A stretch of DNA of 38,905 nucleotides. Origin: Anaerofustis stercorihominis. GTDB taxonomy: Bacteria > Bacillota > Clostridia > Eubacteriales > Anaerofustaceae. Below, piece by piece: positions 1 through 38,905 of the stretch. The DNA is taken from NCBI RefSeq assembly GCF_005844425.1, contig NZ_SPHL01000018.1:1-38905 (forward strand). Direction: 5' to 3'. How positions within the stretch are numbered: position 1 is the stretch's first letter; each line of letters starts with the position of its first letter. A program made the position numbers and the translations under genes. The notes below the pieces were generated by a model. It was not told where the DNA came from. It did not search any database and saw only the letters and a program-made list of their open reading frames with translations.

Positions 1-221
1 AAGTTTATAAATGTTTTGAAACACCTTATAGATTTGTTTTTGAAATCTATCCAAAGGAAATAGATTTTAAAAAAGGAATAAGTTATGCTAGTTCGGTTAT
101 TTATAATGTTGAAAAAAATACCGGAAAATATAGAGAAGATTCCTTGGGAGATTCTTTTTACATGCTTGAAGAAGAAACTTTAAGAGAATATACCGATAAA
201 GAATTAAGGCATTTAAAATAA
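1..221 (+). CDS. Unknown protein, C-terminal fragment (5' end outside window)
   Basis: An open frame runs from the window edge to a TAA at 219-221, reading about 72 residues with no in-window start. The fragment is mixed charged/aromatic and ends in a Glu-rich helix (residues such as MLEEETLREYTDKELRHLK). I do not recognise a family. No membrane segment or catalytic motif is visible. It lies upstream of birA on the same strand, but about 90 bp and a long inverted repeat separate them, so they are probably not one operon. The coding call rests on the open frame and codon use alone. Confidence 0.55.
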   Translation, partial: VYKCFETPYRFVFEIYPKEIDFKKGISYASSVIYNVEKNTGKYREDSLGDSFYMLEEETLREYTDKELRHLK

Positions 222-280
222 GGTATATTTTCTTTGTTTATAAATTATATTGTAAAAATATTATATAAAACCTACTATAC

Positions 281-330
281 AAAATTCATATGTCAACCAA
301 TATTATATTTAATGTTGACATATGAATTTT
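281..330 (+). promoter_or_regulatory. Inverted repeat (BirA-operator-like) overlapping the birA promoter
   Basis: A perfect 17-bp inverted repeat is visible: the left arm is 281-297 and the right arm 314-330, with a 16-bp centre. The inner part reads ATGTCAACC-N14-TGTTGACAT, close to the known Firmicutes BirA operator (TGTnAACC, 14-16 bp, GGTTnACA). The right arm contains TTGACA at 315-320, a consensus -35 box. A TATAAT lies at 336-341, a short 15-bp spacer away, and birA starts at 361. Inference: biotin-loaded BirA represses its own gene. A terminator for the upstream gene is a weaker alternative, because the arm is AT-rich and the T run is short. Confidence 0.6.
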
Positions 331-360
331 TGTTTTATAATATATTTATGGGTGAAAAAT

Positions 361-1350
361 ATGAATAAAGATAAAATACTTGAAATATTAAAAGTGAAAA
401 GCGGTGAAATTGTTTCAGGGGGCTTTATTGCAAATAAACTTAACATATCAAGAAATGCCGTTTGGAAGAATATTAATCTGCTTAAAAACGAAGGTTATGA
501 TATATCTTCCATAAAAAACAGAGGATATATGCTAAACAGCAATATAAGTTATTTAAACAAAGAAGAAATAGAAAAATTTCTAAATACCATTTTAATAGGA
601 AGAGAACTTGAAATAGTTGAAAGCATAGATTCTACTCTTAACTATTTTAAAAATATGGAAAATAGTGAAAAAAGAGAAGGAAGAACCATAATAGCAAATG
701 AACAGACTTTAGGCAGAGGAAGAAGAGGAAGAAGTTTCTTTTCCCCAAAAAACTCAAATGCTTTTATAAGTGTTTTGTTAAAACCAAAATTCAGCGTAAG
801 TGACATAAATTTAATTACTATAATATGCGGTTTAAGTGTAGTGGAAGCAGTTAAGGAAATATGCGGTATTGACTGCGACATTAAGTGGGTAAATGATGTT
901 TATATAAACGGAAAAAAGATTTGCGGAATTTTAACAGAGGGAATTTTAAGTGTTGAAAACGGAAGTATAGACAGTGTGATTATAGGAGTTGGAATAAATA
1001 TAAACCGTCCAAAAGATACACCCGTTCCAAAAGAAATAGAAGATATAGTTGGGTTTGTAAATGACTTTACGGGAAAGAAAGAAAACAGAAATAAGTTTAT
1101 AGCAAAATTTTTAAATGCCTTTGAAAAAAGATATATTAATTTTGACAAAAAAGCTTTATATGAAGAATACAAAGAAAAAATGCTATACTTAAACGAGAAA
1201 GTAACTTGTTTTATCGGAAATGAAACAATTCAAGGAACCCTTGTTGATTTAAACAAAGATTTTTCTATTAAGATAAAAACAAATGAGGGTGAAATAAGGA
1301 ATTTTAACAGCGGTGAAATAAGTTTAAGAAAAAGAGGAATAAAAATGTAA
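361..1350 (+). CDS. birA: Bifunctional biotin operon repressor / biotin-protein ligase BirA
   Basis: Activates biotin with ATP to biotinyl-5'-AMP and transfers it to the lysine of biotin carboxyl carrier proteins; the holo form also binds operators. The 329-residue protein has an N-terminal winged helix (about 1-60, with SRNAVWKNINLLKNEGY as recognition segment). The ligase core follows, with GRGRRGR at 118-124 (biotin/adenylate loop) and the KWVNDVYINGKKICGIL segment. A C-terminal SH3-like domain ends in GEISLR. This is normal length for group II BirA. The ATG at 361 is chosen because GGTG lies just upstream and the family begins there; an in-frame ATG at 322 falls inside the promoter repeat. 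The acetyltransferase gene follows after 9 bp. Confidence 0.93.
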   Translation: MNKDKILEILKVKSGEIVSGGFIANKLNISRNAVWKNINLLKNEGYDISSIKNRGYMLNSNISYLNKEEIEKFLNTILIGRELEIVESIDSTLNYFKNMENSEKREGRTIIANEQTLGRGRRGRSFFSPKNSNAFISVLLKPKFSVSDINLITIICGLSVVEAVKEICGIDCDIKWVNDVYINGKKICGILTEGILSVENGSIDSVIIGVGININRPKDTPVPKEIEDIVGFVNDFTGKKENRNKFIAKFLNAFEKRYINFDKKALYEEYKEKMLYLNEKVTCFIGNETIQGTLVDLNKDFSIKIKTNEGEIRNFNSGEISLRKRGIKM

Positions 1351-1359
1351 GGAGTAATT

Positions 1360-1845
1360 ATGGACAGTAAACTAAAATTTAGATTTGCAAAAAAAGAAGA
1401 TACAGGCTTAATTCTTAATTTTATCAAGAGACTTGCAGAATATGAAAAAATGCTTAACGAAGTGGTAGCAACAGAAGATTTACTTAAAGAATGGATTTTT
1501 GAAAAGGGAAAGGCAGAAGTAATATTTCCTTTATATGATAGAAAAGAAGTTGGATTTGCTTTATTCTTCCATAATTTTTCAACATTCCTTGGAAGAAGCG
1601 GAATATATCTTGAAGATTTATTTATCTTGGAAGAATACAGAAATAAAGGTATTGGAAAAGCAACTTTAAAAGAACTTGCTAAAATTACAGTTGAAAGAGG
1701 CTGCGGAAGACTTGAATGGTCTTGTCTTGATTGGAACAAGCCAAGCATAGATTTTTATTTATCTCTAAAAGCCGTACCAATGGAAGGATGGACAGTATAC
1801 AGGCTTACAGGGAAAAATCTCATAAATATGGCAGAAAATAATTAA
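1360..1845 (+). CDS. GNAT acetyltransferase, spermidine/thialysine acetyltransferase-like
   Basis: Predicted acetyl-CoA-dependent N-acetyltransferase of 161 residues. It resembles the SSAT/thialysine acetyltransferase branch: an N-terminal LAEYEKM segment, the hydrophobic FSTFLGRSGIYLEDLFI strand, the CoA-binding EEYRNKGIGKATLKEL motif A, then RGCGRLEWSCLDWNKPSIDFY and a C-terminal WTVYRLTG. These blocks are typical of the diamine-acetyltransferase-like proteins of bacteria and animals. GGAG precedes the ATG by 6-7 bp, and the gene follows birA by 9 bp, so they are probably cotranscribed. The substrate is uncertain: a polyamine, thialysine or another small amine. Some family members acetylate lysine analogues rather than polyamines. 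Confidence 0.85.
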   Translation: MDSKLKFRFAKKEDTGLILNFIKRLAEYEKMLNEVVATEDLLKEWIFEKGKAEVIFPLYDRKEVGFALFFHNFSTFLGRSGIYLEDLFILEEYRNKGIGKATLKELAKITVERGCGRLEWSCLDWNKPSIDFYLSLKAVPMEGWTVYRLTGKNLINMAENN

Positions 1846-1856
1846 ATTAATACATT

Positions 1857-1891
1857 AAAAAAGATGCTTAAATATAAAAAGTGTCTTTTTT
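1857..1891 (+). terminator. Probable intrinsic terminator after the birA-GNAT unit
   Basis: An imperfect hairpin with an A-rich left arm (AAAAAGATGC) pairs, with G-U wobbles, to GTGTCTTTTT, which runs into T's. It lies just after the acetyltransferase stop. The stem is weak and AT-rich. Confidence 0.45.
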
Positions 1892-2047
1892 ATTTTCTTA
1901 TTACAATAATGGAATTTTTTGTGATAAAGATAATATAAAACATTCTATTTTTAATTTTATTATATTCTTTTATAACAAATTCATATAATTTCATTATGAC
2001 AAAATCATTTATCCAAAGAATGTAAAATGTTTTTCGAGGTGGGATAT

Positions 2048-2527
2048 ATGAGTTTTAAAAAGAAACATTTTTTTGTAATTTTTACTTATGTACTTGCATA
2101 TTTATTTTTTAGGAGAGTAAAGAATCCTTCTTTGAATTACATATGTATTCTTTATTATAAAGATAGATTTATTTCATTTAAAGGTTTTTTAGATACGGGA
2201 AATCTCGTTAAGAATTCAAAGGGAAAAGATGTAATAATAATAGACAAAGACATTATTAAAAATCTTTTAAATTTGAATTTATCTTTTAAAACAATGAATT
2301 ACAACGATTTTTTTAATACATATAACAAACTTCCTTTCGATTTAAAACAAAGACTTTCTTATACATTTTTAAATTATCAAAGAGAAAAAATTATTTTACC
2401 TATCTTAAATTTAGACAAAATCATTATAGAAAAAAAGGATTTTAAAAAGACAATTTATAATCCATGTGTTGGAGTATTAGATATTAATGAGTCGTTGGCT
2501 CTTCTTCCGTTATCAATATTAAAATAA
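2048..2527 (+). CDS. spoIIGA: Sigma-E processing aspartic protease SpoIIGA, minimal form lacking most membrane helices
   Basis: In Bacillus, SpoIIGA is a protein of about 300 residues with five membrane helices and a C-terminal aspartic protease domain, which cleaves pro-sigma E in the mother cell on a SpoIIR signal. Here only 159 residues are coded. One hydrophobic helix (about 7-22) is followed at once by the protease domain, with the catalytic D49-T50-G51 in GFLDTGN and a C-terminal PCVGVLDINESLALLPLSIL block matching the family's end. The start at 2048 has GAGGTGGG 5 bp upstream; an in-frame ATG at 2027 has none. Only about 200 bp of AT-rich non-coding DNA lies upstream, so the missing helices are not encoded nearby. 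sigE follows after 12 bp, which supports the identity. Whether this short form is functional is inference. Confidence 0.85.
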   Translation: MSFKKKHFFVIFTYVLAYLFFRRVKNPSLNYICILYYKDRFISFKGFLDTGNLVKNSKGKDVIIIDKDIIKNLLNLNLSFKTMNYNDFFNTYNKLPFDLKQRLSYTFLNYQREKIILPILNLDKIIIEKKDFKKTIYNPCVGVLDINESLALLPLSILK

Positions 2528-2539
2528 ACAGGAGGCTTT

Positions 2540-3235
2540 ATGTTTAAATTATTTACTTTGTTTAAAAAAAACAAAAAGAATAAATTATTTTATATTTCGG
2601 GTTCTTATATGTTACCTCCTCCTTTAACAAAGGAAGAAGAAGCAAGAATTTTGAATGAACTTCAAAAGGGTGAAAATAATGCTGCAAAAACAATTTTGAT
2701 AGAGAGAAATTTAAGGTTAGTAGTATATATAGCAAAAAAATTCGATACATCTTCAACAGGGGTGGAAGATTTAATTTCAATCGGAACAATAGGACTTATA
2801 AAAGCAGTTAAAACATTTAAAGTAGAAAAGAACATAAAACTTGCAACTTACGCATCAAAATGTATAGAAAACGAAATATTAATGCATCTTAGAAAAGTAA
2901 ACAGAATAAAAGGCGAAATATCTCTTGATGAACCTTTAAACGTAGATTATGACGGAAACGAGCTTTTACTTTCAGATATACTGGGAACAGCAACAGACCC
3001 TGTAAAAGATAAAATAGACAGAGATGTTAACAAGGAAATTATGCTTGAAGCAGTTAATAATTTAAAAGAAAGTGAAAAAGAAATCATAAATTATCGCTTT
3101 GGCTTAAACGGAAAAGAGAAGAAAACTCAAAAAGAACTTGCAAATATGCTAAATATTTCTCAGTCTTATATTTCAAGACTGGAAAAAAGAATAATATCTA
3201 ATTTAAAAAAGGAAGTGAAAAAGATGTGTACATAA
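2540..3235 (+). CDS. sigE: RNA polymerase sporulation sigma factor sigma E (pro-form)
   Basis: Mother-cell sigma factor made as an inactive precursor. The 231-residue product shows region 2 ([44 protein letters not shown]) and region 4 ([29 protein letters not shown]), near-identical in pattern to Bacillus sigma E. The N-terminal pro-sequence is present but short. The conserved processing region FYISG sits at residues 17-21, whereas the matching YYIGG of Bacillus is at about 27-31. GGAGG precedes the ATG, and spoIIGA lies immediately upstream. The usual downstream partner sigG is absent; a terminator overlaps the stop codon instead. Confidence 0.97.
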
Positions 3236-3258
3236 GAAGGTTTATACCTTCTTTTTTT
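3234..3258 (+). terminator. Intrinsic terminator of the spoIIG operon
   Basis: AAGAAGG, a TTTATA loop, then CCTTCTT running into T's. It overlaps the sigE stop codon (3233-3235) and closes the spoIIGA-sigE unit. Confidence 0.85.
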
Positions 3259-3476
3259 AATAAATAACCTAACTTTGAATAAAAGGTATTTATTTTATTT
3301 TAAAATAATGTTATTATTTATCTTAGAATATTTAAGAATAAAATTCTAACAAATATACACTTTTTATATTTCTTAATACTAAGAATTTTTTTTTATTACA
3401 ATTTTAAAATATTATTCTTAATAATTTTATAATCTGCCTTTTTAAGATAAGGTAAAAATATTTAAGGAGTATTATT

Positions 3477-4931
3477 TTGAATTTAGAGGATATTATAAGC
3501 GGTTACGATTATGAGTTAACCAAGGGGAAAAATATAGAAAACATAAAAATTGACAATATAGAATTTGACTCAAGAAAGTGCAGTAAAAACACTTTATTTG
3601 TTGCAATAAAAGGTTACGAAACCGACGGACATAAATACATAAAAAGTGCAATAGAACTTGGAGCAACAGTAGTTTGTCACAGTGAAGAACTTGATAAATA
3701 TGAGGAAAACATAGTATATATAAAATGCAAAAATACAAGAAATGCACTTGCATATTTTGCAAATAAATTTACTTCTTTTCCAAGCAAGGAACTTAAGTTA
3801 ATCGGAATAAGCGGTACAAACGGTAAAACGTCTTTTTGTGATATGGCGGGAACATTATTTGAAAATTTAGGTTTTAAAAGCGATTATATAGGAACTTTGG
3901 GAAGAAAAAATACAAAACTTGAAGGTCAAATAATAAGAACAACGCCTGAAATCACAGAACTTACAAAAGACTTCAGAGAAATGGTAAATAATAAAGTAGA
4001 TTATTGTTTTATGGAAGTTTCATCCCATGGTCTTGTTTTGGACAGGGTAAGCTATTTGAATTTTTACATAGGTGTATTTTCAAACTTATCTCAAGATCAT
4101 TTGGATTTTCATAAAACAATGGAAAATTATTATCAGGCAAAGAAAAAACTTTATTATATGGTTGATAAATTCAGTATTATAAATACAGACGATAAATACG
4201 GTAATAGACTTTATAATGAGTTAAAAGAAGATAAAATAAACGTAATTTCCTTTGGCATGAATGAAGACTGTGATTATAAAATAGTAATAAACGATTTAAG
4301 TTTGGAAAAATCCGATTTTACTTTGGTAAATAAAGATAAAGAATATAGATTTGAAACTTACAGTATCGGAAAGTTTAACATATATAATATTACACCGGCG
4401 ATAATAATTGCCCTTTTGGAAGGTTTTTCTTATGAAGAAATAAAAAATGCAATTAAGAAATATCACGGTACAAACGGCAGAGTTGAAAAAATCCATAAAG
4501 ACATATTTATAGATTATGCTCATACTCCGGACGCAATGGAAAATGTTTTAAAACTCGTTAAAGAAGTAAGCAGTAAAAAAATTACTCTTGTGTTTGGATG
4601 TGGAGGAAACAGAGATCATGGGAAAAGACCTATGATGGGAAGTATCGGTGAAAAATATGCTGATAATATAGTCTTAACAATGGACAATCCAAGAAAAGAA
4701 AACAACGACGATATAATAAATGATATCCTAAAAGGAATAGAAAACAAAGACAAAGTCAAAGTAATAAATGATAGAAAAGATGCTATAAATGAAGTTGTAA
4801 AACATAAATTAACAGATGAAAACGAAATTGTACTTATTCTTGGAAAAGGACATGAAACTTATCAAGAAATAGGGGATAAAAAGATATTTTTCTCTGACAG
4901 AGATGAAATTTTAAATGCTTTAAAAAATTAA
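3477..4931 (+). CDS. murE: UDP-N-acetylmuramyl tripeptide synthase MurE, DAP-type
   Basis: Cytoplasmic Mur ligase that adds the third amino acid of the peptidoglycan stem to UDP-MurNAc-L-Ala-D-Glu, using ATP. The 484-residue protein has an N-terminal UDP-binding domain, the ATP loop GTNGKT (about 113-118), and the segment YYQAKKKLY containing the lysine expected to be carbamylated. Next come the HGTNGRVE and IDYAHTPDAM blocks, then DNPR at 403-406, the signature of meso-diaminopimelate specificity. The start is a TTG with AAGGAG 7 bp upstream; no better ATG exists. It stands alone behind about 220 bp of AT-rich non-coding DNA that I could not resolve into sites. The next gene starts 33 bp downstream. 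Confidence 0.95.
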   Translation: MNLEDIISGYDYELTKGKNIENIKIDNIEFDSRKCSKNTLFVAIKGYETDGHKYIKSAIELGATVVCHSEELDKYEENIVYIKCKNTRNALAYFANKFTSFPSKELKLIGISGTNGKTSFCDMAGTLFENLGFKSDYIGTLGRKNTKLEGQIIRTTPEITELTKDFREMVNNKVDYCFMEVSSHGLVLDRVSYLNFYIGVFSNLSQDHLDFHKTMENYYQAKKKLYYMVDKFSIINTDDKYGNRLYNELKEDKINVISFGMNEDCDYKIVINDLSLEKSDFTLVNKDKEYRFETYSIGKFNIYNITPAIIIALLEGFSYEEIKNAIKKYHGTNGRVEKIHKDIFIDYAHTPDAMENVLKLVKEVSSKKITLVFGCGGNRDHGKRPMMGSIGEKYADNIVLTMDNPRKENNDDIINDILKGIENKDKVKVINDRKDAINEVVKHKLTDENEIVLILGKGHETYQEIGDKKIFFSDRDEILNALKN

Positions 4932-4964
4932 ATTACAAATTACATATTTTAGATGGGAATAACA

Positions 4965-5516
4965 ATGGAAAGAAAGAAAATATATATAGTTCTTACAAGC
5001 ACAAGAACAATGTTAGCAAGAGCAATAAGATTATGTGCAAAAGAAACTTACAATCATGTTTCAATATCTTTAGATAAAGAACTTAATGAAATGTATTGTT
5101 TCGGAAGAAGAAGTCCAAGAAATCCTTTTATAGCAGGATTTATAAAAGAAGATTGGGATAAGGGATTCTATGCTGTATATAAAAATATACCTTGTCTTGT
5201 TTATGAATGTGAAGTAGACGATGAGGTTTATAATAACATAAAAGGGATAATTGAATATTTTTATTCAAATAAGTTTTCATATAAATTTAATATAATCGGA
5301 CTTGTGGGAAATGGAATAGGGCTTGACATACAAAGAAAAAACAGATATTACTGTGCTGAATTTCTATCCTATCTTTTTGAAGAAAGCGGATTTTATTCAT
5401 TTAACGAAGCCCATACAAGAAGACGTCCAATGGATTATAAAGAATTTTTAAACAGCAAATTAATATACAATGGTTATATAAGTGAATATAAACATAAATG
5501 TGAACAATTAATATAA
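4965..5516 (+). CDS. Permuted papain-like (NlpC/P60 superfamily, YiiX-type) protein
   Basis: A 183-residue soluble protein without signal peptide. It opens with IYIVLTSTRTMLARAIRL and then ETYNHVSISLD, and later has RKNRYYCAEFLSYLFEESG. The order His (H31) before Cys (C130) is that of circularly permuted NlpC/P60 (papain-like) enzymes, known as amidases or acyl-transfer enzymes acting on lipids or peptides. Similar stand-alone proteins are common in clostridia but their substrate is unknown to me. The start at 4965 has GGGA upstream; an in-frame ATG at 4953 has no ribosome binding site. It sits between murE and a small membrane protein, but a cell-wall role is only suggested by position. Confidence 0.7.
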   Translation: MERKKIYIVLTSTRTMLARAIRLCAKETYNHVSISLDKELNEMYCFGRRSPRNPFIAGFIKEDWDKGFYAVYKNIPCLVYECEVDDEVYNNIKGIIEYFYSNKFSYKFNIIGLVGNGIGLDIQRKNRYYCAEFLSYLFEESGFYSFNEAHTRRRPMDYKEFLNSKLIYNGYISEYKHKCEQLI

Positions 5517-5528
5517 AGGATAAATAAT

Positions 5529-5768
5529 ATGAAATTGATTTTAGCTGTTCTTGCAGGACTTATATTTATTGTATTAGTCTTTTTATATGCAAGAGGACTT
5601 ATGCAGAAATATAATAAAAGAATTGATTCTACAGCAAGACACTACGGATACAGAAATTATAAACATATGGCAAAAGAAGCAGAAAAAAAAGAACAAAGAA
5701 TATTAAGACAAAGAAGAATAGAGCAGAAATTTAAAAGAGAGGAGTGGCTAAGAAGACATGGAAGGTAA
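5529..5768 (+). CDS. Small membrane-anchored basic protein, unknown function
   Basis: 79 residues: one N-terminal transmembrane helix (about 3-22, LILAVLAGLIFIVLVFLYA), then a highly charged, Arg/Lys/Glu-rich helical tail likely to be cytoplasmic. I do not recognise a family. AAAGGATAA precedes the ATG, the gap from the previous gene is 12 bp, and the 3' end overlaps serC by 11 bp, so it is part of an operon and probably translationally coupled to serC. Confidence 0.7.
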   Translation: MKLILAVLAGLIFIVLVFLYARGLMQKYNKRIDSTARHYGYRNYKHMAKEAEKKEQRILRQRRIEQKFKREEWLRRHGR

Positions 5769-6831
5769 AATAAATTTTTCGGCATCTTCACCTGTTATGC
5801 CAAAGGAAGTAATAGAAAGAATAAATAAAAATATAATAAACTTCAAAAACAGCGGGTTTTCAGCCTTAGAACTTAACTATAAAAATCCTCTTTTTATTGA
5901 CTTAATGAATGAAACACGTGAAATACTTAAAAAACTTCTTCATCTAAATGATAATATGGAAATATTATTTATAAACGGAGGAGGCAGTATGCATTTTGAC
6001 ATGGTTCCTCTAAACTTTACAAATGAAGATGATACGGTAAGCATAATAAACAGTGATTTATGGACAAACAATGCAGTAACGGAGGCGAGAAAATATGCTA
6101 ATGTAGATGAAATAAATCTAATAAACCATAAAGGTCCGCTTCCAAAAATTACATTAGATGACATAGATAAAAACAGTAAATATTTGTTTATGTGTACAAA
6201 CAATACTTCATCAGGTTCTAAGTTTAATAAAGATAAAATACCTGATGTAGAGGGAATACCATTAATTTCCGATATGACATCAAATTTGTTAAGCGAAACA
6301 TATGATATAAACAAATTTGATTTATCTTTTGCAAGCAGTGCAAAAAATATGGGAACAAGCGGTATCAGTGTTGTAGTTATAAACAAAAATTTATTTGAGA
6401 TAGAAACAAACAGAAATGTTCCTAAAATTCTATCCTATAAGGACTATTATTACTCGGGCAACTCCTTTACAACTCCAAATACGTTTGCGGTATATATCAT
6501 TTACGAAATGGTTAAGTACCTTTATGAAAATGGTGGGGTAGAGGAAATTGAAAAAATAAATATTGAAAAATCCAATTTATTATATGATTTTATAGATAAC
6601 AGTAAATTTTACGATAATGACATCATAAAAGAAGACAGATCTGTAACTTCTTTGATATTTAAGACAAAAAATAATGATAATTTTATCAAAGAAGCAAAAA
6701 AACATGATATAATAAACATCAGTACATCCATGAATAATGCCGTAAGGGTTGGGCTTTATAATGGAGTTGGTATTGAAAATGTAAAAAAACTGATAGACTT
6801 TATGTATGAGTATGAAAAGAAAAACATTTAA
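5758..6831 (+). CDS. serC: Phosphoserine aminotransferase (divergent SerC)
   Basis: PLP enzyme converting 3-phosphohydroxypyruvate and glutamate to O-phosphoserine. The 357 residues follow the SerC layout: N-terminal NFSASSPVMPKEVIE (usually NF.aGPa.LP), the GGGSMHFDMVPLN segment, SDMTSNLLS with the PLP-contacting Asp (D172), and ASSAKNMGTSG with the Schiff-base Lys (K196). The N-terminal and Lys motifs differ from the E. coli form (SASSP for the GPA box), as in a clostridial subgroup. It overlaps the gene upstream and is followed by serA after 13 bp. The serCA pair supplies two consecutive steps of serine synthesis. The third enzyme, SerB, is not in the window. Confidence 0.92.
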   Translation: MEGKINFSASSPVMPKEVIERINKNIINFKNSGFSALELNYKNPLFIDLMNETREILKKLLHLNDNMEILFINGGGSMHFDMVPLNFTNEDDTVSIINSDLWTNNAVTEARKYANVDEINLINHKGPLPKITLDDIDKNSKYLFMCTNNTSSGSKFNKDKIPDVEGIPLISDMTSNLLSETYDINKFDLSFASSAKNMGTSGISVVVINKNLFEIETNRNVPKILSYKDYYYSGNSFTTPNTFAVYIIYEMVKYLYENGGVEEIEKINIEKSNLLYDFIDNSKFYDNDIIKEDRSVTSLIFKTKNNDNFIKEAKKHDIINISTSMNNAVRVGLYNGVGIENVKKLIDFMYEYEKKNI

Positions 6832-6844
6832 GGAGAGTGTCAAA

Positions 6845-8011
6845 ATGTACAAAATCAAAACTTTTAACAAAATTGCTGAAGAAGGATTAAATTTACTTGG
6901 GAAAAATATAGAGGTTCAAGACTCTAAAGACTACGACGGAATTATTTTAAGAAGCTACAATTTAAAAGAAGAGCCTATTTCAAAAGAATGTAAAGTTATT
7001 GCAAGAGCCGGAGCAGGATATAATAATGTTCCTGTTGAAGAATGTACAAAAAACGGTGTTGTTGTAATGAATACACCAGGTGCAAATGCAAATGCAGTAA
7101 AAGAACTTGTATTATGCGCATTCCTTATGGCTGCAAGAAATATCATCAAAGGAACAAAATGGGTTCAATCATTAGATAAAAACTCTGATGTTACCGGAAT
7201 AATTGAAAAAGAGAAATCTAATTATAAAGGAAACGAACTTGCAGGGAAAAAAGTCGGTGTTATCGGTCTTGGAGCGATCGGTGTTTTAGTTGCAAATGCA
7301 CTTGACTCTTTAGGTATGGAAGTTTATGGTTATGACCCATACTTATCAGTAGAACATGCATGGAGTATAAATAAAAACATCAATAGAAGTTATGATGTAG
7401 AAAAAATATTTGAAAAATGTGATTTTGTAACAATTCACGTTCCTTTAATGGAATCGACAAAAGATACAGTAAATAAAGAAGTTTTAGATAAAGCTAAAGA
7501 CAATATTAAAATCTTTAACCTTGCAAGAGGTGGGCTTGTAAATGATGATGATATTTTAGAAGCTGTAAATAGTGGTAAAGTTTCTTGTTATGTAACAGAT
7601 TTCCCTAATGAAAAATTACTTGGAAACGAAAATATCATTTGTATTCCTCACCTTGGAGCATCTACTCCGGAATCAGAAACAAAATGTGCTGTAATGGCAG
7701 CAAGACAAGTAAGAGAATACTTAGAAAATGGTAATATTATAAACAGCGTTAACTTCCCTAACTGCGATTTAGGAGCAATAGAATCAAAAGCAAGAATTTG
7801 TATTATTCATAAAAACATTCCTAACATGGTTGGACAATTTACTGCATTACTTGCAAGCAACGATGTAAACATCGCAAACATGATTAATAAAAGTAAAGGT
7901 GAAAATGCTTACACAATGATTGATACTGATACAGATGTAAGCGAATATATCGAAGAAACATTAAATAATGTTGAAGGTATAGTTTCTGTGAGAGTACTAC
8001 ATAATGACTAA
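6845..8011 (+). CDS. serA: D-3-phosphoglycerate dehydrogenase with C-terminal ACT domain
   Basis: Oxidises 3-phosphoglycerate to 3-phosphohydroxypyruvate with NAD+, the first step of serine synthesis. The 388-residue protein has the 2-hydroxyacid dehydrogenase fold: RAGAGYNNV, TPGANANAVKEL, the nucleotide-binding VGVIGLGAIGVLVA, NLARGGLVND with the catalytic Arg, and PHLGASTPES with the catalytic His. An ACT domain (about 325-388, MVGQFTALLASNDVNIANMI) probably gives serine feedback. AAGGAG precedes the ATG at 6845; an earlier in-frame ATG at 6806 lies inside serC. The stop overlaps the next gene by 8 bp. Confidence 0.95.
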   Translation: MYKIKTFNKIAEEGLNLLGKNIEVQDSKDYDGIILRSYNLKEEPISKECKVIARAGAGYNNVPVEECTKNGVVVMNTPGANANAVKELVLCAFLMAARNIIKGTKWVQSLDKNSDVTGIIEKEKSNYKGNELAGKKVGVIGLGAIGVLVANALDSLGMEVYGYDPYLSVEHAWSINKNINRSYDVEKIFEKCDFVTIHVPLMESTKDTVNKEVLDKAKDNIKIFNLARGGLVNDDDILEAVNSGKVSCYVTDFPNEKLLGNENIICIPHLGASTPESETKCAVMAARQVREYLENGNIINSVNFPNCDLGAIESKARICIIHKNIPNMVGQFTALLASNDVNIANMINKSKGENAYTMIDTDTDVSEYIEETLNNVEGIVSVRVLHND

Positions 8012-9254
8012 TAATTTATCTAATTTAGATGTTATAATCATAGGAGGAGGTGCTGCCGGTATTATGGCGGCTATCTCCTCTTTAGAATGTAATAAAAAAG
8101 TTTTGTTAATAGAAAAAAACGAAAAAATAGGCAAAAAGATTTACATAACAGGTAAGGGAAGATGCAACGTAACAAACAATAAAGATATATCGGAATTCTT
8201 TGACCATATAGTTAAAAATAAAGAATTTTTATATAGTGCATTATACACTTTTGATAATACACGTCTTCTTGAAATGCTTAACAAAAACGGACTAAAAACA
8301 AAGGTTGAAAGGGGAGACAGAGTTTTTCCCGTATCAGATAAAGCAAGTGACGTTACAAAAACTCTTTTAAATATAGCTAAAAAATATCCTGATTTTAATA
8401 TAATGTATAATATAGAATTAAAGGATATAATTCTAAACGAAAATAACGAAGCCATAGGGGTTTTGCTTAATAATAAAGAAAAAATATATGCTAAAAACAT
8501 TATCCTTGCAACAGGGGGTAAAAGTTATCCTTCTACAGGAAGTGATGGATACGGATATATAGTTGCAAAGAAACTTGGGCATAAGATTATAAATCCAATA
8601 CCTGCCCTTGTTCAAATATTAAGCAGTGATAAGTGGGTTCATGAACTTATGGGGCTTACTCTTAAAAACGTAGATGTAACTTTAATGATAAAGGGTAAAA
8701 AGAAAAATTCACAGTTTGGAGAACTTCTATTTACTCATAAAGGTATATCAGGGCCTACAATCCTTTATTTAAGTAATTTTATTAATATGGATAAATTATC
8801 TGATACAAAGATAAAAATCGATTTAAAGCCTGCTCTTGACTTTAAAACTCTTGAAAAAAGATTATTAAGGGATTTTGAAAAGAACCAAAATAAAATGGTG
8901 AAAAATTCACTTGATTTACTTCTTCCAAAATCACTTGCGGCAAAAATCATAGAACTAAGCAAAATTAACAAAGAAAAACAGATAAACCAAATAACAAAAG
9001 AAGAAAGAAAAATCATTTTAAATTTAATCAAAGACTTACAAGTTAATATAACAGGTCTTGGAAGTTTTAAAGAAGCAATTATAACAAACGGAGGAATAAA
9101 CGTAAAAGAAATAAATCCTTCTACAATGGAATCAAGACTTATAAAAAATCTATTCTTTGCCGGAGAAATAATCGACGTTCATGCTGTTACAGGTGGATAT
9201 AATTTACAAATTGCTTTTTCAACCGGTTATCTCGCAGGACAAAATTTACATTAA
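8004..9254 (+). CDS. FAD-dependent flavoprotein of the BaiN/YhiN (HI0933) family
   Basis: Predicted FAD-binding oxidoreductase of 416 residues. It has an N-terminal dinucleotide fold VIIGGGAAGIMAAISS, the TGKGRCNVTNN motif characteristic of the HI0933 family, a central ATGGKSYPSTGSDG block, and a C-terminal FAD-closing motif AGEIIDVHAVTGGYNLQIAFSTG. One relative, BaiN, was reported to act in bile acid 7-dehydroxylation, but most members have no proven role, so no substrate is assigned. It overlaps serA by 8 bp and ends the operon at a strong terminator. Confidence 0.9.
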   Translation: MTNNLSNLDVIIIGGGAAGIMAAISSLECNKKVLLIEKNEKIGKKIYITGKGRCNVTNNKDISEFFDHIVKNKEFLYSALYTFDNTRLLEMLNKNGLKTKVERGDRVFPVSDKASDVTKTLLNIAKKYPDFNIMYNIELKDIILNENNEAIGVLLNNKEKIYAKNIILATGGKSYPSTGSDGYGYIVAKKLGHKIINPIPALVQILSSDKWVHELMGLTLKNVDVTLMIKGKKKNSQFGELLFTHKGISGPTILYLSNFINMDKLSDTKIKIDLKPALDFKTLEKRLLRDFEKNQNKMVKNSLDLLLPKSLAAKIIELSKINKEKQINQITKEERKIILNLIKDLQVNITGLGSFKEAIITNGGINVKEINPSTMESRLIKNLFFAGEIIDVHAVTGGYNLQIAFSTGYLAGQNLH

Positions 9255-9277
9255 GAACGCATAAGCGTTCTTTTTTT
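9253..9277 (+). terminator. Intrinsic terminator after the serCA-flavoprotein operon
   Basis: AAGAACGC, ATAA loop, GCGTTCTT and a T tract. It starts at the flavoprotein stop codon. Confidence 0.88.
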
Positions 9278-9280
9278 ATT

Positions 9281-9305
9281 AAAAAAAGAAGGAAAAATCC
9301 TTCTT
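9281..9305 (-). terminator. Intrinsic terminator of lexA
   Basis: On the - strand: AAGAAGGA, a T-rich loop, TCCTTCTT and a T run, just downstream of the lexA stop. It lies back to back with the + strand terminator. Confidence 0.8.
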
Positions 9306-9311
9306 TTAATT

Positions 9312-9956
9312 TTATGAGAACATTCTTATTACACCGATAACTTTTCCCAAAATCTGACAGTCTGTTGAATAAATAGGCTCAAAAGCTGGGTTTTCAGGTT
9401 GTAATCTTATCCTGTTTGGTTCTTTGAAAAATGTTTTTACAGTTGCTTCATTTTCTATTAAAGCAACAACCATATCATGATTATTTGCAGTATTTTGTTT
9501 TTTTACTATTACCATGTCACCATCAAGTATTCCCGCATCTTTCATACTTTCACCTTTTACATTTAGCATAAAACATTCTTTTGTTCCAACAAAAGAACTT
9601 GGAAGGGGATAAGTATCTTCAACGTTTTCTTCAGCCAAAATAGGAAGTCCTGCCGCAACGTTTCCGATTATAGGAACATTTATGACATCATCTACCATAC
9701 TAACTTCATCATAACTTGGTTCATTATTTGTAAAAGGAGAAAACCCAACAACTTCAATAGCTCTTTGTTTTGATACTCCTCTTTTAATATAGCCTTTTTT
9801 CTCAAGGTTGTTTAACTGGTTATGCACTGAAGAAGTTGAAGTAAGACCAACATTTGCTCCTATTTCTCTTACTGATGGCGGATAACCTTTATCTTTAAGT
9901 TCTTGTTTTATAAACTCTAATATCTTTATTTGAATTTTGGTTAAATCATTATACAT
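9312..9956 (-). CDS. lexA: SOS repressor LexA
   Basis: Repressor of DNA-damage genes that cuts itself when RecA filaments form. The 214 residues contain an N-terminal winged helix (about 1-65, YPPSVREIGANVGLTSTSSVHNQL) and an S24 peptidase domain. The Ala-Gly cleavage site is in NVAAGLPI (A102-G103), with nucleophile S137 in KGESMKDAG and general base K174 in EATVKTF. AGGAGGT precedes the ATG. Its own promoter (TTGACA 10014-10009, TATAAT 9992-9987, 16-bp spacer) has a LexA box over the -35, so it is autoregulated. The divergent yneA-like gene shares the control region, as in Bacillus. Confidence 0.97.
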   Translation of the reverse strand: MYNDLTKIQIKILEFIKQELKDKGYPPSVREIGANVGLTSTSSVHNQLNNLEKKGYIKRGVSKQRAIEVVGFSPFTNNEPSYDEVSMVDDVINVPIIGNVAAGLPILAEENVEDTYPLPSSFVGTKECFMLNVKGESMKDAGILDGDMVIVKKQNTANNHDMVVALIENEATVKTFFKEPNRIRLQPENPAFEPIYSTDCQILGKVIGVIRMFS

Positions 9957-9986
9957 AAAAATGACCTCCTACTATTATATAATTAT

Positions 9987-10025
9987 ATTATACATAAAAA
10001 ACGAACATTGTCAAACTTATGTTCT
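9987..10025 (-). promoter_or_regulatory. lexA promoter with LexA box
   Basis: On the - strand, TTGACA (10014-10009) and TATAAT (9992-9987) are 16 bp apart. A LexA box reading AGAAC-ATAA-GTTTG on this strand covers 10025-10012 and overlaps the -35. It fits the Firmicutes consensus CGAAC-N4-GTTYG with one change. Confidence 0.8.
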
Positions 10026-10054
10026 AAATTATTCAAAAATTTGTTCTAAAAATA

Positions 10055-10112
10055 TTGACAAATAGAACAACTGTTTGGTATAATACAACCATAGAAAACG
10101 AACAAAAGTTCT
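10055..10112 (+). promoter_or_regulatory. yneA-like gene promoter with two LexA boxes
   Basis: TTGACA (10055-10060) and TATAAT (10079-10084) with an 18-bp spacer. One LexA box, AGAAC-AACT-GTTTG, fills the spacer (10064-10077). A second, CGAAC-AAAA-GTTCT, lies over the start region (10099-10112). Together they should hold the downstream gene tightly off until SOS induction. Confidence 0.85.
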
Positions 10113-10137
10113 TTTATATTAATAGGGGGACAAAAAA

Positions 10138-10476
10138 ATGAATCAAAGAAATAATTTAAACAAACAAAGAAGAATGAGAATGATAAGAAGAAGAAAAGCA
10201 AGATTAAGAAAAAGAATCATTTGTACTGTTATGATTATGTTTATAATTGCTATGATTCCTTCTTTTATGAATAATATTAAAGCTAAAAACTTATATGATG
10301 TGCATTATAAAGTTTATACAGTCCAAGCAGATGATACTATATGGGATATAGCACAAAACATTACTGATGAAAAAACAGATGTAAGAGAAACTATATATAA
10401 TATTGAGAAATTAAATAATTTTGATAAAGGATATTCTTTAAATGTCGGACAGACAATTAAACTTCCAACTTATTAA
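10138..10476 (+). CDS. yneA: YneA-like SOS cell-division inhibitor (LysM membrane protein)
   Basis: 112 residues: a very basic N-terminus (about 1-27, Arg/Lys-rich), one membrane helix (about 27-44), and an extracytoplasmic LysM domain (about 58-110: VYTVQADDTIWDIAQNI, then NVGQTIKLP). The same architecture, with divergent placement next to lexA, defines Bacillus YneA, which delays septation during DNA damage. Sequence similarity in short LysM proteins is weak, so the name rests mainly on layout, position and the two LexA boxes upstream. A strong ribosome binding site (AGGGGGA) precedes the ATG. The N-terminal cytoplasmic tail is longer and more basic than in Bacillus YneA. Confidence 0.85.
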   Translation: MNQRNNLNKQRRMRMIRRRKARLRKRIICTVMIMFIIAMIPSFMNNIKAKNLYDVHYKVYTVQADDTIWDIAQNITDEKTDVRETIYNIEKLNNFDKGYSLNVGQTIKLPTY

Positions 10477-10597
10477 TTTTATTTTTTTTAACAGAGCAAT
10501 CGAACAAATTATCTAATATTTAGTATAACATGAATATATGTTCGTTGTATCAGCTCCCGACCCTCTTTAGGGATAATATAAACATATTGTAAACTCT

Positions 10598-10627
10598 AAA
10601 AAAAGACTGACTGGCAGTCTTTTTTTA
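10598..10627. terminator. Bidirectional terminator between the yneA-like gene and the recombinase gene
   Basis: AAAAGACTG, ACTGG loop, CAGTCTTTT, with T runs on both strands. It serves the + strand yneA-like transcript and the - strand recombinase gene ending at 10639. Confidence 0.85.
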
Positions 10628-10638
10628 GTATATTTTTA

Positions 10639-11700
10639 TTAATCTTCTCTTAGCTTTGTAACTCTAGCTGCAATTTTTCTTCTTTCTTCCTCAATTGCGG
10701 CATAATGTTTTTTTGTCGTATTTACATCTTTATGTCCAAGAACATCTGCAACAAGATATATGTCTCCTGTTTCTTTATAGAGATTTGTTCCGTATGTACT
10801 TCTTAATTTATGAGGTGAAATATTTTTAAGAGGTACTACAATCTTTGTATATTTTTTTAGCATCTTTTGAATTGAATTTTGAGTCATTCTTTTGTGTTGT
10901 AAGGATAAAAACAAAGCATCTTCCTCTACATCAACTTTTTCTCTATCTTCCTTAAGATATCTAAGCAGGGCAGACCTAACTTCTTCTGGCATATAAAGAA
11001 TTGTTTTATTTCCACCTTTTCTTGTTACCACAAAACTGTCATTGTCAAAATCTACATCGTTTATATTCATTCCGACACATTCACTTATACGAATTCCTGT
11101 TCCAACAAGCAAAGTAACAATTGCAAGATCTCTTACTTTTGTTTTGTTGTGATATTTAAGCTGGGAAGGTGTTAAGTTTTTCCCGCTTTCTATTTCATCA
11201 AGAAGGTTTGCAACTTCGTTTGGTTCAAGTCTTACAATAGGCTTTTCGTAGTTTTTAGGTAAATCAACAAGCACTGTAGGATTTGTTTTTATAAGTTCTT
11301 TTTTAAAATAGTATTTATAAAAAGAACGAAGGGTGGAAAGTTTTCTCATTTTTCCTCTATTTGAATTAGATAAACTTACCTTTGTTTCATCGTTTTTATA
11401 ATGGCCTTTTGTGTAATAAGACAGATACTCGCTGAAATCTTCAATATCTACTGCCTTAATATAATCAAGGTCACTTAAACATATATCTTTTATATCTTTA
11501 TAATGTGTAAATTTAGGATGATTTTCTATTAAATATTCAAAGAATATTTTTAAATCCATTGCATAAGCTATTCTCGTTTTAATGGAGGTGTTTGCGGAAA
11601 TTCCTCTAAAAAATGTATTTGCAAATGAAGGAAGATATTCAATTTGTTTTCTTAGCTTAATGTTTAATTTATTTGACATTTCTTTACTGTAATCAGCCAT
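10639..11700 (-). CDS. Tyrosine recombinase/integrase, catalytically complete (XerC/D-like)
   Basis: A 353-residue site-specific recombinase. The N-terminal SAM-like core-binding domain (about 20-140) precedes the catalytic domain with all expected residues: R204 (GTGIRISE), K228 (VTRKGGNK), H297 and R300 (SPHKLRSTYGT), H323 (LGHKDVNTT) and nucleophile Y333. It is longer than XerC/XerD (about 300), mainly at the N-terminus. The start at 11700 has GGAGG 5 bp upstream; an earlier in-frame ATG covers the ribosome binding site. It diverges from azlC and shares a palindromic -35 region with it. Whether it is the chromosome-dimer recombinase or a domesticated integrase cannot be told from sequence alone. 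Confidence 0.9.
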   Translation of the reverse strand: MADYSKEMSNKLNIKLRKQIEYLPSFANTFFRGISANTSIKTRIAYAMDLKIFFEYLIENHPKFTHYKDIKDICLSDLDYIKAVDIEDFSEYLSYYTKGHYKNDETKVSLSNSNRGKMRKLSTLRSFYKYYFKKELIKTNPTVLVDLPKNYEKPIVRLEPNEVANLLDEIESGKNLTPSQLKYHNKTKVRDLAIVTLLVGTGIRISECVGMNINDVDFDNDSFVVTRKGGNKTILYMPEEVRSALLRYLKEDREKVDVEEDALFLSLQHKRMTQNSIQKMLKKYTKIVVPLKNISPHKLRSTYGTNLYKETGDIYLVADVLGHKDVNTTKKHYAAIEEERRKIAARVTKLRED

Positions 11701-11728
11701 TTTTACCTCCAAAATAATTATATAAACA

Positions 11729-11774
11729 ATTATATTACATTATTTTGAAATTTCAAAGTCTTGTGTGGTATAAT
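11729..11774. promoter_or_regulatory. Divergent promoters sharing a palindromic -35 region
   Basis: The 14-bp palindrome TTTGAAATTTCAAA (11744-11757) supplies TTGAAA as -35 in both directions. On the + strand TTGAAA (11745-11750) is 18 bp from TATAAT (11769-11774), towards azlC. On the - strand TTGAAA (11756-11751) is 16 bp from TATAAT (11734-11729), towards the recombinase gene. Polymerase binding at one promoter should exclude the other. Confidence 0.7.
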
Positions 11775-11806
11775 AGAAAAAGTTTAGTAAATTAAAGGGG
11801 TATAGC

Positions 11807-12511
11807 ATGAATAAGACATTTAAAGAGGCTTTTAAAGTAACAATGCCGGTACTTCTTGGATATTTGTCTATCGGGCTTGCGTTCGGACTTATGATGCAAA
11901 GTATCGGGCTTAATTTTATATGGGCAGGGGGAATGTCCCTTGTAATTTATGCAGGAACACTTCAATATTTGGCTGTTATGATGTTTCAAACAGGAATGAG
12001 TATGATAAGTGTTGCACTTATGACACTTTTTGTTCATTTTAGACATATGGTTTATGGACTTTCTTTAATAGAAAAATTCAAAGATATAAGCTTTTTTAAG
12101 AAAGTATATATGATTTTTGGTTTAACTGATGAAACATATGCGCTATTAACTTCTTCAACCGTTCCTGAAAGTGTAAAAGACGATGTAGAAAACTACTATT
12201 TTTACATCTCTATCTTAGACCATTCTTACTGGATTATAGGTTCAATTCTTGGTGCAACCATAGGTTCACTTATAAATATAAACACAGAAGGTGTATCATT
12301 TGCCATGATAGCACTATTCTGCGTTCTTTGTACAGAACAATGGTTTAACCTTAAATCAAAAGTACCGATTTTTATAGGAGGTATCTGTGCTTTAGTAGCT
12401 TTATTTATTTTTGGACCTGACAATATGATGATACCTGCAATCATAGCAATAATGATTCTTTTAATGGGAGATAGGAAAAAACTTGAAAAGGAGGGGATAG
12501 TAAATGAATAA
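11807..12511 (+). CDS. azlC: Branched-chain amino acid exporter, large subunit AzlC
   Basis: 234-residue inner-membrane protein of the AzlC/BrnF family, with several hydrophobic helices. Typical blocks include FKEAFKVTMPVLLGYLSIGLAFG at the start, IYAGTLQYLAV and LFVHFRHMVYGLSL. With AzlD it exports branched-chain amino acids or analogues such as azaleucine. AAGGGG precedes the ATG. It overlaps azlD by 8 bp, and such overlap is typical of this two-subunit exporter. A consensus-like promoter lies at 11745-11774. No leucine-responsive regulator gene is adjacent. Confidence 0.93.
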   Translation: MNKTFKEAFKVTMPVLLGYLSIGLAFGLMMQSIGLNFIWAGGMSLVIYAGTLQYLAVMMFQTGMSMISVALMTLFVHFRHMVYGLSLIEKFKDISFFKKVYMIFGLTDETYALLTSSTVPESVKDDVENYYFYISILDHSYWIIGSILGATIGSLININTEGVSFAMIALFCVLCTEQWFNLKSKVPIFIGGICALVALFIFGPDNMMIPAIIAIMILLMGDRKKLEKEGIVNE

Positions 12512-12845
12512 ATATACTCTCTTTCAAGGTTTAATGGCAATTTTAATAATGAGTGGAATTACTTTCTTTACAAGAGCTGTTCCTTTTGTACTTTTTTCAG
12601 GAAAAAACAAAAAACCAAATGATACGGTTTTATATCTTGGTAAAGTTCTTCCGCCGGCAATGATGGCAATGTTACTTATATACTGTCTAAAAGATACTTC
12701 TCTTATTTCTTATCCTTATGGAATACCTGAAATATTCTGTGTGCTCCTTGCAATAGGGCTACATGTATGGAAAAGAAATAATTTTATAAGTATATTCGGT
12801 TCAACAGTGGTATATATGATAATGATACAATATATATTCGTTTAA
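12504..12845 (+). CDS. azlD: Branched-chain amino acid exporter, small subunit AzlD
   Basis: 113-residue membrane protein with about four helices, including ITFFTRAVPFVLF, the LGKVLPPAMMAMLLIYCL segment and AIGLHVWKRN. These match the AzlD/BrnE small subunit that pairs with AzlC. Translation is probably coupled to azlC through the overlap. The stop lies one base before the 28-bp palindrome at 12847. Confidence 0.92.
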   Translation: MNKYTLFQGLMAILIMSGITFFTRAVPFVLFSGKNKKPNDTVLYLGKVLPPAMMAMLLIYCLKDTSLISYPYGIPEIFCVLLAIGLHVWKRNNFISIFGSTVVYMIMIQYIFV

Positions 12846-12846
12846 A

Positions 12847-12874
12847 ACTTCACGAAATAATTATTTAGTGAAGT
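12847..12874. repeat. 28-bp palindrome, copy 1
   Basis: A 28-bp inverted repeat with 13 of 14 pairs matched: left arm ACTTCACGAAA, 6-bp centre TAATTA, right arm TTTAGTGAAGT. It sits directly after the azlD stop and 23 bp before tex. A copy with 26/28 identity lies at 18343-18370. The 11-6-11 layout is that of tyrosine recombinase core sites such as dif. No T tract follows on the + strand, so it is a poor intrinsic terminator. Confidence 0.85.
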
Positions 12875-12897
12875 AAATTATATAAAAGAGGTAAAAT

Positions 12898-15042
12898 ATG
12901 CAAGAAATAATAAATATATTATCAAAAGAATTTGACAGAAAACCAAAACACATTGAAAATGTAATTGAAATGCTTGATAAAGGGGATACTGTTCCTTTTA
13001 TAGCAAGATACCGTAAAGAACTTACAGGTTCAATGGATGACCAGCTTTTAAGAGAAGTTGCACAAAGACTTGGATATTTAAGAAACTTAAAAGAAAGAAA
13101 AGAAGAAGTAATTAGTTCTATTAAGAAACTTGATAAACTTACAAAAGAACTTGAAGAAGAAATAAATAACGCAAATACATTATCTGAAGTTGAAGACTTA
13201 TACAGACCTTACAAACCTAAAAGAAAAACAAGAGCATCAATTGCAAAGGAAAAAGGTCTTGAACCTTTAAGTGATATTATACTTTCGCAGGAAGCAGATT
13301 TAGAGGATATAAAAATAATCGCAAAAAATTATGTAAGCGAAGAAAAAGGCGTTAATAACGAAGATGAAGCCATTAAAGGCGCTTTAGACATAATCGCTGA
13401 AAACATCTCAGACAATGCAAATATAAGAAAAGAGCTTAAAAAACTAATCAGAAACAAAGGTAAAATAATAAGCAAAAACACTAAAGATGAAGACAGTGTA
13501 TATCAAACTTACTATGAATTTTCAGAATCTGTAAAAAGACTTCAAGGACACAAAGTTTTAGCTTTAAACAGAGGAGAAAAAGAAGGATTTTTAAAGGTTA
13601 CAATCGAAATTAATAAAGATGAAGCCTTAAATATAATACATAAATACGTTATAAAAAATACAAAAAGCAGTGCATATAAATATTTAGAAGAAACTTGTAT
13701 TGATGCTTTCGACAGACTTATTTTTCCTTCCATTGAAAGAGAAATAAGAAACGACTTAACGGAAAGCGCAAACGAAAGTGCAATAAAGACTTTTGCAACA
13801 AACCTAAAACAGCTTTTAATGCAACCACCTGTAAAAAACAAAGTAACCCTTGGACTTGACCCGGCTTATAGAACAGGATGTAAAATCGCTGTAGTGGACG
13901 GAACGGGAAAAGTTTTAGACACAACCGTAATTTACCCAACACCACCACACAACAAAATTGAAGAAAGCGAAAAGATAATTAAAGATTTAATAAGTAAACA
14001 TAATGTTGAAGTTATTTCAATAGGTAACGGAACAGCATCAAGAGAATCAGAAAAATTTGTTGCCGATACAATAAAAGGCACAAAGGTTCAATATGTTGTT
14101 GTAAGTGAAGCCGGAGCATCAGTTTATTCAGCCTCAAAACTTGCAGCAAAAGAATTCCCTGATTATGATGTTGCCTTAAGAAGTGCAGTTTCAATTGCAA
14201 GAAGACTTCAAGACCCACTTGCAGAACTTGTAAAAATAGATCCAAAAAGCATAGGAGTTGGACAGTATCAGCACGATATGCCAAAGGCTAAATTAAATGA
14301 AGCATTAACGGGTGTTGTAGAAAGTGCCGTAAACAGTGTTGGAGTAGACCTTAACACAGCATCTGTATCGCTACTTGAATATGTTGCGGGAGTAAGCAGT
14401 GCCGTTGCAAAAAATATCGTAGCATATAGAGAAGAAAACGGAATGTATACAAAAAGGAGTGAGCTTTTAAAAGTTCCAAAACTTGGTAAGAAATCATATG
14501 AACAATGTGCAGGTTTCTTAAGAGTTGCAGAAAGTTCAAACCCTCTTGATAACTCAGGAGTTCACCCTGAATCATACAAAGCGGCAAAGAAAGTTCTTGA
14601 ACTTACAGGACATACTCTAAAAGACATTAACACAGAAAACATAAAATCAATAACAGAAGAAGCCGAAAAAATAGGTCTTGATAATATTTCAAATGAATGT
14701 GAAATAGGTATACCAACACTTAAAGACATACTAAAAGAATTAATCAAACCTGGAAGAGACCCAAGGGATGAACTTCCCAAACCTATTTTAAGAAGTGATG
14801 TAATGGAAATGGAAGATTTAATCGTAGGTATGAAACTTATGGGTACGGTTAGAAACGTTGTTGACTTTGGAGCCTTTGTAGATATAGGAGTTCATCAAGA
14901 CGGACTTGTTCATATCTCTCAAATATCAAATTCATTTATAAAACACCCTAGCGATAAACTTAAAACAGGGGATATAGTTGAAGTAACCGTTACTGATGTA
15001 GATAAGAATAAAGGAAGAATTTCCCTTTCAATGATTATGTAA
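12898..15042 (+). CDS. tex: Tex-like transcription accessory protein with S1 domain
   Basis: 714-residue cytoplasmic nucleic-acid-binding protein. It has the N-terminal Tex helical region (FIARYRKELTGSMDDQLLREV), a YqgF-like RNase H fold domain (LGLDPAYRTGCKIAVVD, with VVSEAGASVYSASKLA after it), and helix-hairpin-helix segments (GVDLNTASVSLLEYVAGVS, and the EENGMYTKRSELLKVPKLG region). A C-terminal S1 domain follows (about 645-712, MGTVRNVVDFGAFVDIG). The length is normal for Tex. The family is linked to transcription and RNA stability and in some pathogens to toxin expression. AGAGGT precedes the ATG, and a strong terminator follows the stop. Confidence 0.96.
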   Translation: MQEIINILSKEFDRKPKHIENVIEMLDKGDTVPFIARYRKELTGSMDDQLLREVAQRLGYLRNLKERKEEVISSIKKLDKLTKELEEEINNANTLSEVEDLYRPYKPKRKTRASIAKEKGLEPLSDIILSQEADLEDIKIIAKNYVSEEKGVNNEDEAIKGALDIIAENISDNANIRKELKKLIRNKGKIISKNTKDEDSVYQTYYEFSESVKRLQGHKVLALNRGEKEGFLKVTIEINKDEALNIIHKYVIKNTKSSAYKYLEETCIDAFDRLIFPSIEREIRNDLTESANESAIKTFATNLKQLLMQPPVKNKVTLGLDPAYRTGCKIAVVDGTGKVLDTTVIYPTPPHNKIEESEKIIKDLISKHNVEVISIGNGTASRESEKFVADTIKGTKVQYVVVSEAGASVYSASKLAAKEFPDYDVALRSAVSIARRLQDPLAELVKIDPKSIGVGQYQHDMPKAKLNEALTGVVESAVNSVGVDLNTASVSLLEYVAGVSSAVAKNIVAYREENGMYTKRSELLKVPKLGKKSYEQCAGFLRVAESSNPLDNSGVHPESYKAAKKVLELTGHTLKDINTENIKSITEEAEKIGLDNISNECEIGIPTLKDILKELIKPGRDPRDELPKPILRSDVMEMEDLIVGMKLMGTVRNVVDFGAFVDIGVHQDGLVHISQISNSFIKHPSDKLKTGDIVEVTVTDVDKNKGRISLSMIM

Positions 15043-15045
15043 TAT

Positions 15046-15071
15046 AAAGCCGTGATGTACACGGCTTTTTT
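15046..15071 (+). terminator. Intrinsic terminator of tex
   Basis: AAAGCCGTG, ATGTA loop, CACGGCTTT and a T run, 3 bp after the tex stop. Confidence 0.92.
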
Positions 15072-15319
15072 ATAATACAAAACCTAATGCAATAAAAGAC
15101 TTCTACGAAAATGATGAACTTATAATAGTTACAAAAGAACTAACTGAAACCCTAAGAAGAAATAAAACCATAGACTGGCAAATGAGAGAATCGGCAAGAG
15201 CAAAAATGCGAATGATTATTAAAAGACTTCTACGTAAACATAAATATCCACCTGAAGGTATGGATGACGCAGTTAAAACCGTAATGGCACAGTGCGAAAT
15301 GTGGGCAGATAATTTATAA
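15071..15319 (+). pseudogene. Remnant of type I restriction enzyme R subunit (HsdR C-terminus)
   Basis: An 82-codon open stretch without a start or ribosome binding site ends in TAA at 15317-15319. The translation contains TKELTETLRRNKTIDWQMRE, then SARAKMRMIIKRLLRKHKYP, PPEGMDDAVKTVMAQCE and WADNL. This matches the extreme C-terminal domain of HsdR subunits (the KTIDWQ.RESARAKMR...RLLRKYKYPP..Q block). The remaining roughly 900 residues and hsdM/hsdS are absent. The terminator after it (15321-15342) may be the original hsdR terminator. It is a scar of a lost type I restriction-modification system between tex and the flavodoxin operon. Confidence 0.85.
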
Positions 15320-15342
15320 AAAAGACCTAACAGGTCTTTTTT
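15318..15342 (+). terminator. Intrinsic terminator after the HsdR remnant
   Basis: AGACCT, AAC loop, AGGTCT with flanking A and T tracts. It overlaps the remnant's stop codon. Confidence 0.8.
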
Positions 15343-15443
15343 GTTTTAATTTATATATACTTTTTAGGTATATATATATCAATAAATATAGAATTTGATA
15401 TATTTAGTATTTTAATTTAAAATAAAAATATATAAATAAAGTA

Positions 15444-15474
15444 TTGACATGGAGTAAACTCCAAGTGATAGACT
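15444..15474 (+). promoter_or_regulatory. MerR-type promoter/operator of the flavodoxin-ADH operon
   Basis: TTGACA (15444-15449) and TAGACT (15469-15474) are separated by 19 bp, the over-long spacer typical of MerR-activated promoters. The spacer holds the perfect dyad TGGAGT-AA-ACTCCA (15450-15463), close to the operator of AdhR-like MerR regulators of aldehyde/electrophile response (CTTGGAGT..ACTCCAAG). No merR gene lies in the window. Confidence 0.82.
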
Positions 15475-15506
15475 AAGCCTAAGATAAAACAAGGAGGTTT
15501 TATAAG

Positions 15507-15989
15507 ATGAAAAATACATTAGTTGCTTATTTTTCAGCAACAGGAACTACAAAACATAAAGCTCAAATGCTCGCTGAAGCTTTAAATTGTGATATTTATG
15601 AAATAGAGCCAAAAAATCCTTACACATCAGCGGATTTAAATTGGATGGATAAAAAGTCAAGAAGTTCTATCGAAATGAACGATAAATCTTCAAGACCTGA
15701 AATTATAGATAATAATCCAAATATTGAAAACTATGATGTAATATTCTTAGGTTTCCCAATTTGGTGGTATACAGCGCCTACTATTATCAATACATTCCTT
15801 GAAAAATACAACTTTGAAAACAAGGAGGTTGTATTATTCGCAACTTCAGGAGGTAGTGGTCTAAGAGGTATTTCAAAGGATTTAAAAGGAAGCGTATCTG
15901 AAAGCACTATAATAAAAGAAGGCAAAATGTTAAACGGTAATATTACAAAAGAAGCATTAGAAAGCTTTGTTAAAAGCTTAAATTTATAA
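15507..15989 (+). CDS. Flavodoxin
   Basis: 160-residue FMN electron carrier or flavodoxin-like quinone/aldehyde-stress protein. The phosphate-binding loop is FSATGTTKHKA at the N-terminus, followed by the ring-contact loops FPIWWYTAPTIINTF and FATSGGSGLRG. These features match the short flavodoxin family common in anaerobes, where it is often next to aldehyde or alcohol oxidoreductases under MerR control. AAGGAGG precedes the ATG. The alcohol dehydrogenase gene follows after 21 bp, so the two are probably cotranscribed from the MerR-type promoter. Confidence 0.92.
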   Translation: MKNTLVAYFSATGTTKHKAQMLAEALNCDIYEIEPKNPYTSADLNWMDKKSRSSIEMNDKSSRPEIIDNNPNIENYDVIFLGFPIWWYTAPTIINTFLEKYNFENKEVVLFATSGGSGLRGISKDLKGSVSESTIIKEGKMLNGNITKEALESFVKSLNL

Positions 15990-16010
15990 TATAAAGGAGA
16001 AGAAAATTAA

Positions 16011-17177
16011 ATGTTAGGAAATTTTTCATATTCAAACCCTACAAAATTATATTTTGGTGAAGATTCATTAAACTATTTAAATGATGAATTAAAAAATTAT
16101 GGTAAAAATATCATGCTTAGCTACGGTGGTGGCTCAATAAAGAAAAACGGTATATATGATAAGGTAATCGAAATTTTAAAAGCAAATGACAAAAACATTT
16201 TTGAAGATCCCGGAGTAATGCCAAACCCAACAGTAGAAAAACTTTATGAAGGATGTAAAATTGCTAAAGAAAATAAAGTAGATTTAATTCTTGCAGTTGG
16301 CGGCGGTTCTGTATGTGACTACGCAAAAGCAGTTTCTGTTTCAACTTACTGCGATGAAGATCCATGGAATAAATACTATTTAAGAATGGAAGATGTAGAT
16401 AATGAAATCATTCCTGTAGGATGTGTACTTACAATGGTAGGAACAGGTTCAGAAATGAACGGGGGAGCAGTTATTACAAATCATGAACAAAAATTAAAAA
16501 TAGGTCATGTATTCGGCGAAAATGTATTCCCTAAATTCTCAATTTTAAACCCTACTTATACTTATACACTTCCTAAATATCAAATGGTAGCAGGTTTTTA
16601 CGATATTATGAATCATATCACAGAACAATATTTCTCAGATGATGATGACAATACTTCTGACTATATTAGTGAAGGGTTACTTAAATCATTAATTCATAGT
16701 TCAAGAATAGCAGTAAAAAATCCAACAGATTATGAAGCAAGAAGTAATATAATGTGGATTGCAACATGGGCATTAAATACTTTGATTGCAAAAGGCAAAA
16801 CAACAGACTGGATGGTTCATATGATAGGTCAATCAATCGGTGCTTATACTGATGCAACTCACGGTATGACTTTATCAGCTATTTCAATGGCATATTATCG
16901 TTATATCTGTCCATATGGTTTAAATAAATTTAAAAGATTTGCAATTAACGTATGGGGAGTGAATCCAGAAAATAAAACTGATGAAGAAATTGCAAAAGAA
17001 GGCCTTGACAGAATGGAAGAATGGATGAAAGAAATCGGTCTTGTTATGAATATCAAAGACTTAGGCGTTAAAGAAGATATGCTTGAAGGAATTGCAAAAG
17101 GTTCATTCATAATGGAAGGCGGTTATAAAAAATTAAGCCACGAAGAAATCGTTCAAATATTAAAAGAAAGTATGTAA
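16011..17177 (+). CDS. Iron-containing alcohol dehydrogenase (butanol dehydrogenase/YqhD-like)
   Basis: 388-residue group III alcohol dehydrogenase, predicted to reduce aldehydes to alcohols, probably with NADPH. The N-terminal Rossmann-like half has YGGGSIKKNG, AVGGGSVCDYAKAVS and GTGSEMNGGAVITN. The helical half carries metal-ligand candidates in FYDIMNHITEQYF, HMIGQSIGAY and DATHGMTLSAI. This pattern is that of BdhA/YqhD proteins, which detoxify short aldehydes or act in solvent formation. AAAGGAG precedes the ATG. With the MerR-type promoter and flavodoxin, an aldehyde-stress role is the best inference. An intrinsic terminator follows. Confidence 0.93.
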   Translation: MLGNFSYSNPTKLYFGEDSLNYLNDELKNYGKNIMLSYGGGSIKKNGIYDKVIEILKANDKNIFEDPGVMPNPTVEKLYEGCKIAKENKVDLILAVGGGSVCDYAKAVSVSTYCDEDPWNKYYLRMEDVDNEIIPVGCVLTMVGTGSEMNGGAVITNHEQKLKIGHVFGENVFPKFSILNPTYTYTLPKYQMVAGFYDIMNHITEQYFSDDDDNTSDYISEGLLKSLIHSSRIAVKNPTDYEARSNIMWIATWALNTLIAKGKTTDWMVHMIGQSIGAYTDATHGMTLSAISMAYYRYICPYGLNKFKRFAINVWGVNPENKTDEEIAKEGLDRMEEWMKEIGLVMNIKDLGVKEDMLEGIAKGSFIMEGGYKKLSHEEIVQILKESM

Positions 17178-17180
17178 TAT

Positions 17181-17210
17181 AAAAAACAGCTCTATGTAGG
17201 GCTGTTTTTT
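17181..17210 (+). terminator. Intrinsic terminator of the alcohol dehydrogenase gene
   Basis: AAAAAACAGCTCTA and TAGGGCTGTTTTTT form a stem with one G-U pair, with T's following. It marks the end of + strand genes in this half. Beyond it, 17211-17449 is AT-rich with no supported gene. Confidence 0.88.
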
Positions 17211-17449
17211 ATTATTGAAATAACTAATATTAAAGATACTTTTATCTAAAGGGAATATAAATAGTTTTTAATCAACTTTCCGCTAAAGACAACTTTAACA
17301 TAGAATTGACTATATTTTATAATAAATTTAACATATTTTTACACATCTTCTCAAACCCTTTGATTATAAGGCTTTTAAGCATTAATATCTTTATAATGTT
17401 ATTTTCTATTATCTTTTTAATATATATTCCATTTTATATCTATCCCATT

Positions 17450-18349
17450 TTAAAATTTACTAAATGGATTTTTATTCATATCAATTTCTTCTTGTTTATC
17501 TTTTAGATATCTTTCAATTTGTTTATCTGTTTTTAGTCCCAGGAATGATTTAATTTCATTAAAACCTGCATTGTTATAATCTTTCAACATTTTTACTGCA
17601 GTATTCCTTAAAATATTGCTGCTTATTCCTTTTTCTTCAATTCCTATTCTCTTAAGTGCATTTTTAACAATTTCTTGTATTCTTCTTGTTGAAATTGGTT
17701 TTTTTGGATTTGAAGGACTATTTAACAGGTATAGTTGGTCGTTTGAAAATAAAAAACGGCTTAAAATGCCTCTGAGAGCGTCATTTATTTTAACAATTCT
17801 TTCATTTTCACTGTTTTTGTTTATTATGATATTATTATCAAAAATATCTTCAGTTTTTATGTTTTGAACTTCTTTAACCGTAAGTCCATTAAATAACATA
17901 AGAAAAATTATTATTTGATTCTTTTCCGGTTCAATGTTTTTTACGTAATCTATTAAATCATTTATCTGCTCATTAGAAAGAACATCTTTATTTAAACTAT
18001 CATTATTATATCTAAATTTGAACGAAACTATTTCGTTATTTAGACCATATTTTTTATTAAGAAACTTATAAAAGTTTTTAACTGCAGATATTTTTCTTGC
18101 GATAGTTTTATCTGAATTTTTAAGTTCTTTTTTTAAATAATCAACATAAGCATACATGTCGATACTATTAAGGTTTAAGAATAAATCTTTATCAGCTTCG
18201 TTATCTAAATTATTAATATGGTTTCTCTTCATCATAAATAAAACAAAGGTATTTAAGTCATATAAATACCCTTTAATTGATGCCTTAGAAATATTATTTG
18301 TATTTAAAAATTCATTTATAAGTTTACTTTCCATTTTACATAACTTCAC
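17450..18349 (-). CDS. Tyrosine recombinase homologue with lost catalytic residues
   Basis: 299 residues with the XerC/D layout: N-terminal SAM-like domain (about 8-110) and a C-terminal catalytic fold. The expected active site is broken. The first Arg is Thr (T157 in NGLTVKE, normally TGLRISE), the second-box His is Asn (N245 in SSNILRNT, normally PHKLRHT) and the third-box His is Leu (L272 in LGLK, normally LGHK). R248 and a Tyr (Y281) remain. The frame is intact and codon use normal, which argues against simple decay. It is the last gene of an operon behind the WYL gene (7-bp gap). The start may be the GTG at 18349 or the ATG at 18334. A 30-bp palindrome covers the junction. A DNA-binding or regulatory role without strand exchange is inferred. 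Confidence 0.85.
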   Translation of the reverse strand: MKLCKMESKLINEFLNTNNISKASIKGYLYDLNTFVLFMMKRNHINNLDNEADKDLFLNLNSIDMYAYVDYLKKELKNSDKTIARKISAVKNFYKFLNKKYGLNNEIVSFKFRYNNDSLNKDVLSNEQINDLIDYVKNIEPEKNQIIIFLMLFNGLTVKEVQNIKTEDIFDNNIIINKNSENERIVKINDALRGILSRFLFSNDQLYLLNSPSNPKKPISTRRIQEIVKNALKRIGIEEKGISSNILRNTAVKMLKDYNNAGFNEIKSFLGLKTDKQIERYLKDKQEEIDMNKNPFSKF

Positions 18350-18371
18350 TAAATATTTATTTAGTGAAGTT
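18342..18371. repeat. 28-bp palindrome, copy 2 (30 bp with flank)
   Basis: A 30-bp inverted repeat, 14 pairs perfect around a 2-bp centre. The 28-bp core (18343-18370) has arms ACTTCACTAAA and TTTAGTGAAGT around TATTTA. It differs from the copy at 12847-12874 at only two positions. It spans the end of the WYL gene and the start codon region of the recombinase homologue, so it is at once coding, possible operator, possible RNA hairpin and possible recombination site. Confidence 0.88.
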
Positions 18372-19340
18372 CTCTCCTATATAATTTTGATTTAACATTT
18401 TATTAAAGTCATCAATAACATTTTGAGGTGAGACAATTTTAATTCCACCCTCAAATTGAAATATCCAAGCATAAAATGTCGGACTTAGTCCAACACGAAC
18501 TTTAACTAAAAAATCCTCTTTTCCTTTTTCTAAAACAGGTACAACTTCCCCAAATTTATCTATTATATATTTCATTAATTCATTCTTACATTTAAGTATA
18601 ACTTCTTTTTCTTCCCCCGGAAACATACTAAATATCTTTTTCCCATAATCTGTAATAGAAAAACCATCTGGGAACTTTGTTCTTTCATCATCCAGCATTG
18701 TTGGAATTTCCATCCTATCAACTCTAAAAGAAACAACATCGTTTCTTTTATCGGAATAACCTACAAGATAATACTTATCTTGATTCCAATATAAAGTGTA
18801 TGGGCTAAGAATATATACTTCACCATTATTTTTAAATATTTTATCTTTATTTATATTGTAATCATAATATCTAAAAGATATTTTTTTATTTTTATTTATA
18901 GCTGTATTTATCAAATCAATAATATAATATATTAAGTTATTATTTGTTTTTACTTTTCCTGTGTTAATAATATTTCGATTAAGATGTCTTCTTTGATTTT
19001 CTGAAACTAACATCATAAGTTTATTTATGATAATCTTACTTTTCTTTTTACTTATAAACTGTGAAGAAGATACCGCATCTATAAGCATTGCAAGCTCAGG
19101 AAGCTCAAAAAGTCGTTCACCAAAGAAATAAATATTTTTATTGCCTTTCTCACAAATTATATCATATCCCATTACTTCTGACAAAAAAGATATATCTTCA
19201 TTAAATGTTTTTCTATCTATATTAATATTATGTTCTTTCAAATAACTAAAAATATCTTTTGTTGTTAATGGATTTTCTTCGTCGCTTTTTTCATAAAGAA
19301 GTTTTAAAATAAGAAAAATTCTATATCTGTTGTTTTTCAT
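18357..19340 (-). CDS. WYL-domain transcriptional regulator
   Basis: About 327 residues. An N-terminal winged helix (KNNRYRIFLILKLLYEKSDEENPLTTKDIFSYLKE, then DRKTFNEDI) precedes a WYL domain with LSPYTLYWNQDKYYLVGYSD and VVSFRVDRMEIP, and a C-terminal WCX-like extension. WYL regulators bind nucleic-acid-type ligands and often control anti-phage systems (for example BrxR and CapW). The ATG at 19340 fits family N-termini and has GAGTGG upstream; another in-frame ATG at 19355 lacks a ribosome binding site. It lies between an Mrr-like nuclease gene and the recombinase homologue on the same strand with short gaps, and so probably regulates this module. Confidence 0.9.
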   Translation of the reverse strand: MKNNRYRIFLILKLLYEKSDEENPLTTKDIFSYLKEHNINIDRKTFNEDISFLSEVMGYDIICEKGNKNIYFFGERLFELPELAMLIDAVSSSQFISKKKSKIIINKLMMLVSENQRRHLNRNIINTGKVKTNNNLIYYIIDLINTAINKNKKISFRYYDYNINKDKIFKNNGEVYILSPYTLYWNQDKYYLVGYSDKRNDVVSFRVDRMEIPTMLDDERTKFPDGFSITDYGKKIFSMFPGEEKEVILKCKNELMKYIIDKFGEVVPVLEKGKEDFLVKVRVGLSPTFYAWIFQFEGGIKIVSPQNVIDDFNKMLNQNYIGENFTK

Positions 19341-19373
19341 AACATTACCACTCATTTAATATTTTGATTATAA

Positions 19374-20465
19374 TTATTTTTTATAAAAATTTTCTACTTC
19401 AGATAAATTTTTTAGACCAGCATCTAATAACATCCTTGCAAATTCTTCTATACAAATTAATCTAATGTTATTTTCTTTTGCTATATTTTTTGCATCTTCA
19501 CTAAATTCTTTTGCTGTAGTAATAACCCAATACAAATTATTATAATTTTTTTCATCATCATCTATAGATACTTTTTTTTCTATTAATTGCTTATATTTTT
19601 TTATTTGATTTACGCCTTCTTCATATGTTTTCCCTTCGTGTTTTTTTGCTTGAATATATATATTAAGTTTTAAATCACTAAAACTTGCTTTTACGTCAGC
19701 ATCTTCTTCGCTTTCTTTTTCTTTTGGATTTTTAGGTAAAATTATTGCATATTCAGCTCCAATTTTTTCCATTAACCATTTTATAAGATTTTCAAGTCCA
19801 TCAGGAGTTACATTTTCTTCAATAGAAGGTATTAAACTTTTCATTATATTATTAATTATATTTTCTTCTATACTAAAATCTTTTTCGCTATTTATTACTT
19901 TATCAATTTCAACTGATAAATCATCAATCTCTGCAAGAGTATTTCTTATTTTCATTCTTGCCACTAAAGAAGGAGAAGCAAATGATCTTTTTATTCTTTC
20001 CCTTACTTTTTCTACCTTTGCAACAAACCCAATATCTTTAATTTCATCATTTAAAACTAGTCCATCATCTGTTATTTTTATTTTTGTTTTATTAATGTTT
20101 CTATCTATTTTAAATTCTTTACCTTTTAATTTAAAAATACTGCAGGGACTTTCTATTACTTTATAAATAGAAAAATCTTTATTCTCCATAGGAACTAAAA
20201 TGTAATCACCTTTTTGATATTTTGCAAATCTCCAAATTGTCCATCTTTGTCTCAAATTACCTAATTCACCATTATCAGTTTGTGAAGAAGAATTTTTTAC
20301 GGCTTGTTCAAATTCCTTTACATTTGTTTTTAATAAAGCTTCGGGATTGTTTTTATCAATATAATCTTTAAATCCTATTGAAATATAGGATTCATTGTTT
20401 TCACATAATAATGCTTTAGATACTTTCCATTCATTTGAAATTCTATTTAAATAATAATTTGACAT
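19374..20465 (-). CDS. Mrr-like (type IV) restriction endonuclease
   Basis: 363 residues. The C-terminal part (about 215-355) reads as an Mrr catalytic domain. It has GLENLIKWLMEKIGAEYAII, an acidic EEDADVK stretch, then NIYIQAKKHEG with the Q-x-K form of the PD-(D/E)xK active site (Q272, K274), and later LYWVITTAKEFSEDAKNIA and IRLICIEEFARMLLDAG, as in Mrr proteins. The N-terminal part (about 1-160, including LRQRWTIWRFAKYQKGDYI) is probably a separate recognition domain that I cannot name. Type IV enzymes cut foreign DNA with modified bases and need no methyltransferase; none is adjacent. AGGAGGT precedes the ATG. It is the first gene of the operon with the WYL gene. Confidence 0.8.
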   Translation of the reverse strand: MSNYYLNRISNEWKVSKALLCENNESYISIGFKDYIDKNNPEALLKTNVKEFEQAVKNSSSQTDNGELGNLRQRWTIWRFAKYQKGDYILVPMENKDFSIYKVIESPCSIFKLKGKEFKIDRNINKTKIKITDDGLVLNDEIKDIGFVAKVEKVRERIKRSFASPSLVARMKIRNTLAEIDDLSVEIDKVINSEKDFSIEENIINNIMKSLIPSIEENVTPDGLENLIKWLMEKIGAEYAIILPKNPKEKESEEDADVKASFSDLKLNIYIQAKKHEGKTYEEGVNQIKKYKQLIEKKVSIDDDEKNYNNLYWVITTAKEFSEDAKNIAKENNIRLICIEEFARMLLDAGLKNLSEVENFYKK

Positions 20466-20526
20466 TATATACCTCCTATTTATTTATATATCAATTTTAC
20501 AACAAAATTTATAAACTTTTCAATTA

Positions 20527-20560
20527 TAAAAAAACAGACAGGGAAATTTTTCCCTGTCTT
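20527..20560 (-). terminator. Intrinsic terminator of hxlA
   Basis: AGACAGGGAAA and TTTCCCTGTCT form a long stem followed on the - strand by a T-rich tract, 16 bp downstream of the hxlA stop. Confidence 0.9.
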
Positions 20561-20575
20561 ATATAATTCTATAGA

Positions 20576-21205
20576 TTATTTTATCATTTTTTTCATTTTT
20601 TTAGCTGTTTCTTTTGGTGTAGAACTATTTACAAGTCCTCCGCCAACTATTATTACATCGGGATTTTGTGCATTTATTTCTTCTAATGTTTCAAGTTTTA
20701 CACCGCCTGCAACGCTGACTTTTGTATTTTTTACTAAGCTTTTAACTTTTATTAAATCATCAAGAGGGGTTGCACCTTTCTTTTGTATATCAGTTCCCGT
20801 ATGCACACAAATATAATCAACACCGATACTTTCCAAATATTTAACTCTTTCTTCTAAATTATCTACGCAAATTAAATCAACAAGAAGTTCTTTCCCTGCT
20901 TTTTTTACTTCTTCTAAAGAATCTTCTATTGTTTGATTATCACTTACAGCAAGAACAGTTACTATATCCGCACCGGCATCAAGAGCTATTTTCGTTTCAA
21001 ATGCACCTGCATCCATAATCTTAAAATCAGCAAGTATCTTTTTATTTTTAAAGGTTTCTTTTAATTTTTTTATTCCCTCACTTCCGTATTTATAAGCAAG
21101 AGGAGTTCCAAATTCGATTATATCGATATACTCTTCACATTCTTTTACAATTTCGATACTTTCCTCCAAACTTTTTACGTCCAAGGCAATTTGTAATTGT
21201 TTCAT
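20576..21205 (-). CDS. hxlA: 3-hexulose-6-phosphate synthase
   Basis: Aldolase joining formaldehyde and ribulose 5-phosphate to D-arabino-3-hexulose 6-phosphate, or running in reverse to make pentose phosphate. The 209-residue TIM-barrel protein of the OMP decarboxylase suprafamily has LQIALDVKSLEE, IIEFGTPL, ADFKIMDAGAFE (the D-x-K-x-x-D active-site strand), DLICVDN, DYICVHTGTD and VSVAGGVK. GGAGG precedes the ATG. It follows ispH-rpsA on the same strand but behind a terminator, so it may rely on read-through or a promoter inside that gene. Its partner hxlB is about 11 kb away (32381-32926). A related activity, 3-keto-gulonate-6-phosphate decarboxylase, is possible, but the hxlB in the window favours hxlA. 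Confidence 0.9.
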   Translation of the reverse strand: MKQLQIALDVKSLEESIEIVKECEEYIDIIEFGTPLAYKYGSEGIKKLKETFKNKKILADFKIMDAGAFETKIALDAGADIVTVLAVSDNQTIEDSLEEVKKAGKELLVDLICVDNLEERVKYLESIGVDYICVHTGTDIQKKGATPLDDLIKVKSLVKNTKVSVAGGVKLETLEEINAQNPDVIIVGGGLVNSSTPKETAKKMKKMIK

Positions 21206-21220
21206 TTTTTTCCTCCTTTA

Positions 21221-21254
21221 AATAAAAATCCCCGCACTAAATAAAGTGCAGGGA
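21221..21254 (-). terminator. Intrinsic terminator of ispH-rpsA
   Basis: On the - strand CCCTGCACT, a T-rich loop, AGTGCGGGG, then a TTTTTATT run. It lies 11 bp past the ispH-rpsA stop and just upstream of the hxlA ribosome binding site. Confidence 0.85.
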
Positions 21255-21264
21255 AAATTTAATA

Positions 21265-23265
21265 CTATTCAGATTTTAAAAGGTCACCGAAGATATCACC
21301 TAAAGTTACATTACCATCTTCTTGATGATAAACTTTGTTTCTTTCAATTTTTCTTTTTGGTGGATCCATTGTTTCTTTAATGCTTAAAGAAACTTTTCTT
21401 TTATCTTTGTTAATGTCAATGATTTTAACGTTAACTTTATCACCAGTTTTAACAACATCTTCAACTTTATTTACTCTGTCATATGCTAATTGAGAGATGT
21501 GAATTAAACCTTCAACATCAGGAATGATTTCTGCAAAAGCACCAAAGCTTGTTGTGTTTTTAATTGTAGCAGATACTGTTTGACCTACTGTATAATTTTC
21601 AATAAATTCTTGCCATGGTTCTTTTGTTAAGTCTTTAACGCTTAATTTAACTTTGTAGCTTTCTTTGTCAAGTTCGGTTACAATAGCTTTTACTGTATCG
21701 CCAACTTTGTATAAATCATTAATGTTGTTAACTCTTTTCCAAGCGATATCAGAAATATGAATAAATCCGTCTACGCCGTCTAAATCAATGAACATACCAA
21801 AGTTTGTAATGTTTTTGATTGGAGCTTCAACAACTTTACCGATTTCTAAATTAGCAATAGCTGCGTCTTTAGCTTCTTTTTCTTTAGCTTTTCTTTCTTT
21901 GTAAGCTTCTTCAAGAAGAATTCTTCTTGAAACAATAATTTTGTTTTTGTTTTTATCAAATTCTACGATTCTACATTCAACTTCTTTACCAAGTAAATTA
22001 TCAAAATCTTTAATGAATTTTGTATCATAGTAAGAAGCAGGCATGAATGCTTTAATGAATCCTAAATCAACAATTAAACCGCCTTTTACAACTTTTGTAA
22101 TTTTAGCGCTAACTGTTTCTTTTGCTTCAAATTTATCTTTTGCTTCATCTAAAGCACTAAGTTCATCAACTTTGATTTTAGATAATGAAACGTTCCCTGT
22201 ACCGTCATTCATTCTCATAACCATAACTTTAACTTTATCACCTTTAGCGGCTTTTGTTGTTAAGTCTTCCATAAGGTCATATAAATAATCAGCTTTTTTA
22301 ACAATTCCGTCTGATTTGTAACCAATATTCATTGTTACTTCATTGTGATCGACAGCAACGATTTCGCCTTCAACGATGTCTCCCTCTCTAATTTCTTTCA
22401 TTGATTCTTCGATGTTTTTTTCAAAACTATCCACCATGTTGTTGTCCATAGTATTAATTACCTCCTCTATTAACTGGGTTGGTGTAGATGCTCCAGCCGT
22501 TAGTCCAATATTCTTATATTTCTTTATAGCATCGTCCAAGTCCGAAGCTTTTTCAACAAAGAAAACATTTTTGCATTTTGATTTACTGATTTCAACCAAT
22601 TTCTTTGTATTTGAGCTATGAGTATCACCAACAACTACCATAGCTTCAACTTCTGATGCTATCTTACTGGCTTCTTCCTGCCTTACGCTTGTGGCGTTAC
22701 ATATTGTATTAAAAATTACCACATCTGCGCAATTTTCTTTAATAATATCTGTTATATCATTAAAGATTGATTTAATAATTGTAGTTTGGGCAACAATACA
22801 AACACTGTTATCTGTTTTAAATTCTCTCGCTTCATCTAGTGAGAAAATAACATGAGCAGAGTTCTCACACCACCCGTTAACCCCTATAACTTCGGGATGA
22901 TTTTTATCTCCTACAATTATTATAGTATACCCTTTATTATGATATTTTTCAACCTTATTTTGAATAGATTTTACATAAGGACAAGTTGCATCAATAAGTT
23001 TTAGATTTTTTCCCTTAATCTTATCATATACATCTTTTCCAACGCCGTGAGAACGAATTATAACCGTTCCGCTTTCTATACTGTCAAGGTCTTCAATTAT
23101 ATCTACACCTTTTTCCTTTAATTCATTTGTAACAAATGCATTATGTATTAAAGGTCCAAGGGTATAAACTTTTTCATTCTTGTTTTTACTTGCTTCATAA
23201 GCCGTTTCAACAGCTTTATTTACACCGAAGCAGTATCCTGCACTTTTTGCTTTTATTATACTCAT
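21265..23265 (-). CDS. ispH: Bifunctional HMBPP reductase (IspH) - ribosomal protein S1 fusion
   Basis: 666 residues. Residues 1-280 are IspH, the [4Fe-4S] enzyme of the MEP isoprenoid pathway. The cluster ligands are C12 (AGYCFGV), C94 (DATCPYV) and C188 (NTICNAT), with the substrate-binding H-P-E at 122-124. Residues about 290-630 hold four S1 RNA-binding repeats: GDIVEGEIVAVD, then VSAKITKVVKGGLIVDLG, IKNITNFGMFIDLDGVDGFIH and IKNTTSFGAFAEI, as in RpsA-like proteins. This fusion is established in clostridia. It is packed behind plsC (1-bp gap) and cmk, a recurrent clostridial order. It ends in a short charged tail. Whether the S1 half acts on the ribosome is not shown by sequence. Confidence 0.96.
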   Translation of the reverse strand: MSIIKAKSAGYCFGVNKAVETAYEASKNKNEKVYTLGPLIHNAFVTNELKEKGVDIIEDLDSIESGTVIIRSHGVGKDVYDKIKGKNLKLIDATCPYVKSIQNKVEKYHNKGYTIIIVGDKNHPEVIGVNGWCENSAHVIFSLDEAREFKTDNSVCIVAQTTIIKSIFNDITDIIKENCADVVIFNTICNATSVRQEEASKIASEVEAMVVVGDTHSSNTKKLVEISKSKCKNVFFVEKASDLDDAIKKYKNIGLTAGASTPTQLIEEVINTMDNNMVDSFEKNIEESMKEIREGDIVEGEIVAVDHNEVTMNIGYKSDGIVKKADYLYDLMEDLTTKAAKGDKVKVMVMRMNDGTGNVSLSKIKVDELSALDEAKDKFEAKETVSAKITKVVKGGLIVDLGFIKAFMPASYYDTKFIKDFDNLLGKEVECRIVEFDKNKNKIIVSRRILLEEAYKERKAKEKEAKDAAIANLEIGKVVEAPIKNITNFGMFIDLDGVDGFIHISDIAWKRVNNINDLYKVGDTVKAIVTELDKESYKVKLSVKDLTKEPWQEFIENYTVGQTVSATIKNTTSFGAFAEIIPDVEGLIHISQLAYDRVNKVEDVVKTGDKVNVKIIDINKDKRKVSLSIKETMDPPKRKIERNKVYHQEDGNVTLGDIFGDLLKSE

Positions 23266-23266
23266 T

Positions 23267-23860
23267 TTACATTTCCTTTAATCTTATAATTTCAGGATAG
23301 ATTTCTTTTTTGCATATTTCTACAAAATCTTCACTTGTAAGTTTTTTACCGTAATATTTGTCTAAATATATAGGCTTTCCGTAATTAATTATAAGAGGTT
23401 TTCTGAATTTATATTCGCCTCTTATTCCAACGGGAACAACTGGAACTTTCATTCTTGTTGCCAAAAGAACAAGTCCGCCCTTTGGTTCAAGCATTTTTTT
23501 GTCTGTTTTATTTCTTGTTCCTTCAGGGAAAAGCCCCAAAACTTCTTTATTCTTTAAAACTTTTATTGCACTTTTAATTGCAACAATATCATTATCTTCT
23601 CTTTTTACAGGTATTGCATATACTTTATGTAAAAACCAGTTTAAAAATTTAGATTTAAATAAGACATCCTTAGCCATAAAATGCAGATGTCTTCCTTTAA
23701 TTTGAACAGCTAAAAAAACAGGATCCCAAATATGAATATGGTTGCCTGAAATGATATATGCAACATCCTTATTAGGAAGATTTTCAAGTCCTGTTACTTT
23801 AACTTTATATAAAATTTTAAATAAAACCTTAATTATTGGTCTTAAAATATCATATAACAT
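23267..23860 (-). CDS. plsC: 1-acyl-sn-glycerol-3-phosphate acyltransferase (PlsC)
   Basis: 197-residue membrane-associated acyltransferase that makes phosphatidic acid for phospholipid synthesis. The catalytic H-x4-D box is in SGNHIHIWDP, and the substrate motif is FPEGTRNKTDKKM. The PVVPVGI block near the end is also typical. Hydrophobic stretches near the N-terminus suggest membrane contact. It lies between cmk (10 bp upstream) and ispH-rpsA (1 bp downstream). Confidence 0.93.
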   Translation of the reverse strand: MLYDILRPIIKVLFKILYKVKVTGLENLPNKDVAYIISGNHIHIWDPVFLAVQIKGRHLHFMAKDVLFKSKFLNWFLHKVYAIPVKREDNDIVAIKSAIKVLKNKEVLGLFPEGTRNKTDKKMLEPKGGLVLLATRMKVPVVPVGIRGEYKFRKPLIINYGKPIYLDKYYGKKLTSEDFVEICKKEIYPEIIRLKEM

Positions 23861-23870
23861 ACACTACCTA

Positions 23871-24524
23871 CTAACCGTTTACTTTATTTATTATCAAATC
23901 AACTACTTCATTTATTGTCATATCTGATGTATCAATAACTTTTGCATCTTCACAAATAACAAGAGGATCAACTTCTCTGTTTTTGTCGTTTTCATCTCTT
24001 TGTCTTATATCTTCTAAAATATCATCATATGGAACTTCTTTTCCTCTTTCAATATTTTGAAGGTATCTTCTCTTTGCTCGTTCTTCTGCTGATGCATCCA
24101 TATAAAACTTAAATTCAGCATTTGGAAGAACAACGCTTCCAATATCTCTTCCGTCCATTATGACGCTTTTGCCTTTTGAAATATCTCTTTGAATATTTAC
24201 CATTTTTTCTCTTACTTCTTTTATTGCTGCATATTTAGAAACGTTTTTATCTATATTTTCAAATCTTATTTCTTTTGTTACATCTTTGCCGTTTACAAAA
24301 ATATAACCTTTATCGAGAATAAGATCAATGCTTTCTAAAAGTTTTAAAATATTTTCCTTATCATCGCTTTCAACATTATTTTCAAGTGCATAATAAGTAA
24401 AAGCTCTATACATAGAACCTGTATCAAGATAAGTTATATTAAGTTTTTTTGCGATTATTTTTGCTATTGTACTTTTACCTGAACCGGCAGGTCCATCTAT
24501 TGCTATATTTATTATTTTATTCAT
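23871..24524 (-). CDS. cmk: Cytidylate kinase
   Basis: 217-residue kinase phosphorylating CMP and dCMP with ATP. The P-loop is IAIDGPAGSGKSTIAK, followed by the Cmk-specific LDTGSMYRAFTYYAL, GRDIGSVVLPNAEFKFYMDAS and AKRRYLQ with Arg residues of the lid. The length and motifs are standard. The context (plsC and ispH-rpsA downstream) is the conserved clostridial cluster. An AT-rich gap of about 70 bp separates it from the small protein upstream. Confidence 0.96.
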   Translation of the reverse strand: MNKIINIAIDGPAGSGKSTIAKIIAKKLNITYLDTGSMYRAFTYYALENNVESDDKENILKLLESIDLILDKGYIFVNGKDVTKEIRFENIDKNVSKYAAIKEVREKMVNIQRDISKGKSVIMDGRDIGSVVLPNAEFKFYMDASAEERAKRRYLQNIERGKEVPYDDILEDIRQRDENDKNREVDPLVICEDAKVIDTSDMTINEVVDLIINKVNG

Positions 24525-24597
24525 TAATAAACCTCAAATTCTGATAAATACTTATAAAATATTATATAATATCTTTTTAATTTTAACAAGTATTTAA

Positions 24598-25026
24598 TTA
24601 TATTTTAACGCTAAAAAGTTTGTTTATACCTTTGTTAAATTCATACTTTTCATTAACAATTGGAGATTTTATATTATCAGAAACCTTTAATACAAGTACA
24701 CTTAATTTATCTTCTTTAAAGTTTCTAAGATCCACTTCCACAACATCTTTATCGCTTACGGCAAGAGTCATTATATTATTTTTTAAAGTATAATTAAAAT
24801 CTTCTTCTCCGTTTACAAGTATTTTTACTCCGTCACTTTCACTAAAAGACATTTTTATAACTCCGGCTTCTAAATAATTACTGGAATTTACCAGTTTTGT
24901 CTGTTCATTTGAAGTACTGCTTACAGTGGATATTATTTCGTTTTTATCCAAAATATTAAGCCCAATACATAAAATACTTAAAACAACAATTAAACTTACT
25001 ATAAATTTTTCAAATTTATATATCAT
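24598..25026 (-). CDS. Membrane-anchored extracytoplasmic protein, unknown function
   Basis: 142 residues: one N-terminal membrane helix (about 8-26, FIVSLIVVLSILCIGLNIL) and an outside domain rich in beta strands (KMSFSESDGVKILVNGEEDF, NNIMTLAVSDKDVVEVDLR, LSVLVLKVSDNI). The strand pattern recalls a small sandwich or the C-terminal domains of RodZ-like proteins, but I find no firm family. It lies between spoVAE and cmk, with 74 and 73 bp gaps. A link to sporulation is possible by position only. Confidence 0.65.
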   Translation of the reverse strand: MIYKFEKFIVSLIVVLSILCIGLNILDKNEIISTVSSTSNEQTKLVNSSNYLEAGVIKMSFSESDGVKILVNGEEDFNYTLKNNIMTLAVSDKDVVEVDLRNFKEDKLSVLVLKVSDNIKSPIVNEKYEFNKGINKLFSVKI

Positions 25027-25100
25027 TTTATCACCTGTTTCCTCTTTAAAATTTTATGTCAGCACTTAAAAAAAATACTTGTAAAGTTAATAAATAATTT

Positions 25101-25457
25101 TTATTTTTTTGTTTTTGGAGAAAAAATAAACGCAAAAAAATATCCAAAAATTATTGCTGCGGTAATTCCTCCTGCCGTAGCCGTAAGAGGACCTGTTAAT
25201 ATTCCAATAATTCCGTCTTGTTTTACCTGAAGAATGGTTCCTTTTACCAGAGAATAACCAAAACCTGTTAAAGGAACTGTCGCTCCTGCCTTTCCAAATT
25301 GTACTATGGGTTCATATAATCCAATAGCCGTTAAAATAACCCCCATAACTATATATATTACAAGGATCTGTCCGGAAACAAGCTTTGTATTATCCATTAT
25401 AATTTGTGCTATAAGACAAAGTATCCCACCTGTTATAAATACATTTAAATATTCCAT
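25101..25457 (-). CDS. spoVAE: Stage V sporulation protein SpoVAE (SpoVAEb type)
   Basis: About 118 residues, hydrophobic, with about four helices, including FITGGILCLIAQIIMDNTKL, PLTGFGYSLVKGTI and GILTGPLTATAGGITAAIIFGY. SpoVA proteins form the dipicolinic acid channel of the spore inner membrane. The fold is paralogous to SpoVAC, with the shared PLTGFG and LTGP-like blocks. The start at 25457 has AAAGGAG 5 bp upstream; an upstream in-frame start would run into spoVAD. It is the last of the spoVAC-D-E set. Confidence 0.93.
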   Translation of the reverse strand: MEYLNVFITGGILCLIAQIIMDNTKLVSGQILVIYIVMGVILTAIGLYEPIVQFGKAGATVPLTGFGYSLVKGTILQVKQDGIIGILTGPLTATAGGITAAIIFGYFFAFIFSPKTKK

Positions 25458-25467
25458 AAAAACTCCT

Positions 25468-26484
25468 TTAATATTTATTTTCAATAGATACTGCATGTGC
25501 AATGCAAGGAATATTTTCCTTTTGTCCCGTAGAGACAGGACTTAAAAGAGCACCTGTTGCCACAAGCAAAATATTGTTTAACTCTTTTTTTAAAAGTTTA
25601 TCGTATAGAAAAGAACAAAATACGCTTGCACTGCATCCTGCACCGCTTCCTCCGCTTACAACATCTTGATTCTTTGTGTCGTATATAAGCATTCCGCAGT
25701 CTTTGTATATATTTTCTATATTTACTCCTTTTTTTCTTAAAAAGTCCTTGGCGATATTGTATCCCACAATACCCAAATCACCTGTAATTATTAAGTCGTA
25801 ATCTTGTGGTGATTTGTCTATATCTTCTAAATGAGTAATAATTGTATCACAAGCGGCAATAGCCATTGCGCTTCCCATATCATTTGGATCATTTTGTTCA
25901 AAATCCATAACTTTTCCTATTGTCATATGTGTTATTATTGGTTTATTTGTTACATTTTTATTTAACAGTACACAGCCGCTCCCCGTAACAGTTCTTTGAG
26001 CAGTGGGCGGAGACTGTGTTCCAAGTTCCAAAGGGTATCTATACTGTCTCTCTGCCGTTGAAAAATGGCTTGTAGCACTTATTATAGCAGTATCTATAAA
26101 GTCGCCGTCTAAAAGCGTTGAAGCTGTCTGAAGAGCCTCTACAAAAGTAGAACATGCGTTATAAATACCCCAGTAAGGAATTTTTAAATCTCTTGCAGTA
26201 AGATTTGTAGTTATAATTTGATTTAATAAATCCCCGCCTATATAGATATCTATATCACTTTGTTTTAAATTGTTCTTTTCCATCAGTGCAAGAATATTTT
26301 TTAGGCACATCTGATGTTCTGCTTTTTCATAAGAATTCTGCCCGAGTAAATCATCCTTAATAATTTCATTAAAATAACTTCTTAAGGGACCTTCTCCTTC
26401 CATTGGTCCAACTATGGCTCTGGTATCTGAAATTGATATTAAATTATCAAATTTATAAGTTTGCTTTCCAAGTTTTTTACTCAT
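25468..26484 (-). CDS. spoVAD: Stage V sporulation protein SpoVAD
   Basis: 338-residue thiolase-like soluble protein that binds dipicolinic acid and brings it to the SpoVA channel. Typical blocks are EGEGPLRSYFNEIIKDDLLGQNS, DIYIGGDLLNQI, YWGIYNACSTFVEALQTAS, SHFSTAERQYRYP and the VVSGGSGAGCSASVF motif. The length equals the Bacillus protein. It lies between spoVAC and spoVAE with 3- and 10-bp gaps. Confidence 0.96.
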   Translation of the reverse strand: MSKKLGKQTYKFDNLISISDTRAIVGPMEGEGPLRSYFNEIIKDDLLGQNSYEKAEHQMCLKNILALMEKNNLKQSDIDIYIGGDLLNQIITTNLTARDLKIPYWGIYNACSTFVEALQTASTLLDGDFIDTAIISATSHFSTAERQYRYPLELGTQSPPTAQRTVTGSGCVLLNKNVTNKPIITHMTIGKVMDFEQNDPNDMGSAMAIAACDTIITHLEDIDKSPQDYDLIITGDLGIVGYNIAKDFLRKKGVNIENIYKDCGMLIYDTKNQDVVSGGSGAGCSASVFCSFLYDKLLKKELNNILLVATGALLSPVSTGQKENIPCIAHAVSIENKY

Positions 26485-26487
26485 TAT

Positions 26488-26934
26488 CTACCTCGTTAAA
26501 ATAAAATATATAAGCCCTACGATAGAACTTGATGTAATCCCAAATACAATAACAGGACCTGCAATTTTAAACATATTTGCTGCCATTCCAAAAATATATC
26601 CTTCTTTGCTGTATTCCATGGCACAAGATACAACACTATTAGCAAAGCCTGTTATTGGAACTATAGAACCTGCTCCGGCTTTTTTCCCTATATTATCGTA
26701 AACACCTATACCCGTTAAAAAAGAACCGATAAATACAAGTGCAATAGATGTCATATTTGATGCTTCAGTCATAGAAAATCCTTTCATAGAAAAAAAATCA
26801 TTTATTATTTGTCCTATAATACAAATAAATCCTCCTACTAAAAATGACATTATTAAATGACTTTTCTTAGGCTTTGGTTTATTTTCCTTAACTATTTTTT
26901 TATATTGTTTTATATTTTTTTCGTTGGTTTCCAT
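26488..26934 (-). CDS. spoVAC: Stage V sporulation protein SpoVAC
   Basis: 148-residue membrane protein with a charged N-terminal tail (KKIVKENKPKPKKSHL) and about four helices (LIMSFLVGGFICIIGQIIND, GSFLTGIGVYDNI, VPITGFANSVVSCAMEY). It is the mechanosensitive-type channel subunit of the SpoVA complex. It follows sigF after 63 bp. I did not find a convincing sigma G (forespore) promoter in that gap, though AT-rich sequence makes such a search weak by eye. Confidence 0.95.
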   Translation of the reverse strand: METNEKNIKQYKKIVKENKPKPKKSHLIMSFLVGGFICIIGQIINDFFSMKGFSMTEASNMTSIALVFIGSFLTGIGVYDNIGKKAGAGSIVPITGFANSVVSCAMEYSKEGYIFGMAANMFKIAGPVIVFGITSSSIVGLIYFILTR

Positions 26935-26997
26935 ATCTTTCTCCCAAAAATAAATTTATTTATATTTTTACCCAAAAAAAGAAAAACTTTCAAAAAT

Positions 26998-27750
26998 TTA
27001 ATTTTCAAAAGTTTTTTTCATATTTTCTATTATTTTCTTTTCTAGTCTAGATACCTGAACTTGAGAAAGTCCCAAAATTTCTGCAATTTGTGTTTGTGTT
27101 TTATTTTTAAAATACCTTAAAACAATTATCTGCCTGTCTCTTTTATTTAAACTCATTATTGCGTTTTTAAGATCAAGCCTTTCTATAATCATTTCATTAT
27201 TATCTTTTTCATCTTTAATTTTATCCATAAGTAAGACTTTTGTTTTATCTTTGTTTGTCAGTTCTTTATTAAGTGATTCAGGCTGTCTGCAAGCTTCAAA
27301 AGCCATAATTAAATCTTCTTTTGATACACCTATTTTTTCACTTAAATAATTTACATCAGGTTCTTCACCATTTAATTTTATATATTCTTCTCTTATTTTT
27401 CTTGATTTAAGATATATTGTTTTTAAATTTCTTGCTACTTTTATTATTCCTTCATCTCTAAAATACCTTTTATATTCTCCGTTTATTACATACACCGCAT
27501 AAGTAGAAAACTTTGTACAAAAGGAAAAATCAAATTTCTTTATTGCTTTAATTAGCCCTATTGCTCCTATTTGAAACAAGTCTTCATATTGTACGTTATA
27601 AGATAAATATCTTTTTAAGATTGAATTAATAAGCGGAGTGTTTATTATGGTAAGTTCTTCTAAAGCATTTTTATCACCTTGTTGTGCATTTATTATAAGT
27701 TCTTTTACTTCATCTGAAAAATAATCTATTTTTACAGACTCGTTACTCAT
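26998..27750 (-). CDS. sigF: RNA polymerase sporulation sigma factor sigma F
   Basis: 250-residue forespore sigma factor, kept inactive by SpoIIAB. Region 2 is EDLFQIGAIGLIKAIKKFDFSFCTKFSTYAV and region 4 holds RDRQIIVLRYFKNKTQTQIAEILGLSQVQVSRLEKKI. The overlap of its start with the end of spoIIAB (8 bp) identifies it as sigma F rather than sigma G, with which it shares sequence. Confidence 0.96.
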   Translation of the reverse strand: MSNESVKIDYFSDEVKELIINAQQGDKNALEELTIINTPLINSILKRYLSYNVQYEDLFQIGAIGLIKAIKKFDFSFCTKFSTYAVYVINGEYKRYFRDEGIIKVARNLKTIYLKSRKIREEYIKLNGEEPDVNYLSEKIGVSKEDLIMAFEACRQPESLNKELTNKDKTKVLLMDKIKDEKDNNEMIIERLDLKNAIMSLNKRDRQIIVLRYFKNKTQTQIAEILGLSQVQVSRLEKKIIENMKKTFEN

Positions 27751-28204
27751 TTTGATATGTATCCTTTGAAGATATTTTTTTGCTCATAATTAAACTTGTA
27801 CCTTCTCCATATATAGATTCTATTTCAAGTGTATCCATAAAGCTTTCCATAATAGTAAATCCAAGCCCAGACCTTTCAAGCTCCGGTTTTGAAGTGTAAA
27901 GAGGTTCTTTTGCCTTTTTAATATCCTCTATCCCAATTCCTTTATCTATTATTTTTATTGTTACTTCATTTTCTTTTATATATGCTTCCATTGTTATAAG
28001 GTTATCTGATTTATTGTTATAACCATGTATTATAGAATTTGTAACAGCCTCTGAAACACTTGTTTTTATATCGTTTAATTCTTCCATTGATGGATTTAGA
28101 GACAGAATAAAGCTTGAAATAATAAGCCTTGCCAACGATTCGTTTTCTGATATGCTTTTAAACTGAACCTTTAAGTAGTTTTCTATGTTTTTACCTGTTT
28201 TCAT
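27743..28204 (-). CDS. spoIIAB: Anti-sigma F factor / serine kinase SpoIIAB
   Basis: 153-residue GHKL-fold kinase that binds sigma F and phosphorylates SpoIIAA. It shows the N box (SVSEAVTNSIIHGYNN), the G1 box (IIDKGIGIEDIKKA) and the G2 box (GLGFTIMESFMD). The length is near the Bacillus protein (146). It overlaps spoIIAA by 14 bp and sigF by 8 bp, which indicates translational coupling and balanced stoichiometry. Confidence 0.97.
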   Translation of the reverse strand: MKTGKNIENYLKVQFKSISENESLARLIISSFILSLNPSMEELNDIKTSVSEAVTNSIIHGYNNKSDNLITMEAYIKENEVTIKIIDKGIGIEDIKKAKEPLYTSKPELERSGLGFTIMESFMDTLEIESIYGEGTSLIMSKKISSKDTYQNE

Positions 28205-28535
28205 ATTTGTTTATTCCTTCCTGTAAAGTTTTAAATAAATCGAAAATTGAAAGTATTCCCGACATTCTAAGTATTCTTATTATCTGTTCATCTCTTGTAA
28301 CAATACCGCATTCTCCATTTCTCTTCTTTATTTGTCTAAATCTACCCATAAATAACCCTATACCTGCAGAGTCCATAAATGTAACTTTGCTTAAATCAAA
28401 AATAAGGTGGTTTATTTCTTTTTTGCATAATACATAATCAATATTTTCTCTTATATCATTTGTTACATGATCATCTAAATCTCCCAAAATGGAAACAATA
28501 AGGATATTGTTTCTTATTGTTATTTCAAAGTTCAT
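28191..28535 (-). CDS. spoIIAA: Anti-anti-sigma F factor SpoIIAA
   Basis: 114-residue STAS-domain protein that frees sigma F from SpoIIAB when dephosphorylated. The phosphorylation site is S56 in FMDSAGIGLFMGRF (Ser58 of the Bacillus DSSG motif); the following residue is Ala rather than Ser. The start at 28535 has GAGAGGT about 7 bp upstream; an earlier in-frame start (28562) lacks one. It opens the spoIIA operon. I saw no clear sigma H or Spo0A box upstream. Confidence 0.96.
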   Translation of the reverse strand: MNFEITIRNNILIVSILGDLDDHVTNDIRENIDYVLCKKEINHLIFDLSKVTFMDSAGIGLFMGRFRQIKKRNGECGIVTRDEQIIRILRMSGILSIFDLFKTLQEGINKYENR

Positions 28536-28633
28536 ATTTATACCTCTCAATATTATTTTCACCTACAAGATATTATCAAAATCGGAATGTAGAAATTTGG
28601 AAAAAAAGAATAAAAGTACATATTAAAAATATA

Positions 28634-28657
28634 AAAAAAGCAGGTATAGCCTGCTTA
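28634..28657 (-). terminator. Hairpin with T tract (terminator-like), transcript unknown
   Basis: On the - strand AAGCAGG, a CTATA loop, CCTGCTT and then TTTTT. No gene lies directly upstream on this strand, and the permease gene already has its own terminator 180 bp before it. Confidence 0.55.
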
Positions 28658-28835
28658 AAATAAAAATATTAATATAAACTTTATATAATCTAATATATTA
28701 TCATTGAATCATTTATTAGCTATATTAATTATAATCTTTTAAAAATAAGAATGTATATATTCATTTCTTTATATAAATATAATTAATTTATAAGATTTTC
28801 TAATCCTACCTAAAATATAATTTTTATATTTAATA

Positions 28836-28867
28836 AAAAAAGACAGATACAATGTATCTGTCTTTTA
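28836..28867 (-). terminator. Intrinsic terminator of the purine permease gene
   Basis: AGACAGATAC and GTATCTGTCT around an ATT loop, followed on the - strand by a T tract; 10 bp after the permease stop. Confidence 0.9.
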
Positions 28868-28877
28868 TATATTATCC

Positions 28878-30221
28878 TTATAGTATTGCAAGATAAATTA
28901 CAAATATAACAAGTAATACCCATGTAATTGCATTGATTTCTTTTGCTTTACCTGTAAATACTTTAGATATTGCATAGAAAAGGAAACCAACAGCGATACC
29001 ATTTGAAATTGAGTAAGAAAGAACCATTGTAATAATTGTTAAGAATGCAGCAACAGCAGTTGCAATATCTTCCCATTCAATTTCTTTTAATTGTTGAGCC
29101 ATTAAAACACCAACGATGATAAGTGGTGCACTTGTTACTGGAGATAAGAATAATTCTCCAACTTGAATTGAGTTAACAACAGTTAGAAGTGGCATAAACA
29201 AAACGGATAAAAAGAACAATACACCTGTTGTACAAGCAGTTAAACCCGTTCTTCCTCCTGCGGCAACACCTGAACCGGATTCAACAAATGATGTAACCGT
29301 AGATGTTCCTAAAACGGCTCCGACGCATGTACCGATTGCATCAGATAATAATGCTTTTTCAACATTTTCCATTTCTCCGTTTTCATCAACCAAACCAATT
29401 TTATTCCCAACCGCAACCAACGTACCTGCCGTATCAAAAAAGTCAATGAATAAAAATGTAAAAATAATCATTATAAATGACGGTTTGGTAAACAAAGTAG
29501 ATAAGCCATCAAAACATCCACCAAATGTTGGCATTGCAAAATCAAAAGAAACAATACCTTGAGGTAATGACGGCATTCCGCTCACACCGAATATGCCGGC
29601 AACAACGCCTACAACTGCCGTAATAATCATTCCGTAAAATACAGCCGCATTAACGCCTTTACAAAGCAAAGCAACGGTTATGATTAAACCAAAACAAGCA
29701 AGAAGTACGGTAGGATTTGTTAAATCACCAAATGCAATATATGTAGATGGATCAGAAACTATTATACCTGCATTTTTAAAACCTATAAAAGCAATAAAAA
29801 ATCCAATACCTGCACCAATAGCCAATTTCATATTTTTAGGAATAGAATTTATAATTGCTTTTCTTATTCCTGTAACAGAAATAATCAAGAAAATTATACC
29901 TGAAATCAAAACAGCAGCCAAAGCTTCTTGCCAAGAATATCCAAAAGTCAAACAAGCCGTGTATGTAAAGAAAGCATTTACACCCATCCCCGGTGCTAAA
30001 CCTATAGGATAATTTGCAAGTAACCCCATAATTATACTTGCAATACCGGAAGAGATAGCAGTTGCTAAGAATACAGATTGAAAATTCATTCCCGTTTCTG
30101 CAAGCATTCCAGGGTTAACACCTAAAATATAAGCCATAGTAAGGAAAGTCGTTAAACCTGCAATAAGTTCGGTTTTAACATTTGTTCCCTTATCGGTTAG
30201 TTTAAATATTTTTTCGAACAT
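28878..30221 (-). CDS. Purine permease, AzgA/PbuG-PbuO type (NCS2 superfamily)
   Basis: 447-residue multi-spanning transporter for purine bases (guanine, hypoxanthine or adenine). Recognisable blocks are LTTFLTMAYILGVNPGML at the N-terminus, LAPGMGVNAFFTYT, FIDFFDTAGTLVAVGNKIG and STVTSFVESGSGVAAGGRTG, which place it in the AzgA-like group with PbuG/PbuO. AGGGAGG precedes the ATG. I looked for a purine riboswitch in the roughly 120 bp upstream and saw none of its conserved core. The exact base is not predictable by eye. Confidence 0.93.
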   Translation of the reverse strand: MFEKIFKLTDKGTNVKTELIAGLTTFLTMAYILGVNPGMLAETGMNFQSVFLATAISSGIASIIMGLLANYPIGLAPGMGVNAFFTYTACLTFGYSWQEALAAVLISGIIFLIISVTGIRKAIINSIPKNMKLAIGAGIGFFIAFIGFKNAGIIVSDPSTYIAFGDLTNPTVLLACFGLIITVALLCKGVNAAVFYGMIITAVVGVVAGIFGVSGMPSLPQGIVSFDFAMPTFGGCFDGLSTLFTKPSFIMIIFTFLFIDFFDTAGTLVAVGNKIGLVDENGEMENVEKALLSDAIGTCVGAVLGTSTVTSFVESGSGVAAGGRTGLTACTTGVLFFLSVLFMPLLTVVNSIQVGELFLSPVTSAPLIIVGVLMAQQLKEIEWEDIATAVAAFLTIITMVLSYSISNGIAVGFLFYAISKVFTGKAKEINAITWVLLVIFVIYLAIL

Positions 30222-30342
30222 TATGTTCCTCCCTAAAATTTATAAATACTAATGAGCCACCATTATAACACTTTTTCTTCACCTCTACAATATGCTTTTT
30301 TCACAAAAGTTGCAATTTTTTTACATTTTTTGATTTTTTTTG

Positions 30343-30371
30343 CAAAAAAAACAGTGCACTTGCACTGTTTT
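30343..30371 (-). terminator. Intrinsic terminator of aroQ
   Basis: AAACAGTGCA and TGCACTGTTT around CT, followed on the - strand by eight T's; just past the aroQ stop. Confidence 0.9.
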
Positions 30372-30377
30372 CATAAA

Positions 30378-30800
30378 TTATAGTAAATCCATAGCAATAA
30401 GATAACCGTTAAGGCCTTTTCCTATTACTCTGTCAGTTGCCACATAAGATACATATGAAAGCTTTCTGAACTCTTCTCTCTCGCTTATATCACTTATATG
30501 GACTTCAATTATTTTGCCTTTAAACATTTTTAACGCATCAAGTATCCCTACGGATGTATGAGTATAAGCTGCAGGATTAATGATAATGTCATCAAATTCA
30601 TCCAGTGCTTGTTGGATTTTTGTTATTATGCTTCCTTCACTGTTTGATTGATATATTTCAACATTATATCCTAGCTCTTTCGCTTTTTTATTTATAATAC
30701 CACAAAGATACTCATAATTTTCACTCCCATAAAAATCCTTTTCTCTTCTTCCAAGCATGTTCAAATTTGGACCGTTAATTACAAGAACTTTTTTTCCCAT
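30378..30800 (-). CDS. aroQ: Type II 3-dehydroquinate dehydratase
   Basis: Shikimate pathway enzyme converting 3-dehydroquinate to 3-dehydroshikimate. The 140-residue protein has LVINGPNLNMLGRREKDFYG (the mobile loop with catalytic Arg and Tyr), INPAAYTHTSVGILDAL and the EVHISDISEREEFR segment with the catalytic His region, ending in GLNGYLIAMDLL. The length is standard for the dodecameric type II enzyme. It is downstream of the SPFH gene (19-bp gap) and is probably cotranscribed with it by proximity. Confidence 0.95.
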   Translation of the reverse strand: MGKKVLVINGPNLNMLGRREKDFYGSENYEYLCGIINKKAKELGYNVEIYQSNSEGSIITKIQQALDEFDDIIINPAAYTHTSVGILDALKMFKGKIIEVHISDISEREEFRKLSYVSYVATDRVIGKGLNGYLIAMDLL

Positions 30801-30819
30801 TCATATCACCTTATTTTAT

Positions 30820-31761
30820 TTATTTTTTATCAATGTTTTCATCGTCTACTGTTTCTTTAAGTGATGCAAGAAGACCTGATAAGTTTTGAATTTCTGAAGG
30901 AACAATAATCTTTGTTGCTCTTCCTTTTGAAACTTCGCTGAATGTATCCATTGATTTTAAAGCAAGATATTCTTTTGTTGCTTTTGCTTCGTTAATCATT
31001 CTGATACCTTCTGCATTTGCTTGTTGAATTCTGATAACAGCTTCAGCGTCCCCTTCTGCAATTTTAATTTTACTTTGTTTTTCTGCTTCAGCTTGTAAAA
31101 TTGCAGCTTCTTTTGCAGCCTCTGCACTAAGAATTTTAGCTTCTTTTTCACCTTCTGCTATAAGAATTGCACTTTTCTTTTCACCTTCCGCTCTAAGAAT
31201 ACTTTCTCTTCTTTCTCTTTCTGCTTTCATTTGTTTTTCCATTGCGTCTTGTATTTCTCTTGGCGGTAAAATGTTTTTAAGTTCAACTCTGTTTACTTTA
31301 ATTCCCCAAGGGTCAGTTGCTTCATCAAGAATAACTCTAAGTTTTGAATTTACAACGTCACGGCTTGTTAATGTTTCATCAAGTTCCATTTCCCCTATTA
31401 TATTTCTAAGAGTTGTTGCAGTTAAAACTTCAATAGCTTGAATTGGTCTTTCAACTCCGTAAGTATAAAGTTTAGGGTCTGTTATTTGAAAATAAACAAC
31501 AGTATCAATCTGCATTGTTACGTTATCTTTTGTAATAACCGGTTGTGGCGGGAAATCAATTACTTGTTCTTTTAAAGAAACTTTCTTTGCAATAACCTCG
31601 ATAAAAGGTATTTTAATATGAAGTCCCGTTTGCCATGTTGTATAATATGAACCAAGTCTTTCAATAACATAAGCATAAGACTGAGCAACGATTTTGACGT
31701 TTGCAATAAGAAGTGCCATAAGCAGAATAATAAGTAGTACAAATAATATAAAACCAAACAT
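30820..31761 (-). CDS. SPFH/Band 7 membrane scaffold protein (stomatin/QmcA-like)
   Basis: 313 residues: an N-terminal membrane helix (about 1-22), an SPFH domain (IVAQSYAYVIERLGSYYTTWQ, DFPPQPVITKDNVTMQIDTVVYFQITDP, TLRNIIGEMELDETLTSRD), and a long Ala/Glu/Lys coiled coil with AEGEK/AEAEK repeats (about 190-250). A short C-terminal region follows. This matches the stomatin-like/QmcA class of flotillin relatives, which assemble into large membrane cages and often pair with FtsH. The NfeD gene sits 13 bp upstream, the usual partner. Confidence 0.94.
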   Translation of the reverse strand: MFGFILFVLLIILLMALLIANVKIVAQSYAYVIERLGSYYTTWQTGLHIKIPFIEVIAKKVSLKEQVIDFPPQPVITKDNVTMQIDTVVYFQITDPKLYTYGVERPIQAIEVLTATTLRNIIGEMELDETLTSRDVVNSKLRVILDEATDPWGIKVNRVELKNILPPREIQDAMEKQMKAERERRESILRAEGEKKSAILIAEGEKEAKILSAEAAKEAAILQAEAEKQSKIKIAEGDAEAVIRIQQANAEGIRMINEAKATKEYLALKSMDTFSEVSKGRATKIIVPSEIQNLSGLLASLKETVDDENIDKK

Positions 31762-31774
31762 TTTTATCCCTCCT

Positions 31775-32221
31775 TTAGTCTATGTTTTTTACAATAAGAT
31801 GTACACCTTCTATTTTTTCGACTTTAACCTCTTTGTTTTCTTTTATTATTTCACCATTTAAACTTTTCGCTGACCAAACTTGTCCTTTTATCTTTACCTG
31901 TCCTACTGCATCCATATTGTTTATTTCAACTATCACAACTCCATTTTCTCCAATTAAACTGTTTGCGTTTAAATGAACTATATCCTTTTTTATATATTTA
32001 TGATATAGAGGATAAGTGATAAGCAGTAAAACAACCGAAACAATAAAAAACACTATAACTTGTGTTACAATTTGAAATCCGCTGAAATTTAAAATAAGTG
32101 CAACAAGACTTCCTCCAGCAAACCAAATAGAAACAAGCTGAGTTGTAGCAAGTTCAACTACGGTAAAGGCAACCAAAAGTATAAGCCAAATTAAAATCAT
32201 GTTTTCGTTTGTAATGTTCAT
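31775..32221 (-). CDS. NfeD-like membrane protein (short form)
   Basis: 148 residues with about three membrane helices (LIWLILLVAFTVVELAT, SLVALILNFSGFQIVTQVIV, FFIVSVVLLLITYPLYHKYI) and a C-terminal OB-fold (LIGENGVVIVEINNMDAVGQVKIKG, VEKIEGVHLIVKN). This is the short NfeD class without the serine protease domain. It is paired with the SPFH gene downstream, where NfeD is thought to interact with the scaffold. Confidence 0.9.
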   Translation of the reverse strand: MNITNENMILIWLILLVAFTVVELATTQLVSIWFAGGSLVALILNFSGFQIVTQVIVFFIVSVVLLLITYPLYHKYIKKDIVHLNANSLIGENGVVIVEINNMDAVGQVKIKGQVWSAKSLNGEIIKENKEVKVEKIEGVHLIVKNID

Positions 32222-32332
32222 CTTTCTTCTCCTTTTTGTTATTATATCATATTTACTTTTTAAATATTATTATTAAGTATAAATTTAATAAATATTTTAC
32301 TTTTTATTATTGACTTGTTTTAATAAAGATAT

Positions 32333-32364
32333 AAAAAAACGCCTCTAAATTATAGAGACGTTTT
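32333..32364 (-). terminator. Intrinsic terminator of the DUF89-hxlB operon
   Basis: ACGTCTCTA and TAGAGGCGT on the - strand with a T run, 17 bp past the hxlB stop. Confidence 0.9.
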
Positions 32365-32380
32365 AAATACAGCTTATAAA

Positions 32381-32926
32381 TTATTCTAAGTTAGCGTGGT
32401 TTTTATACATTTCAGCTCCGTCTGTATCAATATCTTCCATTAAATCTAAAATAACAGAATCACAAATCAATAATAAACCTTGTTCAAAAAGTGTTCCCAT
32501 TGGTTGTATTGATTTTCCGCTGTCTGATTTATCTTTTGCTTGTGTTTCAACTTTTACGATACAGTCTGCAACTTCTGCAATACCTTCTTTATCATTTGAA
32601 GAAATAAGAGCAATTTTAGCTCCCATTTCTTTTGCTTTTTTTGCCATTGCAACAAGGCTTGATGTTTTACCTGAACCTGAACCTAAAACAAGTAAATCGC
32701 CTTCTAAAATAGCAGGTGTTGTTGTTTCACCTACAACATATGTTTTATATCCCATATGCATAAGTCTCATGGCAAAACCTCTCATCATAAAACCGCTTCT
32801 GCCCATTCCTGCTGTAAAAATTCTGTTAGAATTTTCAATTATTGTTTTAAATTCTTCAACTTGTTTGTCATCAACTTTTTCCATTAATTCAACTAATTCA
32901 TTTGCAACTTGTTTTCTTTTATTCAT
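32381..32926 (-). CDS. hxlB: 6-phospho-3-hexuloisomerase
   Basis: Interconverts 3-hexulose 6-phosphate and fructose 6-phosphate, the partner step of HxlA in the ribulose monophosphate pathway. The 181-residue SIS-domain protein has RIFTAGMGRSGFMMRGFAMRLMH, the GETTTPAI and LVLGSGSGKTSSLVAMA blocks, IALISSN and the C-terminal MGTLFEQGLLLICDSVILDLM, all typical. The start at 32926 shares one base with the stop of the DUF89 gene (TAATG), so translation is coupled; an earlier in-frame ATG would overlap by 25 bp. Its partner hxlA lies elsewhere (20576-21205). Confidence 0.95.
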   Translation of the reverse strand: MNKRKQVANELVELMEKVDDKQVEEFKTIIENSNRIFTAGMGRSGFMMRGFAMRLMHMGYKTYVVGETTTPAILEGDLLVLGSGSGKTSSLVAMAKKAKEMGAKIALISSNDKEGIAEVADCIVKVETQAKDKSDSGKSIQPMGTLFEQGLLLICDSVILDLMEDIDTDGAEMYKNHANLE

Positions 32927-33831
32927 TATATTCTTCCCAATTCCTTCCATGTTTTTTCCATTCTGTCTTTAACGTTTGAGTGTCTGTCACTTATAAACAT
33001 CTCTTGCATTAATTCAGCGTCAAGAGCTTGACAATAAAATCTGCATTTACACAAGAAAAAGTAATATACATTATACTTACTTCCCGACATAACTTCAAAG
33101 TTTGCCATACCTTTTGAAATTATTATGTCAGCTTTATCAAGTACTTCAATACACTCTTTTGAACATTTAGGTAAATATGTACCTACGATATCATTTCCGT
33201 TTGGAACTATATCCGCATAATCTGCCATTCCGGCTTCGTATGCTTCTTTAGGTGTAGCATCACTTGAAATAGGATAAGATGCAGGAACAACAGTAATATG
33301 TTTATCAGGATAAACTTCTTTTAATTTCTTACATAAAAGAGCATCCAAAACAACTTCTCCAACGTTATCAAGAAGAATAACTATTTCCTTTGCATTTTCC
33401 AAATCTTTTGTAAAAATTTCATAAAGTTCTTCATCGAACTTATATTTTTTTACATCGTTAATAATGCTTTTTAAATCATCAAGTGTTAAATTCGGCATTG
33501 TGGCAAAATCAATAACATTACCTGCGATGGCAAATTTAATGGCGTCATTGATAACATCATCACTTTCGTTTAACATACTTTCGATATCATCTTTCATATC
33601 TAAAATACATTTTTGGAATTTTTCTCTCGATTCTTTATGAATATCGTCTGTTTTCATAAATTTTCTCGTTACTCTTTCCCAAGCCGATTCCAATTCTTGA
33701 TAAGAAGCTGCATGCACTGCCTTTGTAACTTCTTCAAAATATTTTTCTCTTTTTTCTTCAGGTATATGCTTATTTGCATATTTTGTGTATCTCCTTCTTG
33801 CACACTCAAGACAAGCTTTACTTGTAGCCAT
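32926..33831 (-). CDS. DUF89/ARMT1-like damage-control phosphatase
   Basis: 301-residue metal-dependent phosphatase of the DUF89 family. An N-terminal C7-x-x-C10 pair (KACLECARR) is followed by helices, and the core has FAIAGNVIDFA, ILLDNVGEVVLDALL (the D-N-x-G-E motif), YPISSDATPKEA, ADIVPNGNDIVGTYL and ISKGMANFEVM. DUF89 enzymes remove harmful or side-product sugar phosphates; members have been shown to act on fructose 1-phosphate and related compounds. The Cys pair fits subfamily I. The stop codon shares a base with the hxlB start codon. This suggests a damage-control role around hexulose or pentulose phosphates, which is inference. Confidence 0.9.
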   Translation of the reverse strand: MATSKACLECARRRYTKYANKHIPEEKREKYFEEVTKAVHAASYQELESAWERVTRKFMKTDDIHKESREKFQKCILDMKDDIESMLNESDDVINDAIKFAIAGNVIDFATMPNLTLDDLKSIINDVKKYKFDEELYEIFTKDLENAKEIVILLDNVGEVVLDALLCKKLKEVYPDKHITVVPASYPISSDATPKEAYEAGMADYADIVPNGNDIVGTYLPKCSKECIEVLDKADIIISKGMANFEVMSGSKYNVYYFFLCKCRFYCQALDAELMQEMFISDRHSNVKDRMEKTWKELGRI

Positions 33832-33897
33832 ATTTACCCCCTTAAAAACAATTCAAATATATTTTACTACAAAAAATTATAAATTAATAGTATTAAA

Positions 33898-33928
33898 TAA
33901 AAAAACACGGCAATAAGCCGTGCTTTTT
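33898..33928 (-). terminator. Intrinsic terminator of the acidic repeat protein gene
   Basis: GCACGGC, TTATT loop, GCCGTGT and T's on the - strand. Flanking A/T tracts allow function in both directions, but no + strand gene ends here. Confidence 0.85.
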
Positions 33929-33978
33929 ATAACAAGTTATTATTTTTCTTTCTTATCTGATTTACTGACAGTATCCTC

Positions 33979-36621
33979 TTAATCTTCTTTTTTATTATTT
34001 TCGTCTTTTGAACTGTCAATATCTTCTATATCTTCTCTTTCTTCATCATATTCAATGATATCTTCTTTTATCTTACTATCAAGTTCATTTTCAGATTGTT
34101 CATCTTGAATATCTTCAATATCTTCTTCTACTGAAGAATCTATATTATCAGTACTTGAAACTTCTTCTTCCTCTTCTTCATATGTTTCCCTTGAAGTTTC
34201 AGCATTTGAACTTTCTTTGCTGTCTGAAATATCATTTTCTTGATTATCAATAACTTGCTGTTCTTCTTCAAGCTGTTCTACTTCATTAGTGCTTTCATCA
34301 TCTGATGTATTTTCTACTTCTTCACTTGATATTTCTTCTTCATCTGAAACTATATTTTCATCTGATTCTTCAAGCTCTTCTTCGTAACTTTCATCATCTG
34401 ATGTATTTTCTACTTCTTCACTTGATACTTCTTCATCTGAATCTATATTTTTATCTGATTCTTCAAGCTCTTCTTCGTAACTTTCATCATCTAATGTATT
34501 TTCTACTTCTTCACTTGATACTTCTTCTTTATTAGATGATGTATTTTCATTTTCTTCAACAGCTTCATTTTCAGTGATATCTTCTATACCTTCATCATTT
34601 TCTTTAATGTCATTTTCTTCTGACTCACTTTCATCTGCTGTGTTGGTTTCCTTGTTTTCTTCTACATATTCATCAGTAGTTTCTTCTAAAACATCTTCAT
34701 GAGCATTTTCATTTTCATCTGAAACTTCATTATCTTCAGTATTCAATTTTTGATCATCTTGTTCATCGATTAAAGGATTTTCCTCTTCATAAGAAGTTTC
34801 ATTATTATCCTCATTTTCTAAAGTAGTGTCTTGTTCATCATGTTTTAAATCATCAGAATTTTCTTCTTTTGATATATCTTCTTTTGTTAAATCACTTTCT
34901 TGTGTTTCTTCTAAATCCTCATCAAGGACATCTTTTGTTTCACTATCAACTTCTTGAGATATATCTTCATTTTCATATTGATTTTCTTCTTCGCTGTTTA
35001 AAACATCTTCTTCGTTAATATCTGCAATATCCTCATCTGTTTCTTCTGTAATTTCTTTAATGGTTTCTTCAAACTCATTTTCATTATTTATTTCATCATA
35101 AATAGACTCTATTTCTTCTTTTGATACATCATCTAAAATAACATCATCCAAAGCTTCATCGGTATTGTCAATATTTTCAGTATTATCATTATCAAAAATA
35201 TCTTCAAAAATTTCTTCTTCATTTATAGAAGTATTTTCATCTGTAATATCTTCAATATCTTCTCCAAACTCTTCAACATTAAAAGCTTCATTTTTGCTTG
35301 ACTGTTCAAAAGCTAAGTTTAGATTTTTATCCCTCTTTGCTTCATATAATTCTTCATCAACATCTTCAAATACAAAGCTTTCTTCATCATTGTCATAATC
35401 TTGATCAATTAATGTTGCTTTGCTTACATGATTTTCTGAATTATTTACAAGTTCAAAGCCGATTTCTTCTTTTACGTCGTTTTCATTTTCAAATTCGTAA
35501 AATTCGTTTTCGTCTTTAATTCTCGTCATTGCGGCTACATTACCGATATTGACATTTTCGCTTTCTTCTTTTTTATTTTCTTCACTGGAAGATTTTATCT
35601 TATTATCTAAATCTTCTTCTATTTCTTTATAATCTATAATATTTCCGTTTAATTCACCATTAGAAACAATATCTGCCGTACCATTTTCTTTTGGTACAAT
35701 TTTGATATCCTTTAAGCTTGGATATAATTTCATGATTTGTTCTACTGTAAATACATTCTCTCCGTCAACTTCTTCCTCTTCACCAGCTTCTTCAATAACA
35801 ATTTCGTCATAATATTCATAATCGTCATCATGGCTTATAGGTTCCAACCCAAGAGCCCTTTTCTTTTTAAGTTCCTTTTCTCTTCTTCTACGTTCTTTTC
35901 TTTGTTCTGCTCTTCTTTCAGCTTTTAAATATAATGTCATTAAAAGAACATACAAAATAGCACATAATATTCCAATTAGAATAAACGGTGTATAATCAAA
36001 GTCTTCAAGATTTATTGAATTTATCGCTTTATCAAAAAAGTCATAATCATCTATATTTTCTTCTCTTAAAGAATTATCGGTAAAAACGAAATAATATACA
36101 TCCCCATGATCAATGGTAAACAAAATCATTCCGTGTCCAGTTAAATCTTCTCCATCAGCACCGGTAAGCTTTGAATTATAATATATCTTATATCCGTTTC
36201 TTCTGTCTATTTTGCAATTTTCAACTTTTGTTACGGTTGGTGAAGAGGTGAATTTCTTTGCAATGTTTACTGCATTTTGCTGCATATATGAATCATTGCC
36301 ATATGTGTTTTCTAAAATATCACTTTTTATATTAATCTTATCAGGATCTTTGATGTTATTTTTTTCAAGTACATCTTCACCTATAAAATCTTCAACTTTT
36401 TCGACGTGAATTTCAAGTCTTATTTGATCTTCATAAGGGATTGTTACAACAGACAAATTACTATCCATTACAACGTTTTTTACATCTTTAGGAATTTTTA
36501 AACTATATAGATATGTTGTATTATAATATTCCTCATAGGAATTAAACCCAAATACCGGAGTAGAAAGGTTTGTTATTAATATTAATAATGTCATAAAAAA
36601 AGTTAATATTTTCTTTTTCAT
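33979..36621 (-). CDS. Large single-pass membrane protein with acidic, repetitive intracellular tail
   Basis: 880 residues in four parts. (1) Signal-like segment (about 1-25, KKKILTFFMTLLILITNLSTPVFG). (2) Extracellular domain (about 26-205, with QIRLEIHVEKVEDFIGED, RRNGYKIYYNSKLTG and HGMILFTIDHGDVYYFVFTD), resembling PsbP/DUF1795-like lipoprotein folds. (3) Membrane helix (about 211-232) followed by a very basic stretch (233-256), which by the positive-inside rule points the C-terminus to the cytoplasm. (4) About 620 residues dominated by Glu, Asp, Ser and Asn, predicted disordered, with tandem 31-32-residue repeats near 725-830. I do not recognise the whole protein. It appears to be monocistronic, with its own terminator. 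Function unknown. Confidence 0.85.
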   Translation of the reverse strand: MKKKILTFFMTLLILITNLSTPVFGFNSYEEYYNTTYLYSLKIPKDVKNVVMDSNLSVVTIPYEDQIRLEIHVEKVEDFIGEDVLEKNNIKDPDKINIKSDILENTYGNDSYMQQNAVNIAKKFTSSPTVTKVENCKIDRRNGYKIYYNSKLTGADGEDLTGHGMILFTIDHGDVYYFVFTDNSLREENIDDYDFFDKAINSINLEDFDYTPFILIGILCAILYVLLMTLYLKAERRAEQRKERRRREKELKKKRALGLEPISHDDDYEYYDEIVIEEAGEEEEVDGENVFTVEQIMKLYPSLKDIKIVPKENGTADIVSNGELNGNIIDYKEIEEDLDNKIKSSSEENKKEESENVNIGNVAAMTRIKDENEFYEFENENDVKEEIGFELVNNSENHVSKATLIDQDYDNDEESFVFEDVDEELYEAKRDKNLNLAFEQSSKNEAFNVEEFGEDIEDITDENTSINEEEIFEDIFDNDNTENIDNTDEALDDVILDDVSKEEIESIYDEINNENEFEETIKEITEETDEDIADINEEDVLNSEEENQYENEDISQEVDSETKDVLDEDLEETQESDLTKEDISKEENSDDLKHDEQDTTLENEDNNETSYEEENPLIDEQDDQKLNTEDNEVSDENENAHEDVLEETTDEYVEENKETNTADESESEENDIKENDEGIEDITENEAVEENENTSSNKEEVSSEEVENTLDDESYEEELEESDKNIDSDEEVSSEEVENTSDDESYEEELEESDENIVSDEEEISSEEVENTSDDESTNEVEQLEEEQQVIDNQENDISDSKESSNAETSRETYEEEEEEVSSTDNIDSSVEEDIEDIQDEQSENELDSKIKEDIIEYDEEREDIEDIDSSKDENNKKED
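34292..34545 (-). repeat. Three tandem 93-96 bp coding repeats
   Basis: Near-identical units begin at about 34292, 34388 and 34481 (+ strand CTTTCATCATCTGATG). They encode SSEEVENTSDDESYEEELEE-type units of 32 and 31 residues. DNA identity is high, including synonymous positions, so the duplications look recent. Confidence 0.85.
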
Positions 36622-36734
36622 ATAATTCCTACCTTATTTTCATTCCTTTTAATGATATCACAAAATTAAACAAAATAAAAGGAATATTATATACTAACAA
36701 ATTATAAAATTATTAATTTTTTCTTTAGTTTTTA

Positions 36735-36764
36735 TAAAAAAAACGTCCGTTTTTTGGACGTTTT
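36735..36764 (-). terminator. Intrinsic terminator of the GntR/GyrI-like operon
   Basis: AAACGTCC, AAAAAAC loop, GGACGTTT and a long T tract on the - strand; it starts at the stop codon of the GyrI-like gene. Confidence 0.9.
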
Positions 36765-37422
36765 ATTTTTTTATTGGATGGCGAATTACCGTTTTTAAAT
36801 TATCTATGTTTTTTACTCTTCTTGGATCAGATAAATATATTTCATGGTGTAATCTTTCTTTTGAAAAATCGTTTTTATACCCTTCTTTTTCAATAAACGA
36901 ATTCATTTTTTCAATTGAAACACCCTCATCATCATAAGAACCCATATGCATAATTTGAACGCATAAGCCTTCTTCTATTTCCTTAAAAAATGTATTTGAA
37001 AAATCAACATCATTATTTTTCTTCTTAAATTTTTCTTTAGCTCTTCCAAAGACTTCTTTTGTAACAAATTCAGGTTGTCGTATCATTGAATACCAACATA
37101 AATCATCTTTATTCGTTATATTTAATCCGTCAAAATACTCATCTTCAACCCACCAAAAACCTTCAAGAGGCGGAACGACATATTCAAAATATCCATCTAT
37201 TTTATCTAAAGGATCTTTACTCATTTTACTCATCTTTATTGTAAAAGAAAGACCATAAAGAATTTCCATTGCATTTTTATATTCTATTGAAGTGTTTGGA
37301 TTACCCTTACCTTTTACCATTATAAAATTCATTTTGGGAACTTCTATAATACTTGGAGTTTTCTTTGGCATATATAAATCTTTATATTCCTTTTTATAAT
37401 CAAGTTTAAAATCACTTTTCAT
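36763..37422 (-). CDS. GyrI-like small-molecule-binding domain protein
   Basis: 219-residue soluble protein of the GyrI-like (SHS2-type) family: FIMVKGKGNPNTSIEYKNAMEILYGLSFTIK, the YFEYVVPPLEGFWW block, DLCWYSMIRQPEFVT and QIMHMGSYDDEG, with a C-terminal HHEIYLSDPRRV. Some stand-alone members hydrolyse cyclopropane-containing toxins; others only bind drugs. The W-rich EGFWW and E-x-Y-L-S-D motifs fit the stand-alone clostridial/Listeria type. AAGGAG precedes the ATG. It is downstream of a GntR regulator gene on the same strand (11-bp gap), which probably controls it. Confidence 0.88.
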   Translation of the reverse strand: MKSDFKLDYKKEYKDLYMPKKTPSIIEVPKMNFIMVKGKGNPNTSIEYKNAMEILYGLSFTIKMSKMSKDPLDKIDGYFEYVVPPLEGFWWVEDEYFDGLNITNKDDLCWYSMIRQPEFVTKEVFGRAKEKFKKKNNDVDFSNTFFKEIEEGLCVQIMHMGSYDDEGVSIEKMNSFIEKEGYKNDFSKERLHHEIYLSDPRRVKNIDNLKTVIRHPIKK

Positions 37423-37433
37423 CAGTACACTCC

Positions 37434-38168
37434 TTATAAAAATTCATATCTAAGTTTAACCTTATCGCCTCTGAATATTACTTTTGAGTATTCATAAGGC
37501 TTTTTAAAGGCATCATACATTACATCTTCAAGAATTAAAAGAGGATATCCGCTTCCTGTTTCAAAAATTGCGCTTACATCTTCGGTAGAGGTCATTGATT
37601 CCAATGTTTCCAAAACTTTATTTGGTTTTATTTCGTACTTTTCTTCTATTAAAACACAAAGCTGTTTACTTTCCAGTTCATCACATTCCCATATTTCTTT
37701 AAATTTATTATAAGGCAAATATGAATAGTGAAGACTTATAGGTTCACCTTCGGCAAGACGAAGCCTTTTTATAAATATAACGTCATCATTTTCTTTTATT
37801 CCTAGGTGAGATGCAATGTTTATTCCCGCTTTTATTATTTCTTTGTTTAGTAGTTTTGTTGTTGTCTTATACCCCATTCGTTCAAGCTGTTCTCTAAAAC
37901 CCATGTATGCAAGAGATGTAGTCATTATTTTTGGGTTTGCAACAAAAGTACCTTTCCCCGTAACCCTATATAAAACACCTTCTTTGACAAGGTGATTACA
38001 GGCATTTCTTACGGTAATTCTACTTAAATCATATTCTTTCATAAGTTCTGCTTCTGACGGAACTTTTGTATTTACTTTCCATATTCCTTTTTCAATATTC
38101 CCTCTTATTAATTCTTCAAGTTGAAGATACAAAGGTTTGGGATCATTTCTATCTATAATGTTATTCAT
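37434..38168 (-). CDS. GntR-family regulator with UTRA ligand-binding domain (HutC subfamily)
   Basis: About 244 residues. The winged helix (about 5-75: PLYLQLEELIRGNIEKGIW, VPSEAELMKEYDLSRITVRNA, YRVTGKGTFVA) is followed by a UTRA domain (KTTTKLLNKEI, FIKRLRLAEGEPISLHYSYLP, YPLLILEDVMYDAFKKPYEYSK). UTRA regulators bind sugars, amino acids or similar effectors; the ligand here is unknown. The ATG at 38168 is preferred because GAGAGG lies upstream; a GTG at 38177 would overlap the ribosome binding site. Tandem palindromes at 38184-38207 are likely its operator. Confidence 0.93.
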   Translation of the reverse strand: MNNIIDRNDPKPLYLQLEELIRGNIEKGIWKVNTKVPSEAELMKEYDLSRITVRNACNHLVKEGVLYRVTGKGTFVANPKIMTTSLAYMGFREQLERMGYKTTTKLLNKEIIKAGINIASHLGIKENDDVIFIKRLRLAEGEPISLHYSYLPYNKFKEIWECDELESKQLCVLIEEKYEIKPNKVLETLESMTSTEDVSAIFETGSGYPLLILEDVMYDAFKKPYEYSKVIFRGDKVKLRYEFL

Positions 38169-38183
38169 AATGTTCACCTCTCA

Positions 38184-38207
38184 TTATAACCCGTTATAAC
38201 CAGTTAT
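38184..38207. promoter_or_regulatory. Tandem palindromic operator upstream of the gntR gene
   Basis: TTATAAC-CC-GTTATAA (38184-38199) is a perfect 7-2-7 palindrome. It overlaps a second dyad, ATAAC-CA-GTTAT (38196-38207), sharing GTTATAAC, so half-sites recur every 10-11 bp. Such spacing on one helix face suggests two cooperating repressor dimers and autoregulation. Confidence 0.7.
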
Positions 38208-38270
38208 TAATTTTAATATAACATAAAAGATAAATAAAATCAAAATGCTTATTATTTTAAAAAAGTTAAA

Positions 38271-38905
38271 TTACTCATCACTTCCCTTTTGGTGCATAAA
38301 TTCATTAATGAATGCTGCCGTTATAATTCCTGACGGCAAGGCTATTATTGCAATACCGAAAAACGAAGAAATAATACTTACAATTCTTCCTAAAAAAGTA
38401 ACAGGATAAATATCTCCATAACCTATTGTTGTAAGAGCAGAAGTTGCCCAATATATTGCTTCAAAAAAATTATCAAAAGTACCCGGTTCAACGTTAAACA
38501 TAAAAAAAGCAGAAAACAATATATATCCAAAGGCAAAAAATAAAATAGAAGTTAATATATCTTTTTCTTTTTTTACTGCATTAAATACGATTTTTATATT
38601 TTTTGAATATCTAAAACTTCTAAGCAAAGTACAAGTTTTAAATATTCTAAACAACCTAAACATCTTTAACGAATCATTTAATAAGTACAGTACAGGAAGC
38701 ATTGAAATCAAATCAATTATTGCCAAAAATGTAAAAGGATAAAGTATAAACGATAATTTACCTTTTTCAAGCTTATAATCTGCAGTTATAAACCTTAAAA
38801 CATAATCTATAAAAAATACAATAAAACAAATGATATCAATAACATAAAAAACTTTATTATTTGTTTTAAAACATAACGGTATCATTGAAAGTATTATTAC
38901 TAAAC
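38271..38905 (-). CDS. Voltage-gated potassium channel, 5' end cut by the window
   Basis: The frame is open to the window edge (the codons before the Met at 38885 read LVIILS), so the N-terminus and most of S1 are missing. What remains is S2 (VFYVIDIICFIVFFIDYVLRFI), S3 (FTFLAIIDLISMLPVLYL), a voltage-sensor-like S4 with regularly spaced Arg/Lys (KMFRLFRIFKTCTLLRSFR), S5, a pore helix (FFEAIYWATSAL), the K+ selectivity filter TTIGYGD, and S6 (ISSFFGIAIIALPSGII). Six-helix KvAP-like channels have this layout. A short C-terminus without a RCK domain follows. No regulatory partner is seen. Confidence 0.93.
   Translation of the reverse strand, partial: LVIILSMIPLCFKTNNKVFYVIDIICFIVFFIDYVLRFITADYKLEKGKLSFILYPFTFLAIIDLISMLPVLYLLNDSLKMFRLFRIFKTCTLLRSFRYSKNIKIVFNAVKKEKDILTSILFFAFGYILFSAFFMFNVEPGTFDNFFEAIYWATSALTTIGYGDIYPVTFLGRIVSIISSFFGIAIIALPSGIITAAFINEFMHQKGSDE

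Follow-up and report, generated by a model that had tools for sequence, protein, structure and literature searches.

A short SpoIIGA-type protease encoded beside sigE in Anaerofustis genomes without detectable spoIIR

How is sigma E, the first sporulation factor of the mother cell, activated where the gene before sigE encodes a SpoIIGA-type protease with a single membrane helix, and where no gene for the forespore signal SpoIIR is found? The question is raised by a locus in a contig of the gut bacterium Anaerofustis stercorihominis (NZ_SPHL01000018.1; contig C9 of genome G000), the whole analysed stretch of which (38 905 nt) is called the window below. A 2012 survey lists SpoIIGA and SpoIIR among the sporulation genes shared by all the spore-forming bacilli and clostridia that it covered (PMC3533761). 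The locus was compared in the window's own genome and 60 relatives, and SpoIIGA was found in 18 of these 61 genomes. The features of the locus are:

1996..2028, plus strand: spoIIG-like promoter pattern (ATGACA, 21 nt, TAAAAT) with a Spo0A-box-like TGACAAA, conserved beside the gene
2036..2043, plus strand: likely ribosome-binding site of spoIIGA, GAGGTGGG, read off the sequence
2048..2527, plus strand: spoIIGA, short SpoIIGA-type protease gene (159 aa), assigned by a Pfam PF03419 match and short orthologues (L014, L015, L017)
2066..2119, plus strand: single hydrophobic segment (about residues 7–24), assigned to membrane helix 5 of the full-length protein by the start of the Pfam alignment, hydropathy and the structure model
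2192..2203, plus strand: catalytic-type DTGN motif (residues 49–52 of the translation), present in all four short forms
2540..3235, plus strand: sigE (pro-sigma E, 231 aa), 12 nt after spoIIGA; NF006158 340.5 bits, cut-off 339
2540..2590, plus strand: predicted 17-residue pro-sequence of sigma E, cleavage placed by similarity

The short spoIIGA gene and its product

A preliminary description of this DNA had read a 159-residue SpoIIGA, consisting of one helix and a DTG protease domain. This was confirmed, directly upstream of sigE, by the coordinates and by a match to Pfam Peptidase_U4 (SpoIIGA, PF03419) of 44.5 bits, which passes the curated cut-off of 28.4; the SpoIIGA equivalog model TIGR02854 (NCBIfam) gave 19 bits, far under its cut-off of 209.55. 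Residues 10–144 were aligned to positions 127–266 of the 284 positions of the Pfam model, and because the alignment begins at position 127, the product retains no more than the final membrane segment plus the protease domain. In place of the five N-terminal membrane helices one hydrophobic segment was present; both of its ends are basic, so that the charges favour neither orientation. The start at ATG 2048 is supported by GAGGTGGG at 2036–2043; an in-frame ATG upstream of it, at 2027, overlaps the likely −10 box.

The product shares with SpoIIGA of Bacillus and most Clostridia (PF03419) its place in the sigE operon, the D-S/T-G-N motif, the retropepsin-like domain and the last membrane helix. 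Unlike full-length SpoIIGA (ca. 260–295 aa in the family and order members read), it lacks helices 1–4 and the loop before helix 5, scores far under the equivalog cut-off, and is encoded, as judged at the gene level, in a genome without detectable spoIIR. The missing membrane part had been said not to be split off nearby, and this holds for the whole genome: a profile of the SpoIIGA N-domain, built from nine full-length relatives, detected no separate gene in the short-form genomes (no match in G001 and G002; best E 0.25 over 34 positions in G000; E 0.065 over 63 positions in G009). The same profile recovered the six full-length genes of the family, all of them in its alignment, at E 3.5e-40 or better.

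The structure of the short SpoIIGA was modelled from three orthologous sequences (mean pLDDT 79.5; 77–95 in the protease domain block); a helix was placed at residues 9–23, though residues 1–27 had pLDDT <50. A Foldseek search with the model returned HIV-1 protease at the top (E 0.0047, probability 0.99) and nothing at E≤0.001. When the Foldseek hits were examined again by using VIA-align, Rickettsia APRc gave a modest likeness (Z 8.6, rmsd 2.7 over 93 residues) and HIV-1 protease Z 8.3. As modelled, the domain has a retropepsin-like fold, with solved retropepsins nearest to it. The likeness in the modelled protease-domain fold to APRc of Rickettsia conorii, a retropepsin-like protease of bacteria that is anchored in the membrane, has limits: APRc is reported to sit in the outer membrane, its protease domain facing outwards, and has no known sporulation role. 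In a published account, the isolated APRc domain, as a fusion, self-processes without its membrane helices (PMC4140852).

No useful positions emerged when the protease domains were compared for residues kept in the full-length and missing from the short forms, as few columns reached at least 60 % identity. Of 41 full-length loci, 22 gave a domain for it, each selected via the D-S/T-G-N motif, so that agreement among the 22 domains in this motif is by construction.

Distribution of the short form, SpoIIR and other sporulation genes

Among 13 genomes of the family, SpoIIGA was full-length in six, short in four and absent from three. The short form occurs in three Anaerofustis genomes (G000, that of the window; G001, A. 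stercorihominis DSM 28733; G002) and in G009, a metagenome-assembled genome of an uncultured member of the Eubacteriaceae that belongs to another genus. In a tree of SpoIIE from the ten family members with SpoIIGA, these four were set apart on one side of a branch (support 100/99), which fits a single origin of the short form. A frameshift or assembly error, named earlier as what could undo the reading, is contradicted by the short orthologues in all three Anaerofustis genomes and in G009, and is countered also by a ribosome-binding site and a promoter pattern immediately ahead of the short frame. With the short form in four genomes and an N-domain gene found nowhere, an artefact of sequencing or annotation, or a gene split in two, is exceedingly improbable.

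Selection was assessed between G001 and G002, for which dN/dS was 0.079 for spoIIGA, 0.013 for sigE, 0.046 for birA, 0.031 for spoIIE, 0.039 for spoIVA and 0.027 for sigF; sigG was without amino-acid change. Such figures are typical of working genes, spoIIGA being the loosest of those compared. Against the more distant G000, values were 0.213 for spoIIGA (dS 2.0), 0.118–0.130 for birA, 0.080 for spoIVA, 0.076 for sigF and 0.056 for sigG, with dS of about 1.5–2, near saturation, or dN/dS not computable; since synonymous sites are so close to saturation in these comparisons, the G001–G002 pair was used for the argument. The preliminary description had proposed a simplified system rather than a random truncation. 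The occurrence of the short form in four genomes and the dN/dS of spoIIGA agree with this, and they support a reading of the short SpoIIGA as a conserved, selected and simplified protease.

SpoIIR (Pfam Spore_II_R) was found in 6/6 family genomes with full-length SpoIIGA, in 0/4 with the short form and in 0/3 without SpoIIGA. A profile of the six family SpoIIR proteins, which re-finds its own six source genomes by construction, gave no match at E≤10 in the remaining seven family genomes. Completeness is 100, 92 and 99 % for the three Anaerofustis genomes and 84 % for G009; given the high values for Anaerofustis, and with G002 in five contigs, an assembly gap that hides spoIIR in all three Anaerofustis genomes is unlikely. 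An unrelated or strongly diverged forespore protein may instead have replaced SpoIIR and activate the short SpoIIGA, probably via its cytoplasmic domain. Such a replacement would suit the need to restrict sigma E to the mother cell somehow, and SpoIIR has been proposed to act on the cytoplasmic domain of SpoIIGA in B. subtilis (PMC13174948); nonetheless, the family profile gave no SpoIIR-like match at E≤10 in the four short-form genomes, and the loss of helices 1–4 would need a different reason. We hold replacement to be unlikely.

A wider survey covered 393 genomes of the class, each at least 90 % complete, with a SpoIIGA match in 289 and a SpoIIR match in 271. The SpoIIGA profile spans were read for 261 of the 289 (the other 28 had E≤3.8e-57), and among these 261 no further complete short SpoIIGA was found. 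Besides two Anaerofustis genomes, only G241, G351, G355 and G250 had spans beginning past position 100; the first three were rejected as short forms as they are ended by contig edges, and in G250 the gene is in two pieces. No SpoIIR match was obtained in 24 of the 289 SpoIIGA-positive genomes, namely the two Anaerofustis, 21 with spans from position 1–2, and G388, in which the SpoIIGA match itself was weak and below cut-off. SpoIIR without SpoIIGA occurred in six class genomes. Some of the SpoIIR-less or SpoIIGA-less cases will be gaps or diverged proteins. The 21 genomes with full-length SpoIIGA and no SpoIIR match indicate that a missing SpoIIR does not force the loss of helices 1–4.

Two groups in this survey were observed in which 99–100 % complete genomes have full-length SpoIIGA and no Spore_II_R match, and in which relatives from the same family have one: G228, G288, G359, G411 and G423 in one family, and G181, G277, G361 and G425 in another.

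A genome search for spo0A and sigG had been suggested, and both are present in G000. Spo0A and SpoIVA scored over cut-off in all ten SpoIIGA-positive family genomes, including 4/4 with the short form; SpoIIE was found in the same ten (again 4/4), every score lying below the model cut-off. As described earlier, sigG does not lie next to sigE in the window. It is not absent from the genome, however: a full-length sigG is located at G000:C14:29709-30455 (361 bits; none of the 13 family genomes reaches the cut-off of 457). Full-length sigG was found in G000–G004, which include three of the four short-form genomes, with scores below the model cut-off, and a separate sigG was not seen in G009 (84 % complete). 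Where DNA downstream of sigE was read in genomes with full-length SpoIIGA (G003, G005, G008, G011), sigG was not the next gene either. Further sporulation genes lie in the window itself:

25101..26934, minus strand: spoVAC-spoVAD-spoVAE (SpoVAD NF006160 479.9 bits, cut-off 402; the other two named by neighbourhood)
26998..27750, minus strand: sigF (two best families, both below cut-off: NF004052 266.5 bits, cut-off 311; TIGR02885 259.2 bits, cut-off 321.45)
27743..28562, minus strand: spoIIAB and spoIIAA, upstream of sigF (ORFs 27743–28204 and 28191–28562)

The names spoIIAB and spoIIAA are presumptive, from gene order and sequence features; G000 also encodes what we take, likewise from sequence, to be a SigK-like factor with a pro-like N-terminus.

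The preliminary description had held that the locus would be vestigial if spoIIR and other sporulation genes were absent. The first part was observed, spoIIR not being found, whereas the other sporulation genes that were tested have been retained and show purifying selection. Decay of the pathway, with SpoIIR lost, sigma E no longer activatable and spoIIGA a remnant, would account for the missing SpoIIR in the short-form genomes. It also draws on published reports: the description of A. butyriciformans, which relies on staining, calls it non-spore-forming (PMC12029686); spoIIR inactivation in C. difficile is reported to abolish heat-resistant spores (PMC3789822); and the 2012 survey counts Ruminococcus albus 7, in which spoIIR and further genes are missing, among the non-spore-formers (PMC3533761). 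Decay fits poorly, however, with the dN/dS values (spoIIGA 0.079; sigE, sigF, spoIIE and spoIVA 0.013–0.039, beside 0.046 for birA; sigG unchanged) and with a spoIIGA frame kept open in three species and a second genus. Moreover, the three family genomes without SpoIIGA (79, 96 and 86 % complete) are also without Spo0A over cut-off and without SpoIVA, and this joint absence is the pattern of true sporulation loss in the family. Decay is given a rather small probability.

Another possibility is that the regulators serve a purpose different from the resistant spore, and that the sigma E switch was simplified to match it. Core regulators under selection in a genus with one species reported as non-spore-forming (PMC12029686) would fit such a use. 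Yet genes related to spore structure or dipicolinate are present (SpoIVA, SpoVAD and the neighbouring spoVAC and spoVAE), and in our judgement rare sporulation can escape routine descriptions; we consider another use improbable.

A separate observation concerns sigG in four genomes from three genera of the family, in which it is split after FSTYAVP with the halves on different contigs: G005 (L127/L128), G011 (L129/L130), G006 (L131/L132) and G008 (L133/L134). The DNA after the N-terminal half nearly matches, as an inverted repeat, the DNA before the C-terminal half in G005 (19/20), G011 (17/20) and G008 (16/20), with 0, 0 and 1 of 5000 shuffles, respectively, matching as well; the repeat in G006 is weaker (12/20; 41 of 5000). 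The repeats resemble the ends of a product of site-specific recombination. An excisable or invertible element may interrupt sigG in these genomes, or the protein may be made as two chains. Beside the C-terminal half in G008 (G008:C26:2000-15000, L137) lie two ORFs that we take, from sequence features, to be tyrosine recombinase-like, together with presumable lexA, mutS-mutL-miaA and pheS-pheT; the full-length sigG of G000 is likewise near mutS-mutL-miaA-like genes. No paper on a split sigG was found by title or abstract opening in one full-text literature search.

The sigma E pro-sequence and the promoter region

The sigE gene passed the SigE equivalog NF006158, but its TIGR02835 score (327 bits) was below the cut-off of 348.6. 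The cleavage position is presumed by similarity to the B. subtilis site. In sigma E of the window 24 residues precede LPPPL, compared with 34 before LPxPL in B. subtilis, as the preliminary description had it in calling the pro-sequence about ten residues shorter. Its further proposal, that the short SpoIIGA and the short pro-sequence form a coevolved pair, was not upheld. The counts before LPxPL are 24, 26, 26 and 29 in the short-form genomes and 27 (G005), 27 (G011), 29 (G008) and 35 in the full-length family members read; G005 and G011 combine 27 residues with full-length SpoIIGA and SpoIIR, and full-length G008 and short-form G009 both have 29. As the lengths overlap in this way, pro-sequence length does not track the form of SpoIIGA. 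Eight genomes from other families of the order have 34–42 residues, and in these sequences the shortening is a family trend unconnected to the short SpoIIGA.

Spo0A activates the spoIIG promoter of B. subtilis, in which, much as in the pattern seen here, the spacer is over-long. The pattern ATGACA, 21 nt, TAAAAT or TATTAT precedes all four short spoIIGA genes, and the full-length gene of G003 is preceded by ATGACA, 22 nt, TATATT; the pattern was unmatched before seven full-length genes (G004, G005, G006, G008, G011, G023, G029), i.e. 5 of the 12 scanned genes match. Its first base lies 52 nt before ATG 2048 in G000, 45 nt before a GTG start (54 before ATG) in G001 and G002 and, counted to the first ATG, 31 nt ahead in G009 and 51 nt in G003. 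With one match in the window against 0.41 expected by chance, and at least one match in 31 of 100 shuffles, the pattern is not significant alone; the argument for this putative promoter is its conservation beside spoIIGA, not the in-window statistics. A sigma E-like promoter upstream of spoIIGA was considered and dropped in favour of the spoIIG-like pattern, which is also present before full-length spoIIGA of G003. The data suggest that the promoter was retained while the region encoding helices 1–4 was lost.

The plus-strand order in the window is birA-like, acetyltransferase-like, spoIIGA, sigE and murE-like, the names of the flanking genes being presumptive, from sequence features. The acetyltransferase-like gene (1360–1845) lies between birA and spoIIGA; in G001 and G002 the corresponding interval is about 300 bases with no long ORF. 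Elsewhere in the window (33979–36621, minus strand), an 880-residue protein with a long Asp/Glu/Ser-rich tail is encoded, for which no NCBIfam match was obtained at E≤1.

A possible route to sigma E activation

Retropepsins act as dimers. The explanation towards which we lean, with modest confidence, is that one branch lost both helices 1–4 and SpoIIR and was left with a protease that needs no signal and is timed by transcription. The coding part for helices 1–4 would have been lost from spoIIGA in the common ancestor of Anaerofustis and the related genus, and spoIIR on the same branch. The remaining fifth helix would anchor the retropepsin-like domain, and Spo0A would switch on the spoIIGA-sigE operon. 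The short protease could then dimerise without a forespore signal, the helices that held it off being gone, and cleave the short pro-sequence of sigma E, so that timing would come from transcription instead of SpoIIR. Here we infer protease activity, signal independence, inhibition by helices 1–4, control by Spo0A and confinement to the mother cell. The bolder form of this reading falls a little short of an even chance in our estimate: sigma E would be activated without any forespore signal, helices 1–4 would be a dedicated SpoIIR-responsive brake deleted together with its signal, and the first forespore-to-mother-cell checkpoint would now be purely transcriptional.

In the studies cited, SpoIIR and SpoIIGA suffice in E. 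coli (PMC13174948), and C. difficile cannot activate sigma E without SpoIIR (PMC3789822). The latter organism resembles the present case in that sigma E is partly independent of sigma F, a clostridial variation in forespore control (PMC3789822, PMC3789829), and differs from our reading of Anaerofustis in its strict need for SpoIIR (PMC3789822). The route from SpoIIR to SpoIIGA is disputed, outer loops being set against the cytoplasmic domain, and the 2026 study proposes for B. subtilis that SpoIIR acts on the cytoplasmic domain inside the mother cell and not on the outer loops (PMC13174948). That proposal does not by itself predict the joint loss of helices 1–4 and SpoIIR; as inter-helix loops may also be cytoplasmic, it and a helix brake are not strictly exclusive. 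Since the losses trace to a single evolutionary event, their coincidence could be due to chance. Other points also speak against the favoured reading: the non-spore-forming description of A. butyriciformans (PMC12029686), the 21 class genomes with full-length SpoIIGA and no SpoIIR match, the match of the promoter pattern before 5 of 12 scanned genes, and the absence from the 2012 survey of any cultured spore-former below 2300 kb (PMC3533761), a size that the window's genome (2028 kb) does not reach.

Titles and abstract openings in a literature search included none about a shortened SpoIIGA or Anaerofustis sporulation genes. Supplementary Table S1 of PMC12029686 covers 66 sporulation-linked genes in A. 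butyriciformans and may already tabulate the loss of spoIIR there. A comparison by ethanol culturomics mentions the genus Anaerofustis a single time, which is no demonstration of spores (PMC7089995).

With the signal gene and four of the five helices lost and the protease kept under selection, helices 1–4 (or their loops) are indicated as the SpoIIR-responsive part of SpoIIGA. On this reading, removal of helices 1–4 should make the protease independent of SpoIIR, and the question is raised how sigma E is kept within the mother cell if the forespore sends no signal. The 159-residue protease would be a ready tool, and its lineage a natural test, of forespore-to-mother-cell signalling.
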